This document shows positions 1-64,000 of a DNA stretch of 64,000 bases, piece after piece; the stretch's first letter is position 1; the number at the start of each line of letters is the position of its first letter. Source of the DNA: Collybia mongolica (lineage: Eukaryota > Basidiomycota > Agaricomycetes > Agaricales > Clitocybaceae); assembly GCA_013420905.1 (NCBI GenBank), contig JAAXNY010000013.1:2232001-2296000 (forward strand), written 5' to 3'. The position numbers were made by a program, and so were the translations under genes. Under the pieces are notes generated by a model that did no database searches, was not told where the DNA came from, and saw nothing but the letters and a program-made list of their open reading frames with translations.

Positions 1-1995
1 CCAACCGTCCACATCAAAAACAGAAACACCTAAAACCAAATTAGACAAAGGTTAGCCAACCATGCTCGCACAAAACAGAGCACCACACCATGCACAGATC
101 AAGCCAAATCCAAAATGCATCAACACACCCGCCCTCACACCTCTCATCCTCCTCATCCCAGCCCTCACCAGCATCGACCCCAGCCCAGACCCTGCAAAAC
201 ACCCGTGTATAATCAACACGCAGCATCACTGACATGCGAGGGGCAGCTATTGAGCACCCTGCGTCCATCACTGTTGTTGCCCAGCATCAGCATCAGTGTA
301 CCCAGACCCGGACCTGGATCGGTGGGAGGAGAGAAGGGGAAGGGGGTAGATGGGGACTAACCTGAGGTCCCTAGGCTCAGATCTAGCAGCACCGCATGTG
401 GTAGCATGGTACTAGCATGGGTGTCAGTGTTTTTGCTGGCACTTGCATCATCATTGAGAGAGAATGACACTCCATTCCACTACAATACCACAACCAACAG
501 AAAGGAATAATTAACAACATTGCTCAGAAAGCCTAGGTGACAAAGAAACAAACTCACAAACCCCTGCCACCCCATCTACCCACCCGGCCCTCCAACCACA
601 CCATACCCCGCATGCAGATAGGCACGCGCAAGCGCAGGATGCCACTCACGTACAATGGGCCTTTGCTGTCCCTAACCCAATCCCCATTCTGATTTCAATT
701 TTGACTTCAGCTTTGGCCTTGGTCCTGGTGCAGCCCCGCATCCCCTTCAACAAGCCACCCATCCCTCATGGGGACCCTCATCGGCCCACAACAGCCCCCC
801 TACACCACTTCCCATACCCCATCATCACCTAAATGCAGGAGGGAAGTCAAGTCAATGAACAGTTTATGACATGGGAAGGGGCACACTACACACACCATCA
901 TACAATATCCTCTGGTCCACTCTCAGACTCGTCCAAAAACAAGGTCATACAGCACCCCCGTGTCCTCACGTCCTCCATGGTGGTAGGATCAACCATGCCC
1001 AGACAGCACACCGAGCTACCCAACGAACCAAAAAACTCAAAAATCAGCCAAGACACCCACCACATGCTATTAGCCGGACAGGAACTCACCCAAACAGCAT
1101 ATGCTCCATCCTCCTCCATGGGTCAAACCCCATGGCCTCCGCCTGGCCAGTTGTGTTAACCCTTGTATTCTCCACAATCTCCTCTCCCTCTGATCCCCCC
1201 CCTAGTATTGTCAATAAATCGGGAATTGGGTACACCAGGAACAGGCACAGCAGTGCCACCACCAGCAGCCCCAGCAACGCGAGGTTCTTGAAGAACCTGT
1301 GCCACTGCCCCCCTGCCATGCGGTGTCCTTCTCTGACAGGCTGTCCTCCTCGTATGCATTGTGGTCATCCAGCGCCAGGTCATATGTATATGCCACCACT
1401 AGGTCCATGCCTGTGGGGGAAGTCGGACAAGAGCGACATAACGGAGTTGCCTGAGATGGAGAACACAGATGTGCAGTTGGCTACACTGGCACTGGGCCCG
1501 TGTGTGGGGGAGGAAGAAGTTGTCTGAGGTGTCAGTGTGGTAGTAGAGGATTATAGAGTTAAGTGCGCTGGTGGCACTGTTGAGGGGAGGAGGAGGGCAT
1601 GGCAAGCACCAGGGACTCCTCAATGGGATGCAAGTAATGTGGGTGCTGCTGCGGGTGCCGAGGTACACAGAGGGCGAGGTGAGGGAGGGGTAGGCGGGGT
1701 TGAGTGGGGCATTCTCAGGAAGCTGGGGTCTGCATATGTAGAGGTGGACTCACAGGCTAGGGCTGGGAGGTCAAGTGCATCGGGGCTGGAGTGGGACGAG
1801 GAGACAACTGGGGAGGTGTTGGACTCAGATGGGTGCCTCATTCACGCGTAACCAAAATTTTGTTGGTGATAGAATTAAGCACTCCTGTTAGCCAATCCCC
1901 TCTTTCCAGTCAATCACAATGTGAGAATTATAATGACTCATGACTGTATTGCATGATTGGGCAGCAAGTGCCGCATATTGAATTCTGATCATTAG
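1..1995. repeat. Decayed copy of a segmental duplication (partner 34985-36510)
   Basis: This stretch aligns in the same orientation with about 34985-36510. Shared blocks include those around 230-350 (partner 35095-35220), 830-1560 (partner 35575-36370) and 1856-1990 (partner 36374-36510). Most differences are CG in the right copy against TG or CA here, for example around 264-296 versus 35147-35179. I infer that this copy was methylated and lost CpG by deamination. It carries a broken KRE6-like fragment and no intact gene. The left end of the duplication may lie outside the window. Confidence 0.8.
880..1475 (-). pseudogene. KRE6/SKN1-like (GH16) N-terminal fragment, broken
   Basis: On the minus strand, pieces resemble the N-terminal part of fungal KRE6/SKN1 beta-1,6-glucan synthesis proteins, which are type II membrane proteins with a GH16 domain. 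There is an acidic cytosolic segment (ALDDHNAYEED), a basic residue cluster, and a membrane span of about 20 hydrophobic residues (LLGLLVVALLCLFLVYPI). A lumenal NTTGQAE segment and a GMVDPTT segment follow, the latter corresponding to the family's LIDPDTP motif. The GH16 catalytic region is absent, and frames shift between pieces. A better-preserved copy lies at 35590-36300. The assignment rests on recalled family motifs and is moderate. Confidence 0.5.
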
Positions 1996-3484
1996 AGATG
2001 GGGGTCGCCTCAACCCACATAATGACTGTCAAATTCATTGGGTCATCTCAGCAAGGGGGCACCGGGATCAAAATGCCGGACTGGTACCCGGTTAGTTAGT
2101 CCAGCCACAGACCATGAAAAAAAATGGACCCCTCTGGGACATGGCTTGAAAACATCAACTTGGGGCTATTAGAACCTGAATAGGGTACACAAGGCAAGTG
2201 AAAATGAATCTATGACTTAGAATAGCTCTGCAAGATACAGAAATTCGAGAGAAATGACTGATTTGTACATTTTACAAGTGATTGAGCACAGTGATGGCCA
2301 GTCACACAATCCAGCATCTTTGACTTGTGACCAATAGCATCAAATCAGTCTGTAATCTAATCAAGACCATGACGCCAAGTAACAGCAGTCTGGTGAGTCT
2401 CAAAAGTGGCAGATGTGCAGGTATACTCACATCAAAGAACCAATTCAGCCAGCCATCCTGCCTGTCCATGACACAGAGGGTTATGTGGCATACTTTGGTG
2501 TAAGCAGGCAGGCTGTGAGACTCAATGGGTAAGTTTAATTCCCTCAAAGTGTTATAAATATTATCATATAACTCACTTCATGGGTTCAGTATCACCTCCA
2601 ATGTGTTGGCCTTGAGCTGGAACCTTGAAACTGGGTGTGTGTGGCTTGTGAAGCTTCTGGGGGCAGTCGGGGAGGCAAGAGGGCAAAGAGATAAGGAAGG
2701 CACAATGTCATATTACTATATTTAGACATGTGCCTTCTTATGTAAGTTAGTTAGTCCACCTTCAGAGGCCTTACCAAAAAAATCAACCCTAGTTAAGTTT
2801 TTTCAATCCTGGTGCCCCCTTGCATCTCAGGTGATGGATAGAGTAAATGAGCCTTTGGCATGGTGCCACACAATGCTTTATCCCACTAATTGGCACAATT
2901 GCTAATCCAAATAAAATGTATTACTTTAATTTGGCATGATAGGCCCTTGCTTGAAGAAAAAGCATATCAGCTACTATTAATCTATGGGTTGACATTGAGG
3001 TGCTCATATATCAGAGGTTGTTTGTATGTGACATTTATACCTGTTATCTACCTGTAATCCTGGCAATTACTTACCAATCTGCTGAAACTTATATAATTCC
3101 ATGGTATGAAAAGCTATAGGTGTTGAAATTAGACTCACCTGGGCCAGAGTGTGGGTCAGATCCCCAACACCTGTGGGATTATATGTGGCCTTTCCATACT
3201 ATTGCAAGGGGGGTGCCCAATTCTCCCCACACTACCACACTTGAGGTAGAGGGCCATTACTGGCAGATACAAGTCCTTATGTTTTTTTTGATTAACTTTC
3301 CTCTATATTTCTTGAACCAGCTTGTTGCAATAGAACTAGCTATTCAGAATCTCTTCAACTTTATATTACTTTTTGTTGCTCAGTTTGTTTCTGGAATGCT
3401 TGTCAGACCATGTCCTAGAATTAGATTGCAGGGTAGAGGGAGTAGCTTGACAACATGGAAGGCCTGATGGATGCACAACATAAA
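1996..3484. other. AT-rich region without a recognisable gene
   Basis: There is no convincing coding sequence on either strand. Composition is TG/CA-rich with very few CpG, apart from a short stretch near 2055-2090. Reading frames here are short and unlike any family I recognise. It is probably decayed repeat sequence. Confidence 0.5.
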
Positions 3485-3966
3485 GGTGACTGCCTGCCCA
3501 CATCTGCTAGCAAGCAGCTAGCATGATGGACATGGGTGGTGTAGTGGTATATTCCATATGGTAGAACCATCACCTGGTGAGTGGGTGTGCACCCCTGGAT
3601 GTGCTGTGTAGTGCCAACCACCCCTGTGCCCAAACCAGATGTATGTAAGGTGAGTGCATATGTGCCCCACATCTAGTTGCTCAGATATACCTTGCTAGAT
3701 TGTATATACACCTATATGCTGCTGTATACCTTGGGACTACCTTGGGGTAATTCTATCTACCTTGTGATATGTTCTTATCCCTTTCACAAATATTGGTTTA
3801 CTTCTTACTGACACTTTACCCCTGTACTACTTGCACAGCTCTAGAGGGCTTATATAGACTTCTGGTACCCCCACAGTATTTATCCAATGTGCCTATATAT
3901 AGATTGGGCTGCCCAATTACAGAGCACCTTTGCAATAAACTAGGCCCTGATTTCTTGCAATAAAGC

Positions 3967-4397
3967 TGTAAGGGCAACCCTATATCATGCCGTGCTAACT
4001 CCAAGTTGGCCAATGTGTGATCTAGCAGAGGAATCCAAAGTTATATTTATAAAGTCAAGTAACAGGCTATCTACTTACCTAGCAGAGGAACCTGAAGAGA
4101 ATACTCTGAGGATCCTCTGCCAGGGGTCTCTATCCTATGTACCTATTCTAAACAATAGCCACGGAGCCCCATTGTTGCCATGTGGCTCAGGGTTGTGGTG
4201 TACACTATCTACAAGCAAACCAATGTGCTCCAATGGGAAGCCAATGTACTCTGACTGGAATCCAATGTGCAAGTACAAGTGCTGATATGCAAGTGCAAGT
4301 GCTGATGCTGATGCATGTTGCCAATGTCCAATCATAATGCCAATGTCTGATGTGTGAAGTTGGAGCCATGTGCATGGAATTGGGCATTCCCCTTACA
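3967..4397. mobile_element. Solo LTR, 431 bp, TSD AAAGC
   Basis: The element begins TGTAAGGGCAACCC and ends GGGCATTCCCCTTACA, giving short inverted termini TGTAAG/CTTACA. It is flanked on both sides by AAAGC, a 5-bp target duplication typical of LTR retrotransposons. The inverted partner copy of the surrounding module, near 63190-63225, runs through the site without any LTR, so it is an empty site. No internal retroelement sequence remains. A fragment of the same LTR lies at 8231-8461. Confidence 0.9.
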
Positions 4398-5064
4398 AAA
4401 GCCCACTTAGTCCTAGGTTGCCCCCTTCTTTGTGTGGCTGAACCCTGCTGCTCATATCAATCCCCCCTTCTAACACTCAGTGTGATGTAGCCCTTTACAG
4501 TGTGGTAGGGTGTGGGCAGTATGTCACTAATGCACAGCTCCAAACCATAGACAACCCCCACCCTCTAGAACACTACTGCATATACATAGGAGGCCACCTA
4601 CTGCAGCAGCATGCAAACTCAATCCATCCCTTGCACATCCTACACCAGCAAGCCCTAATACAAAATCAAATAAGGGGGCAGTGGTAGCTGAGGACAACAG
4701 GCGAGTGGCAGGCTTGTGTGGGGGACAAGTTCTTGTATAGACTTATATTTTGTGTGATGTAAGAAAGTAATATCAATCCAAATGCCTATAATAGAAATAA
4801 GTTCCCCTAGTATTGAAATGTATATCAACCATTCAATATTTTAACATTTTATTTCTAGCCTTGCATCCTTGGTTAATCAAGAACTTATCAGATATGCTAA
4901 AAATAGATATCATCATCAAAGACAAAGTTCAAACAAATGTACAAATGCCTGTTAAGTGTTTTTTTCTTGTATTATCACATATTATATTTAACCATACTCA
5001 TGTAGCTAGCCATTGTCAAGATATTGAGCATTATAGATTCCAGGAGCATCCACATTGACTTGTT

Positions 5065-5985
5065 TGGCTATGCTTTTGGCCAAGTAATATATAAATGTGA
5101 TATTAAAATAGATATAACAAGAGATTATAATCAAATTTGGAAAGGTACAAACAAATATAAATATACATTTCCTGGTGTACCCTCCATAGGTCTAGGAGTA
5201 GTAGCAATTTCAACTGTGTCTGTTAGCCTTGTATTTGCTGAGATATGCATCATCTACATATATTGTGGGAACTTCATTAATATTGTTTGTTTGGCCAGAT
5301 GTTGGCAATGTGATATACAGATGATATTCATTTGTAATATGTAGTAAAAAGGCTGTTGTTGATAATGAGATTTGGAAGGGTACAAACAACTACAAACACA
5401 TATAAACATACACCTAATGTATTCCTTACAATGCCTAGTAGTAGCATGTCCATCAGCTTTGTATTTGCTGAGATATGCATCATCTATACTGTGGGAAATT
5501 TCTTTAGTATTATTGTTTGTTTGGCCAGATGTGTGATGAAGTGATATACAGACAGTATTCATTTGTAATATGCAGCAAGAAAAATGATGTTGATAATGTT
5601 TAGAAAAATACAAACAAATATAAACACATACAAACATATACATGAGGTACTACTTCACCATATCTAACACTAGCAATTTAAATTACATCCATAGGCCTTG
5701 TTGTTGTTGAGATATGCAATGATTTATAGTGTGGGAACTTTGATGGTATTGTTTGTTTGGCTAGCTGTGTGGCAAACTTGTACACAAACTTGATATTCAT
5801 TTGTAACATGCTTGTAGTGAGAGAGCTGCTTTTGATCATGATGTTTGAAGGTGAACAAACAAATACAAATACATATAAATATCTACGTTGGGTAGCCCCT
5901 CACCATATCTAGTAGTAGCAATTTAAATTGCATCTATAGGTCTTGTCATTGTTGAGATATGCAATGTTTTGTATTGTGGGAAAGG
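5065..5985. repeat. Tandem array, about 235-bp period, roughly 4 copies
   Basis: The block beginning GAGATATGCA recurs at about 5240, 5470, 5710 and 5953. Each is followed by a TTGTTTGTTTGGC block and an ATTCATTTGTAA block. The array is mirrored in the inverted partner at about 41240-42200. Open frames inside it are short and conserved only as repeats. There is no evidence of coding function. Confidence 0.75.
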
Positions 5986-6015
5986 TTTGACCCAATGCGG
6001 AACAAGCCTCTTGTA

Positions 6016-7892
6016 ATCGTGCTTACATTTGTCAACTATGCTGTTAGACCTAAGGTAGGGGAAGCTAGGAACAGCCCCCTTTATGTAAGCAGGTTAAGGT
6101 TGGGGTTACATCACGTGACACGGCCAAATCTCAAGGTGAAAATTTCGCCCGAGTCCACTGCTGGCAGAACTTGGAGATATTACAATGTAGGAGTAGAATA
6201 GCATTAATTATGAGGTCCATTTGAGTTGCGAACAGACTTTTTTACCTCATCCATAATGTCGGGAGGGAGGATGCGATGGCCGCGATATTTGCGCATCGCC
6301 CAAACTGCCTCGGCACCCGTCAAACCCTTCTGATAACCATCCATGAAGTGAACAGCACGGTTGGCATACCTGTAAAATACATTAGATACCAAATTCAGTA
6401 GAATAGCAATGACATACCGCTGAATCTGAGAGAGAGGGATGCTATCCAAGCACTCCAATACCCAGGCTTCCATTTCGCCAACAGTTGCTGGGCGGTTGGC
6501 GAAATTTCGATATCGGAACTTCACTGCACCCCAGTACTGTTCAATAAAATTTAGTTCACAATGATATTTAGGGTAGAATTCACAAATACTTTTTCAACCA
6601 TTGCCGTGCTGTGCGTTCTGATATCTTTCTGTGCTGAATCCCTGCTGCCTGTAACCGCTCTTGTAGTGCCTCCATCGCAACAATCTCAACAACATCCAGG
6701 GCCCGGATGTATCGATCCTTTGCGTGTTCCGCCAGTTTCAGCTGGATTTCAAGTGCAATATCTTCATCTTCAAGAATGGTTGATCTCCAGCCCTTGTAAC
6801 TGTGCTTGGGAAGCTTCCCAGAGTTGAGGAATTGGTGTATCCATTGCTGTAGCTCCCTTGCATAGGATGGACCGTGTCCCTGCAGCTTCACAACTACCAA
6901 TGATGATTCCTTCCATGTGTATGAGACCTCAGGATCAAGGTAGAGAGCCAATACTCCTGCCATAGCAGTGACATGAGAATGGAAGATGACGTCAATGTGT
7001 TTATCTTTTGCCTTCACATTGAGCTTTGCCTGAGCTCTCCAAAGCAAAGGGAAGTTCTTATAATTCATTTGGTTCAGCCTCTGGTCAATATCCGTCTCAT
7101 CTGTGTTGTCTTCAGGCTGCTTTCCATTTCTCAGATCCTCCAACATCCTGTCAACAACTGCTTTCAGCTTCCAGAGTGACATCATGTGCCCTTTGCAGCA
7201 TCAACAAAAACTGTTCCAGTGCTGAAGGTTCACAAATTTCAGACTCATCATCACTTTCAACCTCTGACTCCGAATCTTCATCTTCATCCTCGACCAATGC
7301 TGACCCTCTCAGGGCACCAACCATGTCAAGGAATTCAGGGTTTTCATCAAAGATGTCATTGTGAGAAGCCGTGTTGATGCAGGGATCCTGGGAGTGATTG
7401 GAAGCATGGGTTTCAGGTGTTTCCTCTTCTTCCTCTTCTTTGGCAATGGCTCTAGGGTATTTGTTGGAGATGTTTTGGAGATTAGCAACTCGAGTGCAGT
7501 GTGCAAGGCTTTTATGGGGCATTTTTTTTGCATTTTTTTTTTCAGGCACAGACTTGTTTCCTCAGCTGGTCATATCACGTGACTGTATTAGTAAGCGGTC
7601 AAATGTACGGGATATGAATTGGTCAAATTGCAGAAATCGTTCGCTTTCAACAAAATAGAGACATTAGTAAAATAATAATATTTTTGGTTACTATACATGA
7701 TGGAGGATACATATTGAGATTCTGATCCCTGGGACCTGTTCCCAGACATATCCTTCACCTTTCCCAGGGCTCCAATAAGTTTCCTACTTCTGTGGAGAGG
7801 AGGAGTTGTTGTCGAAATTATTGCTTACATGAAGGGGGCTGTTCCTAGCTTCCCCTACCTTAACAGTGTAGTTGACAAACATAAGCATGATT
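6016..7892 (-). mobile_element. Tc1/mariner-like DNA transposon, internally deleted, TA target site
   Basis: Terminal inverted repeats of about 72-76 bp face each other at 6016-6092 and 7817-7892. They begin ATCATGCTTA or a near match, and each end is bordered by TA. This is the target signature of the Tc1/mariner/IS630 superfamily. The transposase relic between them runs on the minus strand. In the partner copy of the surrounding module the same site holds only a 66-bp palindrome made of the two outer TIR segments (41173-41238). Confidence 0.85.
6204..7549 (-). pseudogene. DDE transposase (IS630/Tc1-mariner type), central catalytic part deleted
   Basis: The N-terminal half (7549 to about 6580) has an acidic region followed by a helical segment ending ARQWLKKYL, with one frame change near 7170. 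The C-terminal part resumes near 6565 with YHCELNFIEQYWG, the family's H-x-x-LNxIEQxW box carrying the third acidic residue. It continues to residues such as YANRAVHFMDGYQKGL and GHRILPPDIM, which are typical of the fungal family. The segment with the first two catalytic aspartates is missing between these parts. A 38-39 aa stretch around 6367-6415 reads like an intron. The copy cannot encode an active enzyme. Confidence 0.85.
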
Positions 7893-8230
7893 ATGCCATG
7901 GAGTTATTAACTAATTCTTGAGATATCCCAAGAAAAAGGCCAATTAACTCGAATTTATATTATTAAATGCAGCCCATGTTAGCAGTTGCCTTTTTTGCTC
8001 AAAATCCACATGTTGGCTAATTTTGATTCCCACAGTTAGAAAAATATTTCCACGACTACAAAGTCTTACTGATGTACTTCAAAATGTTTACTGATCATGT
8101 TCTAATGAAATCTTGGAACACTTCAAACTTACTAACCATGGGAAAAATAACACTGGATCTTGTTGGGTACACTGAATTTTCCCCGCAAACCCAGGATGAT
8201 GAACAAGTTACTTATGTAAACATAAGGACT

Positions 8231-8461
8231 CATAGCCCTGACCCATGTGGCAACAATGAGACTCCATGGCTATTGTTTAGAATAGGTACATAGGATAGAG
8301 ACCCCTGGCAGAGGATATTCAGAGTATTCTCTTTGGATTCCTCTGCTAGGTAAGTAGATAGCCTGTTACTTGACTTCATAAATATAACTTTGGATTCCTC
8401 TGCTAGATCACACATCGGCCAACTTGGGGTTAGTGCAGTGCAACGTAGGGTTGCCCTTACA
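8231..8461 (-). mobile_element. LTR fragment, same family as the solo LTR at 3967
   Basis: Reverse-complemented, the segment begins TGTAAGGGCAACCC at 8461 and matches 3967 to about 4200. It stops around 8231, where the inverted repeat module takes over. It sits directly downstream of a gag-like relic on the same strand, so together they look like a deletion derivative (gag remnant plus truncated 3' LTR). Confidence 0.75.
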
Positions 8462-9180
8462 ATCAGATCTTTGCATAGGCATCTTTGCCTTTCATTGGCA
8501 CTTTTGGTTCTTCCTTTCATGGGGTCTGGGGAATGGAGTTTCCAGCCCTATGATCTGATGCTCAATGTCCTGCTTTGTGGCATTCAAAGCATAATCCTTA
8601 CTTCATGTGATTGTCTCTTTCTTGGATAGTCAATTGATCTATATCCATTGCATTTGAGTCCTTGCTATTGTTTGGGACATATTGGGAGTTGTTTCATTGG
8701 AAATTGTATTTCTTTCCATTGTTTCCACCTCCAGAGGATTTTCCAGTGTTTCCTCAGAGTCATGCTATGATTGCTTTCACATGTCTGAACTGGTTGTCAA
8801 ACATGGCTTGCAATCAAGGACAAAGTCCTTTGTTGCCTTTCTGTTTCCATTGAAAACATTCAGTGAGCTGAGTTTAATTTCAGTGGGTTGTTATTCATCT
8901 GCCATCTCTATGTCAGAATCAGGTGGTATTAGGGAATCTGGGGATTTGGGTTTCTGTGGTTTCTTGGGTTCCTTCTTTGGAACTTTCTGCCTTTGGTTTT
9001 GGTGTTGTGGGCATTTCTATCATCTGTGTGACTACTGCAAGTCTTGGCAGTTCTTCTGCATCTTGGAAGTCTTCATTGCTAGTGGCACTCTGCCTACTGC
9101 TGCTTCTGCTGCTACCACTGCTGCCTGCAGGGTTCAATCTGTATTGTGCTGGTGCCATTGCATCTAAAACTAAAGGGGTT
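8462..9180 (-). pseudogene. LTR-retrotransposon gag relic with zinc knuckle
   Basis: Minus-strand translation with stops gives MDID, then LTIQERDNHMK, then GLCFECHKAGH near 8560-8600. This is the basic lead-in and CCHC zinc knuckle of fungal retrotransposon Gag proteins; the last ligand is changed to H in a CX2CX4HX4H arrangement. A Ser/Pro/Glu-rich upstream segment (8919-9158) is open for 79 codons. Many internal stops are TGA/TAG at positions consistent with CpG decay. No protease or reverse transcriptase follows. Confidence 0.65.
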
Positions 9181-9357
9181 GACAGTTTTGATCAGCTTGA
9201 CCTTTTATTATGGCTGTTTAGGTCTTATCCACTATGTCAATCTGGCTCATTGTTCATTTGTTCAAAGACCATTGACTCTACAAGTCTAATGTATGCTGAC
9301 TCCCTCTTTAGGGCTAAGTCAGATCATTTGTTCAAAGATGCACTACTCCCTTCATAA

Positions 9358-10395
9358 GGCAAGTAGGATCAAGTTTGCATCAAGAGTCAAGAGTAGTGAA
9401 TGAGGTTGATTCAGCTAGGTCAAGCTAAGGAAGCTAACTACACTAAACTGTCCCTATATATATGTAATAGTCCAATAAGCATAGATAAGCATTGTTTATG
9501 CTATTGGACATCTAGATAAGAGGATTAGTTAATATTCAATGAGGGATTGACACTATAGGTTGTCTTGGTAATGGAATGAGTAAGCATGGGATAAATAGGA
9601 CTAATGGAGAATTGTCTGAGTAATGCAAGCCAATATTAGTAATTGTGAATAAGCAGCAATGTGCAAGAAGAAAAAGATAGGTAGGACACCACTGTGAGCT
9701 CCATAGAGGATGAATTTACAACCCCCCTTTCCTTACTTAAGCAGTGGGAAGTCATCTTTATAAAGTATAAATTTCATCCCATCATAACAACAGAAATATA
9801 ATGAATTTCATTTACAAATATTGGGAAATTCAACCCTTAGGGTGGGTAAAAAGAGATGATTTTCCCCCTTGAAAGTATGTATTTTATTGGCTGAATTCAA
9901 GCCATAGAATGTCCCAAGTCAGCACCTTTAGATTCATCCACTATTCATACCCTGGATGAATTTCATACCTCTAAAGGCAATATTAACCATGTTATCCCAG
10001 GATAAATTCTTCACCAAAGCTGGATTAAATAAATGGCTTTTATTCATCCTTTTCCTCAGAATGAATTTCATACTTCTAAAGGTGGGATTAGTTAAAATAT
10101 CTCTGGATGAATTCTTCACCAAAACTGGATTAAATAAATGGCTTTTATTCATCCCTTGTCTTAGAATGAATTTCATACCCTTGAGTTTGGATGATTTTCA
10201 ACAATTTTTGGGGGACTTTTCAGACTGGGGAGCAGGAAATATTCATCCACTGAATGCAATAATTATATTGCCTAAAATATAGCCTTTTCTAACTGAAAGT
10301 CATCCACTAGAGTGCCAAAAAAATCCAATTATATATGAAAAAAATATGGTATCTGTATGGTTTATCAATTAGAAGATTTTGGAAAATTCTCCTAC
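9358..10395. other. AT-rich spacer with short tandem repeats, no gene seen
   Basis: Most of this is low-complexity AT-rich DNA. Between about 9956 and 10154 a block of about 106 bp occurs twice: a GAATTTCATACCTCTAAAG-like start followed by a TTCTTCACCAAA block and a TGGCTTTTATTCATCC end. The same ATGAATTTCAT motif recurs near 9710, 9780, 21440-21960 and 39380-39560, suggesting a dispersed small repeat. No coding sequence is supported. Confidence 0.6.
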
Positions 10396-11298
10396 TCAGA
10401 AGTTCTCCTCTTCTAGGTCTGATTCACCTGTCATGTCCTCATCCCCATCCTCATTGCCCTTGCCCTCATCCCCGTCCTCTCGGTCCCCATTTCCTATGGC
10501 TGTGTCCATGTCATCACTCTCACCGTGTTCACTTCCATCCTCATCTGCTTCCATTTCTCGATCATCATCATCTGTGTTATTGGTGAGTGTTGAGGGTGGT
10601 GGTAGATATCCGCGACGACGAGCATAGGCACGCCTGTTTTTGAGGTTGTATTTTATAAATTCCTCGACGGGCCAGCCATGGGCAAATCGGTTCAGATACT
10701 CGTGACGCTTTCGAGCCTGACAACTTTGTTAGTCAAAGGGAGGGTAAATAACAGGAGACTTACTACAGCAATTATTCGGGCTATTATTGGTTTGGGTTGT
10801 CGGTGCCATGAAAGGCTGTAATCGATCCCTGCCGTGGCAGTCAATTCACGAACAGAACGCTATAGATAATCAGATAGATTCCGTGAATAAAAATGAAACT
10901 TACGCGAATTGATGTATATAAATCCTGGTCATCTTCTAAACACATTGCAAACTGTAAGTTAAATTTCTTTCTGCTAGAGCCGCGTGCTGGCTGTGGTATC
11001 AAGTCCGATGTTATCTCTTTTGCAGTGGCAGATTTGCGCAGGGCGTTGTTCTCGGCTGATGGTATTGACGAAGTTGAGCGCACATTGAAGAAGAAATAAA
11101 TTGGACGTAGGTACCTTGTAGTTTCTTCAGCTTAGCTTGTAGGGTCATGGTCTGTGCCGCTTCAGGTGTAATACAATTAGTGAAATCATCCTACTAGAGG
11201 AAGTGGCAACTACCTAATACTTTATTTTTGGCAGGAGTTGACCCCGACTTGACCTTGCCACCACGCTTATTGACTTTCGATGCTGAGGATTTAGCCAT
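10396..11298 (-). CDS. Basidiomycete-specific coiled-coil protein, 240 aa, unknown function
   Basis: Five exons join in frame: 11298-11221, 11190-11115, 11055-10904, 10859-10764 and 10716-10396. The first intron may instead begin at 11253, giving 63 nt rather than 30 nt and dropping 11 residues. The N-terminus is Lys/Ser-rich (MAKSSASKVNKRGG). It is followed by a short leucine-zipper-like helix (LQAKLKKLQAENNALRKS, residues about 40-57). A conserved core follows (EDDQDLYTSIR, GIDYSLSW, ARKRHEYLNRFAHGWP), then a basic RRAYARRRGYLP stretch and a strongly acidic C-terminal tail. I recall similar multi-copy hypothetical proteins in mushrooms but know no function. Nuclear or nucleic-acid binding is a guess from the charge pattern. 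It faces away from the neighbouring plus-strand gene at 11644. Confidence 0.8.
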
Positions 11299-11643
11299 GA
11301 GGATTGTGAGGATTGAGTTGTTGAGGGAGAGGAGAGATGTCTTACATCCTTAAGAATTTGACCATGGATATGCTCCATGGTTAGGCACTATTGACGCGGA
11401 AGCGGAAAACACAAAATCTTGACACTAGTGCAAGGGTTGGAATGAGGAATTCCGACTCCAATTCACTTAATTGTCGCTTGATGAGTTCTAATGTCGGATA
11501 TTGGGGCAGAGGGTTTTGCTATCGCGGCTCCACGGATCTCTGAACAAGTGTCGGAAAAGACACCCGTAGAGTAGTGAAATCACATATAGTGTTATATATT
11601 TGAGTTAGTAAAATTATAGCTCGTTATCCTAAACGCATACCTC

Positions 11644-12215
11644 ATGCCTACCATGTCTCGTTCCTCAATACTTCACAGTGGTGTTGCAAGTCCGTGCATC
11701 AACGAGGATGGCCACAACACCATAGAAAATGTGACAGAGCCCGAAACAGACTCTGACCGCGAACAATCCATTGGTCCAGAAAATCAACTTGGGCTACCGG
11801 AATACGTCGGGTGGGTTCCGTATTGTTCCAACGCCTCCAGTAGGGAGGCCAGTACAACCAAAGAAATAGGTATAGATCAGTTTGACGAGTGGCGCTAAGG
11901 CTGAACATCGGATGCAGGTGATAATAATCATGTCAAGAATTCCGGGAAAATCTCTGAGGACGGCAAGGGGGAAATGGGAGTCAGCATTATTCAATCTGTG
12001 AAAGACAAGGTATGTGCAACACTTAACTGCATTTCGGTTGTATAATTGATCATGAAAAGGATATTACAATACATATACACGTTGAAGGTGGAAGCCTAGT
12101 AAACCCAGTATTTAACTTCAATTTCCAACAAAAAAGGCAGCAGGGAAGTAAACTGGGCCGTAGGATAATAGGAAAAGGAAGACAGCATAAACGACAGAAA
12201 TTAAGTCATACTTAG
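11644..12215 (+). CDS. Small acidic/basic protein, 157 aa, unknown
   Basis: Three exons (11644-11869, 11918-12009, 12060-12215) join in frame. The N-terminal half is acidic with a PENQLGLPE motif. The C-terminal part is basic around VNPVFNFNF and GRRIIGKGRQHKRQK. The exon boundaries are supported by a decayed paralogue at 39570-40135, where the same three blocks (PENQLGLLE; GDIKTEAD; NPVFNFNFQEK) appear with equivalent intron positions. The second intron ends in AAG. I recognise no domain. It lies tail to tail with the SPT5-like gene (73 bp apart), and this pairing is kept in the paralogous segment, so the two probably move as one unit. ATG 11653 is an alternative start. Confidence 0.7.
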
Positions 12216-12287
12216 GATAGGATGTGGGCATGTCCATTATCAAGCAATGTATATATTATAGAAGGATTATGTTAATAGTGCCCCTAC

Positions 12288-14891
12288 TTATTTTGCGCGA
12301 GTTTTTCGAGCCTCCTCACGAAGGCTGGCCATCAGCTCACCACCACGGGCTTTCTCATCCTTAGTCTCAATACCAACACAGAGTTTGTTGGGATTGAGCT
12401 CAAAATGCTCCTCCGACAAACTCTCGTGGCCATCCTCTGTCCGGTTGATCACAGCTAAAAGAACAAATGCATTGTCACCATCATATCGATGGTGAATTCG
12501 CCGGACATATTTACCACAATGCTTGCCCTCAATTACAAGAAGCAAGCCATTGTCGCGTGTTGGATTGGGATGTTTCAGAGTAACTTGCTCTGGTGACAAG
12601 AGTTCTGAAGTGGTATAATGCGTGGAACGGATGGATAACTCTCCATCCGTCTCCACGACCGAAGCGGCTACCTCCTTGCTCTTCCGTTTCCCTTCAGTGA
12701 CCAGCACTTTCACCTTTCGACCAACCAGCCGCATGTCTAATAGTGGGTGGATGGGGCCTTGCGGCTGTGGTGAAGGGAGTGGGGAATATATCCGGGTACT
12801 TGGCCCAGCCTCAAGGGGTGGGAGCAGTGTGAGTGGAGTCCTTGACGATGGATTCCAAGCTGGCGTGAGGTAGTGGAAGTCGGGCATTGGAGTGCCACTT
12901 CCGGATGGCTCGGGGATAGGCTGTGAGGCCACTGGTGGGTGATTTGTGATAAAATGAGCAGGAAGGGGTGTAAATATTTTATTTTTGGTGGGGGCGAAGT
13001 CATATAATTTACGATGAGAGCTTAATGAAAATGAGGCCAAGCTGACTATCAGTAGATATGAAATGACTTACCGCACTTCCACAATATCATCGTAGTCCAG
13101 AACCTGCTTGTTGAAGGGATTTGCTGGGTTGAGGTGCATAAATTGCACAGTTACTTTGAGGCCACTCAAAGTCTCCTGCGACTGCTGAACATCCTGGACA
13201 ACTGCATGGTAACCTCTCATTGCGTGACCTTTCTTCTGAACTATGACTTCCATGCCTTTCCAGGGCGTATGGTCGCGCTTCATAAGGCCTGTCAATTCGT
13301 CGTCTGATACTGGAGCGTGTCCATGGAGTGTAATCGGTGGGCTGATAACTTTGATCCAATTCCTATGGACTTCGTTTGGCTGTTGGACATTAATTAGTAG
13401 TTACTCGAAAATATATCAACTGTTTAGTTACCTTTAGTGCGTTGTGAAGGACAAAATCCTCATGTACCTCTTGTTCCAGCCGTTCGGTAATAGAGACCAT
13501 TTGTTCTTCAACCCCTACCACCCATCCCTGTTCCCCTCGCAGAGGGCCGCTCTGCACTTCAACAAAGTGGCCCGGAGCTATATACTTCCACACATTAGAC
13601 CACTGGAACATCTTTTGACCCTCCCCATTCATAAGATCTATTTCCACAGAGCGAGTTCCTATAGCTTTGATAATCCCGTTGTTTCTTGACGACTTGATCA
13701 CCACTTCTTCACCTTCGAAGAATTTCCATTCCATGGGGCAAGGGAATTGTGCTGTTGCGATATGGGGGTGGGGGGATCTTAAGAATTTGTCAAGTATATC
13801 ACTTGGCATTGAGAGTGGCTTGGTGTCAATGGGGACAGAAATTGAGTGGAAATGATAAGTTCGACGTTCAAGGGAGTGGTTGAATATGCGATTGAAGACA
13901 GAGGCCGTTCCATCTTCTCTATATTCAACGCGCGCATTGGGATAATTCGCCATGGTGTTGACCTCCGTCCCAAGGTCGAATAAGGCAGGGTTCGTGCAGG
14001 TAAGAGGTCGTTTCCTTTTCTTAGAGGAAGAGGACTTATTTTGAGGGAAGTGGGGGAGACGGGGAACTAAAAGGAGGGTAGCTTTCCCCCAGTTCTCAGT
14101 AGACAGAACATATCCAACGTCCCCTTTGTATAGCCCCCGATTGACTGTGACCCAGTCTCCAATTGATGGAGACCCTCCATGCATCTCCATATCCAGCAAT
14201 TGTGTCCATTCCTCTGTCCTAATCCCAAAAAGACCATCATGGGGACGAATTATTGTTGGGGCTGAATATAGAAGTGTCGAAAGCTCGGTGTTCATGGCAG
14301 CCTCAATGTAAAACCAGCCTTGTATAGCATCTTGGGTGAATGCTGATCGCAACCTGTGAACTGGAAGTGCATTCTGGAAGAGGTAAATAACGGCCTCCTC
14401 CTCCCTCCCCAGCTGGAGGCGGAAAATAAGGTATTTCTGTAAGAGGTATCACAAAATGCGGTGGTGAAGACTCACAGTGCAGCGGACCCTTAGCAATGGA
14501 TAATCCGAGTCGACTGGACCGCGTATGGTGTTGATGGGTAGGTCATCCGATTCAATGTCTGATCCTGGCCCATAATCGTGCGCTGGGCGTTGGGCGCGTG
14601 AACGTTCCAATATCCCCTCCAAAAGGTCATCTAGTTGGCCATCCTGGGCATGAGATCTCACCACTGATGTAGATGGTCTCGCCGTGCTTTGGGATTCTAC
14701 AGTGTCGTCCCTGTCAATGAAGTCATCTGGCATGTCGGGGTGTTAGCAGGTCCCAAGCACTACGAAGGCGGGGGGGGGGGCGCACCGAGGTCCTGATCTT
14801 CCTCAAATCCTTCATTATCCTCCTTGTCATCCACCTGAGCCTCAAGGTCAACAAAGCCGCGTGCTATGTTAAGGATCTTCTTGCCTGTCAT
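12288..14891 (-). CDS. SPT5-like protein with NGN and multiple KOW motifs, about 807 aa
   Basis: Five exons join in frame: 14891-14786, 14726-14476, 14436-13432, 13379-13072 and 13041-12288. The last intron may instead end in AAG at 13021, shortening the protein by 7 residues. The N-terminus is acidic (residues about 20-115). Residues about 115-215 resemble the SPT5 NGN domain (LLRVRCT joined to KYLIFRLQLGREEEAVIYLF). KOW-like stretches follow: DWVTVNRGLYKGDVGYVL, EEVVIKSSRNNGIIKAIG, GHFVEVQSGPLRGEQGWVV, MEVIVQKKGHAMRGYHAVV and KVKVLVTEGKRKSKE. SPT5 with SPT4 supports RNA polymerase II elongation. This copy lacks the C-terminal heptad tail and belongs to an expanded mushroom family, so I would not equate it with the essential SPT5. 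All frames are intact. The start is the first in-frame ATG. Confidence 0.85.
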
Positions 14892-15075
14892 CCCTGCAGC
14901 AGTGTCCTTAGGTTTCCTAAGGGCATTAGATTTTTTTGTTAGTCTATCTTTATTACTATCATTATCATTCGTGTTGGTTTTTTGTTTTAATACACTACTA
15001 CATTGATATATACTAATAAACTAATGAATCATACTTACGAAGTAGTCGACAAGGAGGGAGCGGTGGCTCCAACAG
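14892..15075. other. Upstream region of the SPT5-like gene
   Basis: T-rich and A-rich tracts lie here between the SPT5-like gene and the foldback. An ACACTACTACATTG stretch near 14990 was considered as a CACTA terminus but is not supported by a matching far end. No gene is seen. Confidence 0.4.
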
Positions 15076-15307
15076 ATAGATGGTGGTGGTTTGGGATGAA
15101 GAGCGAAACCGTGCGAAAGCGGGCTGGGGCCTTACCTTATTCATCAGAATGTTGAAGTGTCGGGTATCCCGGCCATTGGGGTCATGTGAACGGTCATATG
15201 ACCCCGATGCCCGGGATGCCCGACACTTCAACATTCCGATGAATAAGGTAAGGCCCCAGCCCGCTTTCGCACGGTTTCGCTCTTCATCCCAAACCACCAC
15301 CATCTAT
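15076..15307. repeat. Long foldback (hairpin), arms about 112 bp
   Basis: The arms 15076-15191 and 15193-15307 are near-perfect reverse complements, beginning ATGGTGGTGGTTTGGGATGA on each strand and meeting at a GGGGTCA/TGACCCC centre. Both strands therefore encode almost the same roughly 75-residue reading frame, which is an artefact of the symmetry. CpG content is high, so it is young or unmethylated. It could be a foldback transposon or a source of double-stranded RNA. Flanking target duplications were not found. Confidence 0.9.
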
Positions 15308-15692
15308 TTGATATGCCTCCTCATAGACCCTTGGTAAGTCAATACAAATTTCTATTAGTTAGTATATAGAATATGTAGTCATAATAAGAACTTCAATACA
15401 ATTTGAACATGATCATTATTGAAAGGAATACATTGACTAATAATTAAATGAAGTAGGAAACCTAGGAACGTTGTTGCAGGCGTGCACGACGGCGTTCCGC
15501 CGCTTCATCAAGGTGTTCATTGGGGAGGGCAATATCAAACGGTGGGGTACTGCCCATTAGGATCAGGTTGTACATCGGAAACAACAATAGTGGGGTGTGG
15601 TGAGGTTCTGAACATTAACCTTGGTGCATCTGGCCATTCACAACTCATTATCTATCACTAATCTATTTATATACTTAAGACATTTAGACACC
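15304..15692. other. Spacer upstream of the CACTA transposase
   Basis: Some 385 bp of mixed sequence lies between the foldback and the transposase start. It includes a fragment with arginine/alanine codons on the minus strand (15460-15560) that I cannot assign. It probably contains the promoter and 5' leader of the transposase gene. Confidence 0.4.
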
Positions 15693-18600
15693 ATGGGCAA
15701 TAAACGACGCCTTTGCGCGTGTGGCTGCGGCGAGAGACTTCACCGTAAGACTGAAGCACGGCACCTACTTGGCAAAGGGCGCTCGAGTCTCACTGCAGCA
15801 GTTCTGGAGCAAAACAATCTCCTGGTAACAAGTTCAACGGCTAAGAGTAAAGCCCCTCGAAAGAAGTCTTCAGGCCGCACCATGAAGCAACAAATTATAG
15901 GACGTGCTACACCTGCCCGACAAAGGTTACCGAACTCGGGATTCCGCCCGCCCACCAATCAACAATCCCAGAGTCATGCTCATGCTGACTGGGAGGAGAA
16001 CATGCATGTTGAGGACCCCCAATCGCAATTAGTCCCCATTGACTATCCAATGGATAACGAGGCAGGACCATCAAACGTTCACTCTCGCGAATTATCACCA
16101 CCATCAGCCGTGCTGCACCATGAAGACCATTATGGGTTATCCAATCCACGCCGCTCTCATCGTATTGCGGCATATCTCGACAAAATTGGCAAGGAAAGAT
16201 GGGGGCCTGATCCTACTCGACAGTTCATCCCCAGGGAAGGTGACGAGAGCAGCGAGGAGGATGAGGATGAGGGAGACAAGCAGAATATGGATACTAATGA
16301 TGACACGGACGGTGAGGGTTCTATTGACAGCAATGAGTATCTTGAGGAAGACGGTAGTGATAATGAAATGCCAAGCGCAGAGCCTGGGTTAGAGGGTATC
16401 TCGGTGTGGGATCTTCTTGGCGAGGGGTTTTTGAAGGAAGCCTCGCGGTTAGGTGTGTCCACTCGGGTCCTTCGAAACACTCTCTGATCCATATCCTCAT
16501 AGAGGAAGTATTAGACGAGAGTGACTTAAAAATCCTCCGTCTCTATACCATCAAAATTGAAGAAGGCCTCACTCATAAAGCTTACAACAAAATTCGTTAT
16601 CTTCTTCCTGAGCTGTCAGCCAACAGTTTGAAGAACACAGAGAAACGAATCCAGTTTCTTTCCGGTTTTCAGCCAGTACATTATGACTGTTGCACCTCCT
16701 CATGTGTGTGTTACACTGGGCCGTACGAAACCCTTATACAGTGCCCCAAATGCAATAAGGATCGCTACAAAGCTGATGGAAAAACACCCCTCTCCTATTA
16801 TGAATATCTCCCTATCATCCCCCGACTCCGCGCCATGGTCTCAAGCCGTGCTCAAGCCAGGAAGATGCAATATCGGTCTAAGCACAAACATATCCCAACG
16901 AAAATGACTGATATATTTGATGGTACACATTATCAATTACTCCGGGAGACTTATATTACAATTGGCGATGAAGAACTCCCTATATGGTTCTTCTCAGATC
17001 CCCGCGACGTAGCACTAGGATTATCTACGGACGGTTTTGGTCCTTTCAAGCGCCGTAACAAAACTGCCTGGCCATTAATTCTATTTAACTACAACCTTCC
17101 TCCTGAAGAGCGACTGCTCAAGGCAAACATCATTCCACTTGGGTCAATTCCCGGGCCGAAGAAACCCTACGATATGGATTCCTTCTTGTGGCCTGTAGTT
17201 CAAGAATTACTACAGCTCAAGATTGGTGTTTCTGCCTTCGATGCTCTGACTGAATCCATATTCCTTCTCCGAGCATTTCTAGTTGTTGTTTTTGGTGATA
17301 TACCCGCAGTTTCCATGGTCATGCGAATGAAGGGTCACAACGCCATCTATCCTTGCAGAATGTGCACCATCAAAGGCATCCGTGCCCCATCCTCACGAGT
17401 GACAACCCATTATGTTCCACTGTGCCGCGATGGCTTTCCACAGCCACAAGAACAATACAACGCATCAGAACTTCCACTACAAACTCATTCGTCATTCATT
17501 GAACAAGCAAAAAAAGTCCAGTTTGCTGTAACCGATGCAGAGTCCGAACGCCTCGCAACTAAATATGGCATCAAGGGTATTCCACTCCTCAGTACACTGA
17601 GTTCACTATCTTTTCCTACCTCGTTCCCTTATGATTTCATGCATCTTATATGGTCTAATCTCATCCCAAACTTAATTCGGCTTTGGACTGGAAAATTCAA
17701 AGATCTTCCCCACAATGACGAAGGCTATGTATTATCCTCAACCGTATGGGAGGCTATTGGAGAAGCCACTGCAGATGCGGGGAGTACTACTCCGGTGATA
17801 GGGCCCGAAATTGTTTGCATTTATAAAGTCAACAAGTAAGGCTATTAGTGTCATTTCTAATAACCAAGTAAGCGGTAATAAAGGATTAGAGTCGAGCTCC
17901 GAGACGGCTAATCAGAGTGAACTGGTCTAATGGATAATACACTATCAGTACAGAGGACTATGAGTACGGTCTATTATTAGTCCTATTCACCATGCCCGGT
18001 TACAACCTCGGTGTCTTAGTTCATAAGTAACCGTTGTAGTATGATATCATTAGTCCGGGGATCATCATTAATAGGAGAAGTAATTGTAAATTCGGGACTT
18101 GCACAACCCGATCCTAGTCAGGGGTACTTGGTGTTAACTACCGGAAGCGACGGGACCCCGTGAATAGCAACCGGGACAATCAGGAGGAGTAAACGACAGT
18201 GCCGCGCTGTTTTAAATAACAGAGCGCGCGGTCGGGACTTGATAAGAGTTTAGCCAGCTCTTTCAATATTTGATAAGTAACCAGTAAACGACATAATTGG
18301 CACGCATGGCGCGCGCGCCAAGTTGTAGTAGACGCGTCAGTATTGAATACAGATTCTTGGCGCGCGGGAGCGTGGTTCCGTGTAAAATTTACAATTCCAT
18401 ATGATATTTAGTTTGTACATTATAAATAGACTGTAGATGAGTAGCGCGAAGGTAAGGAATCTTGCCCCCACTTCGCGCGACTATAGAGTATACAAATCAC
18501 ATTTGTTAAAACACTATTGCGTGCCCGAATTAAGGATCAGATTGCTTCAACGTGTCTTGATTGGAATTGATTGGAGAACCACAGAATTAAAGAAACTTAG

Positions 18601-20309
18601 TTCACTTGGAACTTAGTACCGTATTGTCCGTTGGAATTACTAGGCACTTGGCCTTAGTGCACTTGGCACTGTATTGTTTGATAAGTCGCTTGGACTTATA
18701 GATCCGCTTGGGATCACTAATAATTGAACGTACACTTGGTACTCAGTCTATTGGATCGAGAGATATTATAAATATACCTAGCAGGTTTTTGAACCTGTGT
18801 TGAAGCTTTTGTCTAAATCGAACCCGTCGAGAGATCATTGGAAAGGGCTTTGGCTAGTACTATTCAAAGCTTAGTGTTTCTAAGCACTTGAACCCGAACT
18901 CAAAAACAGGCGATTCCTACTGTTAGTGTGTTGATTGTTAGGTTTGGTGTGTGTGTGTGTAAGGGATTACATCTCATAGCATCAGCGCACTCATAGCCCA
19001 GGAGCCCCCTTTCACCGGCGGCGTTTGGGTCTAGGGTTCCTAATATTGCATCAGAGAGGTCTAATATGATTGCAGAAACATATTCGGTCTGGACATTTTA
19101 CATCGCACCAACTCTCCTTAAAGGCCGATTTGTACATCCCCGATACTATAAGCACTTTATTAAACTAGTTAGACTGTTAACAATTTGCCTCCAATTTGAA
19201 ATTACACAAAATCAAATAGATGAGCTTGAAAGGGGGTTTCAGGATTGGGTCAAGGTGTATGAGCGGTAAGCACTTCTCGCAACCCAGAGGTCATTTTCTG
19301 ATATATATATTAACAGCCTATATTATAAATATGACCCACTGCGCGTATCGACTTGCCCCCTCACAATTCACGCACTACTCCATATCGCACCAACTGTCAG
19401 GGCCATGGGTCCGGTCTGGGCCTATTGGGCATTTCCAATGGAGCGCTACTGTGGTGATATCCTCCGCCATGTCAAGAGCCGACGGTTTCCTTATGCGAGC
19501 ATCAATAACTATATCACCTCATGTGCCCAGTTGGCACACATAACTCTTCTCTACAATTTACAAGGCAAACTTCAGGTCTTACCTGCAAAGTCCCATGATC
19601 AGGATTTCAAATTAGATGAATGTACGTTGTTTATCATACTATGCAGTCCTTCAATAATTATAGTTAAGATCCATTACACGTCCTCACCCCACCAAAAGGA
19701 CCTGCAGCAAGCCTCTCTCGTTCCCTATGGATGGTGCTCACAGCGACATTGGCTACCCGCCTCGAGAAATCCCCATCAGTGATTCGACGGCTTATACCAC
19801 AAGTGACGCAATTCCATCAATACGGCCGAGTATACCACCTGGAGGGCGGTGATACTATGCATGCCCGCGAGCTTCTTCCGCTTAGGTCTGACAGCCGTGA
19901 TATGTCATTTGTCAAGGTATATTATGCATTTCTGATTTTTTTGACATACTCTGACTCATACAAACCCTAGTATCAACTTGAGGTTGATAAATTTGCACAT
20001 CGCAGGTCCCGAAGATCCGAGTTTGAGCTGCGAGAGTTTTTCGGGCAACTCCGTCGTTTTCTTGTTGTTGATATCCCAGCATCCCCAAGAGAGGGGATTG
20101 AGGCAGAATCATTCATTTATGCAGTTATCAGGCAGGTCAAGATATCAGAAGCAGCAACTGATTATTGCTCCTTGAACTATTACAAAGACCTAGGATCTAT
20201 AGAATGTGTTGATCTCAACCAGGTGGAATGTGTGATTGGTCGCATTATGGATCGTGGAAAGTGGTCAATTATTGATCGATGTCATTCCTTATCTTCAATA
20301 CATACATAG
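15693..20309 (+). pseudogene. CACTA (EnSpm) transposase, tnp2-type, interrupted by a solo LTR
   Basis: Exon 1 (15693-16452) encodes a Cys-rich start (LCACGCGERLHRKTEARHL) and an acidic linker. A 50-bp intron leads into the tnp2-type core from 16503. The core has a zinc-binding pair (CPKCNKDRY), LPIIPRL, DPRDVALGLSTDGFGPF, CRMCTIKG and YDFMHLIWSNL. The solo LTR at 17796-19014 splits the core. When the 4-bp target duplication is taken as one copy the frame continues (AAFGSRVPNIA) into WTFYIAPTLLKGRF, FPMERYCGDIL, SRRFPY and a C-terminal DUF4218-like tail. Further introns lie at about 19268-19317, 19618-19685, 19917-19970 and near 20280. Apart from the LTR I see no stop or frameshift, so loss of function is recent. 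Element termini were not identified. Confidence 0.85.
17796..19014 (+). mobile_element. Solo LTR of the 14-kb Ty3/gypsy family, TSD CCGG
   Basis: The 1219-bp sequence begins TGATAGGGCCC and ends GAGCCCCCTTTCA. It closely matches, in the opposite orientation, the LTRs at 44872, 48058 and 61069. CCGG sits immediately on both sides (17792-17795 and 19015-19018), giving a 4-bp target duplication. No internal region remains, so it probably arose by LTR-LTR recombination after insertion into the CACTA gene. Confidence 0.95.
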
Positions 20310-20445
20310 TTGATACATCCATTCTTTTATTAACTACATATACTACTCTTTTTGCCCATGCATCTTACAGCCTTGCTCAAGCAATATTTTAATAATAGTA
20401 ATAGCATAATCCTTTGGTTCCCTAATGCCATGCTGAATTACTCTC

Positions 20446-21265
20446 TAGGGCTGCACGCCGTGACCGTACCTCACGGTATGTACGGACCCGTAGTACGGTT
20501 ACCGTACCCGTGCCGTTCAGCCTCAGGTTCACCACGTTGACGGGACGGTCAACGCCCGTCCATTGCCGTCGAAAGACGGCCGTCCACGGCATTGGACGGT
20601 ATTAGACGGGTATCCCTGATCAACCGTCTGCTCAAAGCTCACCTCTCATGGGTTCCCCTCAGAAATCCTTTACAGCTCGATATCGTAGGAAAGAGAAGGC
20701 CTCTATCAACAAACTTGAGGAATACTTCAAACTTCCTGCTGAAGATTTTGACACCTGTAATCCAATTCAGTGGCGGATGGGTTGACGCGCTCAGTTCCCG
20801 AATCTGTTTCGCCTTGCTCGTGACATCTTATGTATTCCTGGTGAGTCATTCTAACATCTTTGATATTTTGTTCACGGAACATCCCCATGCCAGGTTCTGC
20901 TGTCGCCATAGAGCAGGTCTTCTCAGATGGTCGGGACACCATTTCCCTCCGCCGTGCAAGCCTCCATGCTGATACCATCCGGATTCTAATGCTAGTTAAG
21001 AAACAGGTACATCTGGCCCGCGCAAAGGCAAACGCAGCCCTACGTTGTTGAATACCTAGCGTACAGTATGGAATGTAATTTTTTTTTACTTTCAATGGAT
21101 ACTGTCTGCCGTACATAACCGTACAACGGCCGTCTCCGTACCCGTCCCGTAGCCGTTGGGGTTTGACTGACCAAACACTACGGACGGTGGACGGTTGAGC
21201 CATACCCGTCTCATGACCGTTGATTGTATGGCCGTACCCGTCAGACGGTACGGTGTGCAGCCCTA
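20446..21265 (+). mobile_element. Internally deleted hAT element, 820 bp, TSD TTACTCTC
   Basis: Terminal inverted repeats TAGGGCTGCACGCCGT and the reverse complement of ACGGTGTGCAGCCCTA bound the element. The 8-bp duplications TTACTCTC lie at 20438-20445 and 21266-21273, as in hAT insertions. Subterminal regions are packed with CCGT/ACGG motifs. The interior retains only the end of a transposase gene. Confidence 0.95.
20670..21050 (+). pseudogene. hAT transposase C-terminal dimerisation region, relic
   Basis: The reading frame gives EEYFKLPAEDFDTCNPIQW, then a TGA where the family has arginine (CGA to TGA, a CpG change), then FPNLFRLARDILCIPG. An intron of about 55 nt follows, then SAVAIEQVFSDGRDTISLRR. 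These are the hallmarks of the hAT C-terminal dimerisation domain. The N-terminal BED finger and catalytic core are absent because of the internal deletion. It is non-functional. Confidence 0.9.
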
Positions 21266-21273
21266 TTACTCTC

Positions 21274-21439
21274 AAGAGCTTGCCTTTGGGCCCCCTTCAC
21301 CTGAACTTACTAAGTACTCCAAGCTTACAAAATATAACCTCAGATTGTTCCCCCTCTATTTAATTAATCAAAGTACTGTCTTTAAATTCCATTCTTTTGT
21401 ATAAATTTTGTACCCCCCTATCAGATGAAAATATACAAC
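21274..21439. other. Sequence downstream of the hAT insertion
   Basis: An open frame continues from the CACTA tail side across the empty hAT site to a TAA near 21402. It may be the original 3' part or 3' UTR of the CACTA gene. There is no recognised domain. Confidence 0.3.
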
Positions 21440-21900
21440 CCAACTCACTCTCTTATAGGTTGAAATTTCATCCAGTTAATTGGAGAAAATTCTAATATCT
21501 TTTTTCATCTAAAGGATGGCTGAAATATGTGAGATGAAAATAAACTACTAAAATCACTCTTCTATAGGATGAAATTTCATCCAGTTAACTGGGGGAAAAT
21601 TTAATACTTTTTTTCATCTAATGGATGGCTAACATATTTTGGATGAAAATCAGCCACTAAATTCACTCTTCTATAAGATGAACTTTCATCCAATTAATTG
21701 TAGTTAATTGAAGGGATTTTTAATACATATTTTTATCTAATAAATGGCTGAAATATGGGGGATGAAAATCAGGCCACCAACTTCACTCCTTTATAGGATG
21801 AAATTTCATCCAATTAATGGAGGGAAAATTTAATACCTTTTTTCATCTATTGGATGGCTGAAATATGTGGGGTGGAATTTCAGCCACAATTCATACCCCT
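21440..21900. repeat. Tandem repeats of about 115-125 bp, 4 copies
   Basis: Each unit has an AGGATGAAATTTCATCC box, a TTAATT-rich part, a TTTTTCATCTAATGGATGGC box and a GAAATATG box. Copies begin near 21450, 21565, 21680 and 21795. The units themselves contain short palindromes (GATGAAATTTCATC). It is AT-rich and CpG-free, and non-coding. Confidence 0.75.
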
Positions 21901-21902
21901 TT

Positions 21903-21956
21903 AATTCAGCCATTTAAGTGTGGAAATTCATATTTCCACACTTAAATGGCTGAATT
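21903..21956. repeat. Perfect hairpin, 24-bp arms and 6-bp loop
   Basis: The left arm AATTCAGCCATTTAAGTG... (21903-21926) is exactly complementary to 21933-21956, with TTCATA between them. It sits at the end of the tandem array and probably represents the terminus of the same small repeat family. There is no U-tract suggesting a terminator. Confidence 0.85.
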
Positions 21957-22799
21957 TCATGATCCAATGGGGACACAGTGCACATGATAAGGGAATTTGT
22001 AACAGGGAGTATCTGCATGTACAGTATATGGAATTGCATGTTTTTAAACTACATACCTAAAGAGTCTATATATGCTTTTTGGGTTGCAATGTAGTGTATC
22101 ATGGTGTTGGTATGAGATTTGGGGGTGAATATGTATCAACACAGCAGCAGGGCCACCTGAGTGCATGTATACATATATGTGAGATTGTGCAGAAGGCCAA
22201 CATCAACATTATAACCAGCACCACAAATGAGACTTATATCTTATGCAAAGACAAGCATGTAAAATAAATTAATATAACACATGCATGCACAGTAGAGAAA
22301 AAAGACATATGTACAGTGATTTTTTTTCACATATATGTAACATCAACAAAACACAGAAAGCAAGCCAAGAACAAGGCAGGAAAACCAGCATAAAGGGGTG
22401 CCAAGCAAAAGTGTCCCATGAGCCAAGAAAGAAAATGGTATATATAAGTGCAAGTGCAAGTCTGATTCTGACTTGAGCAACCATAAACATAGTACAGTCA
22501 AACCTGCCTTAACCCATACCTCTGGAACCCATGACCTCCTAAAACCCATAGGTTTGGGGCTTCCATGGACTTTGTTTGCAGGAAAATTCAAGAACCCCCC
22601 ATACTCCATAATCTATAGGCCCAGAGGAGAAACAAGCCATTTCCCCCAGAGTCCTGGGTATTAGAAAGAGATTTTGTTGAGAGAAATTATAGTTCCTTCA
22701 GTATTTTTCCTGCACATTTCTTAGGAGAAATTTTTTTTTTTTCCTCTACATTTTTCTGCCATTTTTACTAGGTCAAAAAAGAATATTCCCTCCAGTGTT
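21957..22799. other. Non-coding AT-rich region
   Basis: CpG-poor sequence without a supported gene. Purine-rich and T-rich runs occur near 22320 and 22730. The stretch 22500-22680 has weak reading frames on both strands that match nothing I know. Confidence 0.4.
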
Positions 22800-23145
22800 A
22801 ATTGGGACATATTTGACAGCTTCACATCCCAGGGAATATGTTCCAAATCGTTGAGAGAATAAGAATAAGAGTGGATGAGTTAACAGAGAATCAGATATGA
22901 ATGATCCTCAAGTCCCGCGCTCCAACCCAAGTGACAGTTTATTTGGCTCGCTTCCAAGTCCCTACCCATCTACTTCCTTATGTCGCTCAGCAGTCTTGCT
23001 CCTCCATGTGCATGAACATTGAACTCCCGCGTTATGGCACCCAAAGTTGACCAGCTGAAGCACCTCTCGAGAATATATCCAATTGGTCACCCCATTTCGA
23101 AGGATCGAAGTCACCCACTTGTTACCGCCTGATATTCCTATTGAG
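22800..23145 (+). repeat. Duplicate of the GTPase 5' flank (partner 34180-34590)
   Basis: This block aligns directly with 34180-34590, including the GGGACATAT...AACAGCTTCACATCC block that overlaps the start codon of the GTPase gene, and long promoter stretches beyond. The coding part of the GTPase is missing here. It looks like the promoter half of a former paralogue. The left partner has lost several CpG relative to the right one. Confidence 0.8.
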
Positions 23146-23650
23146 TTTGTCACACCTATTCTTCAGAGCTTCGAGAACATTAAGGCCCCAGCCCTAACTC
23201 TACCTGAAAACATATGACTATATGAACAAGTCTGGGTGAGTGAACGACTGTCGAATTTCTGTGTATAAGGCTGATGACTCTTCCAGTAAACGTCGGTTTG
23301 GTAGCATGCGACAAATCAGGCTAGTCTTACATTGTGGCGGCCCCAGGAGGCTGATGTCTATGGGAGCCTTGTTACAAACTCATTTATTACTACCGAAACC
23401 ATTCATCAACGGCCAAATACCTTACATCGTGCTGTCGGCGCGATTGTGCTCATGGGGGACGTTCTGTTAATCTATTTGCACATCTATTGTTGTGATTCGT
23501 ACATTACTTTGATTGCTACAAGTAAAGAGGAGAATTTCATGTTGATTTGTGGATTCGCGTGTGGACAATTCAGGACGTCGGGCGTTGTGCCGAACACCGA
23601 CATGGAATTTTCTCACTCCGTCTTCGATTTTCCCCTCACCACTGCAGATA
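23146..23650. other. Region upstream of the peroxiredoxin gene
   Basis: Normal CpG content returns here. A frame at 23332-23480 is open but has no recognisable domain and could be an unassigned exon. The last 100 bases contain pyrimidine-rich DNA (TTCTCACTCCGTCTTCG) that fits a fungal promoter and leader for the gene starting at 23651. Confidence 0.35.
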
Positions 23651-24576
23651 ATGCCTCCACGAAAGAATTCTTCTGCTGATAATACTGAGCCGCCGAGGCG
23701 CTCAACTCGTATTTCGGCCCAACCAAAGGAGGAGGTGAAAGAAAAAGTGACGAAACCTGCCGCAAAGTCAAAAAAAAGAGCCGCGGGTGAAAATACTGGA
23801 CAGGACGAATCCTCAACGTCGAAAAAGGTGACCGTCCTATATGTTTTTTTTGCTGCTCTTTTTAGGAAACTGACGGGGTTTTAACTTAAGGCTAAACCAG
23901 CCGAGGAGAAGGAGGAAAAGGAAGAAGAAAAAGAAGACGACGATGCCACGACGGAAAGCCTTGCCCCAATCGACATCGGAGATGCTCTGCCAACTCTGAC
24001 ACTCAAAAACGAGAAAAATGAGGACATCCAGGTTGCCGATCTCGCATCTGAGAAAGGCGTCGTGCTTTTCCTGGTCCCCAAAGCCGATACTCGTGAGTAC
24101 AGGTATAATCATCACGGCTGGGATCGCTGTAACATCCACCCTCCACGCGTAGCTGGCTGCACGACTCAGGCTTGCGGATTCCGCGATATCTACCCCGATT
24201 TCACGGCCACCGACTTTGACGTGTATTGTTTGAGTGCGGACTCGCCGGGTGCGCAGACAAAATGGCAGACCAAGGTGCGTTGCGTTGCGTTGCATTTTGC
24301 GTGGCTCTGATTGAGCGCATTTGCATGCAGAAGGAACTGCCGTATCCCTTGATATCGGATCCCAAGCGGGTCCTGATTTCGGCTTTAGGGGCTGGGGAAG
24401 GTGGAAAAACGAAGCGGAGTCACTTCGTGTTTGGGAAAGGGGGCAAGCTTTTGGATAAGAAGATCCCCGTTAAAGCAGCAGACAGGTGAGGTCAACCCAA
24501 CCCTATTCGATGGTACCTTACGAGCGTCCATATCCATAGCCCGAAGCTCGCACTGGAGTTCATCAAGAGCCTCTGA
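23651..24576 (+). CDS. Peroxiredoxin of the PrxQ/BCP type (Dot5-like), 230 aa
   Basis: Five exons (23651-23827, 23891-24092, 24153-24274, 24331-24485, 24540-24576) join to a 230-residue frame. The N-terminal 85 residues are Lys/Glu-rich with a PPRRSTRIS start, as in nuclear Dot5 of yeast. The thioredoxin-fold part carries LPTLTLKNEK and [25 protein letters not shown] across an intron. PGC is the peroxidatic cysteine and AC, five residues later, the resolving one. Then come CLSADSPGAQTKW and LPYPLISDPKRVLISALGA. It should reduce peroxides with thioredoxin, probably in the nucleus. The first intron ends in AAG at 23890. All key residues are present. Confidence 0.93.
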
Positions 24577-24963
24577 GTTCTTGTCCTTGGTTTTGTTGAC
24601 TTTTTTTTTTTCGGGAGGGGGAGGACCACTCGGTCGGGTTGTGGATTTGCTATCGGTAATGTTCATGTTCTGTATATTGTATATCCATTGTTCTACTTTG
24701 CTGTTTCATATCATCTGCAGGTTAATCGAATCACATTGTTTTTTTTTCTTTTTGATGTAGGGCAGTGGTCCTGGCGCTTGGCTCAGCGAAAAACCCGCAC
24801 CTTCGAACACGCTGATCAGGGTTCATACCCATCTTCTTGATAGCACCACGTGAAGGGGGACGGCATCCGTTCATCTCCCGTACACGTGTATGCTCGTTGT
24901 CAACCACTACTAAAGTTCTCCGTCCCCCACTGGCCTCATCTTCCCCTGCCTACAAACCTACAT
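24577..24963. other. Intergenic region
   Basis: T-rich tracts (24601-24610, 24740-24750) follow the peroxiredoxin stop. A more balanced stretch leads to the secreted-protein gene. No gene is seen. Confidence 0.5.
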
Positions 24964-25677
24964 ATGCTGTTCGTTGAATCACTTTTCGCGAGAGGTTTAA
25001 TTGTTGCAGGTCTCGCTGCGAGCGCCTGGGCAGGCGTGGCCGACACAGCGAGTCTGCCGTACAATTTCACCATTGCTGCTGTTAACACGACCCTGCCCAA
25101 CTCGAACTCGACGGGAGTTCCATTGGTGTTGGGTCAGAATGGTGAGTGCAATCCGACCCTCCATCCCTTGAGCTGAACTCAAAAATCCTATCGTTTCAGG
25201 TGCAAGCACCGGCATCTCCTTTTACGTGACATCGGTACTACACAGTCGCCGATCCATGTCATAAAAATAGTCCTGCTAACGAGCCTTCGCAACCCCCAGA
25301 CATACGCATCGTACCCGTACAACGACTACCCATCCCTAGGCCTCGTCGACAGCTCGCTGCGCGCTTTCACCACGTCCGGAGAGTGGATCACGAACGCGAC
25401 GGCGACGGCGAGTGGGGGGACGCTCGGCTGGGTCACGAGCAGGGTGTATAGGGGCGCCGCCGCGGAGATCTATAGCGTGTCTCGGGTGCCTGCTGAGCAG
25501 TTCCCGCTGCTCGCTATGCATGGGGTGACGGACTTGTGGAGCTTGTGCCCCTTTGGCGGGTTCCGCGGGCAGACGAATGTGGTGTTCAACGTGTCTGCTG
25601 ATGTACCCCCGCCGCCGTATCTCGGATTTGACCCCGCCGAGTGTTATGGTGTGAAGCTCAATGTTGTCGCCGTCTGA
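24964..25677 (+). CDS. Secreted protein, 196 aa, unknown function
   Basis: Three exons (24964-25141, 25200-25234, 25300-25677) join in frame. Residues 1-23 (MLFVESLFARGLIVAGLAAS...) form a signal peptide with a likely cleavage after AWA. The mature part contains NFTIAAVN and LPNSNSTG near the N-terminus, a YNDYPSLGLVDSSLRAF block, and FNVSADVPPPPYLGFDPAECYG near the C-terminus. Several NxS/T sites fit N-glycosylation. I recall similar small secreted proteins in Agaricomycetes but no known activity. There is no membrane anchor. It lies head to tail behind the peroxiredoxin and convergent with the TPR gene. Confidence 0.8.
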
Positions 25678-25977
25678 GTATTCGTGTGAGTTGTACTTTT
25701 TGTGGAATGTTTTGATTCGGGTTTGATGATTTTGGTTTGATGTAGGAGTTGGTGAAGTTGGCGAAGAAGAGCTTGTGTTAGTTTTTTGATCTTATCTGTG
25801 GCTGAGAAATATAATCTTCATCTTCATGTCCATTCCCATTGCTACTGCTAAGCAGAACCAGTGGGCCTACAAGACAATACTATAAACCCAAACCTCATAT
25901 TGACGCGAGTTTCTCCCGGATCTCCATCAACTTCCTCTCAACCCCTAAAAAAAACCAAACCCATCATCAGCAAAACA

Positions 25978-26424
25978 CTAATAAAAATACACCAAGCCCC
26001 AAGTCCGAAAAAAAGTCCACTGACCTTCCCGCTGACTCATCGCACCCCCGCCCTCCCGGCGCAGCAGCTCATACGCATTCTCATATGCCTCCTCCACCGC
26101 TCCATACAACACGCCCACCCCAGCCGGGTCTGTCTCCCCGTCCCCGATAGCGCGCATGACCTCCCCGAGCCGCACCCACCCTCCCGCCCACAGTGCGTCG
26201 ACGTCGGTAGCGGCGCGCGCATCGTGCAGCGCCTTGGGGAGCTGGTTGAGTTGGAGGTAGGCCGCGGCGCGCTGGGCGTATAGGGGCGCGTATTTGGGCG
26301 CGATATTAAGTGCGTTTGTGTACTCGTTGATGGAGAGGGTGTAGTGGCCTTCGGAAAGGGCTTTGCTGCCGCGCTCTGTGACGGGCTGTGCGGAGGCGGG
26401 CAGAGTGGCGGTGGGAGTTGTCAT
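25978..26424 (-). CDS. Small TPR protein, about 148 aa
   Basis: The single long exon starts at ATG 26424. Residues about 15-90 form two tetratricopeptide repeats: GSKALSEGHYTLSINEYTNAL, with IAPKYAPLYAQRAAAYLQLN and LPKALHDARAATDVDALW following. The pattern matches co-chaperone TPRs of the STI1/SGT type that bind Hsp70/Hsp90 C-termini, but the protein ends soon after. The last 25 codons may be misread. A donor GTCAGT near 26030 and an acceptor TTTTATTAG near 25980 suggest a final intron and an ending of about ten residues fewer. The function is inferred only from the repeats. Confidence 0.75.
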   Translation of the reverse strand: MTTPTATLPASAQPVTERGSKALSEGHYTLSINEYTNALNIAPKYAPLYAQRAAAYLQLNQLPKALHDARAATDVDALWAGGWVRLGEVMRAIGDGETDPAGVGVLYGAVEEAYENAYELLRREGGGAMSQREGQWTFFRTWGLVYFY

Positions 26425-27226
26425 TTTTTGAGGTAGGTTAGTGGGGGTTGGTCTGGTGGGTTGTGAGTGTGTGGGGGGTCTGTCGTCTGGTCGGATGGGC
26501 TTACTTGTGGGTTTTAGTTGGGTGGATTTCAGAAACTTGGGATGTGGAGAGTGGGCGAAAGTAGGAAAATTTTCACGGGTGGTTTGAAGAAGTTTGAGTT
26601 GGTGCTTTAGGCTGGAGCGATGTCGCGGTTGGCACTTGTCTTACCTGTTAACTCCTAATTCTGCTTGCTCGCCTTGGACCGGCGTTCATCGATGCATCGA
26701 TCAACAGTCGGTTTATTATACACTCTCTACGAACCCTATCCATTTAGAGCGTATTGTTCGACCGCTATAGCCCACAGTTCATCCGATAGTACGTCCTGTA
26801 TCCCTTCTTCCCCTGTCCTGTGGACCTGCGATCTTTAGGTAGTATTTAATCACATGATCTCACCTTAGGCGCAGACTTCCCTACGTCTCAAAACGCAGGA
26901 GATAATTTAACTCTGTGCACGATTGGGCAGCGAGCACTGCATGTAGACTTTTGATCATCAATCTAGGACATTTCGACATGCACTGCACTGTCAAAATGTC
27001 AGAGCTCGTCGTTGTGGTTATCACACAAACACAGTCAAACAGCTCGATCGCCTCAAATGATTGGAATTCTTATTGTCGGGCCGCCCCTCTTGTCATCAAC
27101 GTCCCTCTTGTTCCCTCTTGTTTCTCTTCCCGTCCGAGCACAGGTTGCTCAGACTCTTCTTCGCTTTTGTTCTCAGTTCATAAATATCGCTCGATTGGAC
27201 CCTTCACGACAGAAACATCCTACTTC
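26425..27226. other. Divergent intergenic region between TPR and wall-protein genes
   Basis: About 800 bp lies between two divergently transcribed genes. The part from about 26890 is duplicated near 36450-36740 and contains CT-rich blocks (27100-27150) typical of fungal core promoters, followed by TTCATAAATATCGCTCGATT just upstream of the next start. No coding sequence is supported. Confidence 0.55.
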
Positions 27227-27977
27227 ATGCGCTGCCTATCAAACTTCGGAAAATCCACCCTCCTCGCCGCCCTTCTAGCGTCCAACGTCGCGCTCGTGGC
27301 CGCCGTGAACTGCGCACCGGCAGACGACGATGGGTCGCCGTTGACTGACTCGTCTCAGACGCCCGCTGGCGATTTTGTCACTTGCACGTACCAGGGCGCG
27401 GGCCCGTGCACGTATTTCCCTTCGGTGGGTTCCTTGCGCGATACTTGTTATCTATTGTGTTAATTAGGGCCCTTTGATCGGCAGGATGGATCATTTTCGT
27501 CAGGAGCAAGTACCTGCCCGCAAGGGCTCCCTCAGGGTGATGCGGCTCCCGAGTGCGTCTTATATCCGTTCAAATCCACCGTATACTCGGATGCTAACAT
27601 TCTTGCCATGTGCTAGTCCCGGCGCCACCACTACCACGCCCGTGGCTACTGATACCCCTACTTCGACCCCCACCTCCACGTCTACATCAGCAGTCGAGAC
27701 CATAACCACGTCCACATCAGTTTCGGAGACATCTATTGCGACGACGCCCTCTACAACGACGACACAGCCACCACCGACGACAAGAACAATGACGCAGACG
27801 GAAGATGCACCACCCGCCACGGTGACGAGCCCTACTTCCACACCACAGGCATCGTCATTGGGGGTCTTCACTGCGTCTTCGCCGTCAATAATCACCGCGA
27901 CCACGGTTGTTATTGTCAGCGCTCTCCTTGGTCTTCCGAATCTCCTGGGTATAGCGTATGCCTGTGTTTTTGTGTAG
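27227..27977 (+). CDS. Ser/Thr-rich secreted protein, probable GPI anchor, 208 aa
   Basis: Three exons (27227-27424, 27485-27552, 27617-27977) join in frame. Residues 1-27 (MRCLSNFGKSTLLAALLASN...) form a signal peptide. A short Cys-containing module follows (NCAPADDD, FVTCTYQGAGPCTYFPSDGSFSSGASTCPQ with an intron inside), then a long Thr/Ser/Pro-rich stretch suited to O-mannosylation. The C-terminus is hydrophobic (IITATTVVIVSALLG...), preceded by small residues as in GPI signals. This architecture fits a cell-wall or plasma-membrane surface protein. A truncated relic that retains only the promoter, the first residues and the 3' UTR lies at 36480-37130. Confidence 0.85.
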
Positions 27978-28519
27978 GCGAAGCCGTGTATTTTGAGTTG
28001 GGTTGTGTTAATGTGTAGGATTATGGACTTGGCCGGGGGCGGTTCTTTATACTACTTTAGTCACATAATGCGTGTATTCTGAATAAAATGGATGATCATT
28101 GAACAAGTGTATTAATTGCCCACAAGTCCTCAAAATTCCAACCGCTGGTATCTGTCGGTGCGTTTGAAGATAGCCGACAAAAGTCTCGACAATCGCAAGG
28201 CGTCAGCGTTGCCGGAAGCCGATTGAGCCGCTAATGTCAGAGCAGAAGATGGTTACACACCGTCTGACAAGGCTTTTTTTACCCACAAGGTCATTTACAT
28301 GTTTTCACATAGATGAAAGCTTGATCTGTGCGTGATGTTTGGCGCAGACCTCAATTTCAAATCTCACTGTCCTAATCCGCCCGATCACTGACTCCTCCTC
28401 GCTCGCGCTTTCTAGGCGATCTCTCGTGTGCTTAGTTGACAAGCATAATAAGCGCACCAATATCACTGTTAGTGCCCCTCACACCGGTACCTGGTGCAGA
28501 CTCACACAGACCACAGACA
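27978..28519. other. 3' UTR and promoter region
   Basis: Holds the 3' UTR of the wall-protein gene and the upstream region of the methyltransferase. 28010-28415 is duplicated at 36735-37130. No gene is seen. Confidence 0.6.
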
Positions 28520-29881
28520 ATGGCAACGTTCGCCAAATCGACATTCAACGCCTCCGTATACTCCTCCTTCCGCCCTACCTACCCCCGACAGCTATTCAAC
28601 GACATATTTGAGTACCACGCGCGGTCGAAGGATCCTCAACACGATCTTGCACTGGACCTCGGATGCGGAACAGGTGATTGTAATAGCCGTCCTTTTAGTG
28701 TATCCTGCTCATTATCTTACAGGACAGGCATCGACGCAGCTGCACCACTTTCGGCAGGTCATCGGCGTCGACCCGTCTCTACCCATGGTCCAAGCCGCCC
28801 AGCGCCAGACCACGCCGAATAACACAAACATCAAGTATGTCCAGGGCCGGGCCGAAGACCTGCGTGGCATCGTGCGGCCAGAGAGCGTCGATCTGCTCAT
28901 CTCAGGTGCGCACAGCCATTTTGTGGTGTTGAACGTCCATCTTTACGCAATGTTTATGCGATGTTTTTTCCTTGTGTAAAAAAAAAAAAGCCCAGGCTGC
29001 ACACTGGTTCGACTGGCAGCAGGTATGGCCCGAGACGAGGCGGGTCCTACGGACGGGCGGGGTTGCGGCGTTTTGGGTGCGTTCGCGTTCCTGTCTTCTC
29101 CCCCTCCCCCCCTCTCTACCCCCCAACGCCAACTAACGCCTCCCACACCCCCCAAAAGACATACTCCGAGTTCCGACTCACAGGGTACCCCAGCGTCACC
29201 CCACGCATCACACAGTACGCACAGGGCACTGACCGCAGAACGAGCCTGGGGCCGCACTTCCAGCGGCCGGGGCGGACCATCCTCGAGAACCTGCTCCTTG
29301 ACGTCCCGGCGCCGGATGAGGTCCTCAGCAGTGACAGTGACGGGGGAAGCCTTGGTGATTTCCAGCGGGTGTTCTACTCAGGTAATGTCCCACACCCAAC
29401 CAGCCCCAGCCCACCACACTTCACCCACTCACTCCCTATCCCAGGACCACACCACCACCCCACCCTCCCAGGACCACACACATCAAGCCACATCAAGCCA
29501 GTCGCGATGCGCACGACAATGCGGTGGCGCGACTTGCTGGGGTACTTCCGCACGTGGAGCCCGCTGCACACGTTCCACGAGGCGTTTCCGGAGGACCTGC
29601 ATGTCGTCGATGGGCGGTTCCCGGAGGATTTGGAGGGGGGGTCTGGGTGTAGCCATGGGCGTGGGCAAGAAGTGGGTCCGGCCGTGGGCATGGGCACGAG
29701 TGGGGATGAGGAGACGAACAGGGAGGCACAAGAAGACATCGACGTCCGAGGCGGGGACATCGCTGTGCGGTTCTGGAAAGACCTGCGCGAGGGCGTCAGG
29801 GATGTGGGTGGTGCATATGGCGTTGACGAGCCTGTCTCGGTGGAGTGGCCCATTGCGCTGCTCCTGGCGAGGAAGGTTTAG
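28520..29881 (+). CDS. SAM-dependent methyltransferase (TMT1/CRG1-like), 351 aa
   Basis: Five exons (28520-28673, 28723-28905, 28991-29076, 29159-29381, about 29472-29881) join in frame. The start MATFAKSTFNASVYSSFRPTYP and motif I LALDLGCGTGQA (split by intron 1) identify a class I methyltransferase. VIGVDPSLPMVQAAQ supplies the SAM ribose-binding acid, and AHWFDWQQVWPETRRVL with GGVAAFW is the family's later core. The relatives are yeast Tmt1 (trans-aconitate) and Crg1 (cantharidin); the substrate here is unknown. The C-terminus contains MRWRDLLGYFRTWSPLHTF. Two introns end in AAG (28990, 29158). Either of two in-frame acceptors (29444 or 29471) could open the last exon. Confidence 0.88.
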
Positions 29882-30176
29882 GTATTTCAAAGGTTGGTGG
29901 ATGTGCACACATTTTTACGAAGCAGTAGCACTATGTATACTTCCTGGGTCACAATGTAGGGAACAAACAGTGACACGATATGACTCATATTGTGGCCCCT
30001 GTAATCTTAGGCATACATTGGTACAAGTGAAATGTCGATTCTATCAATCAATCAAACATATTTTCTTTAATCACTATCCCACCGTGAAAATTCCCTTCCA
30101 AAGTTTACTTGTCTGTTAGTAAAAAGTAAAGGGATTAGCTGAAGGAAAGGTGTGAAAATGAAAAAATCAAGTTAAC
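29882..30176. other. Convergent intergenic region
   Basis: About 295 bp lies between the stop of the methyltransferase and the stop of the minus-strand GTPase gene. It is AT-rich. CpG becomes scarce from here rightwards. Confidence 0.5.
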
Positions 30177-33100
30177 CTAATCGATTGGCCCAGATGGTTT
30201 CAAAAAGCGTGGCTTCAAACTTTTCTCTGGCCCTGGCAGCAGCATCTTCCTTACCCTGGGCCCCCTTTTCCCAACTATAAAGAAATTAATCAGGTTAAAT
30301 CCAAGATTGGAAAGAGATGTACAACACCTTTTTAGACCAAAACCTTTAAACTTGGGCTGCTTGCTTGGAGAAGCAGGCATAGATGGCAGAGTAGATATGT
30401 CCACTTGATATTTGGAAAAGGCCTTTTGAATTGCCTTTGTAACTTTGCCACACTGCAGGGACTGTTGGTACAGAAGAATGGTAGCAGAAACAGTTTCAGC
30501 AGTGAACTCCTGGCCTTGGTTGCATATGATAGTGAGGTGTTCTGCAATAATAGAAAGGGCTAAAAGATGATGAGGTTTCTTCAAAGTTGGGAAGTAAAGG
30601 GATAACAAACCACATGCATAATTTGTTGGTTGGATCTCAAGAGGAGATGAGGGATGGTCAAGCTGTTGAAAGGTAGATGAGATGGTGAAAGCTTTGGAAA
30701 AAAGTTGAAAGTGGTGCAACAAACCAGCTTTCCTAAGGACTGAGCAACTACAGTGCTTGACAATATCTATAATATAGAGAAGAAGTAGAATTGTATAAAA
30801 GCACAAAGACTAGAACATTGGCCACTCACTTCCTGCAGCATACATCAAGCCATGTGATGGGTTCATGACTACAGAGAAGCACAGCCACTCACATCCTGCA
30901 GCACACATCAAGGCATGAGATGGGCTCATGGATACAGAGAAGCACAGCCACTCACATGCTGCAGCACACATCCAGCCATGAAATGAACTGATACATGCAG
31001 AGAAGCACAGCCACTCACATACTGCAGCACACATCCAGCCATGAAATGAACTGGTACATGCAGAGAAGCACAGCCACTCACTTCCTACAGCACACATCAA
31101 GCCATGAGATGGGCTCATGGATACAGAGAAGCACAGCCACTCACAAGCTGCAGTACACATCAAGCCATGAGATGGGCTCATGGATACAGAGAAGCACAGC
31201 CACTCACAAGCTGCAGCATACATCAAGCCATGTGATGGGTTCATGACTACAGAGAAGCACAGCCACTCACATCCTGCAGCACACATCAAGCCATGAGATG
31301 GGCTCATGGATACAGAGAAGCACAGCCACTCACATGCTGCAGCACACATCCAGCCATGAAATGAACTGATACATGCAGAGAAGCACAGCCACTCACATAC
31401 TGCAGCACACATCCAGCCATGAAATGAACTGATACATGCAGAGAAGCACAGCCACTCACTTCCTACAGCACACATCAAGCCATGAGATGGGCTCATGGAT
31501 ACAGAGAAGCACAGCCACTCACAAGCTGCAGTACACATCAAGCCATGAGATGGGCTCATGGATACAGAGAAGCACAGCCACTTACAATCTGCAGCACACA
31601 TCAAGGCATGAGATGGGCTCATGGATACAGAGAAGCACAGCCACTCACATGCTGCAGCACACATCCAGCCATGAAATGAACTGATACATGCAGAGAAGCA
31701 CAGCCACTCACTTCCTACAGCACACATCAAGCCATGAGATGGGCTCATGGATACAGAGAAGCACAGCCACTTACAATCTGCAGCACACATCAAGGCATGA
31801 GATGGGCTCATGGATACAGAGAAGCACAGCCACTCACATGCTGCAGCACACATCCAGCCATGAAATGAACTGATACATGCAGAGAAGCACAGCCACTCAC
31901 TTCCTACAGCACACATCAAGCCATGAGATGGGCTCATGGATACAGAGAAGCACAGCCACTCACATGCTGCAGCACGCATCAAGCCATGAGATGGGCTCAT
32001 GGATACAGAGAAGCACAGCCACTTACAATCTGCAGCACACATCAAGGCATGAGATGGGCTCATGGATACAGAGAAGCACAGCCACTTACAATCTGCAGCA
32101 CACATCAAGGCATGAGATGGGCTCATGGATACAGAGAAGCACAGCCACTCACATCCTGCAGCACACATCCAGCCATGAAATGGGCTCATGGATACAGAGA
32201 AGTACAGCCACTCACAAGCTGCAGTACACATCAAGCCATGAGATGGGCTCATGGATACAGAGAAGCACAGCCACTCACTTGCTGCAGCACACATCAAGCC
32301 ATGAGATGGGCTCATGGATACAGAGAAGCACAGCCACTTACAATCTGCAGCACACATCAAGGCATGAGATGGGCTCATGGATACAGAGAAGCACAGCCAC
32401 TCACATGCTGCAGCACACATCCAGCCATGAAATGAACTGATACATGCAGAGAAGCACAGCCACTTACAATCTGCAGCACACATCAAGGCATGAGATGGGC
32501 TCATGGATACAGAGAAGCACAGCTACTCACATCCTGCAGCACACATCCAGCCATGAAATGAACTGATACATGCAGAGAAGCACAGCCACTCACTTCCTAC
32601 AGCACACATCAAGCCTGCTGTGGGATGGGCTCATAAATGCAAAGAAATACAGCCACTTACAAGCTGTAGCACCCATCATGATGTGAGATTGGCTTATAAA
32701 CACAACCAAAGGACAGCTACTCACATTCTGCAGTACACATCAAGCCAATACATGCTCAATTAGATTGGCTCTTGGTTAGTTCAGAAAACACTTACCCACT
32801 GTTGCATCCACCCATTTCAGATAGACTTACAAATGTACTTTAAAAATATCACCACTCACACCCTGTAGTATCAACAAAATTTATCAGTTGTCTCCCACTA
32901 CTTCCTTGGTCACTCTAGGTGCTTGTTAGTGTACTAAAAGCACCAAGATTCCTTTCTGACATCACTAACCACATAATAGGGAAAGTATGTCATCACTGCT
33001 TTGAGCATGGGGACACAGGAATCCCTCTCCAGTTGGAGCTTCAAAGCCTCCTTTAAACTCCACCTATTTCACCATTAATCAGCTATCATTATTCATTTGT

Positions 33101-34191
33101 ATTCAAGGCACCCACCTAAGTGACAATTTCATTGATCCCTCCAAGTTGTTTTGCAGGGTTGAAACAAACACTGCTTGCAGAACATCACTGTCAAGAACTG
33201 TTACTGTGCTTTCTACCAGCTCCAGGCATTGTTGTTCTTGTTTGTTTAATTCTTGTATAGATATCAGTGTTTCTTTCTAACCAGATTCCCATATTTGCTT
33301 ACCTTGCAGGTACACATGACCCTGGGGTGGGTATTTCATCTCCTGCAGAACCAGGTGAGTGTTCTTCAAATTGTTCTGAACATACTCCAGTGCATGCTCC
33401 ATTGCCTCATCAAAACTACAACCTTGCTCCTCCAATGCAATTATAGCCTTGATCTCAAGTGCCTCACACTTTGTAAACACAGCAATGAGTGGAACTGTTT
33501 GACTGATCAGAATGACATTTACTGATATCATATCACTCACCATCGCCTGTGCCCACCCGAGAAAAGAACTGCTTTTCGGCGTGTGTGATGGGACGGTCAT
33601 CATCCATCGGAATGCAATACCTTGCAAAAATATTTGATCATTTATTGCACACTTCCATGGGTGAATTAGGACATACCAGATAACATGAATCTGGTCACTG
33701 AGTTTCGTCGCCTTCGAGCGAGCCGATACAAAATTATTCACTTTGTTCAGTTCGTCAACGCCACCAGCTTCGAACCCTCGAGAATCATGAAAGACAAAAC
33801 CAGGGTTGCTGCGAAAAACCATCTCATTCTCGACGTTGTGAAGCCCACGCTGCATTACAATTAGTCATTTGCTATGAAGAGATTACCAACAACAAACATC
33901 TGCACTGGGTTCAATCTTTGATACGTCAACCTGTAGTATATATTGCATGTGAATTTGGATGCATAGCGCCTGGATCACCATTCTACTAACCTTTTGTCCA
34001 TCCTTGGTGTAGATCTCAGGATTGTCGGTTGTGTTACAGATCTTCTTGAGAATAGTTGTCTTTCCCGCGTTGGCTCGGCCAATGATGAGAACGCGAAATC
34101 GCCCAGCTCTCATTTTCAAATCCGCGCGCCTCTTTTCAACTGCCTGCATGTCGACGGTTGTCGGGGCTTGCGAGATATTTGACTGGGACAT
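30177..34191 (-). CDS. Fungal P-loop GTPase with internal microexon/intron array
   Basis: Early exons are clear: 34191-33991, 33930-33898, 33849-33677, 33620-33541, 33494-33303, about 33236-33108 and about 33066-32970. G1 is GRANAGKTT and the switch region is FHDSRGFEAGG. The G4 position reads FTKCEAL where relatives have FTKxD. GHVYL and FVSTLQNNLE blocks are typical of the family of mushroom GTPases with an N-terminal G domain. After FPYYV the gene enters the array at 32862-30825. Beyond it a likely 3' coding part (30765-30177) includes a helical IIAEHLTIICNQGQEF segment and ends at TAG 30177. Exact joins in the 3' part are unresolved because two frames are open near 30765. The function of the family is unknown. 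Several introns end in AAG. Confidence 0.7.
30825..32862 (-). repeat. Array of 33 intron-like units with 3-nt spacing between splice sites
   Basis: Read on the minus strand, each unit is GTRAGT...YAG followed by three bases and the next GTRAG. From the triplet at 32594 to that at 30830 there are 29 units in exact 63-bp register with no indel. Four more diverged units precede them (triplets at 32860, 32796, 32725 and 32661; intron lengths 61, 68, 61 and 64). The triplets are GGT, TGG, AAT and CTT, then mixtures of GAA, GAT, ATT, CAT, CAA, CTT and TAT; none is a stop. Donors (GTGAG or GTAAG) and acceptors (CTGCAG, CTGTAG, CTACAG, CAACAG) stay functional in all. The array lies inside the GTPase gene and is free of CpG except for one unit (31975). 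Confidence 0.9.
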
Positions 34192-34590
34192 ATGTAACAG
34201 CTTCACATCCTAGGAGTTAGCCGTATAGATGACATGTGGGGATTGGAAGGGTTACATATTGTGATACAGAATAGGTTGCTTTGTTGCAAAAATGTTCCAA
34301 ATCGTTGAGAGCACAAGAGCGATCGAGTTATCGGAGGATCGGATATCGATGATCTTGAAGTTCCACGCTCAAGTTCCACGGGCGTCGTCTGTTTGGCTCA
34401 CCTCCGAGTCCCGACGTATCCATCCTCTTCATGTCGCTCAGACGGTCCTGCTCCTACGTCTGCATGGACATTGAGCACCCGTGTTATGGCACTAAATTTC
34501 GGACCGTCTATGCAGCTGAAGTACCTCTCAAGAATATCCAATTTGCCACCCGATTTCGAGGATTAGAGTCATCGACTGTCGGCACCTGAT
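34192..34590 (-). promoter_or_regulatory. 5' flank of the GTPase gene, duplicated at 22800-23145
   Basis: This is the promoter side of the GTPase gene, with normal CpG content. The duplicated block runs to about 34590. No obvious TATA box is visible. The block is preserved in the partner without its coding region. Confidence 0.5.
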
Positions 34591-34984
34591 ATGTGGGTTT
34601 ATATTATCATGTCGCAATGTATAATTACCAGAACTGCATTCGGGGGCGAACCTGCTCACACAAGCATACATATACGTACATGCAAGGTCGTATGCTTAAG
34701 GCCAACATCGACGTCAACGCTAAAGCAAGCACCACCACGTAAATCAAAATTAACGCAACAAGCATGCACGACAAAGAGAGAACAACTTGTGGTAATTTTT
34801 TTCGCATAAGATTGCGAGCTCGACTACAGGAACGGGAACGTATACATAAACATTAACAAAGCACAAGGGGAGAGACAAAGCCAAGTAAACGAGGAAAGCA
34901 AATCAAACATGAGGCGGGAAGACCAAAACCAACGCCATGAATCGAGGAGGAAAATGGCGTGTGTGCGAGTTCAAGGTCAAGTCC
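34591..34984. other. Non-coding spacer
   Basis: About 390 bp holds no recognised gene. Reading frames are short on both strands. CpG content is normal. Confidence 0.45.
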
Positions 34985-36510
34985 ATTAAATCAGACGAAG
35001 GTTAACCAACCAATGCCCACACGAAACGGAGCACCTCACGCACAGATCAAATCGCCCGATCCTGCCAAACACCCGCATGTAGTCGACACGCAGCACCGCT
35101 GGTGTGCGGGGGGCGGCTATTGAGCGCCCTGCGCTCATCACTGTCGTTGCCCAGCATCAGCGTCAGTGTACCCAGACCCGGACCGGATCGGTGGGAGGAG
35201 AGAAGGGGAAGGGGTAGATGGGGACTGACCAGAGATCCCTAGGCTCAGATCTAGCAGGATTGCGTGTCGGCGGGTCGTACCAGGCTGCTGGACACGATGT
35301 TGGTTTTGGGCGTAGTTGTCAGCACTCGCGTCATCATCAGCAGAGAGCCACGCTATGTTCTACTATGATACCACGAACAGGAAAAAGGAAGTAATCAACA
35401 ACATCGCCAACACCCAGACCCCCATAAGGAGGATGTAAGAAACTCACGCGCCTGCCGTCCTGTCTGCCCGCCCGGCCCTCCAACCACACCAACCTCCACA
35501 AACCCACCTCGCACGCAAGCGCAGGATGCCGCACACCCCCCTCCACCACTTCTCATATCCCATCATCACCTAAACGCGGAAGGGAAGTCAAGTCAGTGAA
35601 CGGTACAGTACGACAGGGGAGGAGGCACACCACACGCACCGTCCACCCCAAACTCGTACAAGAACATGAGCCCGTACAGTGTCCCGTCCCGGCCCACCTG
35701 CATCCTCGCATCCTCCGCGGTGGTAGGATCGACCATGCCCGGACCGCACACCGAGCTTCCCAGCAAACAAATAAATTCTTAAGAAATCGGCCAAGAGAGC
35801 CACCACACCCTATCAACCGGACAACTTACCCAAACGGCACCTGCTCCCTCCTCCGTAGGTTAAACCCCACGACCTCCGCCTGGCCAGTCACATTAATCCT
35901 TATATTACCGACAACCACCCTCTCCCTCTGATCCTCCCTGAGATTGTCGGTAATCAGGTACACCACGAACAGGCACAGCAGCACCGACACCAGCAGTCCC
36001 GGAACCGCGAGGTTCGTGAAGAACCTGCGCCACCGGCCCCCCTGCCATGCGGCGTCCTTTTCCGACGGGTCGCCCTCGTCCGCATCGTCGTCGTCCAGCG
36101 CCGGGTCATACGCATATGCCACGAGCCCGCCCTTGTGCGCACGCTAGGGGTCCACCAGGGCCATGCTCGCAGGGTACTTGGAATTAGACGACATGACGGA
36201 GTCGCTAGAGACGGAGATCACGGATGTGCAGTTGGCCGCGCTGGCACTGGGCCCGTGTATAGGGGGCATAGACAGGGAGGAGGAGGATGTCATCCGAGGT
36301 GTCAGTGCAGCGGTAGAGAATCACCGAAGCCACGTGCGCTAGTGGCACTGTTGAGGGCGTAGGTGGAGGGCATGATTTTGTTGGTGATGGAATCAAGCCT
36401 TCCTATTGGCCAATTTCCTCGTTCCAGCCAATGTGAGAATCGAAATGACTCACGACTTATAATACACGATTGGCTACGATTGGGCAGTGAGCGCACATAT
36501 TGAATTCTGA
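34985..36510. repeat. Better-preserved copy of the segmental duplication (partner 1-1995)
   Basis: It aligns directly with 1-1995 and retains many CpG that are TG or CA in the partner. It contains a KRE6-like fragment. Its right end merges with a duplicate of the wall-protein promoter at 36480-36740. Confidence 0.8.
35590..36300 (-). pseudogene. KRE6/SKN1-like N-terminal fragment
   Basis: Minus-strand frames give a Ser-rich start (SVISVSSDSVMSS), an acidic DPALDDDDADEGD segment, a basic WRRFF, and a membrane span (LAVPGLLVSVLLCLFVVYLI). NIRINVTGQAEVVGF follows, then across a gap GMVDPTTAEDARM and MFLYEFGVDG, corresponding to the family's LIDPDTP and VFSDEF-x-x-DG motifs. A stop (TAG) falls after the Ser-rich part, and the GH16 catalytic domain is absent, so it is a fragment. 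Such proteins act in the secretory pathway for beta-1,6-glucan. Confidence in the family is moderate. Confidence 0.55.
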
Positions 36511-37130
36511 TCATCTCGACAAGCAGGTGGTTAAATTGCAAACACTGTCAAACAGCTCGAGGCAGCGTACCGCCTCTCTTGTCATCACCGTCCCTTGTTT
36601 CTCCCGTCCGAGCACTGGCTGCTCAGATTTTTCTTCGCTTTTGTTCTCAGTTCATAAATACCACTCGATTGGACCCTTCACGAAAGAAACATCCTACTTC
36701 ATGCACTGCCTATCAAATTCGGAAAATCCACCCTCCTTAATGTGTAGGATTATGGACTTGACCGGAGGCGGTTTTTCATACTACTTTAGTCATGCAATGC
36801 GGGTATTCTGAATAAAACGGACTCGGTGCATTGATTGCCCACTGACAAGTCTTCAAAAATTCAACCACAGGTATTTGTTGGTGCGTTCGAAGATAGCCAA
36901 CAAAAGTCTCGATAATCGCAAGGCATCGGCGTTGCCAGAAGCCGGTTGAGCCACTGAAATGTCAGAACAGAAGAAGATGGTAGCACACCATCTAACAAAG
37001 CTTTTTTTACCCACAAGGTCAGTGGAATGTTTTTGCATAGATGAAAGTTTGATTTGGCACAGACCTCAATTTCAAATCTCACCATCCTAATCCGCCCGAT
37101 CACTGACTTCTCCCCACTCATGCTTTTTGG
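36480..37130 (+). pseudogene. Deletion derivative of the Ser/Thr-rich wall-protein gene
   Basis: 36480-36740 matches the promoter and first codons of the gene at 27227, up to the GGAAAATCCACCCTCCT block. It then jumps directly to the 3' UTR equivalent of 28012 onward (AATGTGTAGGATTATGGACTT) and continues to match to about 28415. The whole coding body, about 745 bp, is missing. It is a clear internal-deletion pseudogene, and the matched blocks date the duplication before the loss. Confidence 0.85.
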
Positions 37131-38069
37131 GCAATCCAAGAGGCATCAGATCTTCCAATCCTGGACACGGGCCCTGACTCCTAGTTTGGATGTCAGTGAT
37201 GTCCGAAGGACGGCAGGGTGGCAAGCCATCAATACATCAACCAAATCACCTTAGCTACCCTCGGCATAAGCTCGGCAATCCGCACCAGAGATCGGAAGTG
37301 CATTTGAGTTGCATCTGTTGAAATGCAAATAAGACATTTCTCAGTACTTAGATGTAAGATCACAAAAGATATATGTAATAGATATGAAACAAGTTTTGCT
37401 ACCAAGAGAAGAACCATATTTTTTCGAGTGACAAACCAAGAAATAGTTTGGCTGGTGTAGTAGAAGGCACAGAGGAAGTATAAACAGGGATATAGTACCA
37501 GGAAGCCATTGGAAGAATAACAAATAATATATCAGAATAAACATGACAAAGAGCTTATAAACCAAGGTGAACATGTCAATGTTATTGAAATAATATCAAT
37601 GCTGCTTGTCTGATGTGAAAACATGTAGTCATCTGATGCCACCTTGCCATTTTTCAACAACAACCCACAACAATCTCCTTACACTGCAGACAGTGACCAA
37701 TAATTGCCTGGCTTTCATTAAAAACCAATGTTAGCTTTATAAATAATAACCTTATGTTATATGCAACATTTTTTCTAGTCATTTACAACTTCCTGAATGT
37801 GGAATAGACTTATTTCTCCTAAGGAAAGAAATAAAGAACAAGTATGTACTGTAAGCAAGGATATCTTTGGTGGGTGATATGTAAGTGAGTTAGAAGGGAG
37901 TCCTAACATGTTACTTGTATTCACAACCACCATTCAAGACATGAGGTTGGCTTGTTGTTGTTCCCAATGAAATTCCTTTTGCTGATTTAGCCAAGCCAAC
38001 TCCTCTAAAACCTCATTGTACAGGGCCAACACTTCTTCTGAGGTGCCTTTAATGAGGAGAAAAGAGGCT
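37131..38069. other. AT-rich region without a recognised gene
   Basis: CpG drops sharply from about 37330. No homology to families I know and no long frame is visible. It is probably decayed repeat DNA, into which the LINE at 38083 inserted. Confidence 0.45.
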
Positions 38070-38082
38070 AGTTTGCAAAGCC

Positions 38083-38635
38083 TCCAATTGGGGTGTTCCG
38101 ATCACGATTCTTCAAGGAAGAATCTGTCTCCTGTAGGTGCGGTGCTCCCCTGGAAACCATACAACATGTCCTATATGACTGTCCACGACATGGACGGGAA
38201 GACAAGCCTGGCTGTCAGCTGCGCTATGCGTGGCTGGTTGACTTCCTCTCGGAGAACAAAAGCGCATTCGCATTTGACGTTCCCTAGTCCTAAACAGGCT
38301 AGGGGCGGTACTCAGTGTTCTAAGTGACGGCTATAGGGTGCTCCCTGCCCAAACATGCGAACCTGGATAATCGGTGGACTCGAAGCCACCACCCACTGCG
38401 GGGCACCGCAGTGGGGGGCCTACCCCCTGGTGTAGATTGGCCCTTCTGGCCTGTGTACAATGAGCCCCAGCTCCATTCGCTAGCTCGACCTCGGTCAGGC
38501 AAGCATCCCAGCTCCACGGTGCTTTGTCCTCTGCCCCCCCTCCCCATTCCCCCAATTACTACTTGTAGTGACCAGCACATGTATTAGGTACAGTTGGTAT
38601 ATAAAATGTTGAAACAAAAAAAAAAAAAAAAAAAA
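38083..38635 (+). mobile_element. 5'-truncated non-LTR retrotransposon (LINE) with poly(A), 13-bp TSD
   Basis: The insertion ends in a run of about 20 A (38616-38635). It is flanked by AGTTTGCAAAGCC at 38070-38082 and again at 38636-38648. Its first 200 bases encode the end of a LINE ORF2 (FFKEESVSCRCGAPLE, then HVLYDCPRHG) with the C-x-C-x7-H-x4-C finger found after the RT/RNase H region. A stop follows at about 38287, then a 3' UTR. CpG is abundant, unlike the surrounding DNA, so insertion is recent relative to the decay of the site. Confidence 0.93.
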
Positions 38636-38648
38636 AGTTTGCAAAGCC

Positions 38649-39569
38649 AATATTCTGTAGTGATAAAAGGTGCATTCATGTGACACCACTTCTCTTTTAG
38701 CAAATATAGCCCTGAGTTTGGCTGAATTAACCCATCCCTTCCTGGCTGGACATATTTTCCATTAGATGATGGGTTGTAGTTAAACACAAAGTGAATACTG
38801 GGGGAGGTAACAGGTACCTCAGTATGCCATGCTACCTTGTTGTGGATGAGGTTCAGACACTTGGCTTTGGGATTAGCATCACAATTTCATTTGTTAGGTT
38901 GATGTACCAATCCAGATGTGGATTGCACAGGATGATTAGATGTGCTTGGGTGAGATCAGCCCAGTGGAAAGCTGAGAGATTTCTCTTGTGCTTTCAGCAG
39001 TTTGTTATTGTGACTATGATTGTATCATGTTTCTTTACTGGGCAAAAACCCTTCCCCTTCATACAACCCTGTCTCTAGGTTCAGTGTAGTACAATGAGAA
39101 TGGCATTTGCAAAATTTGGATGTGCTCACTTTGGCAGGCATTGACACTTGGGGTAGAGAGCAATGTCTGTGATCAATAGAATTAGGGATATTGGTGAACT
39201 ACTTACCAATTTTCTTTTTTACTTACTAAGGTCCCAGATGTCAACTAGATCTAATAATGGTCAATGGTAGCTACAAGCACTAATAATACTAATATCTGAT
39301 CTGTATGTTTATGTATCAAGACTGACAATTGGTAAGATGGGGATATCTACAATACTAACACTGTGAAACCGAGAATAGATGAAATTCAACCCTGTGTTTC
39401 ATCCTCTTAAATAATAGAAATAATACATTAAAAATATGAAATTCATCTCAAAGATGTTTGAAAACACACCCCCTGTGGGGGGAAAAATGGAGGGAAAACC
39501 CCCCTTTAAGGTATAATTTGATGGATGAATTTCATGCAAAATTTGTCCGTATTCATACCCCTACCCACT
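38649..39569. other. AT-rich region, no gene; dispersed GAATTTCAT repeat at its end
   Basis: There is no supported coding sequence and CpG is scarce. From about 39380 to 39560 it contains ATGAAATTC/GAATTTCAT blocks like those near 9700-10180 and 21440-21960. These border the decayed paralogue that starts near 39570. Confidence 0.5.
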
Positions 39570-40135
39570 GTGTGCTGCAGAATGATGATGTTTCCGGTCA
39601 CATTGTGGAAAGCACAACAGAATCTGAGACTGAATCAGACTGTGGACCATCTGATCATGCTTTCTTTGGTCCTTGCTCACCAGAGAATCAACTTGGTCTA
39701 TTGGAAAATAGAAACTGGTTTACAGACCTTTGCAAGTCCAAATCTTCAAGCCATGGATCTAGTGTACCTAAGGATAACAGTAAGCAATAATCTAACTCCA
39801 TGTGATGCTGAAGGAAAAACTCTTACCTAGGTGATATTAAAACAGAGGCAGACATAGTCCCTGAAGAGTGTAAGGTGAATATTAGCACTATCAACCCATT
39901 GGAGGGGAAGGTATGTGAATCAACTCACATAACCAGTTTCTGACAGTATCTTATTAATTGACAACAAAGTTTATTATTCAAATCTGTGTCAAAGGTGGCA
40001 ATTTAATCAATCCAGTATTCAATTTTAACTTCCAGGAAAAAGTAAAGAGCAAAAAACGGAGACATAAATTGCGTATAAGGCACAATGAGCAGGGAAAATG
40101 GCAAAAATATGATGTATATATACATGTGATACAAT
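39570..40135 (+). pseudogene. Decayed paralogue of the small acidic/basic protein gene
   Basis: It matches the gene at 11644-12215 block by block: STTESETESDCGP with PENQLGLLE, then GDIKTEAD after an intron with a proper donor and acceptor, then VKGGNLINPVFNFNF. The frame is still open within each exon, but there is no convincing start because the 5' end is replaced by the GAATTTCAT repeat. Many CpG of the partner are TG/CA here. It shares its orientation with the partner, together with the KOW relic beside it. Confidence 0.75.
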
Positions 40136-40194
40136 AAAGTCCCAAAAGATTTATGCAAAATTGAAAGTAACACCTGTTACTTATTTTGTGCGAG

Positions 40195-40802
40195 TTTTAT
40201 GAGCATCCTTTCAAAGAATAGTCATTAATCCCTCATTTTGTGCCTTTTCTTCTTTGGTTTCATGGCCAATGCAGAGTACATCAGGGCTTAGTTCCAAATG
40301 ATCCCCCGAAAGTGTTTTGTGGCCTCCCTCAGTCTGGTTGATGACAGCCAATACATATCATAATTGGCTGGCCATTCTCATAACAATGGTGAATTTGGTG
40401 GACATATTGGCCCAGGTGGTCACCTTCAACTACAACCAACAATCTGTTATCATGTGTAGGATTGGGATGTTTTGGTGTGAGGTCTCCTGGAGGCAAGGAT
40501 CCCGATGCCTTGTAGTGGTTGAACTGGACTAATAATGCTCCCTTTATCTGTGCTACGGAGACCACCATTTCTTTACCTTGATATTGCCCACCTGTAACCA
40601 ACACCTTTAATTTAATATCAATAAGCTGTGGATCTAATAACAGGTGAGCAGGTCCCTGCTGTTGTAATATAGTTGGTGGAGGGGAGGCTTGAGAGGAGGA
40701 TCCTACATCAGGCATTTGAGATGAGGGGTTCCAGGCCAGCGTCAAGTGGTGAAAGTCAGGCATGGGCATGCTACCCCCCACTGCTGCAGTAGTGGCAGCC
40801 AT
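40195..40802 (-). pseudogene. Decayed C-terminal part of an SPT5-like KOW gene
   Basis: It parallels the last exon of the gene at 12288-14891: PMPDFHHLTLAWNPSSQ, then LKVLVTGGQYQGKEMVV (a KOW-like stretch), LTPKHPNPTHDNRLLVVVEG and YVHQIHHCYENG. The end corresponding to the partner's C-terminus (40195-40330) has frame changes, and everything upstream of this exon is missing. It is CpG-depleted relative to the partner. Confidence 0.85.
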
Positions 40803-41172
40803 GGCAGGTTTCTGGGGAGGGGGGAATTACAAGTCCTTATGTTTACATAAGTAACTCGTTCATCATCCTGGGTTTGCAGGGAAAATTCAGTGTACCCAAC
40901 AAGATCCAGTGTTGTTTTTCCCACGATTAGTAAGTTTGAAGTGTTCTGAGAATTCATCAGAACATGATCAGTAAACATTTTGAAGTACATCAGTAAGACT
41001 TTGTAGTTGTGGAAATACTTTTCTAACTGTGGGAATCAAAATTAGCCAATGCGCGGATTTCGAGCAAAAAAGGCAACTGCTAACATGGGCTGCATTTAAT
41101 AATATAAATTTGAGTTAATTGGTCTTTTTCTTGGGATATCTCAAGAATTAATTGTTAACTGTCCACTGCATA

Positions 41173-41238
41173 ATCATGCTTACGTTTGTCAACTACACTG
41201 TTAGAGCTAACAGTGTAGTTGACAAACATAAGCATGAT
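41173..41238. repeat. 66-bp palindrome: TIR-only footprint of the Tc1/mariner-like element
   Basis: Arms of 32 bp (ATCATGCTTACGTTTGTCAA... and its complement) meet around AG. They equal the outer ends of the 1877-bp element at 6016-7892. TA borders both sides. The whole interior, including the inner half of each TIR, is absent. Confidence 0.88.
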
Positions 41239-42401
41239 TACAAGAGGCTTGTTCTGCTTTGGGTTAAACTTTTCCCACAATACAAAATATTGCATATCTC
41301 CACAATGACAAGGTCTATGGATGCAATTTAAATTGCTACTACTAGATATGGTGAAGGGCTACCCAATTGGTGTATTTATGTATATTTGTATGTGTTTGTA
41401 CATCATCAAATATCATGATCAAAAGTAGCTCTCCTACTACAAGCATGTTACAAATGAATATCAAGTTTGTGTATGATTTTGCCACACAGCTAGCCAAACA
41501 AATAATACCATCAAAGTTCCCACACTATAAATCATTGCATATCTCAACAACAACAAGGCCTATGGATGTAATTTAAATTGCTAGTGTTAGATATGGTGAA
41601 GTAGTACCTCATGTATGTGTTTATATGTATTTATATTTGTTTGTATTTTTCTAAACATTATCAACATCATTTTTCTTGCTGCATATTACAAATGAATACT
41701 GTCTGTATATCACTTCATCACACATCTGTCCAAACAAACAATAATACTAAAGAAATTTCCCACAATATAGATGATGCATGTTTCAGCAAATACAAAGCTG
41801 ATGGACATGCTACTACTAGGCATTGTAAGGAATACATTAGGTGTATGTTTATATGTGTTTGTAGTTGTTTGTACCCTTCCAAATCTCATTATCAGCAACA
41901 GCCTTTTTACTACATATTACAAATGAATATCATCTGTATATTACTTTGCCAACATCTGGCCAAACAAACAATATTAATGAAGTTCCCACCATATAGATGA
42001 TGCATATCTCAGCAAATACAAGGCTAATGGACACTATTGAAATTGCTACTACTTCTAGACACATGGAGGGGGTACATCAAAAAATCTATATTTATATTTG
42101 TTTGTACTTTTCCAAGTTTGATTATAATTTCTTGTTATATTGATTTCAATATCACATTTATGTATTACTTGGCCAAAAGCATATCCAAACAAGTCAATGT
42201 AGATGCTCCTGGAATCTATAATGCTAAATATCTTGACAGTGGCTAGCTATATGAGTATGATTAAATACAGTTGTGATAATACAAGAAAAAAACACTTAAC
42301 AGGCATATGTACATTTATTTGAAGTTTGTCTTTGATAATGATATTTCTATTTTTAGCATATCTGGTAAGTTCTTGATTAACCCAGGATGCAAGGCTAGAA
42401 A

Positions 42402-43658
42402 CTGTACTTTACAATCCCCCACATGTCCTTGCAGACTGCAAAAGTCCATACAGACTCCGCAAGGACAGCATGGACTCACTTACATACTTTCCCTTTACTA
42501 TTATAAATTACTTACTTACTTATAAAAGAGTTTACTTACTGTATTTACTTACTGATTTTTCTACATATAGTGATAGGAAATATTATATATTGATTGTAAA
42601 TATCATACATTGATAGTAAATGCATAATTTTATATGGGCAGGGGCCCCTGCCACCCCTGTCATCCTCGTTGGCCCCTGCAGCATTGTCAGTGGCCTGAGT
42701 TTCAGCACTGGCACTGGCTGCTTTTCTTGTTGTCCCTGTTGTCATTGTCATTACCCTTGTGGTGGTGGTGGTAGTCTTTTTCCTCATTGTAGCTGTCATC
42801 ATCATGCCATTGTTGGTGCTGCTGTTGCTGTTGTTGCTGCAGGCCTTGTTGGCACTGTTGCTGCTACTGCTGTTGCTGACTTCATTGTTGTTATTGTTGT
42901 TGTTGCTGTCTTCCTCAGGCCTGCCCTGCATTTGCAGTTAGGTGTGCTGGAGCACCCTGGACATTGGTGGCCATACCCTTCTCATCTCAGGTTCCTGAAG
43001 TGGGGGGGGGGGACATGCTGCGTGGTGAGCATGTAGGTGAGTGGCAGTACAGGACTCACCTCCCTCTGCCCCTTGGGGTGCCCTTTCCTTGTTGTCCCCT
43101 TGTTCTGCATCTGTTTCTACCCTTTGCCCCACATTGTTTTGTGCATTGTCATATTGCTGCTGGTTGGCATTGGGCGCATTGGCATTGGGATTGGCAGTGT
43201 GGGTGCTTTTGTGTTGGCATTGGCATTGGCGGTTTGGTGGGCATTGTTGACGTGGTTGAAGAGAACCAACGAAGACATGGCAGTGGTAATGTGACTGTGG
43301 CATGTGCTTTGTAGCCACATGACCTAGATATGTTGACTTGAGGCCGGCTTACCTTGTGGTTAGGAATGCCCACCTTGCCCAATGGTTATGAATGCCAAAC
43401 ATATTATGTAATGTTCAAATAGTATATATAATTTGAGTAAATAAAAATTATATCAGTAATCTGGTTAGTAATAGACTGGCCGTGCGGACTCCACAAGCCA
43501 TCCATCTGTGCTTGTCTGCATGGCTGCATAAAATTACACAGATTGATGTGGACTCAGCATGGATGCAGATTGTCATTTGGCTAAGTGTCCTGCCAAATGA
43601 GTCCATGTGGACTCTGCATGGAGTCCACACAGGTGATGTGGCTTAGTGTAAAGACTTT
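42402..43658 (-). mobile_element. Non-autonomous hAT-like element, 1257 bp, TSD GCTAGAAA
   Basis: GCTAGAAA occurs at 42394-42401 and 43659-43666, and the matching site in the left module (4852-4859) has a single copy. The ends are CTGTACTTTACAATCCCCC and the complement of TTAGTGTAAAGACTTT, sharing only a short CTTTACA. Subterminal GAGTCCACATGGACTC-like palindromes recur at both ends. The interior is trinucleotide-rich (Asn/Thr/Met codon runs) and has no transposase. It is called hAT-like only from the 8-bp duplication. Confidence 0.8.
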
Positions 43659-44871
43659 GCTAGAAATAAAATGTTAAATGTTGAATGGTTGATATACATT
43701 TCAATACTGTGGGAACTTGTTTCTATTATAGGCATTTGAATTGATATCACTTCCTTATATCACACAAAATATAAGTCTATACAAGAACTTGTTCCTCACA
43801 CAAGCCTGCAACTCCTCTGCTGTCCTCACCCCCTTATTTGATTCTGCATTAGTGCTTACTGGTGTGGGATGTGCAAGGGATGGGTTGTGTTTGCAGAGGT
43901 CTTTACACTAAGCCACATAACCTGTGTGGACTCTGTGTGGACTCATTTGGCAGGACACTCAGCCAAATGACAATCCGTGTCTGTGCCAAGTCCACATCAA
44001 TCTGCATAATTTCATGTGGACATGCAGACAAGCATGGATGGACAGCTTGCAGATTCCATGCAGCCAGTCAATTACTAATCAGATTACTAATATAAATTTT
44101 ATTTACACAAATCATATATACTATTTGCTATTAATAACATAACATAACAGCGCTGAAAAACTTGCATCCAACTAGGTTTGAATGTGTACAGGCATGAACA
44201 TTACATAATATGTTTGGCATTCATAACAGTTGGGCAAGGTGGGCATTCCTAGCTACAGGCTCACTGGCCTCAAGTCAATGGACTTAGGCCACATGATTAC
44301 CAGGCACATGCAATGGTCACATTACCGTTGCAATGTCTTCATTGGTTCTTTTCAACCACATCAACAACGCCTGCCAAACCACCAACACCAACACCAATGC
44401 CAATGCCAATGCACTGAACACCAACCAACATCAACATGATGATGCACAAGATGGTGTGGGGTGAAGGATAGAAATGGATGTGGAATGAGGGGACAATGAG
44501 GAAAGGGCATCTCAAGGGGCAGAACCAGGTGAGTCATACAGCACCACTTACCCACATGCTCACCACACAGTGCATCCCCCCCTACTTCAGGAACTCAAGA
44601 CAAAGGATACGGCTGCCAATGGCAACAGTGAGGAAGGCGGCAATGACAATGACAACAACAATGACAATGATGAAGACAGCAACAGCAACAGCAGCAACAG
44701 TGCCGACAAGGCCTGCAGCAATGACAGCAACAGCAGCAGCAGTGGTGGCACCAATAACAGTGCAACAATGACAACAACTACAACAAAGACAACCACCACC
44801 ACCACGAGGACAACAAGGACAACAACAACTAAGGACAATGACAACAATGGGAACAACAACAAGAAAAGCGG

Positions 44872-46090
44872 TGAAAGGGGGCTCCTGGGCTATACGTGCG
44901 CTGATGCTATGAAATGTAATCCCTTACACACACACACCAAACCTAACAATCAACACACGAACAGTAGGAATCGCCTGTTTTGAGTTCGGGTTCAAGCGCT
45001 TAGAAGCACTAAGCTTTGAATAGTACTAGCCAAAGCCCTTTCCAATGATCTCTCGACGGGTTCGATTTAGACAAAAGCTTCAACACAGGTTCAAAAACCT
45101 GCTAGGTATATTTATAATATCTCTCGATCCAATAGACTGAGTACCAAGTGTACGTTCAATTATTATTAATGATCCCAAGCGGATCTATAAGTCCAAGCAA
45201 CTTATCAAACAATACAGTGCCAAGTGCACTAAGGCCAAGTGCCTAGTAATTCCAACGGACAATACGGTACTAAGTTCCAAGTGAACTAAGTTTCTTTAAT
45301 TCTGTAGTTCTTCAATCAATTCCAATCAAGACACGTTGAAGCAATCTGATCTTTAATTCGGGCACGCAATAGTGTTTTAACAAATGTGATTTGTATACTC
45401 TATAGTCGTGTGAAGTGGGGGCAAGATTCCTTGCCTTAGCGCTACTCATCTACAGTCTATTTATAGTGTACAAACTAAATATCATACGGAATTGTAAATT
45501 TTACATGGAACCGCGCTCCCGCGCACCAAGGATCTGTATTCAATGCTGATGCGTCCTCTACAACTTGGCGTGCGCGCCATGCGTGCCAATTATGCCGTTT
45601 ACTGGTTACTTATCAAATATTGAAAGAGCTGGCTAAACTCTTATCAAGTCACGACTGCGCGCTTTGTTATTTAAAACAGCGCGGCACTGTCATTTACTTC
45701 TCCTGATTGTCCCGGTCGCTATTCACGGGGTCCCGTCGCTTCCGGTAGTTAACACCAAGTACCCCTGACTAGGATCGGGTTGTGCAAGTCCCAAATTTAC
45801 AATTACTTCTCCTATTAATGATGATCCCCAGACTAATGATATCATACTACAACGGTTACTTATGAACTAAGACACCGAGGTTGTAACCGGGCATGGTGAA
45901 TAGGACTAATAATAGACCGTACTCATAGTCCTCTGTACTGATAGTGTATTATCCATTAGACTAGTTCACTCTGATTAGCCGTCTTGGAGCTCGACTCTAA
46001 TCCTTTATTACCGTTTACTTGGTTATTAGAAATGATACTAATAGCCTTACTTGTCGACTTTATAAGTGCAAACAATTTCGGGCCCTATCA
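44872..46090 (-). repeat. LTR of the outer element (3' LTR in coding orientation)
   Basis: 1219 bp, read on the minus strand from TGATAGGGCCC to CCCCCTTTCA. The polypurine tract (complement of TCTCCCCCATACC) adjoins it at 46091-46103, which fixes the orientation. Confidence 0.9.
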
Positions 46091-46540
46091 TCTCCCCCAT
46101 ACCACAAATGTAGACTGTCCTCAGTCTCTCTTTGCCGGCATGTTGGTCCAATACTTCGGGTCTGCACGCGTCTAATCTTTTAGTACAAGGTTACAACGGT
46201 TCCGCTTTTAGACAGGTAGGCGCGCGATGTTGGGATCGAGCCCAGAGGTTTACTTCCCATCAGGATCGTGACAGTTATATACGTCTCCTGAGAGAATACT
46301 TGACATTCAGACATCGCTTTACAGATATTTCAGTCATCTGAACCTTTCTCTCGTTATGTTTCTGACACTTCAGCAAGAGATCGGTACTCCTGCTTGTCGT
46401 TTAGAACTTCGCAATGCAGGGTTGTGCATTTTAAAAAGCTTGCGCCCTTGCTAAGTTTTAGACAATTTGGACTTTATAGCCCATTTCTAAATTTCTTTGC
46501 TATTCGCATCGCTCAAATGCTCCAACTTCTCTAAACCAAT

Positions 46541-48057
46541 ATGTCTTCTACTTCCACTTCTGCCATGGCTCGTGCCCTGCGCTGTCCCTCTCGCTCTCCG
46601 CCGCGATTTTACCGACTGAGGGCCGTTCCCCCACTATGGTCTATGTGGACCAGCCGGTCCCCTCATTTTCCGACCTCCTTGAAGATGCCGAGGGCGATGT
46701 CTTCGTCGCCATGGAGCAAGGGTGGATTATTATGGCCGAGGAACTCGCGCCCCGTATGGACCATCAGGGCCCCCTTGACCTCGACAACTTGATTGACTTC
46801 GTCAATCACTGCTCCATGCTTATCGTACGCCCATATTTTACTTATTAAAACCTTTCACTTATTTACTGGTCTCAGGATGCCATCACTGGCGTGGTCCGTG
46901 GCGCGCGTTTTTCGCTGCCATATCCGGCTATTCTCCTCCTGCGCGCGCTTCACCTTCAAGTGATGCGCATCCCAGTCGACGCGTGCGAGGCTTCGTGGTC
47001 TTCCTGGCGTACGGTCATATCGACTGACCTGGGCAACAATTCCATTCTTCTGGTAAATGACTTGTTTACTTCTTTACTCTTCCTGCCCTTGTCAAGCTGA
47101 CTACTTTTTACTTCTGGACCAGGCTCCCACTGTGGAGCAAGTCCTGGACCAGGTGGGGTCGCGCTTCGAGCGCGACAATGGTGAAAGTATCTTTCAGGAT
47201 ACTTTCCTCGTCCCTCCTCGCATGGTTGGTGCACCGCGCCGTTACCATCAGTACCGGGACAGTTGGTCTGCCGCGCCCTTGCCGGCGCACTCCCCGGTCT
47301 TGGTACCAGCGGTTCGTCTATTACTGCTTTTTATTACTTTTCTTCTGTGGTTGACTTATTTCAATAGCCCCTCAAGCGGAAGCGTAACACAGGGTCCAAG
47401 GGCAAAGGCCGCGCTGTTCCCCAGGTATATACCATCCTTTACTTCATGGGTTTCACATTATTCCTGACTTGCTTTCAAAATTCTAGTCCGACATGTCGCG
47501 TGCCCAGGGGGCTGGCAGTGATGCCGCGCTGCGTCCCTCAGAAGCAGGTCCCGTATGTCTCTTTTCTCTTTTAAACTCATTTACTTTTACTCATTTTTAT
47601 CTCCTTAGTCCTCTGGGCAGCCACCGGTAAAGGTTGAGGTCCCCGAGCTTCGGCTCTTTAATGAAGAGATCGCGCGCCAGTTGGCTCAAGAGGGGTTCGC
47701 GGAGTTGTTACCTCCCACGGCCCCTTCTCCTCGTCGGTCACGTAAGACCACTCGTTCTAGGGATAGGGTTCAGGTGACACGCCGCAAGCATGCGCTGGTT
47801 CCCAACCGGGAGCTGACGCCGCTACAATCCCCTATTACCTCCCTGCTGGCTGACCTTGCGCCTCGGCGCTCTACCGTATGTTTATTACTCTTTTATTTCT
47901 TGTTACTGATCATTCTTACTAGGTGGGCTATCCTTGCACGATGTGCGCCACCCGCGGCGACATCGAGTGCTCCTTCAACGGTTGGGGTAAACCGTGCGTT
48001 GAATGCGCCACTGCCAAGAAGGGGAAGTGCAGCTTCAGTCTCACTCCCCAGAAGCGC
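46541..48057 (+). pseudogene. Antisense accessory gene A of the outer element, frameshifted and truncated
   Basis: It is homologous to the intact gene at 49727-51676, with the same introns. In exon 1 a 13-bp deletion between two GCGCT repeats (near 46578) shifts the frame, so the conserved QPVPSFSDLLEDAEGDVF part is read out of frame. Later exons are otherwise well kept, including the cysteine cluster around 47935-48035. The gene stops at the junction with the inner LTR (…TPQKR then TGA). Confidence 0.88.
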
Positions 48058-49276
48058 TGAAAGGGGGCTCCTGGGCTATGAGTGCGCTGATGCTATGAGA
48101 TGTAATCCCTTACACACACACACACCAAACCTAACAATCAACACACTAACAGTAGGAATCGCCTGTTTTTGAGTTCGGGTTCAAGTGCTTAGAAACACTA
48201 AGCTTTGAATAGTACTAGCCAAAGCCCTTTCCAATGATCTCTCGACGGGTTCGATTTAGACAAAAGCTTCAACACAGGTTCAAAAACCTGCTAGGTATAT
48301 TTATAATATCTCTCGATCCAATAGACTGAGTACCAAGTGTACGTTCAATTATTAGTGATCCCAAGCGGATCTATAAGTCCAAGCGACTTATCAAACAATA
48401 CAGTGCCAAGTGCACTAAGGCCAAGTGCCTAGTAATTCCAACGGACAATACGGTACTAAGTTCCAAGTGAACTAAGTTTCTTTAATTCTGTGGTTCTCCA
48501 ATCAATTCCAATCAAGACACGTTGAAGCAATCTGATCCTTAATTCGGGCACGCAATAGTGTTTTAACAAATGTGATTTGTATACTCTATAGTCGCGCGAA
48601 GTGGGGGCAAGATTCCTTACCTTAGCGCTACTCATCTACAGTCTATTTATAATGTACAAACTAAATATCATATGGAATTGTAAATTTTACACGGAACCGC
48701 GCTCCCGCGCGCCAAGAATCTGTATTCAATACTGACGCGTCTACTACAACTTGGCGCGCACGCCATGCGTGCCAATTATGTCGTTTACTGGTTACTTATC
48801 AAATATTGAAAGAGCTGGCTAAACTCTTATCAAGTCCCGACCGCGCGCTCTGTTATTTAAAACAGCGCGGCACTGTCGTTTACTCCTCCTGATTGTCCCG
48901 GTTGCTATTCACGGTGTCCCGTCACTTCCGGTAGTTAACACCAAGTACCCCTGACTAGGATCGGGTTGTGCAAGTCCCGAATTTACAATTACTTCTCCTA
49001 TTAATGATGATCCCCGGACTAATGATATCATACTACAACGGTTACTTATGAACTAAGACACCGAGGTTGTAACCGGGCATGGTGAATAGGACTAATAATA
49101 GACCGTACTCATAGTCCTCTGTACTGATAGTGTATTATTCATTAGACTAGTTCACTCTGATTAGCCGTCTCGGAGCTCGACTCTAATCCTTTATTACTGC
49201 TTACTTGGTTATTAGAAATGACACTAATAGCCTTACTTGTTGACTTTATAAGTGCAAACAATTTCGGGCCCTATCA
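48058..49276 (-). repeat. 3' LTR of the full-length element
   Basis: Minus-strand TGATAGGGCCC to CCCCCTTTCA. It differs from the 5' LTR by only scattered substitutions and a small CA-repeat difference. Confidence 0.95.
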
Positions 49277-49296
49277 TCTCCCCCATACCACAAATG
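49277..49296 (-). other. Polypurine tract
   Basis: On the minus strand, GGTATGGGGGAGA directly precedes the TGATAGG start of the 3' LTR. This is the plus-strand DNA primer position in LTR retrotransposons and confirms the minus-strand orientation of the element. Confidence 0.85.
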
Positions 49297-49726
49297 TAGA
49301 CTGTCCTCAGTCTCTCTTTGCCGGCAGGTTGGTCCAATACTTCGGGTCTGCACGCGTCTAATCTTTCAGTACAATGTTACAACGGTTCCGCTTTTAGACA
49401 GGTAGGCGCGCGATGTTGGGATCGAGCCCAGAGGTTTACTTCCCATCAGGATCGTGACAGTTATATACGTCTCCTGAGAGAGTACTTGACATTTGGACAT
49501 CGCTTTACAGATATTTCAGTCATCTGGACATTTTTCTCGTTATGTTTCTGACACTTCAGCAAGAGATCGGTACTCCTGTTTGTTCTTTAGAGCTTCGCAA
49601 TGCAGGGTTGTGCGTTTTAAAAAGCTCGCATCCTTGCTAAGTTTTAGACAATTTGGACTTTATAGCCCATTTCTAAATCTCTTTGCTATCTGCATCGCTC
49701 AAACGCTCCAACCTTTTCAAACAGAA

Positions 49727-51676
49727 ATGTCTTCCACTTCTACTTCTGCCATGGCTCGTGCTCTGCGCTCGCCTTCCGCGCTGTCTCTCTCGCTCTCTGC
49801 CGCGATTCTACCGACTGAGGGCCGTTCCCCCACTATGGTCTATGTGGACCAGCCGGTCCCCTCATTTTCCGACCTCCTTGAAGATGCCGAGGGCGATGTC
49901 TTTGTCGCCATGGAGCAAGGGTGGATTATTATGGCCGAGGAACTCGCGCCCCGTATGGACCATCAGGGCCCCCTTGACCTCGACGAGTTGATTGACTTCG
50001 TCGATCACTGCTCCATGCTCATCGTACGCCCATCTTTTACTTATTAAAACCTTTTACTTATTTACTGGTCTCAGGATGCCATCACTGGCGTGGTCCGTGG
50101 CGCGCGTTTTTCGCTGCCATATCCGGCTATTCTCCTCCTGCGCGCGCTTCACCTTCAAGTGATGCGCATCCCAGTCGACGCGCGCGAGGCTTCGTGGTCT
50201 TCCTGGCGCACGGTCATATCGACTGACCTGGGCCACAATTCCATTCTTCTGGTAAGTGACTTGTTTACTTCTTTACTCTGCCTGCCCTTGTCAAGCTGAC
50301 TACCTTTTACTTTAGGGCCAGGCTCCCACTGTGGAGCAAGTCCTGGACCAGGTGGGGTCGCGCTTCGAGCACGACAATGGTGAAAGTATCTTTCAGGATA
50401 CTTTCCTCGTCCCTCCTCGCATGGTTGGTGCACCGCGCCGTTACCATCAGTACCGGGACAGTTGGTCCGCCGCGCCCTTGCCGGCGCGCTCCCCGGTCTT
50501 GGTACCCGCGGTTCGTTTATTACTGCTTTTTATTACTTTTCTTCGGTAGTTGACTTATTTTAATAGCCCCTCAAGCGGAAGCGTACAGCTGGGTCCAAGG
50601 GCAAAGGCCGTGCGGTTCCCCAGGTATATCCTTTACTTTACGAGTTTCACATTATTGCTGACTTGATTTCAAAATTCTAGTCCGACATGTCGCGCGCCCA
50701 GGGGACTGGCAGTGCTTCCGCGCCGCGTCCCTCGGAAGCAGGCCCGGTATGTCTCTTTTCTCTCTTGAAGTCATTTACTTTTACTCATCTTTATCTCCTT
50801 AGTCCTCTGGGCAGCCGCTGGTGAAGGTTGAAGTCCCTGAACTTCGGCTCTTCGATGATGAGATCGCCCGCCAGTTGGCTCAAGAGGGGTTCGCGGAGTT
50901 GTTGCCTCCCGCGGCCCCTTCTCCTCGTCGGTCGCGTAAGACCACTCGCTCTAGGGATAGGGCACAGGCGACACGCCGCAAGCACGCGCTGGTTCCCAAC
51001 CGGGAGCTGACGCCGCTACAGTCCCCCATTACCTCCCTGCTGGCTGACCTTGCGCCGCGGCGCTCTTCCGTATGTTTATTACTACTTTATTTCTTGTTAC
51101 TGATCATTTTTACTAGGTGGGCTATCCTTGCACGATGTGCGCCACCCGCGGCGACATTGAGTGCACCTTCAACGGTTGGGGTAAACCGTGCGTGGAATGC
51201 GCCACCGCCAAGAAGGGGAAGTGCAGCTTCAGCCTCACTCCCCAGAAGCGCGCTAGGCTCCGTGAGGATCTGGGGCCCATGCTTGGTGCGGGCATTTCTA
51301 GTAAGCCATCTTCTTTCCGTCTTTTTGTTTACTACTGATTTTACTTATTCTACTAGCGGTTGCTGAAGCCTATGCTCAGCTCGGCGACGCGGACACCCTT
51401 GCCGCGGAGGTCATTCAGGCCGCTAACCGCGCGCTTGAAATGCGCGACTCCTTGTTGGCGCGCATAGTTGGCACCATTGGTAGGTTGTACGAGGAGGAAG
51501 GCCTGGAGGGCCTTCAAAACCTCTTGCTGACTACGCCAGCCACGGAGAGCGCCCTCCTCTTCTACGCGGACTTCCAGAATCTCCCTTGGCCGCCCTTGGA
51601 AGAAGAAGTAGAGGTTGATGACAGTTCTTCGTCGTCAAGATCTTCTGCGTCCGTGCCTGACAGCGAGGAGGAGTAG
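49727..51676 (+). CDS. Antisense accessory protein A with Zn2Cys6-like cluster, 520 aa
   Basis: Eight exons join in one frame: 49727-50023, 50075-50251, 50316-50510, 50567-50623, 50681-50746, 50803-51069, 51117-51300 and 51357-51676. The start is MSSTSTSAMARAL. Residues about 37-100 are acidic/hydrophobic (VPSFSDLLEDAEGDVFVAME). A basic segment LKRKRTAGSKGKGR lies near residue 225. Residues about 355-395 hold CTMCATRGDIECTFNGWG, then CVECATAKKGKC, that is CX2CX7CX8CX2CX7C, close to the fungal Zn2Cys6 pattern. The C-terminal part is helical and acidic. It runs opposite to gag-pol, so its introns are not removed from the genomic RNA. A role in transcription control or silencing evasion is only a guess. 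Confidence 0.85.
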
Positions 51677-52381
51677 CCGCGCCGCGCCCCCCACCTACGT
51701 TTTTTTTTTTTTTTTTTTTATATGTGTTTTCCCGGGCCCCTGGCCCTTTTATTACTGCTACCTAAGTTCCCCCGCCTTTCGTTGGGCTTCAATTCTTTAA
51801 TTGAAGTCCAACACATATCTTATATACAGTCCCCTGGACTTTAAACAATACAATTGGTTTTGCCGTTGTTCTATTGTCTTCGTAAGAAAGCTTCCGCCCT
51901 TGCCCCGGCTACTTAAGTTATAAATAGTACGGTTTAATTCTGGTGCAATTCTCTCGATCATTAAGACCGTGGCGCGATCACTGACTTTTTATAGACAATC
52001 TATTTCAATCCTTGTAACCTTGGTAGGATTTTCCAATTCGAGTTTGCTTATACCCATCTCCCCCTCAACACTGATAACAACTGTCCCAGTTGTCATGCGG
52101 ACACTGCCGCGCTCCACATGAATTTTTACGGAGCTCCTTTTTTTTTTTTAATTGGGCCCAGCATTTCAATTAGGCACGCGTCTCGGACCTGTTCAGTTGA
52201 AATGTATAGATTTTTCTGGGGATAGAACGCGCGCAACGAATGAGAGACTGGGTAGCACTTCTCTAGTCGTAGAGGTATAAAAAGGGCATTGGCTGTGCTT
52301 TCTGTCCAAAGGCATCGCCCGGCTCTATTATACTCTCTTTACAACGTTCTGTATCGAAGAACCAATTTCCTCTGCATCATC
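51677..52381 (+). promoter_or_regulatory. Spacer and promoter of accessory gene B, with TATA box
   Basis: It holds the 3' end of gene A (a run of about 20 T at 51700-51719) and the upstream region of gene B. TATAAAAAG at 52276-52284 lies about 100 bp before the ATG at 52382, followed by a pyrimidine-rich leader. No gene lies inside. Confidence 0.6.
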
Positions 52382-53749
52382 ATGACTAGCCTCCCCAACT
52401 ATCAAGACATCGAGAACTTCAAGATGGTCCAAGCTCTGTGGAACACCTTTCAAGCTCGTTTATCGATGGACACCCTTGTTGAACAAAGGGTCAGCGTCCG
52501 GAAGTTGGGCGAAACCGCGGTACTTTTTACGAATTAACTTATATACGCCGCTATCGTAACCAACCTTTACAATTTACAGCTACTCCTGACTGAGTCCAAA
52601 ATGGTTTTGACGGAGCGGTCCTGGCAGAATGTTATCTTTGGCGTCCGTAAGGCATTCCAGGGACTACAACATGTATACCCCGAGTTACTTCAAGAGCCCG
52701 TCTACCGCAACATTGTGACTCTTACTGCCGCTATTCACCGTCACCGTGAAAAGGTCCGCACTGAGCACCTGTCTCAAACCGCGGTGCGTGCTTTTTACCT
52801 TATCTTGCACTGTACTGTTCTTAAACCATGGTTTTCTGGTACTAGGTCCCTGCTACTGGTGGTGATGCGGATAGTCCCGCTATTCCAGGCGAGGTTATTG
52901 CTGGTGGTGAATATGACGGTGACATTGAAATGTCTGGTACTGACTCGGTATGTTTCTTTTTAGCTACCGCGCTGTCAGTGCGCGACATACTCAATGGCGT
53001 CTCTTCTTTACTCAAGAATATGGTCATTGATTCCGGCGCTACGGCTAGCGCTACTGTCTCTGGACCAGTGACTAGTCGTCTCCTTAGTGAAGGACCAATC
53101 ACCCGTAGTCGCAAGGAGAAGGAGAACATTAAGGTTCCCCGTGTCAAAAGGACTAAGGCTGAAAAGGCTGCCATCAAGGTACCCATTCTTGTTTTTGCTC
53201 TGTCTATTACTTTGTTTCTCATTCCTACAGGACGGTAAGCGTTCCGAGCTCAACCGCGGCAGTACTCTTCGTCCCAAAAAGCGTACGAGGCAGGACACCC
53301 CGGATGAAGATCCAAAGGCATCTGCTGAGGGTACGTTTTCTAATAATAGATGGTTCTAATTTTATACTGACTGTGTATCAGATACTCGTGTCTTTATTGA
53401 CTTCCGTCCCTCCAAGGAGCACGATGTAGTCTTAGCGCGGGCGCGCTTGATTGCTGATCCCTTGTCACACACCAAGCAAGCCCTCGGTAGGATGCTTTTA
53501 AACTACCGCGCTGAGTTGGAGGAGATCAGTCATACAGTGTCCTTCTTATTGAAGCGTCGTGACGCCACTATGGACGAGGTTACTCGCCTCAACGGTCTAA
53601 TGAACGAGGCCGCTCTGGAGGGAGGCTCTGACGAGGCTGCCACTGCAAGCGCTACCGAAGTCCATGACCAGGATGACAATGATAAAGAGGAGGTAGCTCT
53701 GGCTGATGTGCCCTTGCCCGAGGTTGAAGACGACTTCATATCTGCTTGA
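52382..53749 (+). CDS. Antisense accessory protein B, coiled-coil, unknown
   Basis: Exons 52382-52519, 52580-52783, 52846 to about 53178, 53231 to about 53332 and about 53381-53749 join in frame. An 81-nt intron ending in AAG at about 53018 may or may not be removed from exon 3; both readings are open. The start MTSLPNYQDIENFKMVQAL leads a helical region. A basic stretch PITRSRKEKENIKVPRVKR and a second KKRTRQD stretch suggest nuclear import. A conserved FIDFRPSKEHDVVLARARL block and a coiled coil (LLNYRAELEEISHTVSFLL) precede an acidic tail. I recognise no family. Like gene A it lies between pol and the 3' LTR, opposite to them. Confidence 0.75.
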
Positions 53750-53895
53750 GGGTAGTCCAATTAACTTCCTCCTTAGTTATGGTGTCCCTCCCCACGCTCC
53801 TTTGTATTACTGTCTTTACTCGGTTTAACACTGTCCTTACTACTTAGCTTCGTTGCTTACACTGTCTTTACTGCTTCTGTTTTCATACTGATTTA

Positions 53896-56800
53896 TCACT
53901 TATGCAACTTCCGGTGTGACATAGTAGTTTGTGGTAGCGCCGGCGCTATCCCCTCTTCAGTGTTTTCACTAGAGCTTGACTCTGAATCGGACTGATCCAA
54001 TTGGACTCTGTCAAAGGTATAGTCACGCTCCTTATAAACTTGTCTATTAGCGGGATCTTTCGATTCCACTAAAGCATTTAATGTTTCGCTAGAGATGTCT
54101 ATTAGATCTTGCAGATTATCCGGCAGTTCAATTGTACTCCTAGCAAAATAGGGAATAACCCTAAACGCCCCCACTTTATGTTGCCACACCGATCCATCCA
54201 TTTCACAAACAATATAGGCTCCCCCGCGGTTTCGTCTCAGGACTATCATTGGTCCCAGGTACCGTGGCTTCAGCTTTTTATCGAGCGAACTTTCGACCTC
54301 GGTATTTCTAACTAGTACTAAACTTCCTGGTTTGAAATCATAGTCTCTGATGGTCGCGCTGTGATCCTTCTCATACTGTAATAGTCTCCTTCGTTTTTCT
54401 ATATTGATACGTTTCCTCATATCGGCCACATGCTGGACGTGCTTAGCTAGAGCCTGCGCTCTAAACCCAATGAGTTCCTCTGTAGTCAATATTTTTCCTG
54501 GTAACTTTACTAACCAAGTGGCTTCAATGATATCTAACGGTAAGGTTGGGTGCGCGCCCGTAATCATAAAATAGGGGGAGCAACCCGTCCCTCTCCGTAT
54601 AGTAATCCTGTCAGCCCACATTACATGGTGGAAGAAGTAGTACCACTTCTTTACATCACCACCTGTAGCTTTGAAGACAGCTTGACACACATCCCAATGT
54701 GCGCGCTCGGCGATCCCATTTCCTTTGGAATTGTATGGTGATATACTTATTCCTGTAATACCATACTTGGATTCCAGCCACGCTTTGGCTGCGACAAAGG
54801 CAGGACCATTATCCGTTACAATTCCCGTTAGAGAACCCCATCTACAAATTACTTCTTCGAACAGCCACCTTCCCAAGGTCTTGCCATCCTCAGATTTGAG
54901 GGGCGCGCCTTCCATCCATGAAGACAGCGCACATCTTCCTTGGACAATGTATTTATAGCCATTAGACGATGGGCTCATATACATGGTGTCCGCATGCAAT
55001 ACTTGGAATATAGACGGCGTGTGAGTTATGACAGGAGGGATTCTCAACAAAGTTAAGAGCCTTGTCTGACAGATGTGACATGACTTCACATACCATGATA
55101 CATCGCGTTCCATTTCTGGCCACCAAAATCTTTTATCTATTAAGGATTTTGTTGCATAGAAACCCCTATGTCCAACAGAATCGTGAGACGCCTTCATCAT
55201 ATATGTTCGGTGATTTTTATCAACAACAAGCTGGTGCGCGCTATCGATATTTTTCCTATACATCCTGCCTTCTGGATCCAAAAAGAAATTAGACGCCTGC
55301 CTTGCAAACTTTAGGTAGGCGCGATCTGTCATTCCTTTTGGTCTCTTTTGTGGTCTTTTTAACCATTCTTTTATTAAAGGTAGGTTTTTATCCTGTTCCA
55401 GTGCCGTAGGTGTTCGTTTAGACTCATCATATACTTCCCTTACATTAGGGTCATATTTAAACTTTTCATCAGGTATGACAGTAGTATTTACAAGTTGCTT
55501 TAGATAAGCTTCTCTTTGAATACCGAACCGTCCTAAACCTAAGTGCTGTTTTACTTCTCCAATAAATGCCGCTTCACCAGCCCAGGCATTGTTTACTTCC
55601 ACTTCAAAATCAGAGATTTCCTTTGCAAGTTGGAATAAATATCCGCCGCGCGTATCGATCTCCTCTTTAAAGTCTGACAGTTCCAAAGGGTCATCCAATC
55701 CTTCCATTGGGTTGATAAACCTTAAAGGACCTGAGGGTTCGTCGTAACCATCGTCTGGGTCCGGGTAGACAGGATCCCCTAGCCGCGCGTCGCGTCTTGA
55801 CAGACCGTCTGGGCCAAAGCCTTTACCAGCTTTATGAACCAAAGTAAAGTGGAACATAAGTATCCTATCGATCCACCTATTTACCGTTGCATTAGGTCCT
55901 AAACTTGGGTTTGATAACATCCCCTTAATGTACTTTGCATCCGTTTCCACTACCAAATTTCGTACTCCAATAAACCAATAATAACATGCCATTAGAACTC
56001 TCATTAATCCGAATAGCTCTCGTTTGGGTTGTGAGAAGCGCGCTTCGCGCTCATTCAGAGTTATCGAGTCAAATCTAGCATAGTGCTTTCTTCCAGGTAT
56101 ATCAGGGTCTTCCTGGTAGATATAGTAGCCTACGGCTTTCCATGACGTATCTACTGACAGTACTACTGGCGTATTCCAGGTGTAATTAATTGGACGGAGC
56201 GCGGGGCTATTTTTAAGTGCGTCTAATAATAGCTGCTGTGCTTCTTCTTGCTCAGGCCCCCATATCCAAGGTTCACTACTCCTAGTTAACTTTTGAATTG
56301 GTTGACCTATACGGGCGAAGTCTTTAATGAAATTCCTGCATACACCAATAGTTCCCATGTAAGCGCGTACTTCACTGACATCTTTGCATGGTCCCCATCT
56401 TTCAACTACACCGATTCTATCTGTAGTAGGTTTTCGTCCTTCATAGGTACATCTATGTCCTACCACTAGAATTTCACTTGCGCATAACATAGACTTATAT
56501 CCTGAAAATGTTCCTCCAGAATACTTCATTCTCTGTACGACGCGATTTACATTTTGCATATGTTCCCAGAAGAAGCGCCTAACACCTGGAGCACCAGGTA
56601 GCTCTTCTTCTGTTCCGTCCGGTAGTTCGTAGCGCGTTGCTGGACCGCGCACGGGTACATCATCAATATAGGGTATTGTGACATGTGGTACCTCATCCTG
56701 TAGGATGTACGTGACATCGTCATGAAATATTGGAACAGAATTCGTCCATCCCATAGGGAGTGTTACTAATCTCAGCGCGCCAAATGGTGTTTGGAACGTG

Positions 56801-57923
56801 GTTAGATCGCGCGAGGTTTCTGCTAAAGGCCTCTCATCGTATCCTACATATAGATCCATCATTCCGCCACAAGCGCGCCCTGCGAAGTGTTCTGCTAGTT
56901 CTTCGGTAGCGGGTGGTAGACCCGAGTGCGCTATTGTGACTGCATTCAGTGGTTCTAGACTATGTACAATTCTAAGCTTCTTTCCTGGGCCTTTCTTTAA
57001 TACGGTAAACCATCTAGACCTGTATGATGAATTGGATCTCTCATAGACTCCTGCCTCAATTTTTGTCTTGATGATTTTACAAACATCTTCATAGATTCCT
57101 GGTGGGATTCTAATGTTCCTCTCTGTCCACGGCGTATGTGGGACTACTGGTATTTCGACGGGAGGAAAATATTCCTTCTTAAAACTACCGCGCTCACTAT
57201 CATTCCAAGCAAAACCATCATTATGTTTGCACATAAAGTCGTGGATTATATCCATCTCTTTAGGTTTTAAGAAGCTTTCTTCTTCGTGTACTCTTTGGAA
57301 TTCCGCGCGCCTTTCCTCAGTGTACCTCCCAGTTGGTTTAAACGGAGGTGGGTTAGGCGTTAGAACTGGTAGGGCTGCTAAAGGGTCGCCCTTTATATCT
57401 CTGATAATTCTAAATTTATCAGGCAGGTCCGCCAGTGTTGGTTTTGTTTTCAAATGTACTGGTTTATACTTCTTTCCTACTAGCTGATCCATGGTCTCAA
57501 TATTACACTTTTCACTTGTTGCCGTTCCAAGACCGCGCTCGTTTGTGCCAATTTGCCACTGCTTTAATTTACTTAAAGCTTTATTGATCATGGGCTGTTC
57601 TTGAGCGTATGTCAGCGGTCTAGTGGGTGTGCTTGCTGGGTCCCTACTGTTCTGCTCGTAGTTTATTACTGGTCCATCGCGCTCATCTACGGAAGCCAAG
57701 TACGTGGCTAGTAATTCGCGTTCAGGTACTGTACTATTCATGTTTACATCACTTCTAGACAAAAAGACATCTCTAAGTTCTTTGTGACCAAAATTCCGCT
57801 TATCAGTAGGGTGTCTATAACCCGTTATAATAAAGTTCCCGTCCTCATCTTCAGCAATTTCTACGGCTAGCTCTCCTTGATCACTTTGGATTAATTCATC
57901 GAAGGCCGAAAATCCTGCTCTGG
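53896..57923 (-). CDS. pol: Pol: reverse transcriptase, RNase H, integrase
   Basis: The open frame runs from about 57923 to the stop at 53896. It has no in-frame ATG near its beginning, so entry by frameshift from pro is likely. Using residue numbers from 57762: RT with [10 protein letters not shown] (about 301-310) and the YIDD active site (about 365); RNase H with [13 protein letters not shown] and [11 protein letters not shown] (about 560-640). The integrase zinc site is HDSVGHRGF to CHICQ (about 845-885), and the DDE core is [16 protein letters not shown] and GNGIAERAH (about 905-1010). A GPY/F-type module ([17 protein letters not shown]) follows. No chromodomain is visible. All catalytic residues seen are intact. 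Confidence 0.95.
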
Positions 57924-59119
57924 TTGTCTTTTCAACAGCTTAGGCGGTGATCCCTTTGCATGGGTAGGAATAGTACACCTTCGTCCCGTGTTAGGGTCCG
58001 TGATAGTGACTACTTGTCCCCCGTCCCGAGCATTTTTGATCTGACTTTCCGTGAGCGTATCAAACGGTCTCCCGAGCAATACTTTGTATGCGGGTGAATT
58101 TATAATATGTACTTGGAGGTAGATGGCCATGTCATTAAACAAGAAAGGGACATTGCGCGCTAATCCCGCTGTTTTCTCCACTTGTTTATTAGCACTCTGC
58201 ATGTGTATGACAACGTCCGGATCCCATGAAATATCCAAGTCTAAAGCCGTTTGTTTAGCCATTGATACTATTTGGGATCCCCCATCTAATAAAGATTCCT
58301 CCGTTCCTACCCCATTTATTACTGGATATACTGCGCGCAAAGAGGCCGATTCTTTTGCTACATACAACTGTTTGGGCTCTTCCCCGGCTGGTAAAGATTC
58401 TAAATACTGTAGGACTGGGTCCCCGCATATTATAGATCCCTTAGGTATTCCGCCGCGGTCATACTCTGAGATGAAGAAAGACTGGAATGGGATTGACTCT
58501 ACTGGTAGCGCGTCATGCCGTAAGTAGTTATCATCAAGTTCCCAGTCCCCTCCAAAGGGTAAGACGTCTTCCTCATCTATTCCGTTTATTTGCAAGTTAG
58601 CGTCCCTTTGGGTAAGGGACTTACGTCTGGCAGTTACAATATTCTTTATTCCATCTCTAATGGTTTTTGACGAGCCCATTAACTCTCCCGTGGTCAATGT
58701 GATAGGGTTGTCTAACACTTTAGCAATTATATCGCCACCTTTTAATTTTACTTCTATCGGGGACTTAGTTTCATAAGTCGGACCGCGCTTAGTGTTAAAA
58801 TTAGGTAGCGGATCAACTGGTTCAGGGTTGCGTTCCGTTCTCCGGGGTATGTAGGGTACCACGGGCACATCGATGTAGGGTAATTCTTTTCGTACTGGGG
58901 ACTTTACTGATGGTTCAACAAATTTTACTTTCTTTTTACTAGGAGACGGCGCTACCAACTCCTCTTCACTACTATCCTGACTACTCTCTGAATTGTTACT
59001 TTCTTGACGACTATTTCTATTTTTACTTCGGTCCTCTGGCTGTCTCTTGGAACGCGACCTAGTCGTAGGTCTAGCGTGTTCCTTAGCCTCCTTCATCGGA
59101 CCTAATTGAAACCCGACTC
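57891..59119 (-). CDS. pro: Pro: aspartic protease frame
   Basis: The frame overlaps the end of gag and runs to TAA at 57891-57893. The first in-frame ATG is at 59096, but the frame is open through the gag stop, fitting -1 entry. The N-terminus is basic and Ser/Glu-rich. The protease part has [22 protein letters not shown], where LLDGGS takes the place of the usual DTGA/DSGA, and [12 protein letters not shown], the family's downstream ILGxD-like strand. It should cut Gag and Pol. Confidence 0.85.
57909..57915 (-). promoter_or_regulatory. Candidate -1 frameshift heptamer, pro to pol (GGATTTT)
   Basis: On the minus strand the pro frame reads CAG GAT TTT CGG, so the heptamer is G GAT TTT in the X XXY YYZ register. 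It lies five codons before the pro stop. Slipping back one base enters the pol frame (TTT TCG GCC...), which is open. No structure downstream was computed. Confidence 0.6.
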
Positions 59120-60613
59120 TTTAACCTTGTTTTGGTTATTGAGTTCTGCTACCTGCCCTAATAAAGTACTCATTTGTGCTTGTAAGGCTACTATGTCAGG
59201 GTTCGGCGCGCTCTTTGCCGTAGGATTATAGTTATTATTTATATATTCCTGTTTCTGCATCTGAGGCGCTACTGGCAGCGCGGTTTGCGCGCTCTGTTGT
59301 CCTAACATTTGTTGCGCTTGAAATTGTGCCATTTGTGCCATTATGGCTTTCAAGGTTCCAATGTCGTTACTATTGTCTACTGCATTATGTGACTGCATAA
59401 CGGACAATACTCCTGGAGCGGGTCCTTCTGTGACATCTCCGTAATAAAGGGCCGCTACCTTCTTTGAATGGAAGTGTTCCACTTTATCTTTCAATGATAC
59501 CGTTTCTGGTTCTCTTGGAATATATGATCCGTCTGGTAAGCATACTCCTCCATTTGCGTTGGTTTTTATTTTCCCTTCCTCAAAATGTTTCTGTTTCTCA
59601 GGACAGGCCATTATGAAGTGTCCGGGTGTAAAACAGTAGTGACATTTATACGCATTTGGTCTTTGCGGTTGTCCTTCTTTAGGCTTTCCGTACTGATTCT
59701 GATACTGATGCTGCTGGGGTGCGCTATTCGTGGCATGGTTCTGAACAGTTGCTTGTTGAAGCGCTTTCATTACATCCTCGAATCCACTCCTCGTATTCTT
59801 CTCATTTACTTGGAGACGGTCTAACAAATTAACTATTTGTTGTTTTATTTCATCCATCTCTACTTTGATTTTGGGCGCTGCCGTTGCTGTTACGGACGTT
59901 ATAAACGATCTATTTGTGTCTGGAATATTCATGTTGGCTACACCTTCAGAAATGCCGATTGCAGTTGCTATAACTTCCTCCAGATCGTACTGATCCCCTT
60001 TTCGTCGCGCGAGCGCGGCGGCTTCGGCAATAGTATTAGGATCTGCTTGGTTGTTTGTAGCAACGGCTTGTCCTGCCTGTGTAGCATTAGACTGATTATT
60101 CCCTAGCAGGGTTAGCCTTCCTTGTACTTGGGATCTGAAGACTTCGTCTAGACATCCCAAGAACTTGGTAACTAATTCACGGTTAGAGATAATAGGTGGC
60201 CTAACTCCCAAGAGTTTAATAGATTCTGCTTTGAATTCATGCTTCAGCTTTTTCAGCGCGGCCTCATCGGTTACTCCAATACGTGGGTTGGCGCGACACA
60301 CTGCCTCTAACTTGGCTACTGATCCTTCTACTTGATCGAGTGCTTCCGGATAACTAGAGATCAACTCTGTCTTGAAATCCGTCCAAGTGCCTGTCTTATA
60401 GTGGTCTAATGCCCTCCACTCATTCTCTGATTGTAGGTCTGCGTATTTTCCCAACATTAACTTCTTTTCTTCATCATTTGTAATGTTACACTCCTTCCAT
60501 AGGACCTCCATTCGCTCCAGAAACCGGATTAAACCCGTGGGCTCTTTTCCTTTGAATACTGGTGCATCACGGACGCCTGGTTGGGGCATATATTTACGAG
60601 GGGGTTCAGTCAT
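59102..60613 (-). CDS. gag: Gag, 503 aa, with zinc knuckle
   Basis: From ATG 60613 the protein has a capsid-like helical part (FKGKEPTGLIRFLERMEVLW, WRALDHYKTGTWTDFKTEL) at residues about 20-110. A Gln/Asn-rich linker follows, then a CCHC knuckle CHYCFTPGHFIMAC near residue 330, and a long Gln-rich tail. In the same frame upstream, 60961-60614 is open for about 115 codons (basic, Ser/Arg-rich: PPPRRARTRGSS) but has no ATG. A longer Gag from a non-AUG start is possible. It packages the element RNA. Confidence 0.92.
   Translation of the reverse strand: MTEPPRKYMPQPGVRDAPVFKGKEPTGLIRFLERMEVLWKECNITNDEEKKLMLGKYADLQSENEWRALDHYKTGTWTDFKTELISSYPEALDQVEGSVAKLEAVCRANPRIGVTDEAALKKLKHEFKAESIKLLGVRPPIISNRELVTKFLGCLDEVFRSQVQGRLTLLGNNQSNATQAGQAVATNNQADPNTIAEAAALARRKGDQYDLEEVIATAIGISEGVANMNIPDTNRSFITSVTATAAPKIKVEMDEIKQQIVNLLDRLQVNEKNTRSGFEDVMKALQQATVQNHATNSAPQQHQYQNQYGKPKEGQPQRPNAYKCHYCFTPGHFIMACPEKQKHFEEGKIKTNANGGVCLPDGSYIPREPETVSLKDKVEHFHSKKVAALYYGDVTEGPAPGVLSVMQSHNAVDNSNDIGTLKAIMAQMAQFQAQQMLGQQSAQTALPVAPQMQKQEYINNNYNPTAKSAPNPDIVALQAQMSTLLGQVAELNNQNKVKESGFN
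59108..59114 (-). promoter_or_regulatory. Candidate -1 frameshift heptamer, gag to pro (GGGTTTC)
   Basis: On the minus strand the gag frame ends TCG GGT TTC AAT TAG, so G GGT TTC is in the X XXY YYZ register, one codon before the stop. A -1 slip gives TTT CAA TTA GGT CCG ATG, opening the pro frame. Confidence 0.65.
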
Positions 60614-61048
60614 GATTACTGAACGGTTCTGAGTAGCTAACGAGTTCGGGTTTGCTACTGGGTTTACTACGGACGATCTTCCGCGCGCTACTGGTCTACT
60701 AGTAGTCGATATGTTTCCTAAGGGCTCTGGGGTTCTAAATACTTGCCTTGGTCCTGAAGATCCAAAGGCTGGTTGTGAAGATCCTCGTGTGCGCGCTCGC
60801 CTAGGAGGTGGTAACGACTCTGTTGCTCCAGCGTTTTGCGAATTTTTAGTCTTCCGCGTTTTTGTAGCTACTTGTCTTGCAAGTGGCTGATTAGTTAGTC
60901 TGTTTGACGAGCTGGCTTGTGGGCGCGGCTCTTGAGACAGATTGACTAAACTTTCTCCGCTCTACTTCAATTTGTAGACGATGTTACTCGTCTTGGTATA
61001 ATATTTTTCAAAGAAAGATGCTCTCTTTAGACTATTCAAAACTCTGAA

Positions 61049-61066
61049 CCCTCGCGGTGGGCTCCA
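61049..61066 (-). other. Primer-binding site
   Basis: Two bases after the 5' LTR the minus strand reads TGGAGCCCACCGCGAGGG. Its complement ends in TCCA, as a mature tRNA 3' end does. The tRNA was not identified; the base before CCA (T) would suit a tRNA-Cys type, but this is tentative. Confidence 0.75.
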
Positions 61067-61068
61067 GA

Positions 61069-62284
61069 TGTAAGGGGGCTCCTGGGCTATAAGTGCGCTG
61101 ATGCTATGAAATGTAATCTCTCTCACACACACACCAAACCTAACAATCAACACACGAACAGTAGGAATCGCCTGTTTTGAGTTCGGGTTCAAGTGCTTAG
61201 AAGCACTAAGCTTTGAATAGTACTAGCCAAAGCCCTTTCCAATGATCTCTCAACGGGTTCGATTTAGACAAAAGCTTCAACACAGGTTCAAAAACCTGCT
61301 AGGTATATTTATAATATCTCTCGATCCAATAGACTGAGTACCAAGTGTACGTTCAATTATTAGTGATCCCAAGCGGATCTATAAGTCCAAGCGACTTATC
61401 AAACAATACAGTGCCAAGTGCACTAAGGCCAAGTGCCTAGTAATTCCAACGGACAATACGGTACTAAGTTCCAAGTGAACTAAGTTTCTTTAATTCTGTG
61501 GTTCTCCAATCAATTCCAATCAAGACACGTTGAAGCAATCTGATCCTTAATTCGGGCACGCAATAGTGTTTTAACAAATGTGATTTGTATACTCTATAGT
61601 CGCGCGAAGTGGGGGCAAGATTCCTTGCCTTAGCGCTACTCATCTACAGTCTATTTATAATGTACAAACTAAATATCATATGGAATTGTAAATTTTACAC
61701 GGAACCGCGCTCCCGCGCGCCAAGAATCTGTATTCAATACTGATGCGTCTACTACAACTTGGCACGCGCGCCATGCATGCCAATTATGTTGTTTACTGGT
61801 TACTTATCAAATATTGAAAGAGCTGGCTAAACTCTTATCAAGTCCCGACCGCGCGCTCTGTTATTTAAAACAGCGCGGCACTGTCGTTTACTCCTCCTGA
61901 TTGTCCTGGTTGCTATTCACGGTGTCCCGTCACTTCCGGTAGTTAACACCAAGTACCCCTGACTAGGATCGGGTTGTGCAAGTCCCGAATTTACAATTAC
62001 TTCTCCTATTAATGATGATCCCCGGACTAATGATATCATACTACAACGGTTACTTATGAACTAAGACACCGAGGTTGTAACCAGGCATGGTGAATAGGAC
62101 TAATAATAGACCGTACTCATAGTCCTCTGTACTGATAGTGTATTATCCATTAGACTAGTTCACTCTGATTAGCCGTCTCGGAGCTCGACTCTAATCCTTT
62201 ATTACTGCTTACTTGGTTATTAGAAATGACACTAATAGCCTTACTTGTTGACTTTATAAGTGCAAACAATTTTGGGCCCTATCA
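61069..62284 (-). repeat. 5' LTR of the full-length element
   Basis: Minus-strand TGATAGGGCCC to CCCCCTTACA, 1216 bp. The terminal TTACA differs from TTTCA of the other LTRs. Confidence 0.95.
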
Positions 62285-62698
62285 GCGGCACTGTCATTTA
62301 CTTCTCCTGATTGTCCCGGTCGCTATTCACGGGGTCCCGTCGCTTCCGGTAGTTAACACCAAGTACCCCTGACAAGGATCGGGTTGTGCAAGTCCCGAAT
62401 TTACAATTACTTCTCCTATTAATGATGATCCCTGGACTAATGATATCATACTACAACAGTTACTTATGAACTACATAAGACACTGAGGTTGTAACCGGGC
62501 ATGGTGAATAGGACTAATAATAGACCGTACTCATAGTCCTCTGTACTGATAGTGTATTATCCATTAGACTAGTTCACTCTGATTAGCCGTCTTGGAGCTC
62601 GACTCTAATCCTTTATTACTGTTTACTTGGTTATTAGAAATGATACTAATAGCCTTACTTGTCGACTTTATAAGTGCAAACAATTTCGGGCCCTATCA
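62285..62698 (-). repeat. Truncated 5' LTR of the outer element
   Basis: It contains the first 414 bp (coding orientation) of an LTR ending abruptly at GCGGCACTG, where the inner element begins. Variants match the LTR at 44872-46090. Confidence 0.9.
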
Positions 62699-63697
62699 GC
62701 GGCCAGTGCCACCACCACTGAAACCCAGGCCACTGATGATGCCGCAGGGGCTGACAAGGACAACGGGGGAGGGCAGGGGCCCCTGCCCCTGCCCATATTA
62801 AATTATGTTTTATAATCCATGCATTATATTTAGTAGCAATATATATTATTATCCTATCAATGTATGTAGAATGTTAGTAAGTAAACCCTTATATGTAAGT
62901 AAGTAATTTATAATTGAAGAAAGTAACTGAGTCTGCATGGAGTCTGTGCAGAGTCTGCAAGGACATGTGGGGGACTGTAAAGTACAGGTGTTTGCATGCT
63001 ATTGCAGTAGGTGGCCTCCTGTATGCATGGTATTCCAGAGGGTGGGGGTTGTCTAAGGTCTGGGGCTGTGCATCAGTGAAATACTTGCCTATACCCTACC
63101 ACACTGTAAAGAGTTGCATCACATTGAGTGTTAGAAGGGGGGAATGATATGAGCAGCAGGGTTCAGCCCCACAGGGAAGGGGGCACCAGCAAATTAAATG
63201 GGATTTGTTGCAAGAAATCTAGGCCTAGTTCATTACAAACATACTATCTGTAATTAGACAGCCCCATCTATATATAGGTACTTTGGATAAATACTGTAGG
63301 GGTACCAGAAGTGTATATCAGCCCACTAGATGTGTACAAATAGTACAGGGGTAAAGTATCAGTAAGAAGTAAACTAATATTTGTAAAAGGAATAAGAACA
63401 TATCACAAGGTAGATAGAATTACACCAAGGTAGTCTCAAGGTATACAGCAGCATATAGGTGCATATACAATAGAACAAGGTATATCTGAGCAACTAGATG
63501 TGGGGCACATATGCACTCACCTTACACCAATCTGGTTTGGGCACTGGGGTGGTTGGCACTACTTGGTCTAGACAGCACATCCAGGGGTGCACACCCACCC
63601 ACTGAGTGATGGTTCTACCATATGGAATACACCACTGTACCACCCATATCCACCATGCTAGCTGCTCACTAGCAGATGTGGGCAGGCAGTCACTGGT

Positions 63698-64000
63698 GAT
63701 GTGGCAGGTGCCTCTGTGGTTCTTGTTGCAGCCCTTATTGTTGTGATTTGGCAGTTGTTATTATCACTGAGAGGGGTGGGTATGAGAGAGGGTGGTAGTA
63801 TCCATAGCAGTAGGACCTGGCATTGTATTTGGCAGTGTTGTGCACAATTACAAGGCAGGGAGGTCATGGGAGGGACAGCTGGGGATGTAGTGGTGGTGGT
63901 TGACAATAAGGCTGATGGGTGATGTGGCACCCATCAACAATACCCAGCTATTGCCATTAATGGCCAAGAGTGGGCAGCAGGGGGTCATTATAATAACAAA
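63698..64000. other. Sequence beyond the repeat module, no gene
   Basis: GT-rich, CpG-free DNA with short frames on both strands and no recognisable product. It continues outside the window. Confidence 0.4.

Follow-up and report, generated by a model that had tools for sequence, protein, structure and literature searches.

The window analysed here, a 64,000-nt stretch of the Collybia mongolica genome, carries on its minus strand a GTPase gene that is interrupted by 33 consecutive 3-nt segments, each bounded by its own splice sites. We consider this array very probably to be a coding ladder, in which single-codon exons are added codon by codon as an internal segment of the protein; that they enter the mRNA is what we infer from the evidence below. 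The gene model, built from reading frame and homology, comprises 44 exons and 43 introns, all of them GT-AG, and encodes 496 codons with no internal stop. Its parts are as follows.

33991..34191, minus strand: exon 1, with the start codon and the P-loop (GRANAGKT), from the gene model by reading frame and homology
32970..33930, minus strand: exons 2 to 7 of the GTPase part, with five introns of 46 to 56 nt, ending in ..MTYFPYYV at a phase-0 donor, from homologs and Pfam
32863..32969, minus strand: intron preceding the ladder, 107 nt
30830..32862, minus strand: the ladder, 33 phase-0 exons of 3 nt with 32 introns between them, predicted peptide GWNLEDIHIQLDIIHEHIEHILEYHDLLEYHDE
32594..32862, minus strand: conserved ladder entry, exons 1 to 5 reading G-W-N-L-E, introns of 61, 68, 61 and 64 nt, from the alignment of nine paralogs
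30767..30829, minus strand: intron closing the ladder, 63 nt
30725..30766, minus strand: first exon past the ladder, ILSSTVVAQSLGKL, from the gene model
30105..30662, minus strand: exons of the C-terminal domain (30662-30328, 30274-30177 and 30112-30105), ending in the stop codon TAA, with introns of 53 and 64 nt

The GTPase part consists of seven ordinary exons (34191-32970) and matches the Pfam family MMR_HSR1 (PF01926) just above the curated cut-off (22.2 bits versus 21.9, E = 1.6e-4). The family is widely represented in mushrooms: at least 714 homologs were found, and 120 of these were listed and read. The named homologs among the 120 are fungal, and the best 14 of the 120 are Collybia nuda proteins with 51-65% identity over 51-61% of the query. 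Past the ladder, a profile comparison by hhalign relates the C-terminal exons to the domain that ends the homologs (probability 84.5%, E = 6.9e-6). Only the profile comparison detected this similarity, as BLASTP of the window's C-terminal domain against the homolog P0015 gave no match; residues 300-496 of the predicted product, used as a protein query, likewise gave no match at E <= 10 among 556 candidates. We considered whether the long downstream frame was out of phase with the ladder and rejected this, as a 62-nt intron at 30724-30663 restores the phase. Because the C-terminal domain comes after the ladder, the insert is internal and not a tail. The first-pass annotation, made from the letters alone, had proposed an amphipathic tail at the C terminus, and this part of its reading does not hold, since the segment lies inside the protein and has a very different composition from one paralog to the next.

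The structure of the array itself agreed with that annotation, which had described 33 units, each with a GTRAG donor, a YAG acceptor and a 3-nt gap. We recovered 33 YAG-NNN-GTRAG sites on the minus strand at the coordinates it gave, with triplets running from 32862-32860 to 30832-30830. The introns measure 61, 68, 61 and 64 nt and then 60 nt 28 times over, as expected from its account of 29 strict 63-bp units and four odd ones, and the triplets are the ones it listed, in phase 0 and without a stop. It had also described the neighboring introns as equal in size to those of the array, which is true of the other introns of the gene (46-64 nt) but not of the 107-nt intron before the array. Tandem Repeats Finder (TRF) reported a period of 63 with a score of 2661. 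The first 21 nt of the intron, allowing three mismatches or fewer, matched 28 times in the window versus a mean of 0.00 over 100 shuffles, and a chance origin of the array is thereby excluded.

The ladder in the window is one of many. We searched the assembly containing the window, 45.97 Mb in 26 contigs, with the first 21 nt of the intron at no more than two mismatches and obtained 180 matches, versus 0 for the reversed control. Positions were listed for 100 of the 180. The 17 loci around listed donor clusters (L009-L025) were scanned together with the window, L031 and L056, giving 20 sources, and 17 of the 20 held chains of at least six units, 20 chains in all. We counted these chains as 18 arrays, with the three chains of L024 taken as one array and those of L014 as one per strand, perhaps halves of one gene. 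Two loci chosen only for their GTPase homology added one array each, with 21 units in view in L058 and 18 in L059. The total is thus 20 arrays of YAG-NNN-GTRAG build in paralogous genes, including that of the window. Short chains in L012 (4 units) and L018 (6 and 4 units) are outside both these 20 arrays and the 381 triplets analyzed below, as are the triplets of L058 and L059; L018, which has a C-terminal match, is probably another array.

The loci L009-L025 are enriched for ladders because they were selected by a common donor 21-mer. Among the five loci taken by GTPase homology (L031, L056, L058, L059 and L060), three contain a ladder. L056 has the first ladder units only, and its remaining ladder and C-terminal part are missing; in L060, the ladder is absent from the 1.5 kb fetched. 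In a further locus, L057, no match to the C-terminal part was found in the sequence fetched. Of the 17 sources that contain a called chain, 12 have both the N- and C-terminal coding parts on the same strand as the ladder, and the others lack one flank in the fetched stretch. Every source with a called array, among the matches listed (100 of 180), has at least one flank of the GTPase gene. The N-terminal match in L020 is limited to residues 217-303, and in L021 about 1.8 kb separates the N-terminal part from the ladder. L014 (C6:383000-392500) has a ladder and the N-terminal part on one strand and a ladder and the C-terminal part on the other, and looks like a single gene split by inversion within the array. 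The genome search for a retrocopy of the spliced product gave 39 matches, and none spans from before to after the ladder.

Exon length is constant where unit and intron lengths are not. Units are mostly 63 nt long, about 67 nt in L010, L024, L025, L031 and L059, and about 75 nt in L058, and the called exons are 3 nt in every array. Introns of the called chains come in 21 different lengths from 50 to 71 nt. In L058, a distant paralog with a different, 72-nt intron, the introns range from 55 to 73 nt and the exons are again 3 nt. A YAG stands exactly 3 nt 5' of 338 of the 346 GTRAGT donors in the called arrays; since this spacing was itself the criterion for calling an array, the information lies only in how rare the exceptions are.

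The triplets show the properties expected of codons. There were no stops among the 381 triplets of the 20 chains, versus 22.0 expected from per-position base use (P = 1.4e-10). The lowest stop count in permutations was 7, or 11 when triplets were permuted within arrays. TAT occurred 46 times and TAA never, whereas other NAT and NAA triplets numbered 91 and 82 (Fisher, 1.5e-11). The deficit persisted when identical contexts were collapsed (0/331 versus 20.5 expected) and in the nine arrays with both protein flanks (0/226 versus 12.1 expected). L058 had no stops among its 21 triplets in view, for which only 1.3 were expected. The array caller misparsed at least two units of L024, reading CAA where CTA and CCA with GC donors were seen by eye, and neither parsing gives a stop; one triplet called in L021 (CAC) is probably due to chance.

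We also read the joined triplets of the ladders in the other two frames. Over all chains, frame 1 had stops at 2 of 361 positions and frame 2 at 93 of 361; in the window array, frame 1 is open as well and frame 2 has many stops. Openness alone is weak evidence, because joined frame 1 has so few stops, and the weight therefore rests on the composition-controlled test together with both phase-0 flanks. Frame 1 was rejected as the coding frame of the ladder on the basis of these flanks, and frame 2 on the basis of its stops, both in the window and over all chains.

Conservation within the ladder is concentrated at its start. Aligned in nine paralogs, ladder exons 1-5 read x-Trp-Asn/Asp-Leu-Glu, with TGG and CTT invariant, and the introns among them are 75-79% identical and of unequal lengths. 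Invariant columns made up 10 of 12 in exons 2-5 versus 69 of 187 in the intron cores (p = 0.002); the two variable columns correspond to the Asn/Asp change and to synonymous GAA/GAG. Beyond this entry, the residues differ widely among genes (for example, GWNLEDIHIQLDIIHEHIEHIL.., TWNLENLKLKDLYKLRREYEKE and YWNNNNNVFFFHDWDWHIDDD..). Mean triplet diversity exceeded the intron-core mean, with splice sites omitted, in all 10 arrays that have at least eight 63-nt units, and codon position 1 was the most variable of the 63 columns in 8 of the 10. The triplet excess was modest in L014 and L019, where 15 and 16 of 51 core columns, respectively, lay above the triplet mean. Diversifying selection on the residues would produce such an excess and is its putative cause. 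The recent duplicates L010 and L059 differ at 5 of 986 intron sites and at 0 of 54 triplet sites, a comparison that lacks power because of their recency.

The last base is T or A in 358 of the 381 ladder exons (20 chains), whereas it is G in 9 of the 10 conventional exons that were listed by hand for the window gene. L058 departs from the T/A-ending rule, as 17 of its 21 triplets end in G. CpG decay beside the GT could explain why C has been lost from the final position of these exons in the other ladders. It was also observed in L058 (C9:3287800-3289600) that NAG triplets put two acceptors 3 nt apart.

Homologs in other fungi have a variable region at the corresponding site. P0015, P0019, P0101 and P0121 are encoded on JGI contigs of 1.7-2.6 kb by long frames that lack the window gene's introns in the corresponding region, and judging from these intronless frames, the contigs are probably transcript-derived. 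All four have low-complexity inserts directly after the WFPH/FPYY motif (..LHSLLYHLEYHHREEEEYHHHHHYLEYEEY.. in P0015, ..ELRELERHNELFRNEEELNKHARARAREELREE.. in P0019). P0015 and P0019 share 76% identity across 346 aligned positions, their divergence begins past WFPH, and the C-terminal domain is absent downstream of the insert in P0019. P0101 and P0121 have both flanks in common and inserts unlike in sequence and length. The inserts of these four need not derive from 3-nt exons. An FP[HY..] motif occurs after residue 230 in 67 of the 120 listed homologs, and 54 of these 67 proteins end within 40 residues past it, as expected if gene finders cannot follow 3-nt exons. Some Suillus models (P0041, P0074) have a short link to the C-terminal domain and no long insert. 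By eye, two other Suillus models, P0088 and P0102, contain stretches of about 22 residues starting with VSV (resembling a translated GTGAGT..) after WFPH, twice in P0088, and Boletales may thus have ladders of two-codon exons. A scan of viral contigs for the GTPase family gave 101 pattern matches and no relative.

If the array is coding, its inclusion could vary. It is possible, though we hold this only tentatively, that the ladder is alternatively spliced and that subsets of microexons give isoforms of different length and sequence from each gene; this is a variant of the coding ladder and does not exclude it. Any subset of exons would stay in frame, all being 3 nt long and in phase 0. The YTRAY branch motif is present in 289 of 361 introns (in the stretch examined) and missing in 72; its absence from 11 of the 32 introns in the window speaks for variable inclusion, while the gaps as a whole are a weak point of the coding ladder. 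However, skipping one exon in 63-nt units would require a 123-nt intron, about twice the usual size in the window gene.

The first-pass annotation had left two readings side by side, a coding ladder of microexons and a single intron that grows by self-duplication, and the first is favored and the second disfavored by the lack of stops, the conserved entry, the 3-nt exons and the downstream frame. We regard it as unlikely that the array is one minisatellite intron of about 2.2 kb, removed whole or stepwise, with the 3-nt exons omitted or unimportant and the sites persisting by unit copying. Units do duplicate in blocks (exact repeats of up to 239 nt, offset by three units), the consensus intron is identical in five arrays, including that of the window, and skipping of the whole array would also preserve the frame of the window gene, all of which agree with such an intron. 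It does not account for the absence of stop triplets, for a W-N/D-L-E start conserved while the introns diverged, or for triplets that vary more than the introns around them. Also against it are L058, which keeps 3-nt exons with a different intron, and the intronless homologs with variable inserts at the ladder site. Recursive (ratchet) splicing of one long intron was also considered and rejected, since it requires zero-length exons with an AG directly before the GT, and the YAG instead stands 3 nt before the donor in 338 of 346 cases. Finally, it is highly improbable that the ladder marks decaying genes of a GTPase family that no longer needs it: several paralogs are seemingly broken in the ladder or next to it (L014 divided over the two strands, L020 incomplete, L021, L022 and L023 interrupted, L056 with the first units only and no C-terminal part), but 12 of 17 sources have both flanks, none of the called triplets is a stop and the frame of the window gene is intact.

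For the coding ladder, we propose the following mechanism. Each unit would consist of a 3-nt exon and a full intron about 60 nt long. The introns would be taken out singly by the spliceosome under intron definition, most likely in 5' to 3' order during transcription, and every splice would lengthen the upstream exon by one codon (3 nt). Given this order, the two ends of a 3-nt exon would not have to be bound at once, as the upstream exon would already be of normal length. The product would be an internal, low-complexity segment of variable length joining the GTPase part to the putatively helical C-terminal domain. Because all exons are 3 nt long and in phase 0, gain, loss or skipping of a unit would amount to one residue, with the frame kept. 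Duplication of unit blocks would extend the segment, and selection would keep the entry (x-W-N/D-L-E) and diversify the remainder. A further weak point is that, by eye, L024 has GC donors in three units and has lost the AG in one and the GT in one; if the longer intron is spliced, loss of a site would remove one or two residues and leave the frame unchanged.

As to function, our guess is that the segment serves an IRG-like GTPase as a surface for recognition or interaction. A broader scenario, which we offer with considerable doubt, is that a large fungal family of IRG-like GTPases has a recognition segment between the G part and the helical C-terminal domain whose length and residues are varied by duplication and mutation of single-codon units and by combinatorial inclusion, so that every gene would supply a range of variants to serve in innate immunity or in nonself recognition.

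We know of no case in which dozens of consecutive 3-nt exons are spliced. Among the closest known systems are the micro-exon genes (MEGs) of schistosomes, whose coding region consists mostly of very small symmetrical exons and in which splicing can vary a few residues in frame (PMC4350168, as far as the excerpt describes them). Small symmetrical exons and a preserved frame are common to both systems (PMC4350168), although the ladder, at 33 of the gene's 496 codons, does not make up most of its gene. Ladders differ from MEGs in that each exon consists of a single codon, that exon and intron together form a tandemly duplicated unit, and that they occur in a fungus; MEG exons are not described as copies of one unit in the excerpt of that source (PMC4350168). 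Animals splice single 3-nt exons between full introns in hth, troponin T and NCAM, and the microexons of RPS24 are a related case, according to an excerpt of PMC7392893. These genes have one or a few microexons, whereas ladders form chains of up to 33 in the window, or more, that recur in many genes. Trichoderma Xlr2 has a functional microexon, and the 2024 abstract that reports it states that none had been described before in filamentous fungi (PMC11121469); unlike the ladder, a tandem single-codon array is not mentioned there. Nor is such an array mentioned in the excerpts of plant papers that use the term "microexon cluster" (PMC8831610, PMC12409088).

Other systems resemble the ladder in part. 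Tandem duplication of AGGT segments makes new introns, and the peptide is unaltered in that model (PMC4974935). The two have tandem duplication in common, but duplication in the ladder would add a codon each time. Introner-like elements are invasive introns of many genes. They have been described, in the excerpt of one report, as multiplied near-identical introns in fungal genomes (PMC4457414). Ladder introns, unlike these, lie head to tail, always 3 nt apart, within a single gene family. In coding minisatellites such as the PRDM9 zinc-finger array, tandem units are kept alike and a few contact codons diversify. The ladder is similar in having uniform units with diversified codons, but its unit is about 95% intron and holds a single codon. 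In the open-access literature (titles and beginnings of abstracts), we recognized no description of tandem single-codon exons. What sets the ladder apart is a repeat unit made of an intron and a single codon, together with its recurrence throughout a gene family; its parts are nevertheless ordinary spliceosomal ones.

An exon of 3 nt is close to the smallest that splicing is known to handle. A gene that needs 34 such splicing events in series, repeated over a family, would be a natural test bed for intron definition, splicing order and the smallest workable exon. If the ladder is coding, it would represent a new mode of protein evolution, in which each intron-exon duplication lengthens the protein by one residue and leaves the frame intact. 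Such segments probably escape gene finders, and parts of mushroom proteins may therefore be misannotated.

Two other repeats were observed in the window. At 61875-62703, the window has two 414-bp direct repeats (95% matches), which also occur in L020 and L060 at 94-97% identity, in L060 downstream of the GTPase paralog; the 414-bp repeat is probably a mobile element. A 231-bp repeat at 41618-42033 has matches of 89-92% in L056, L017 and L022, and in L056 it lies about 800 nt past the first microexons of the paralog that lacks the remaining ladder.
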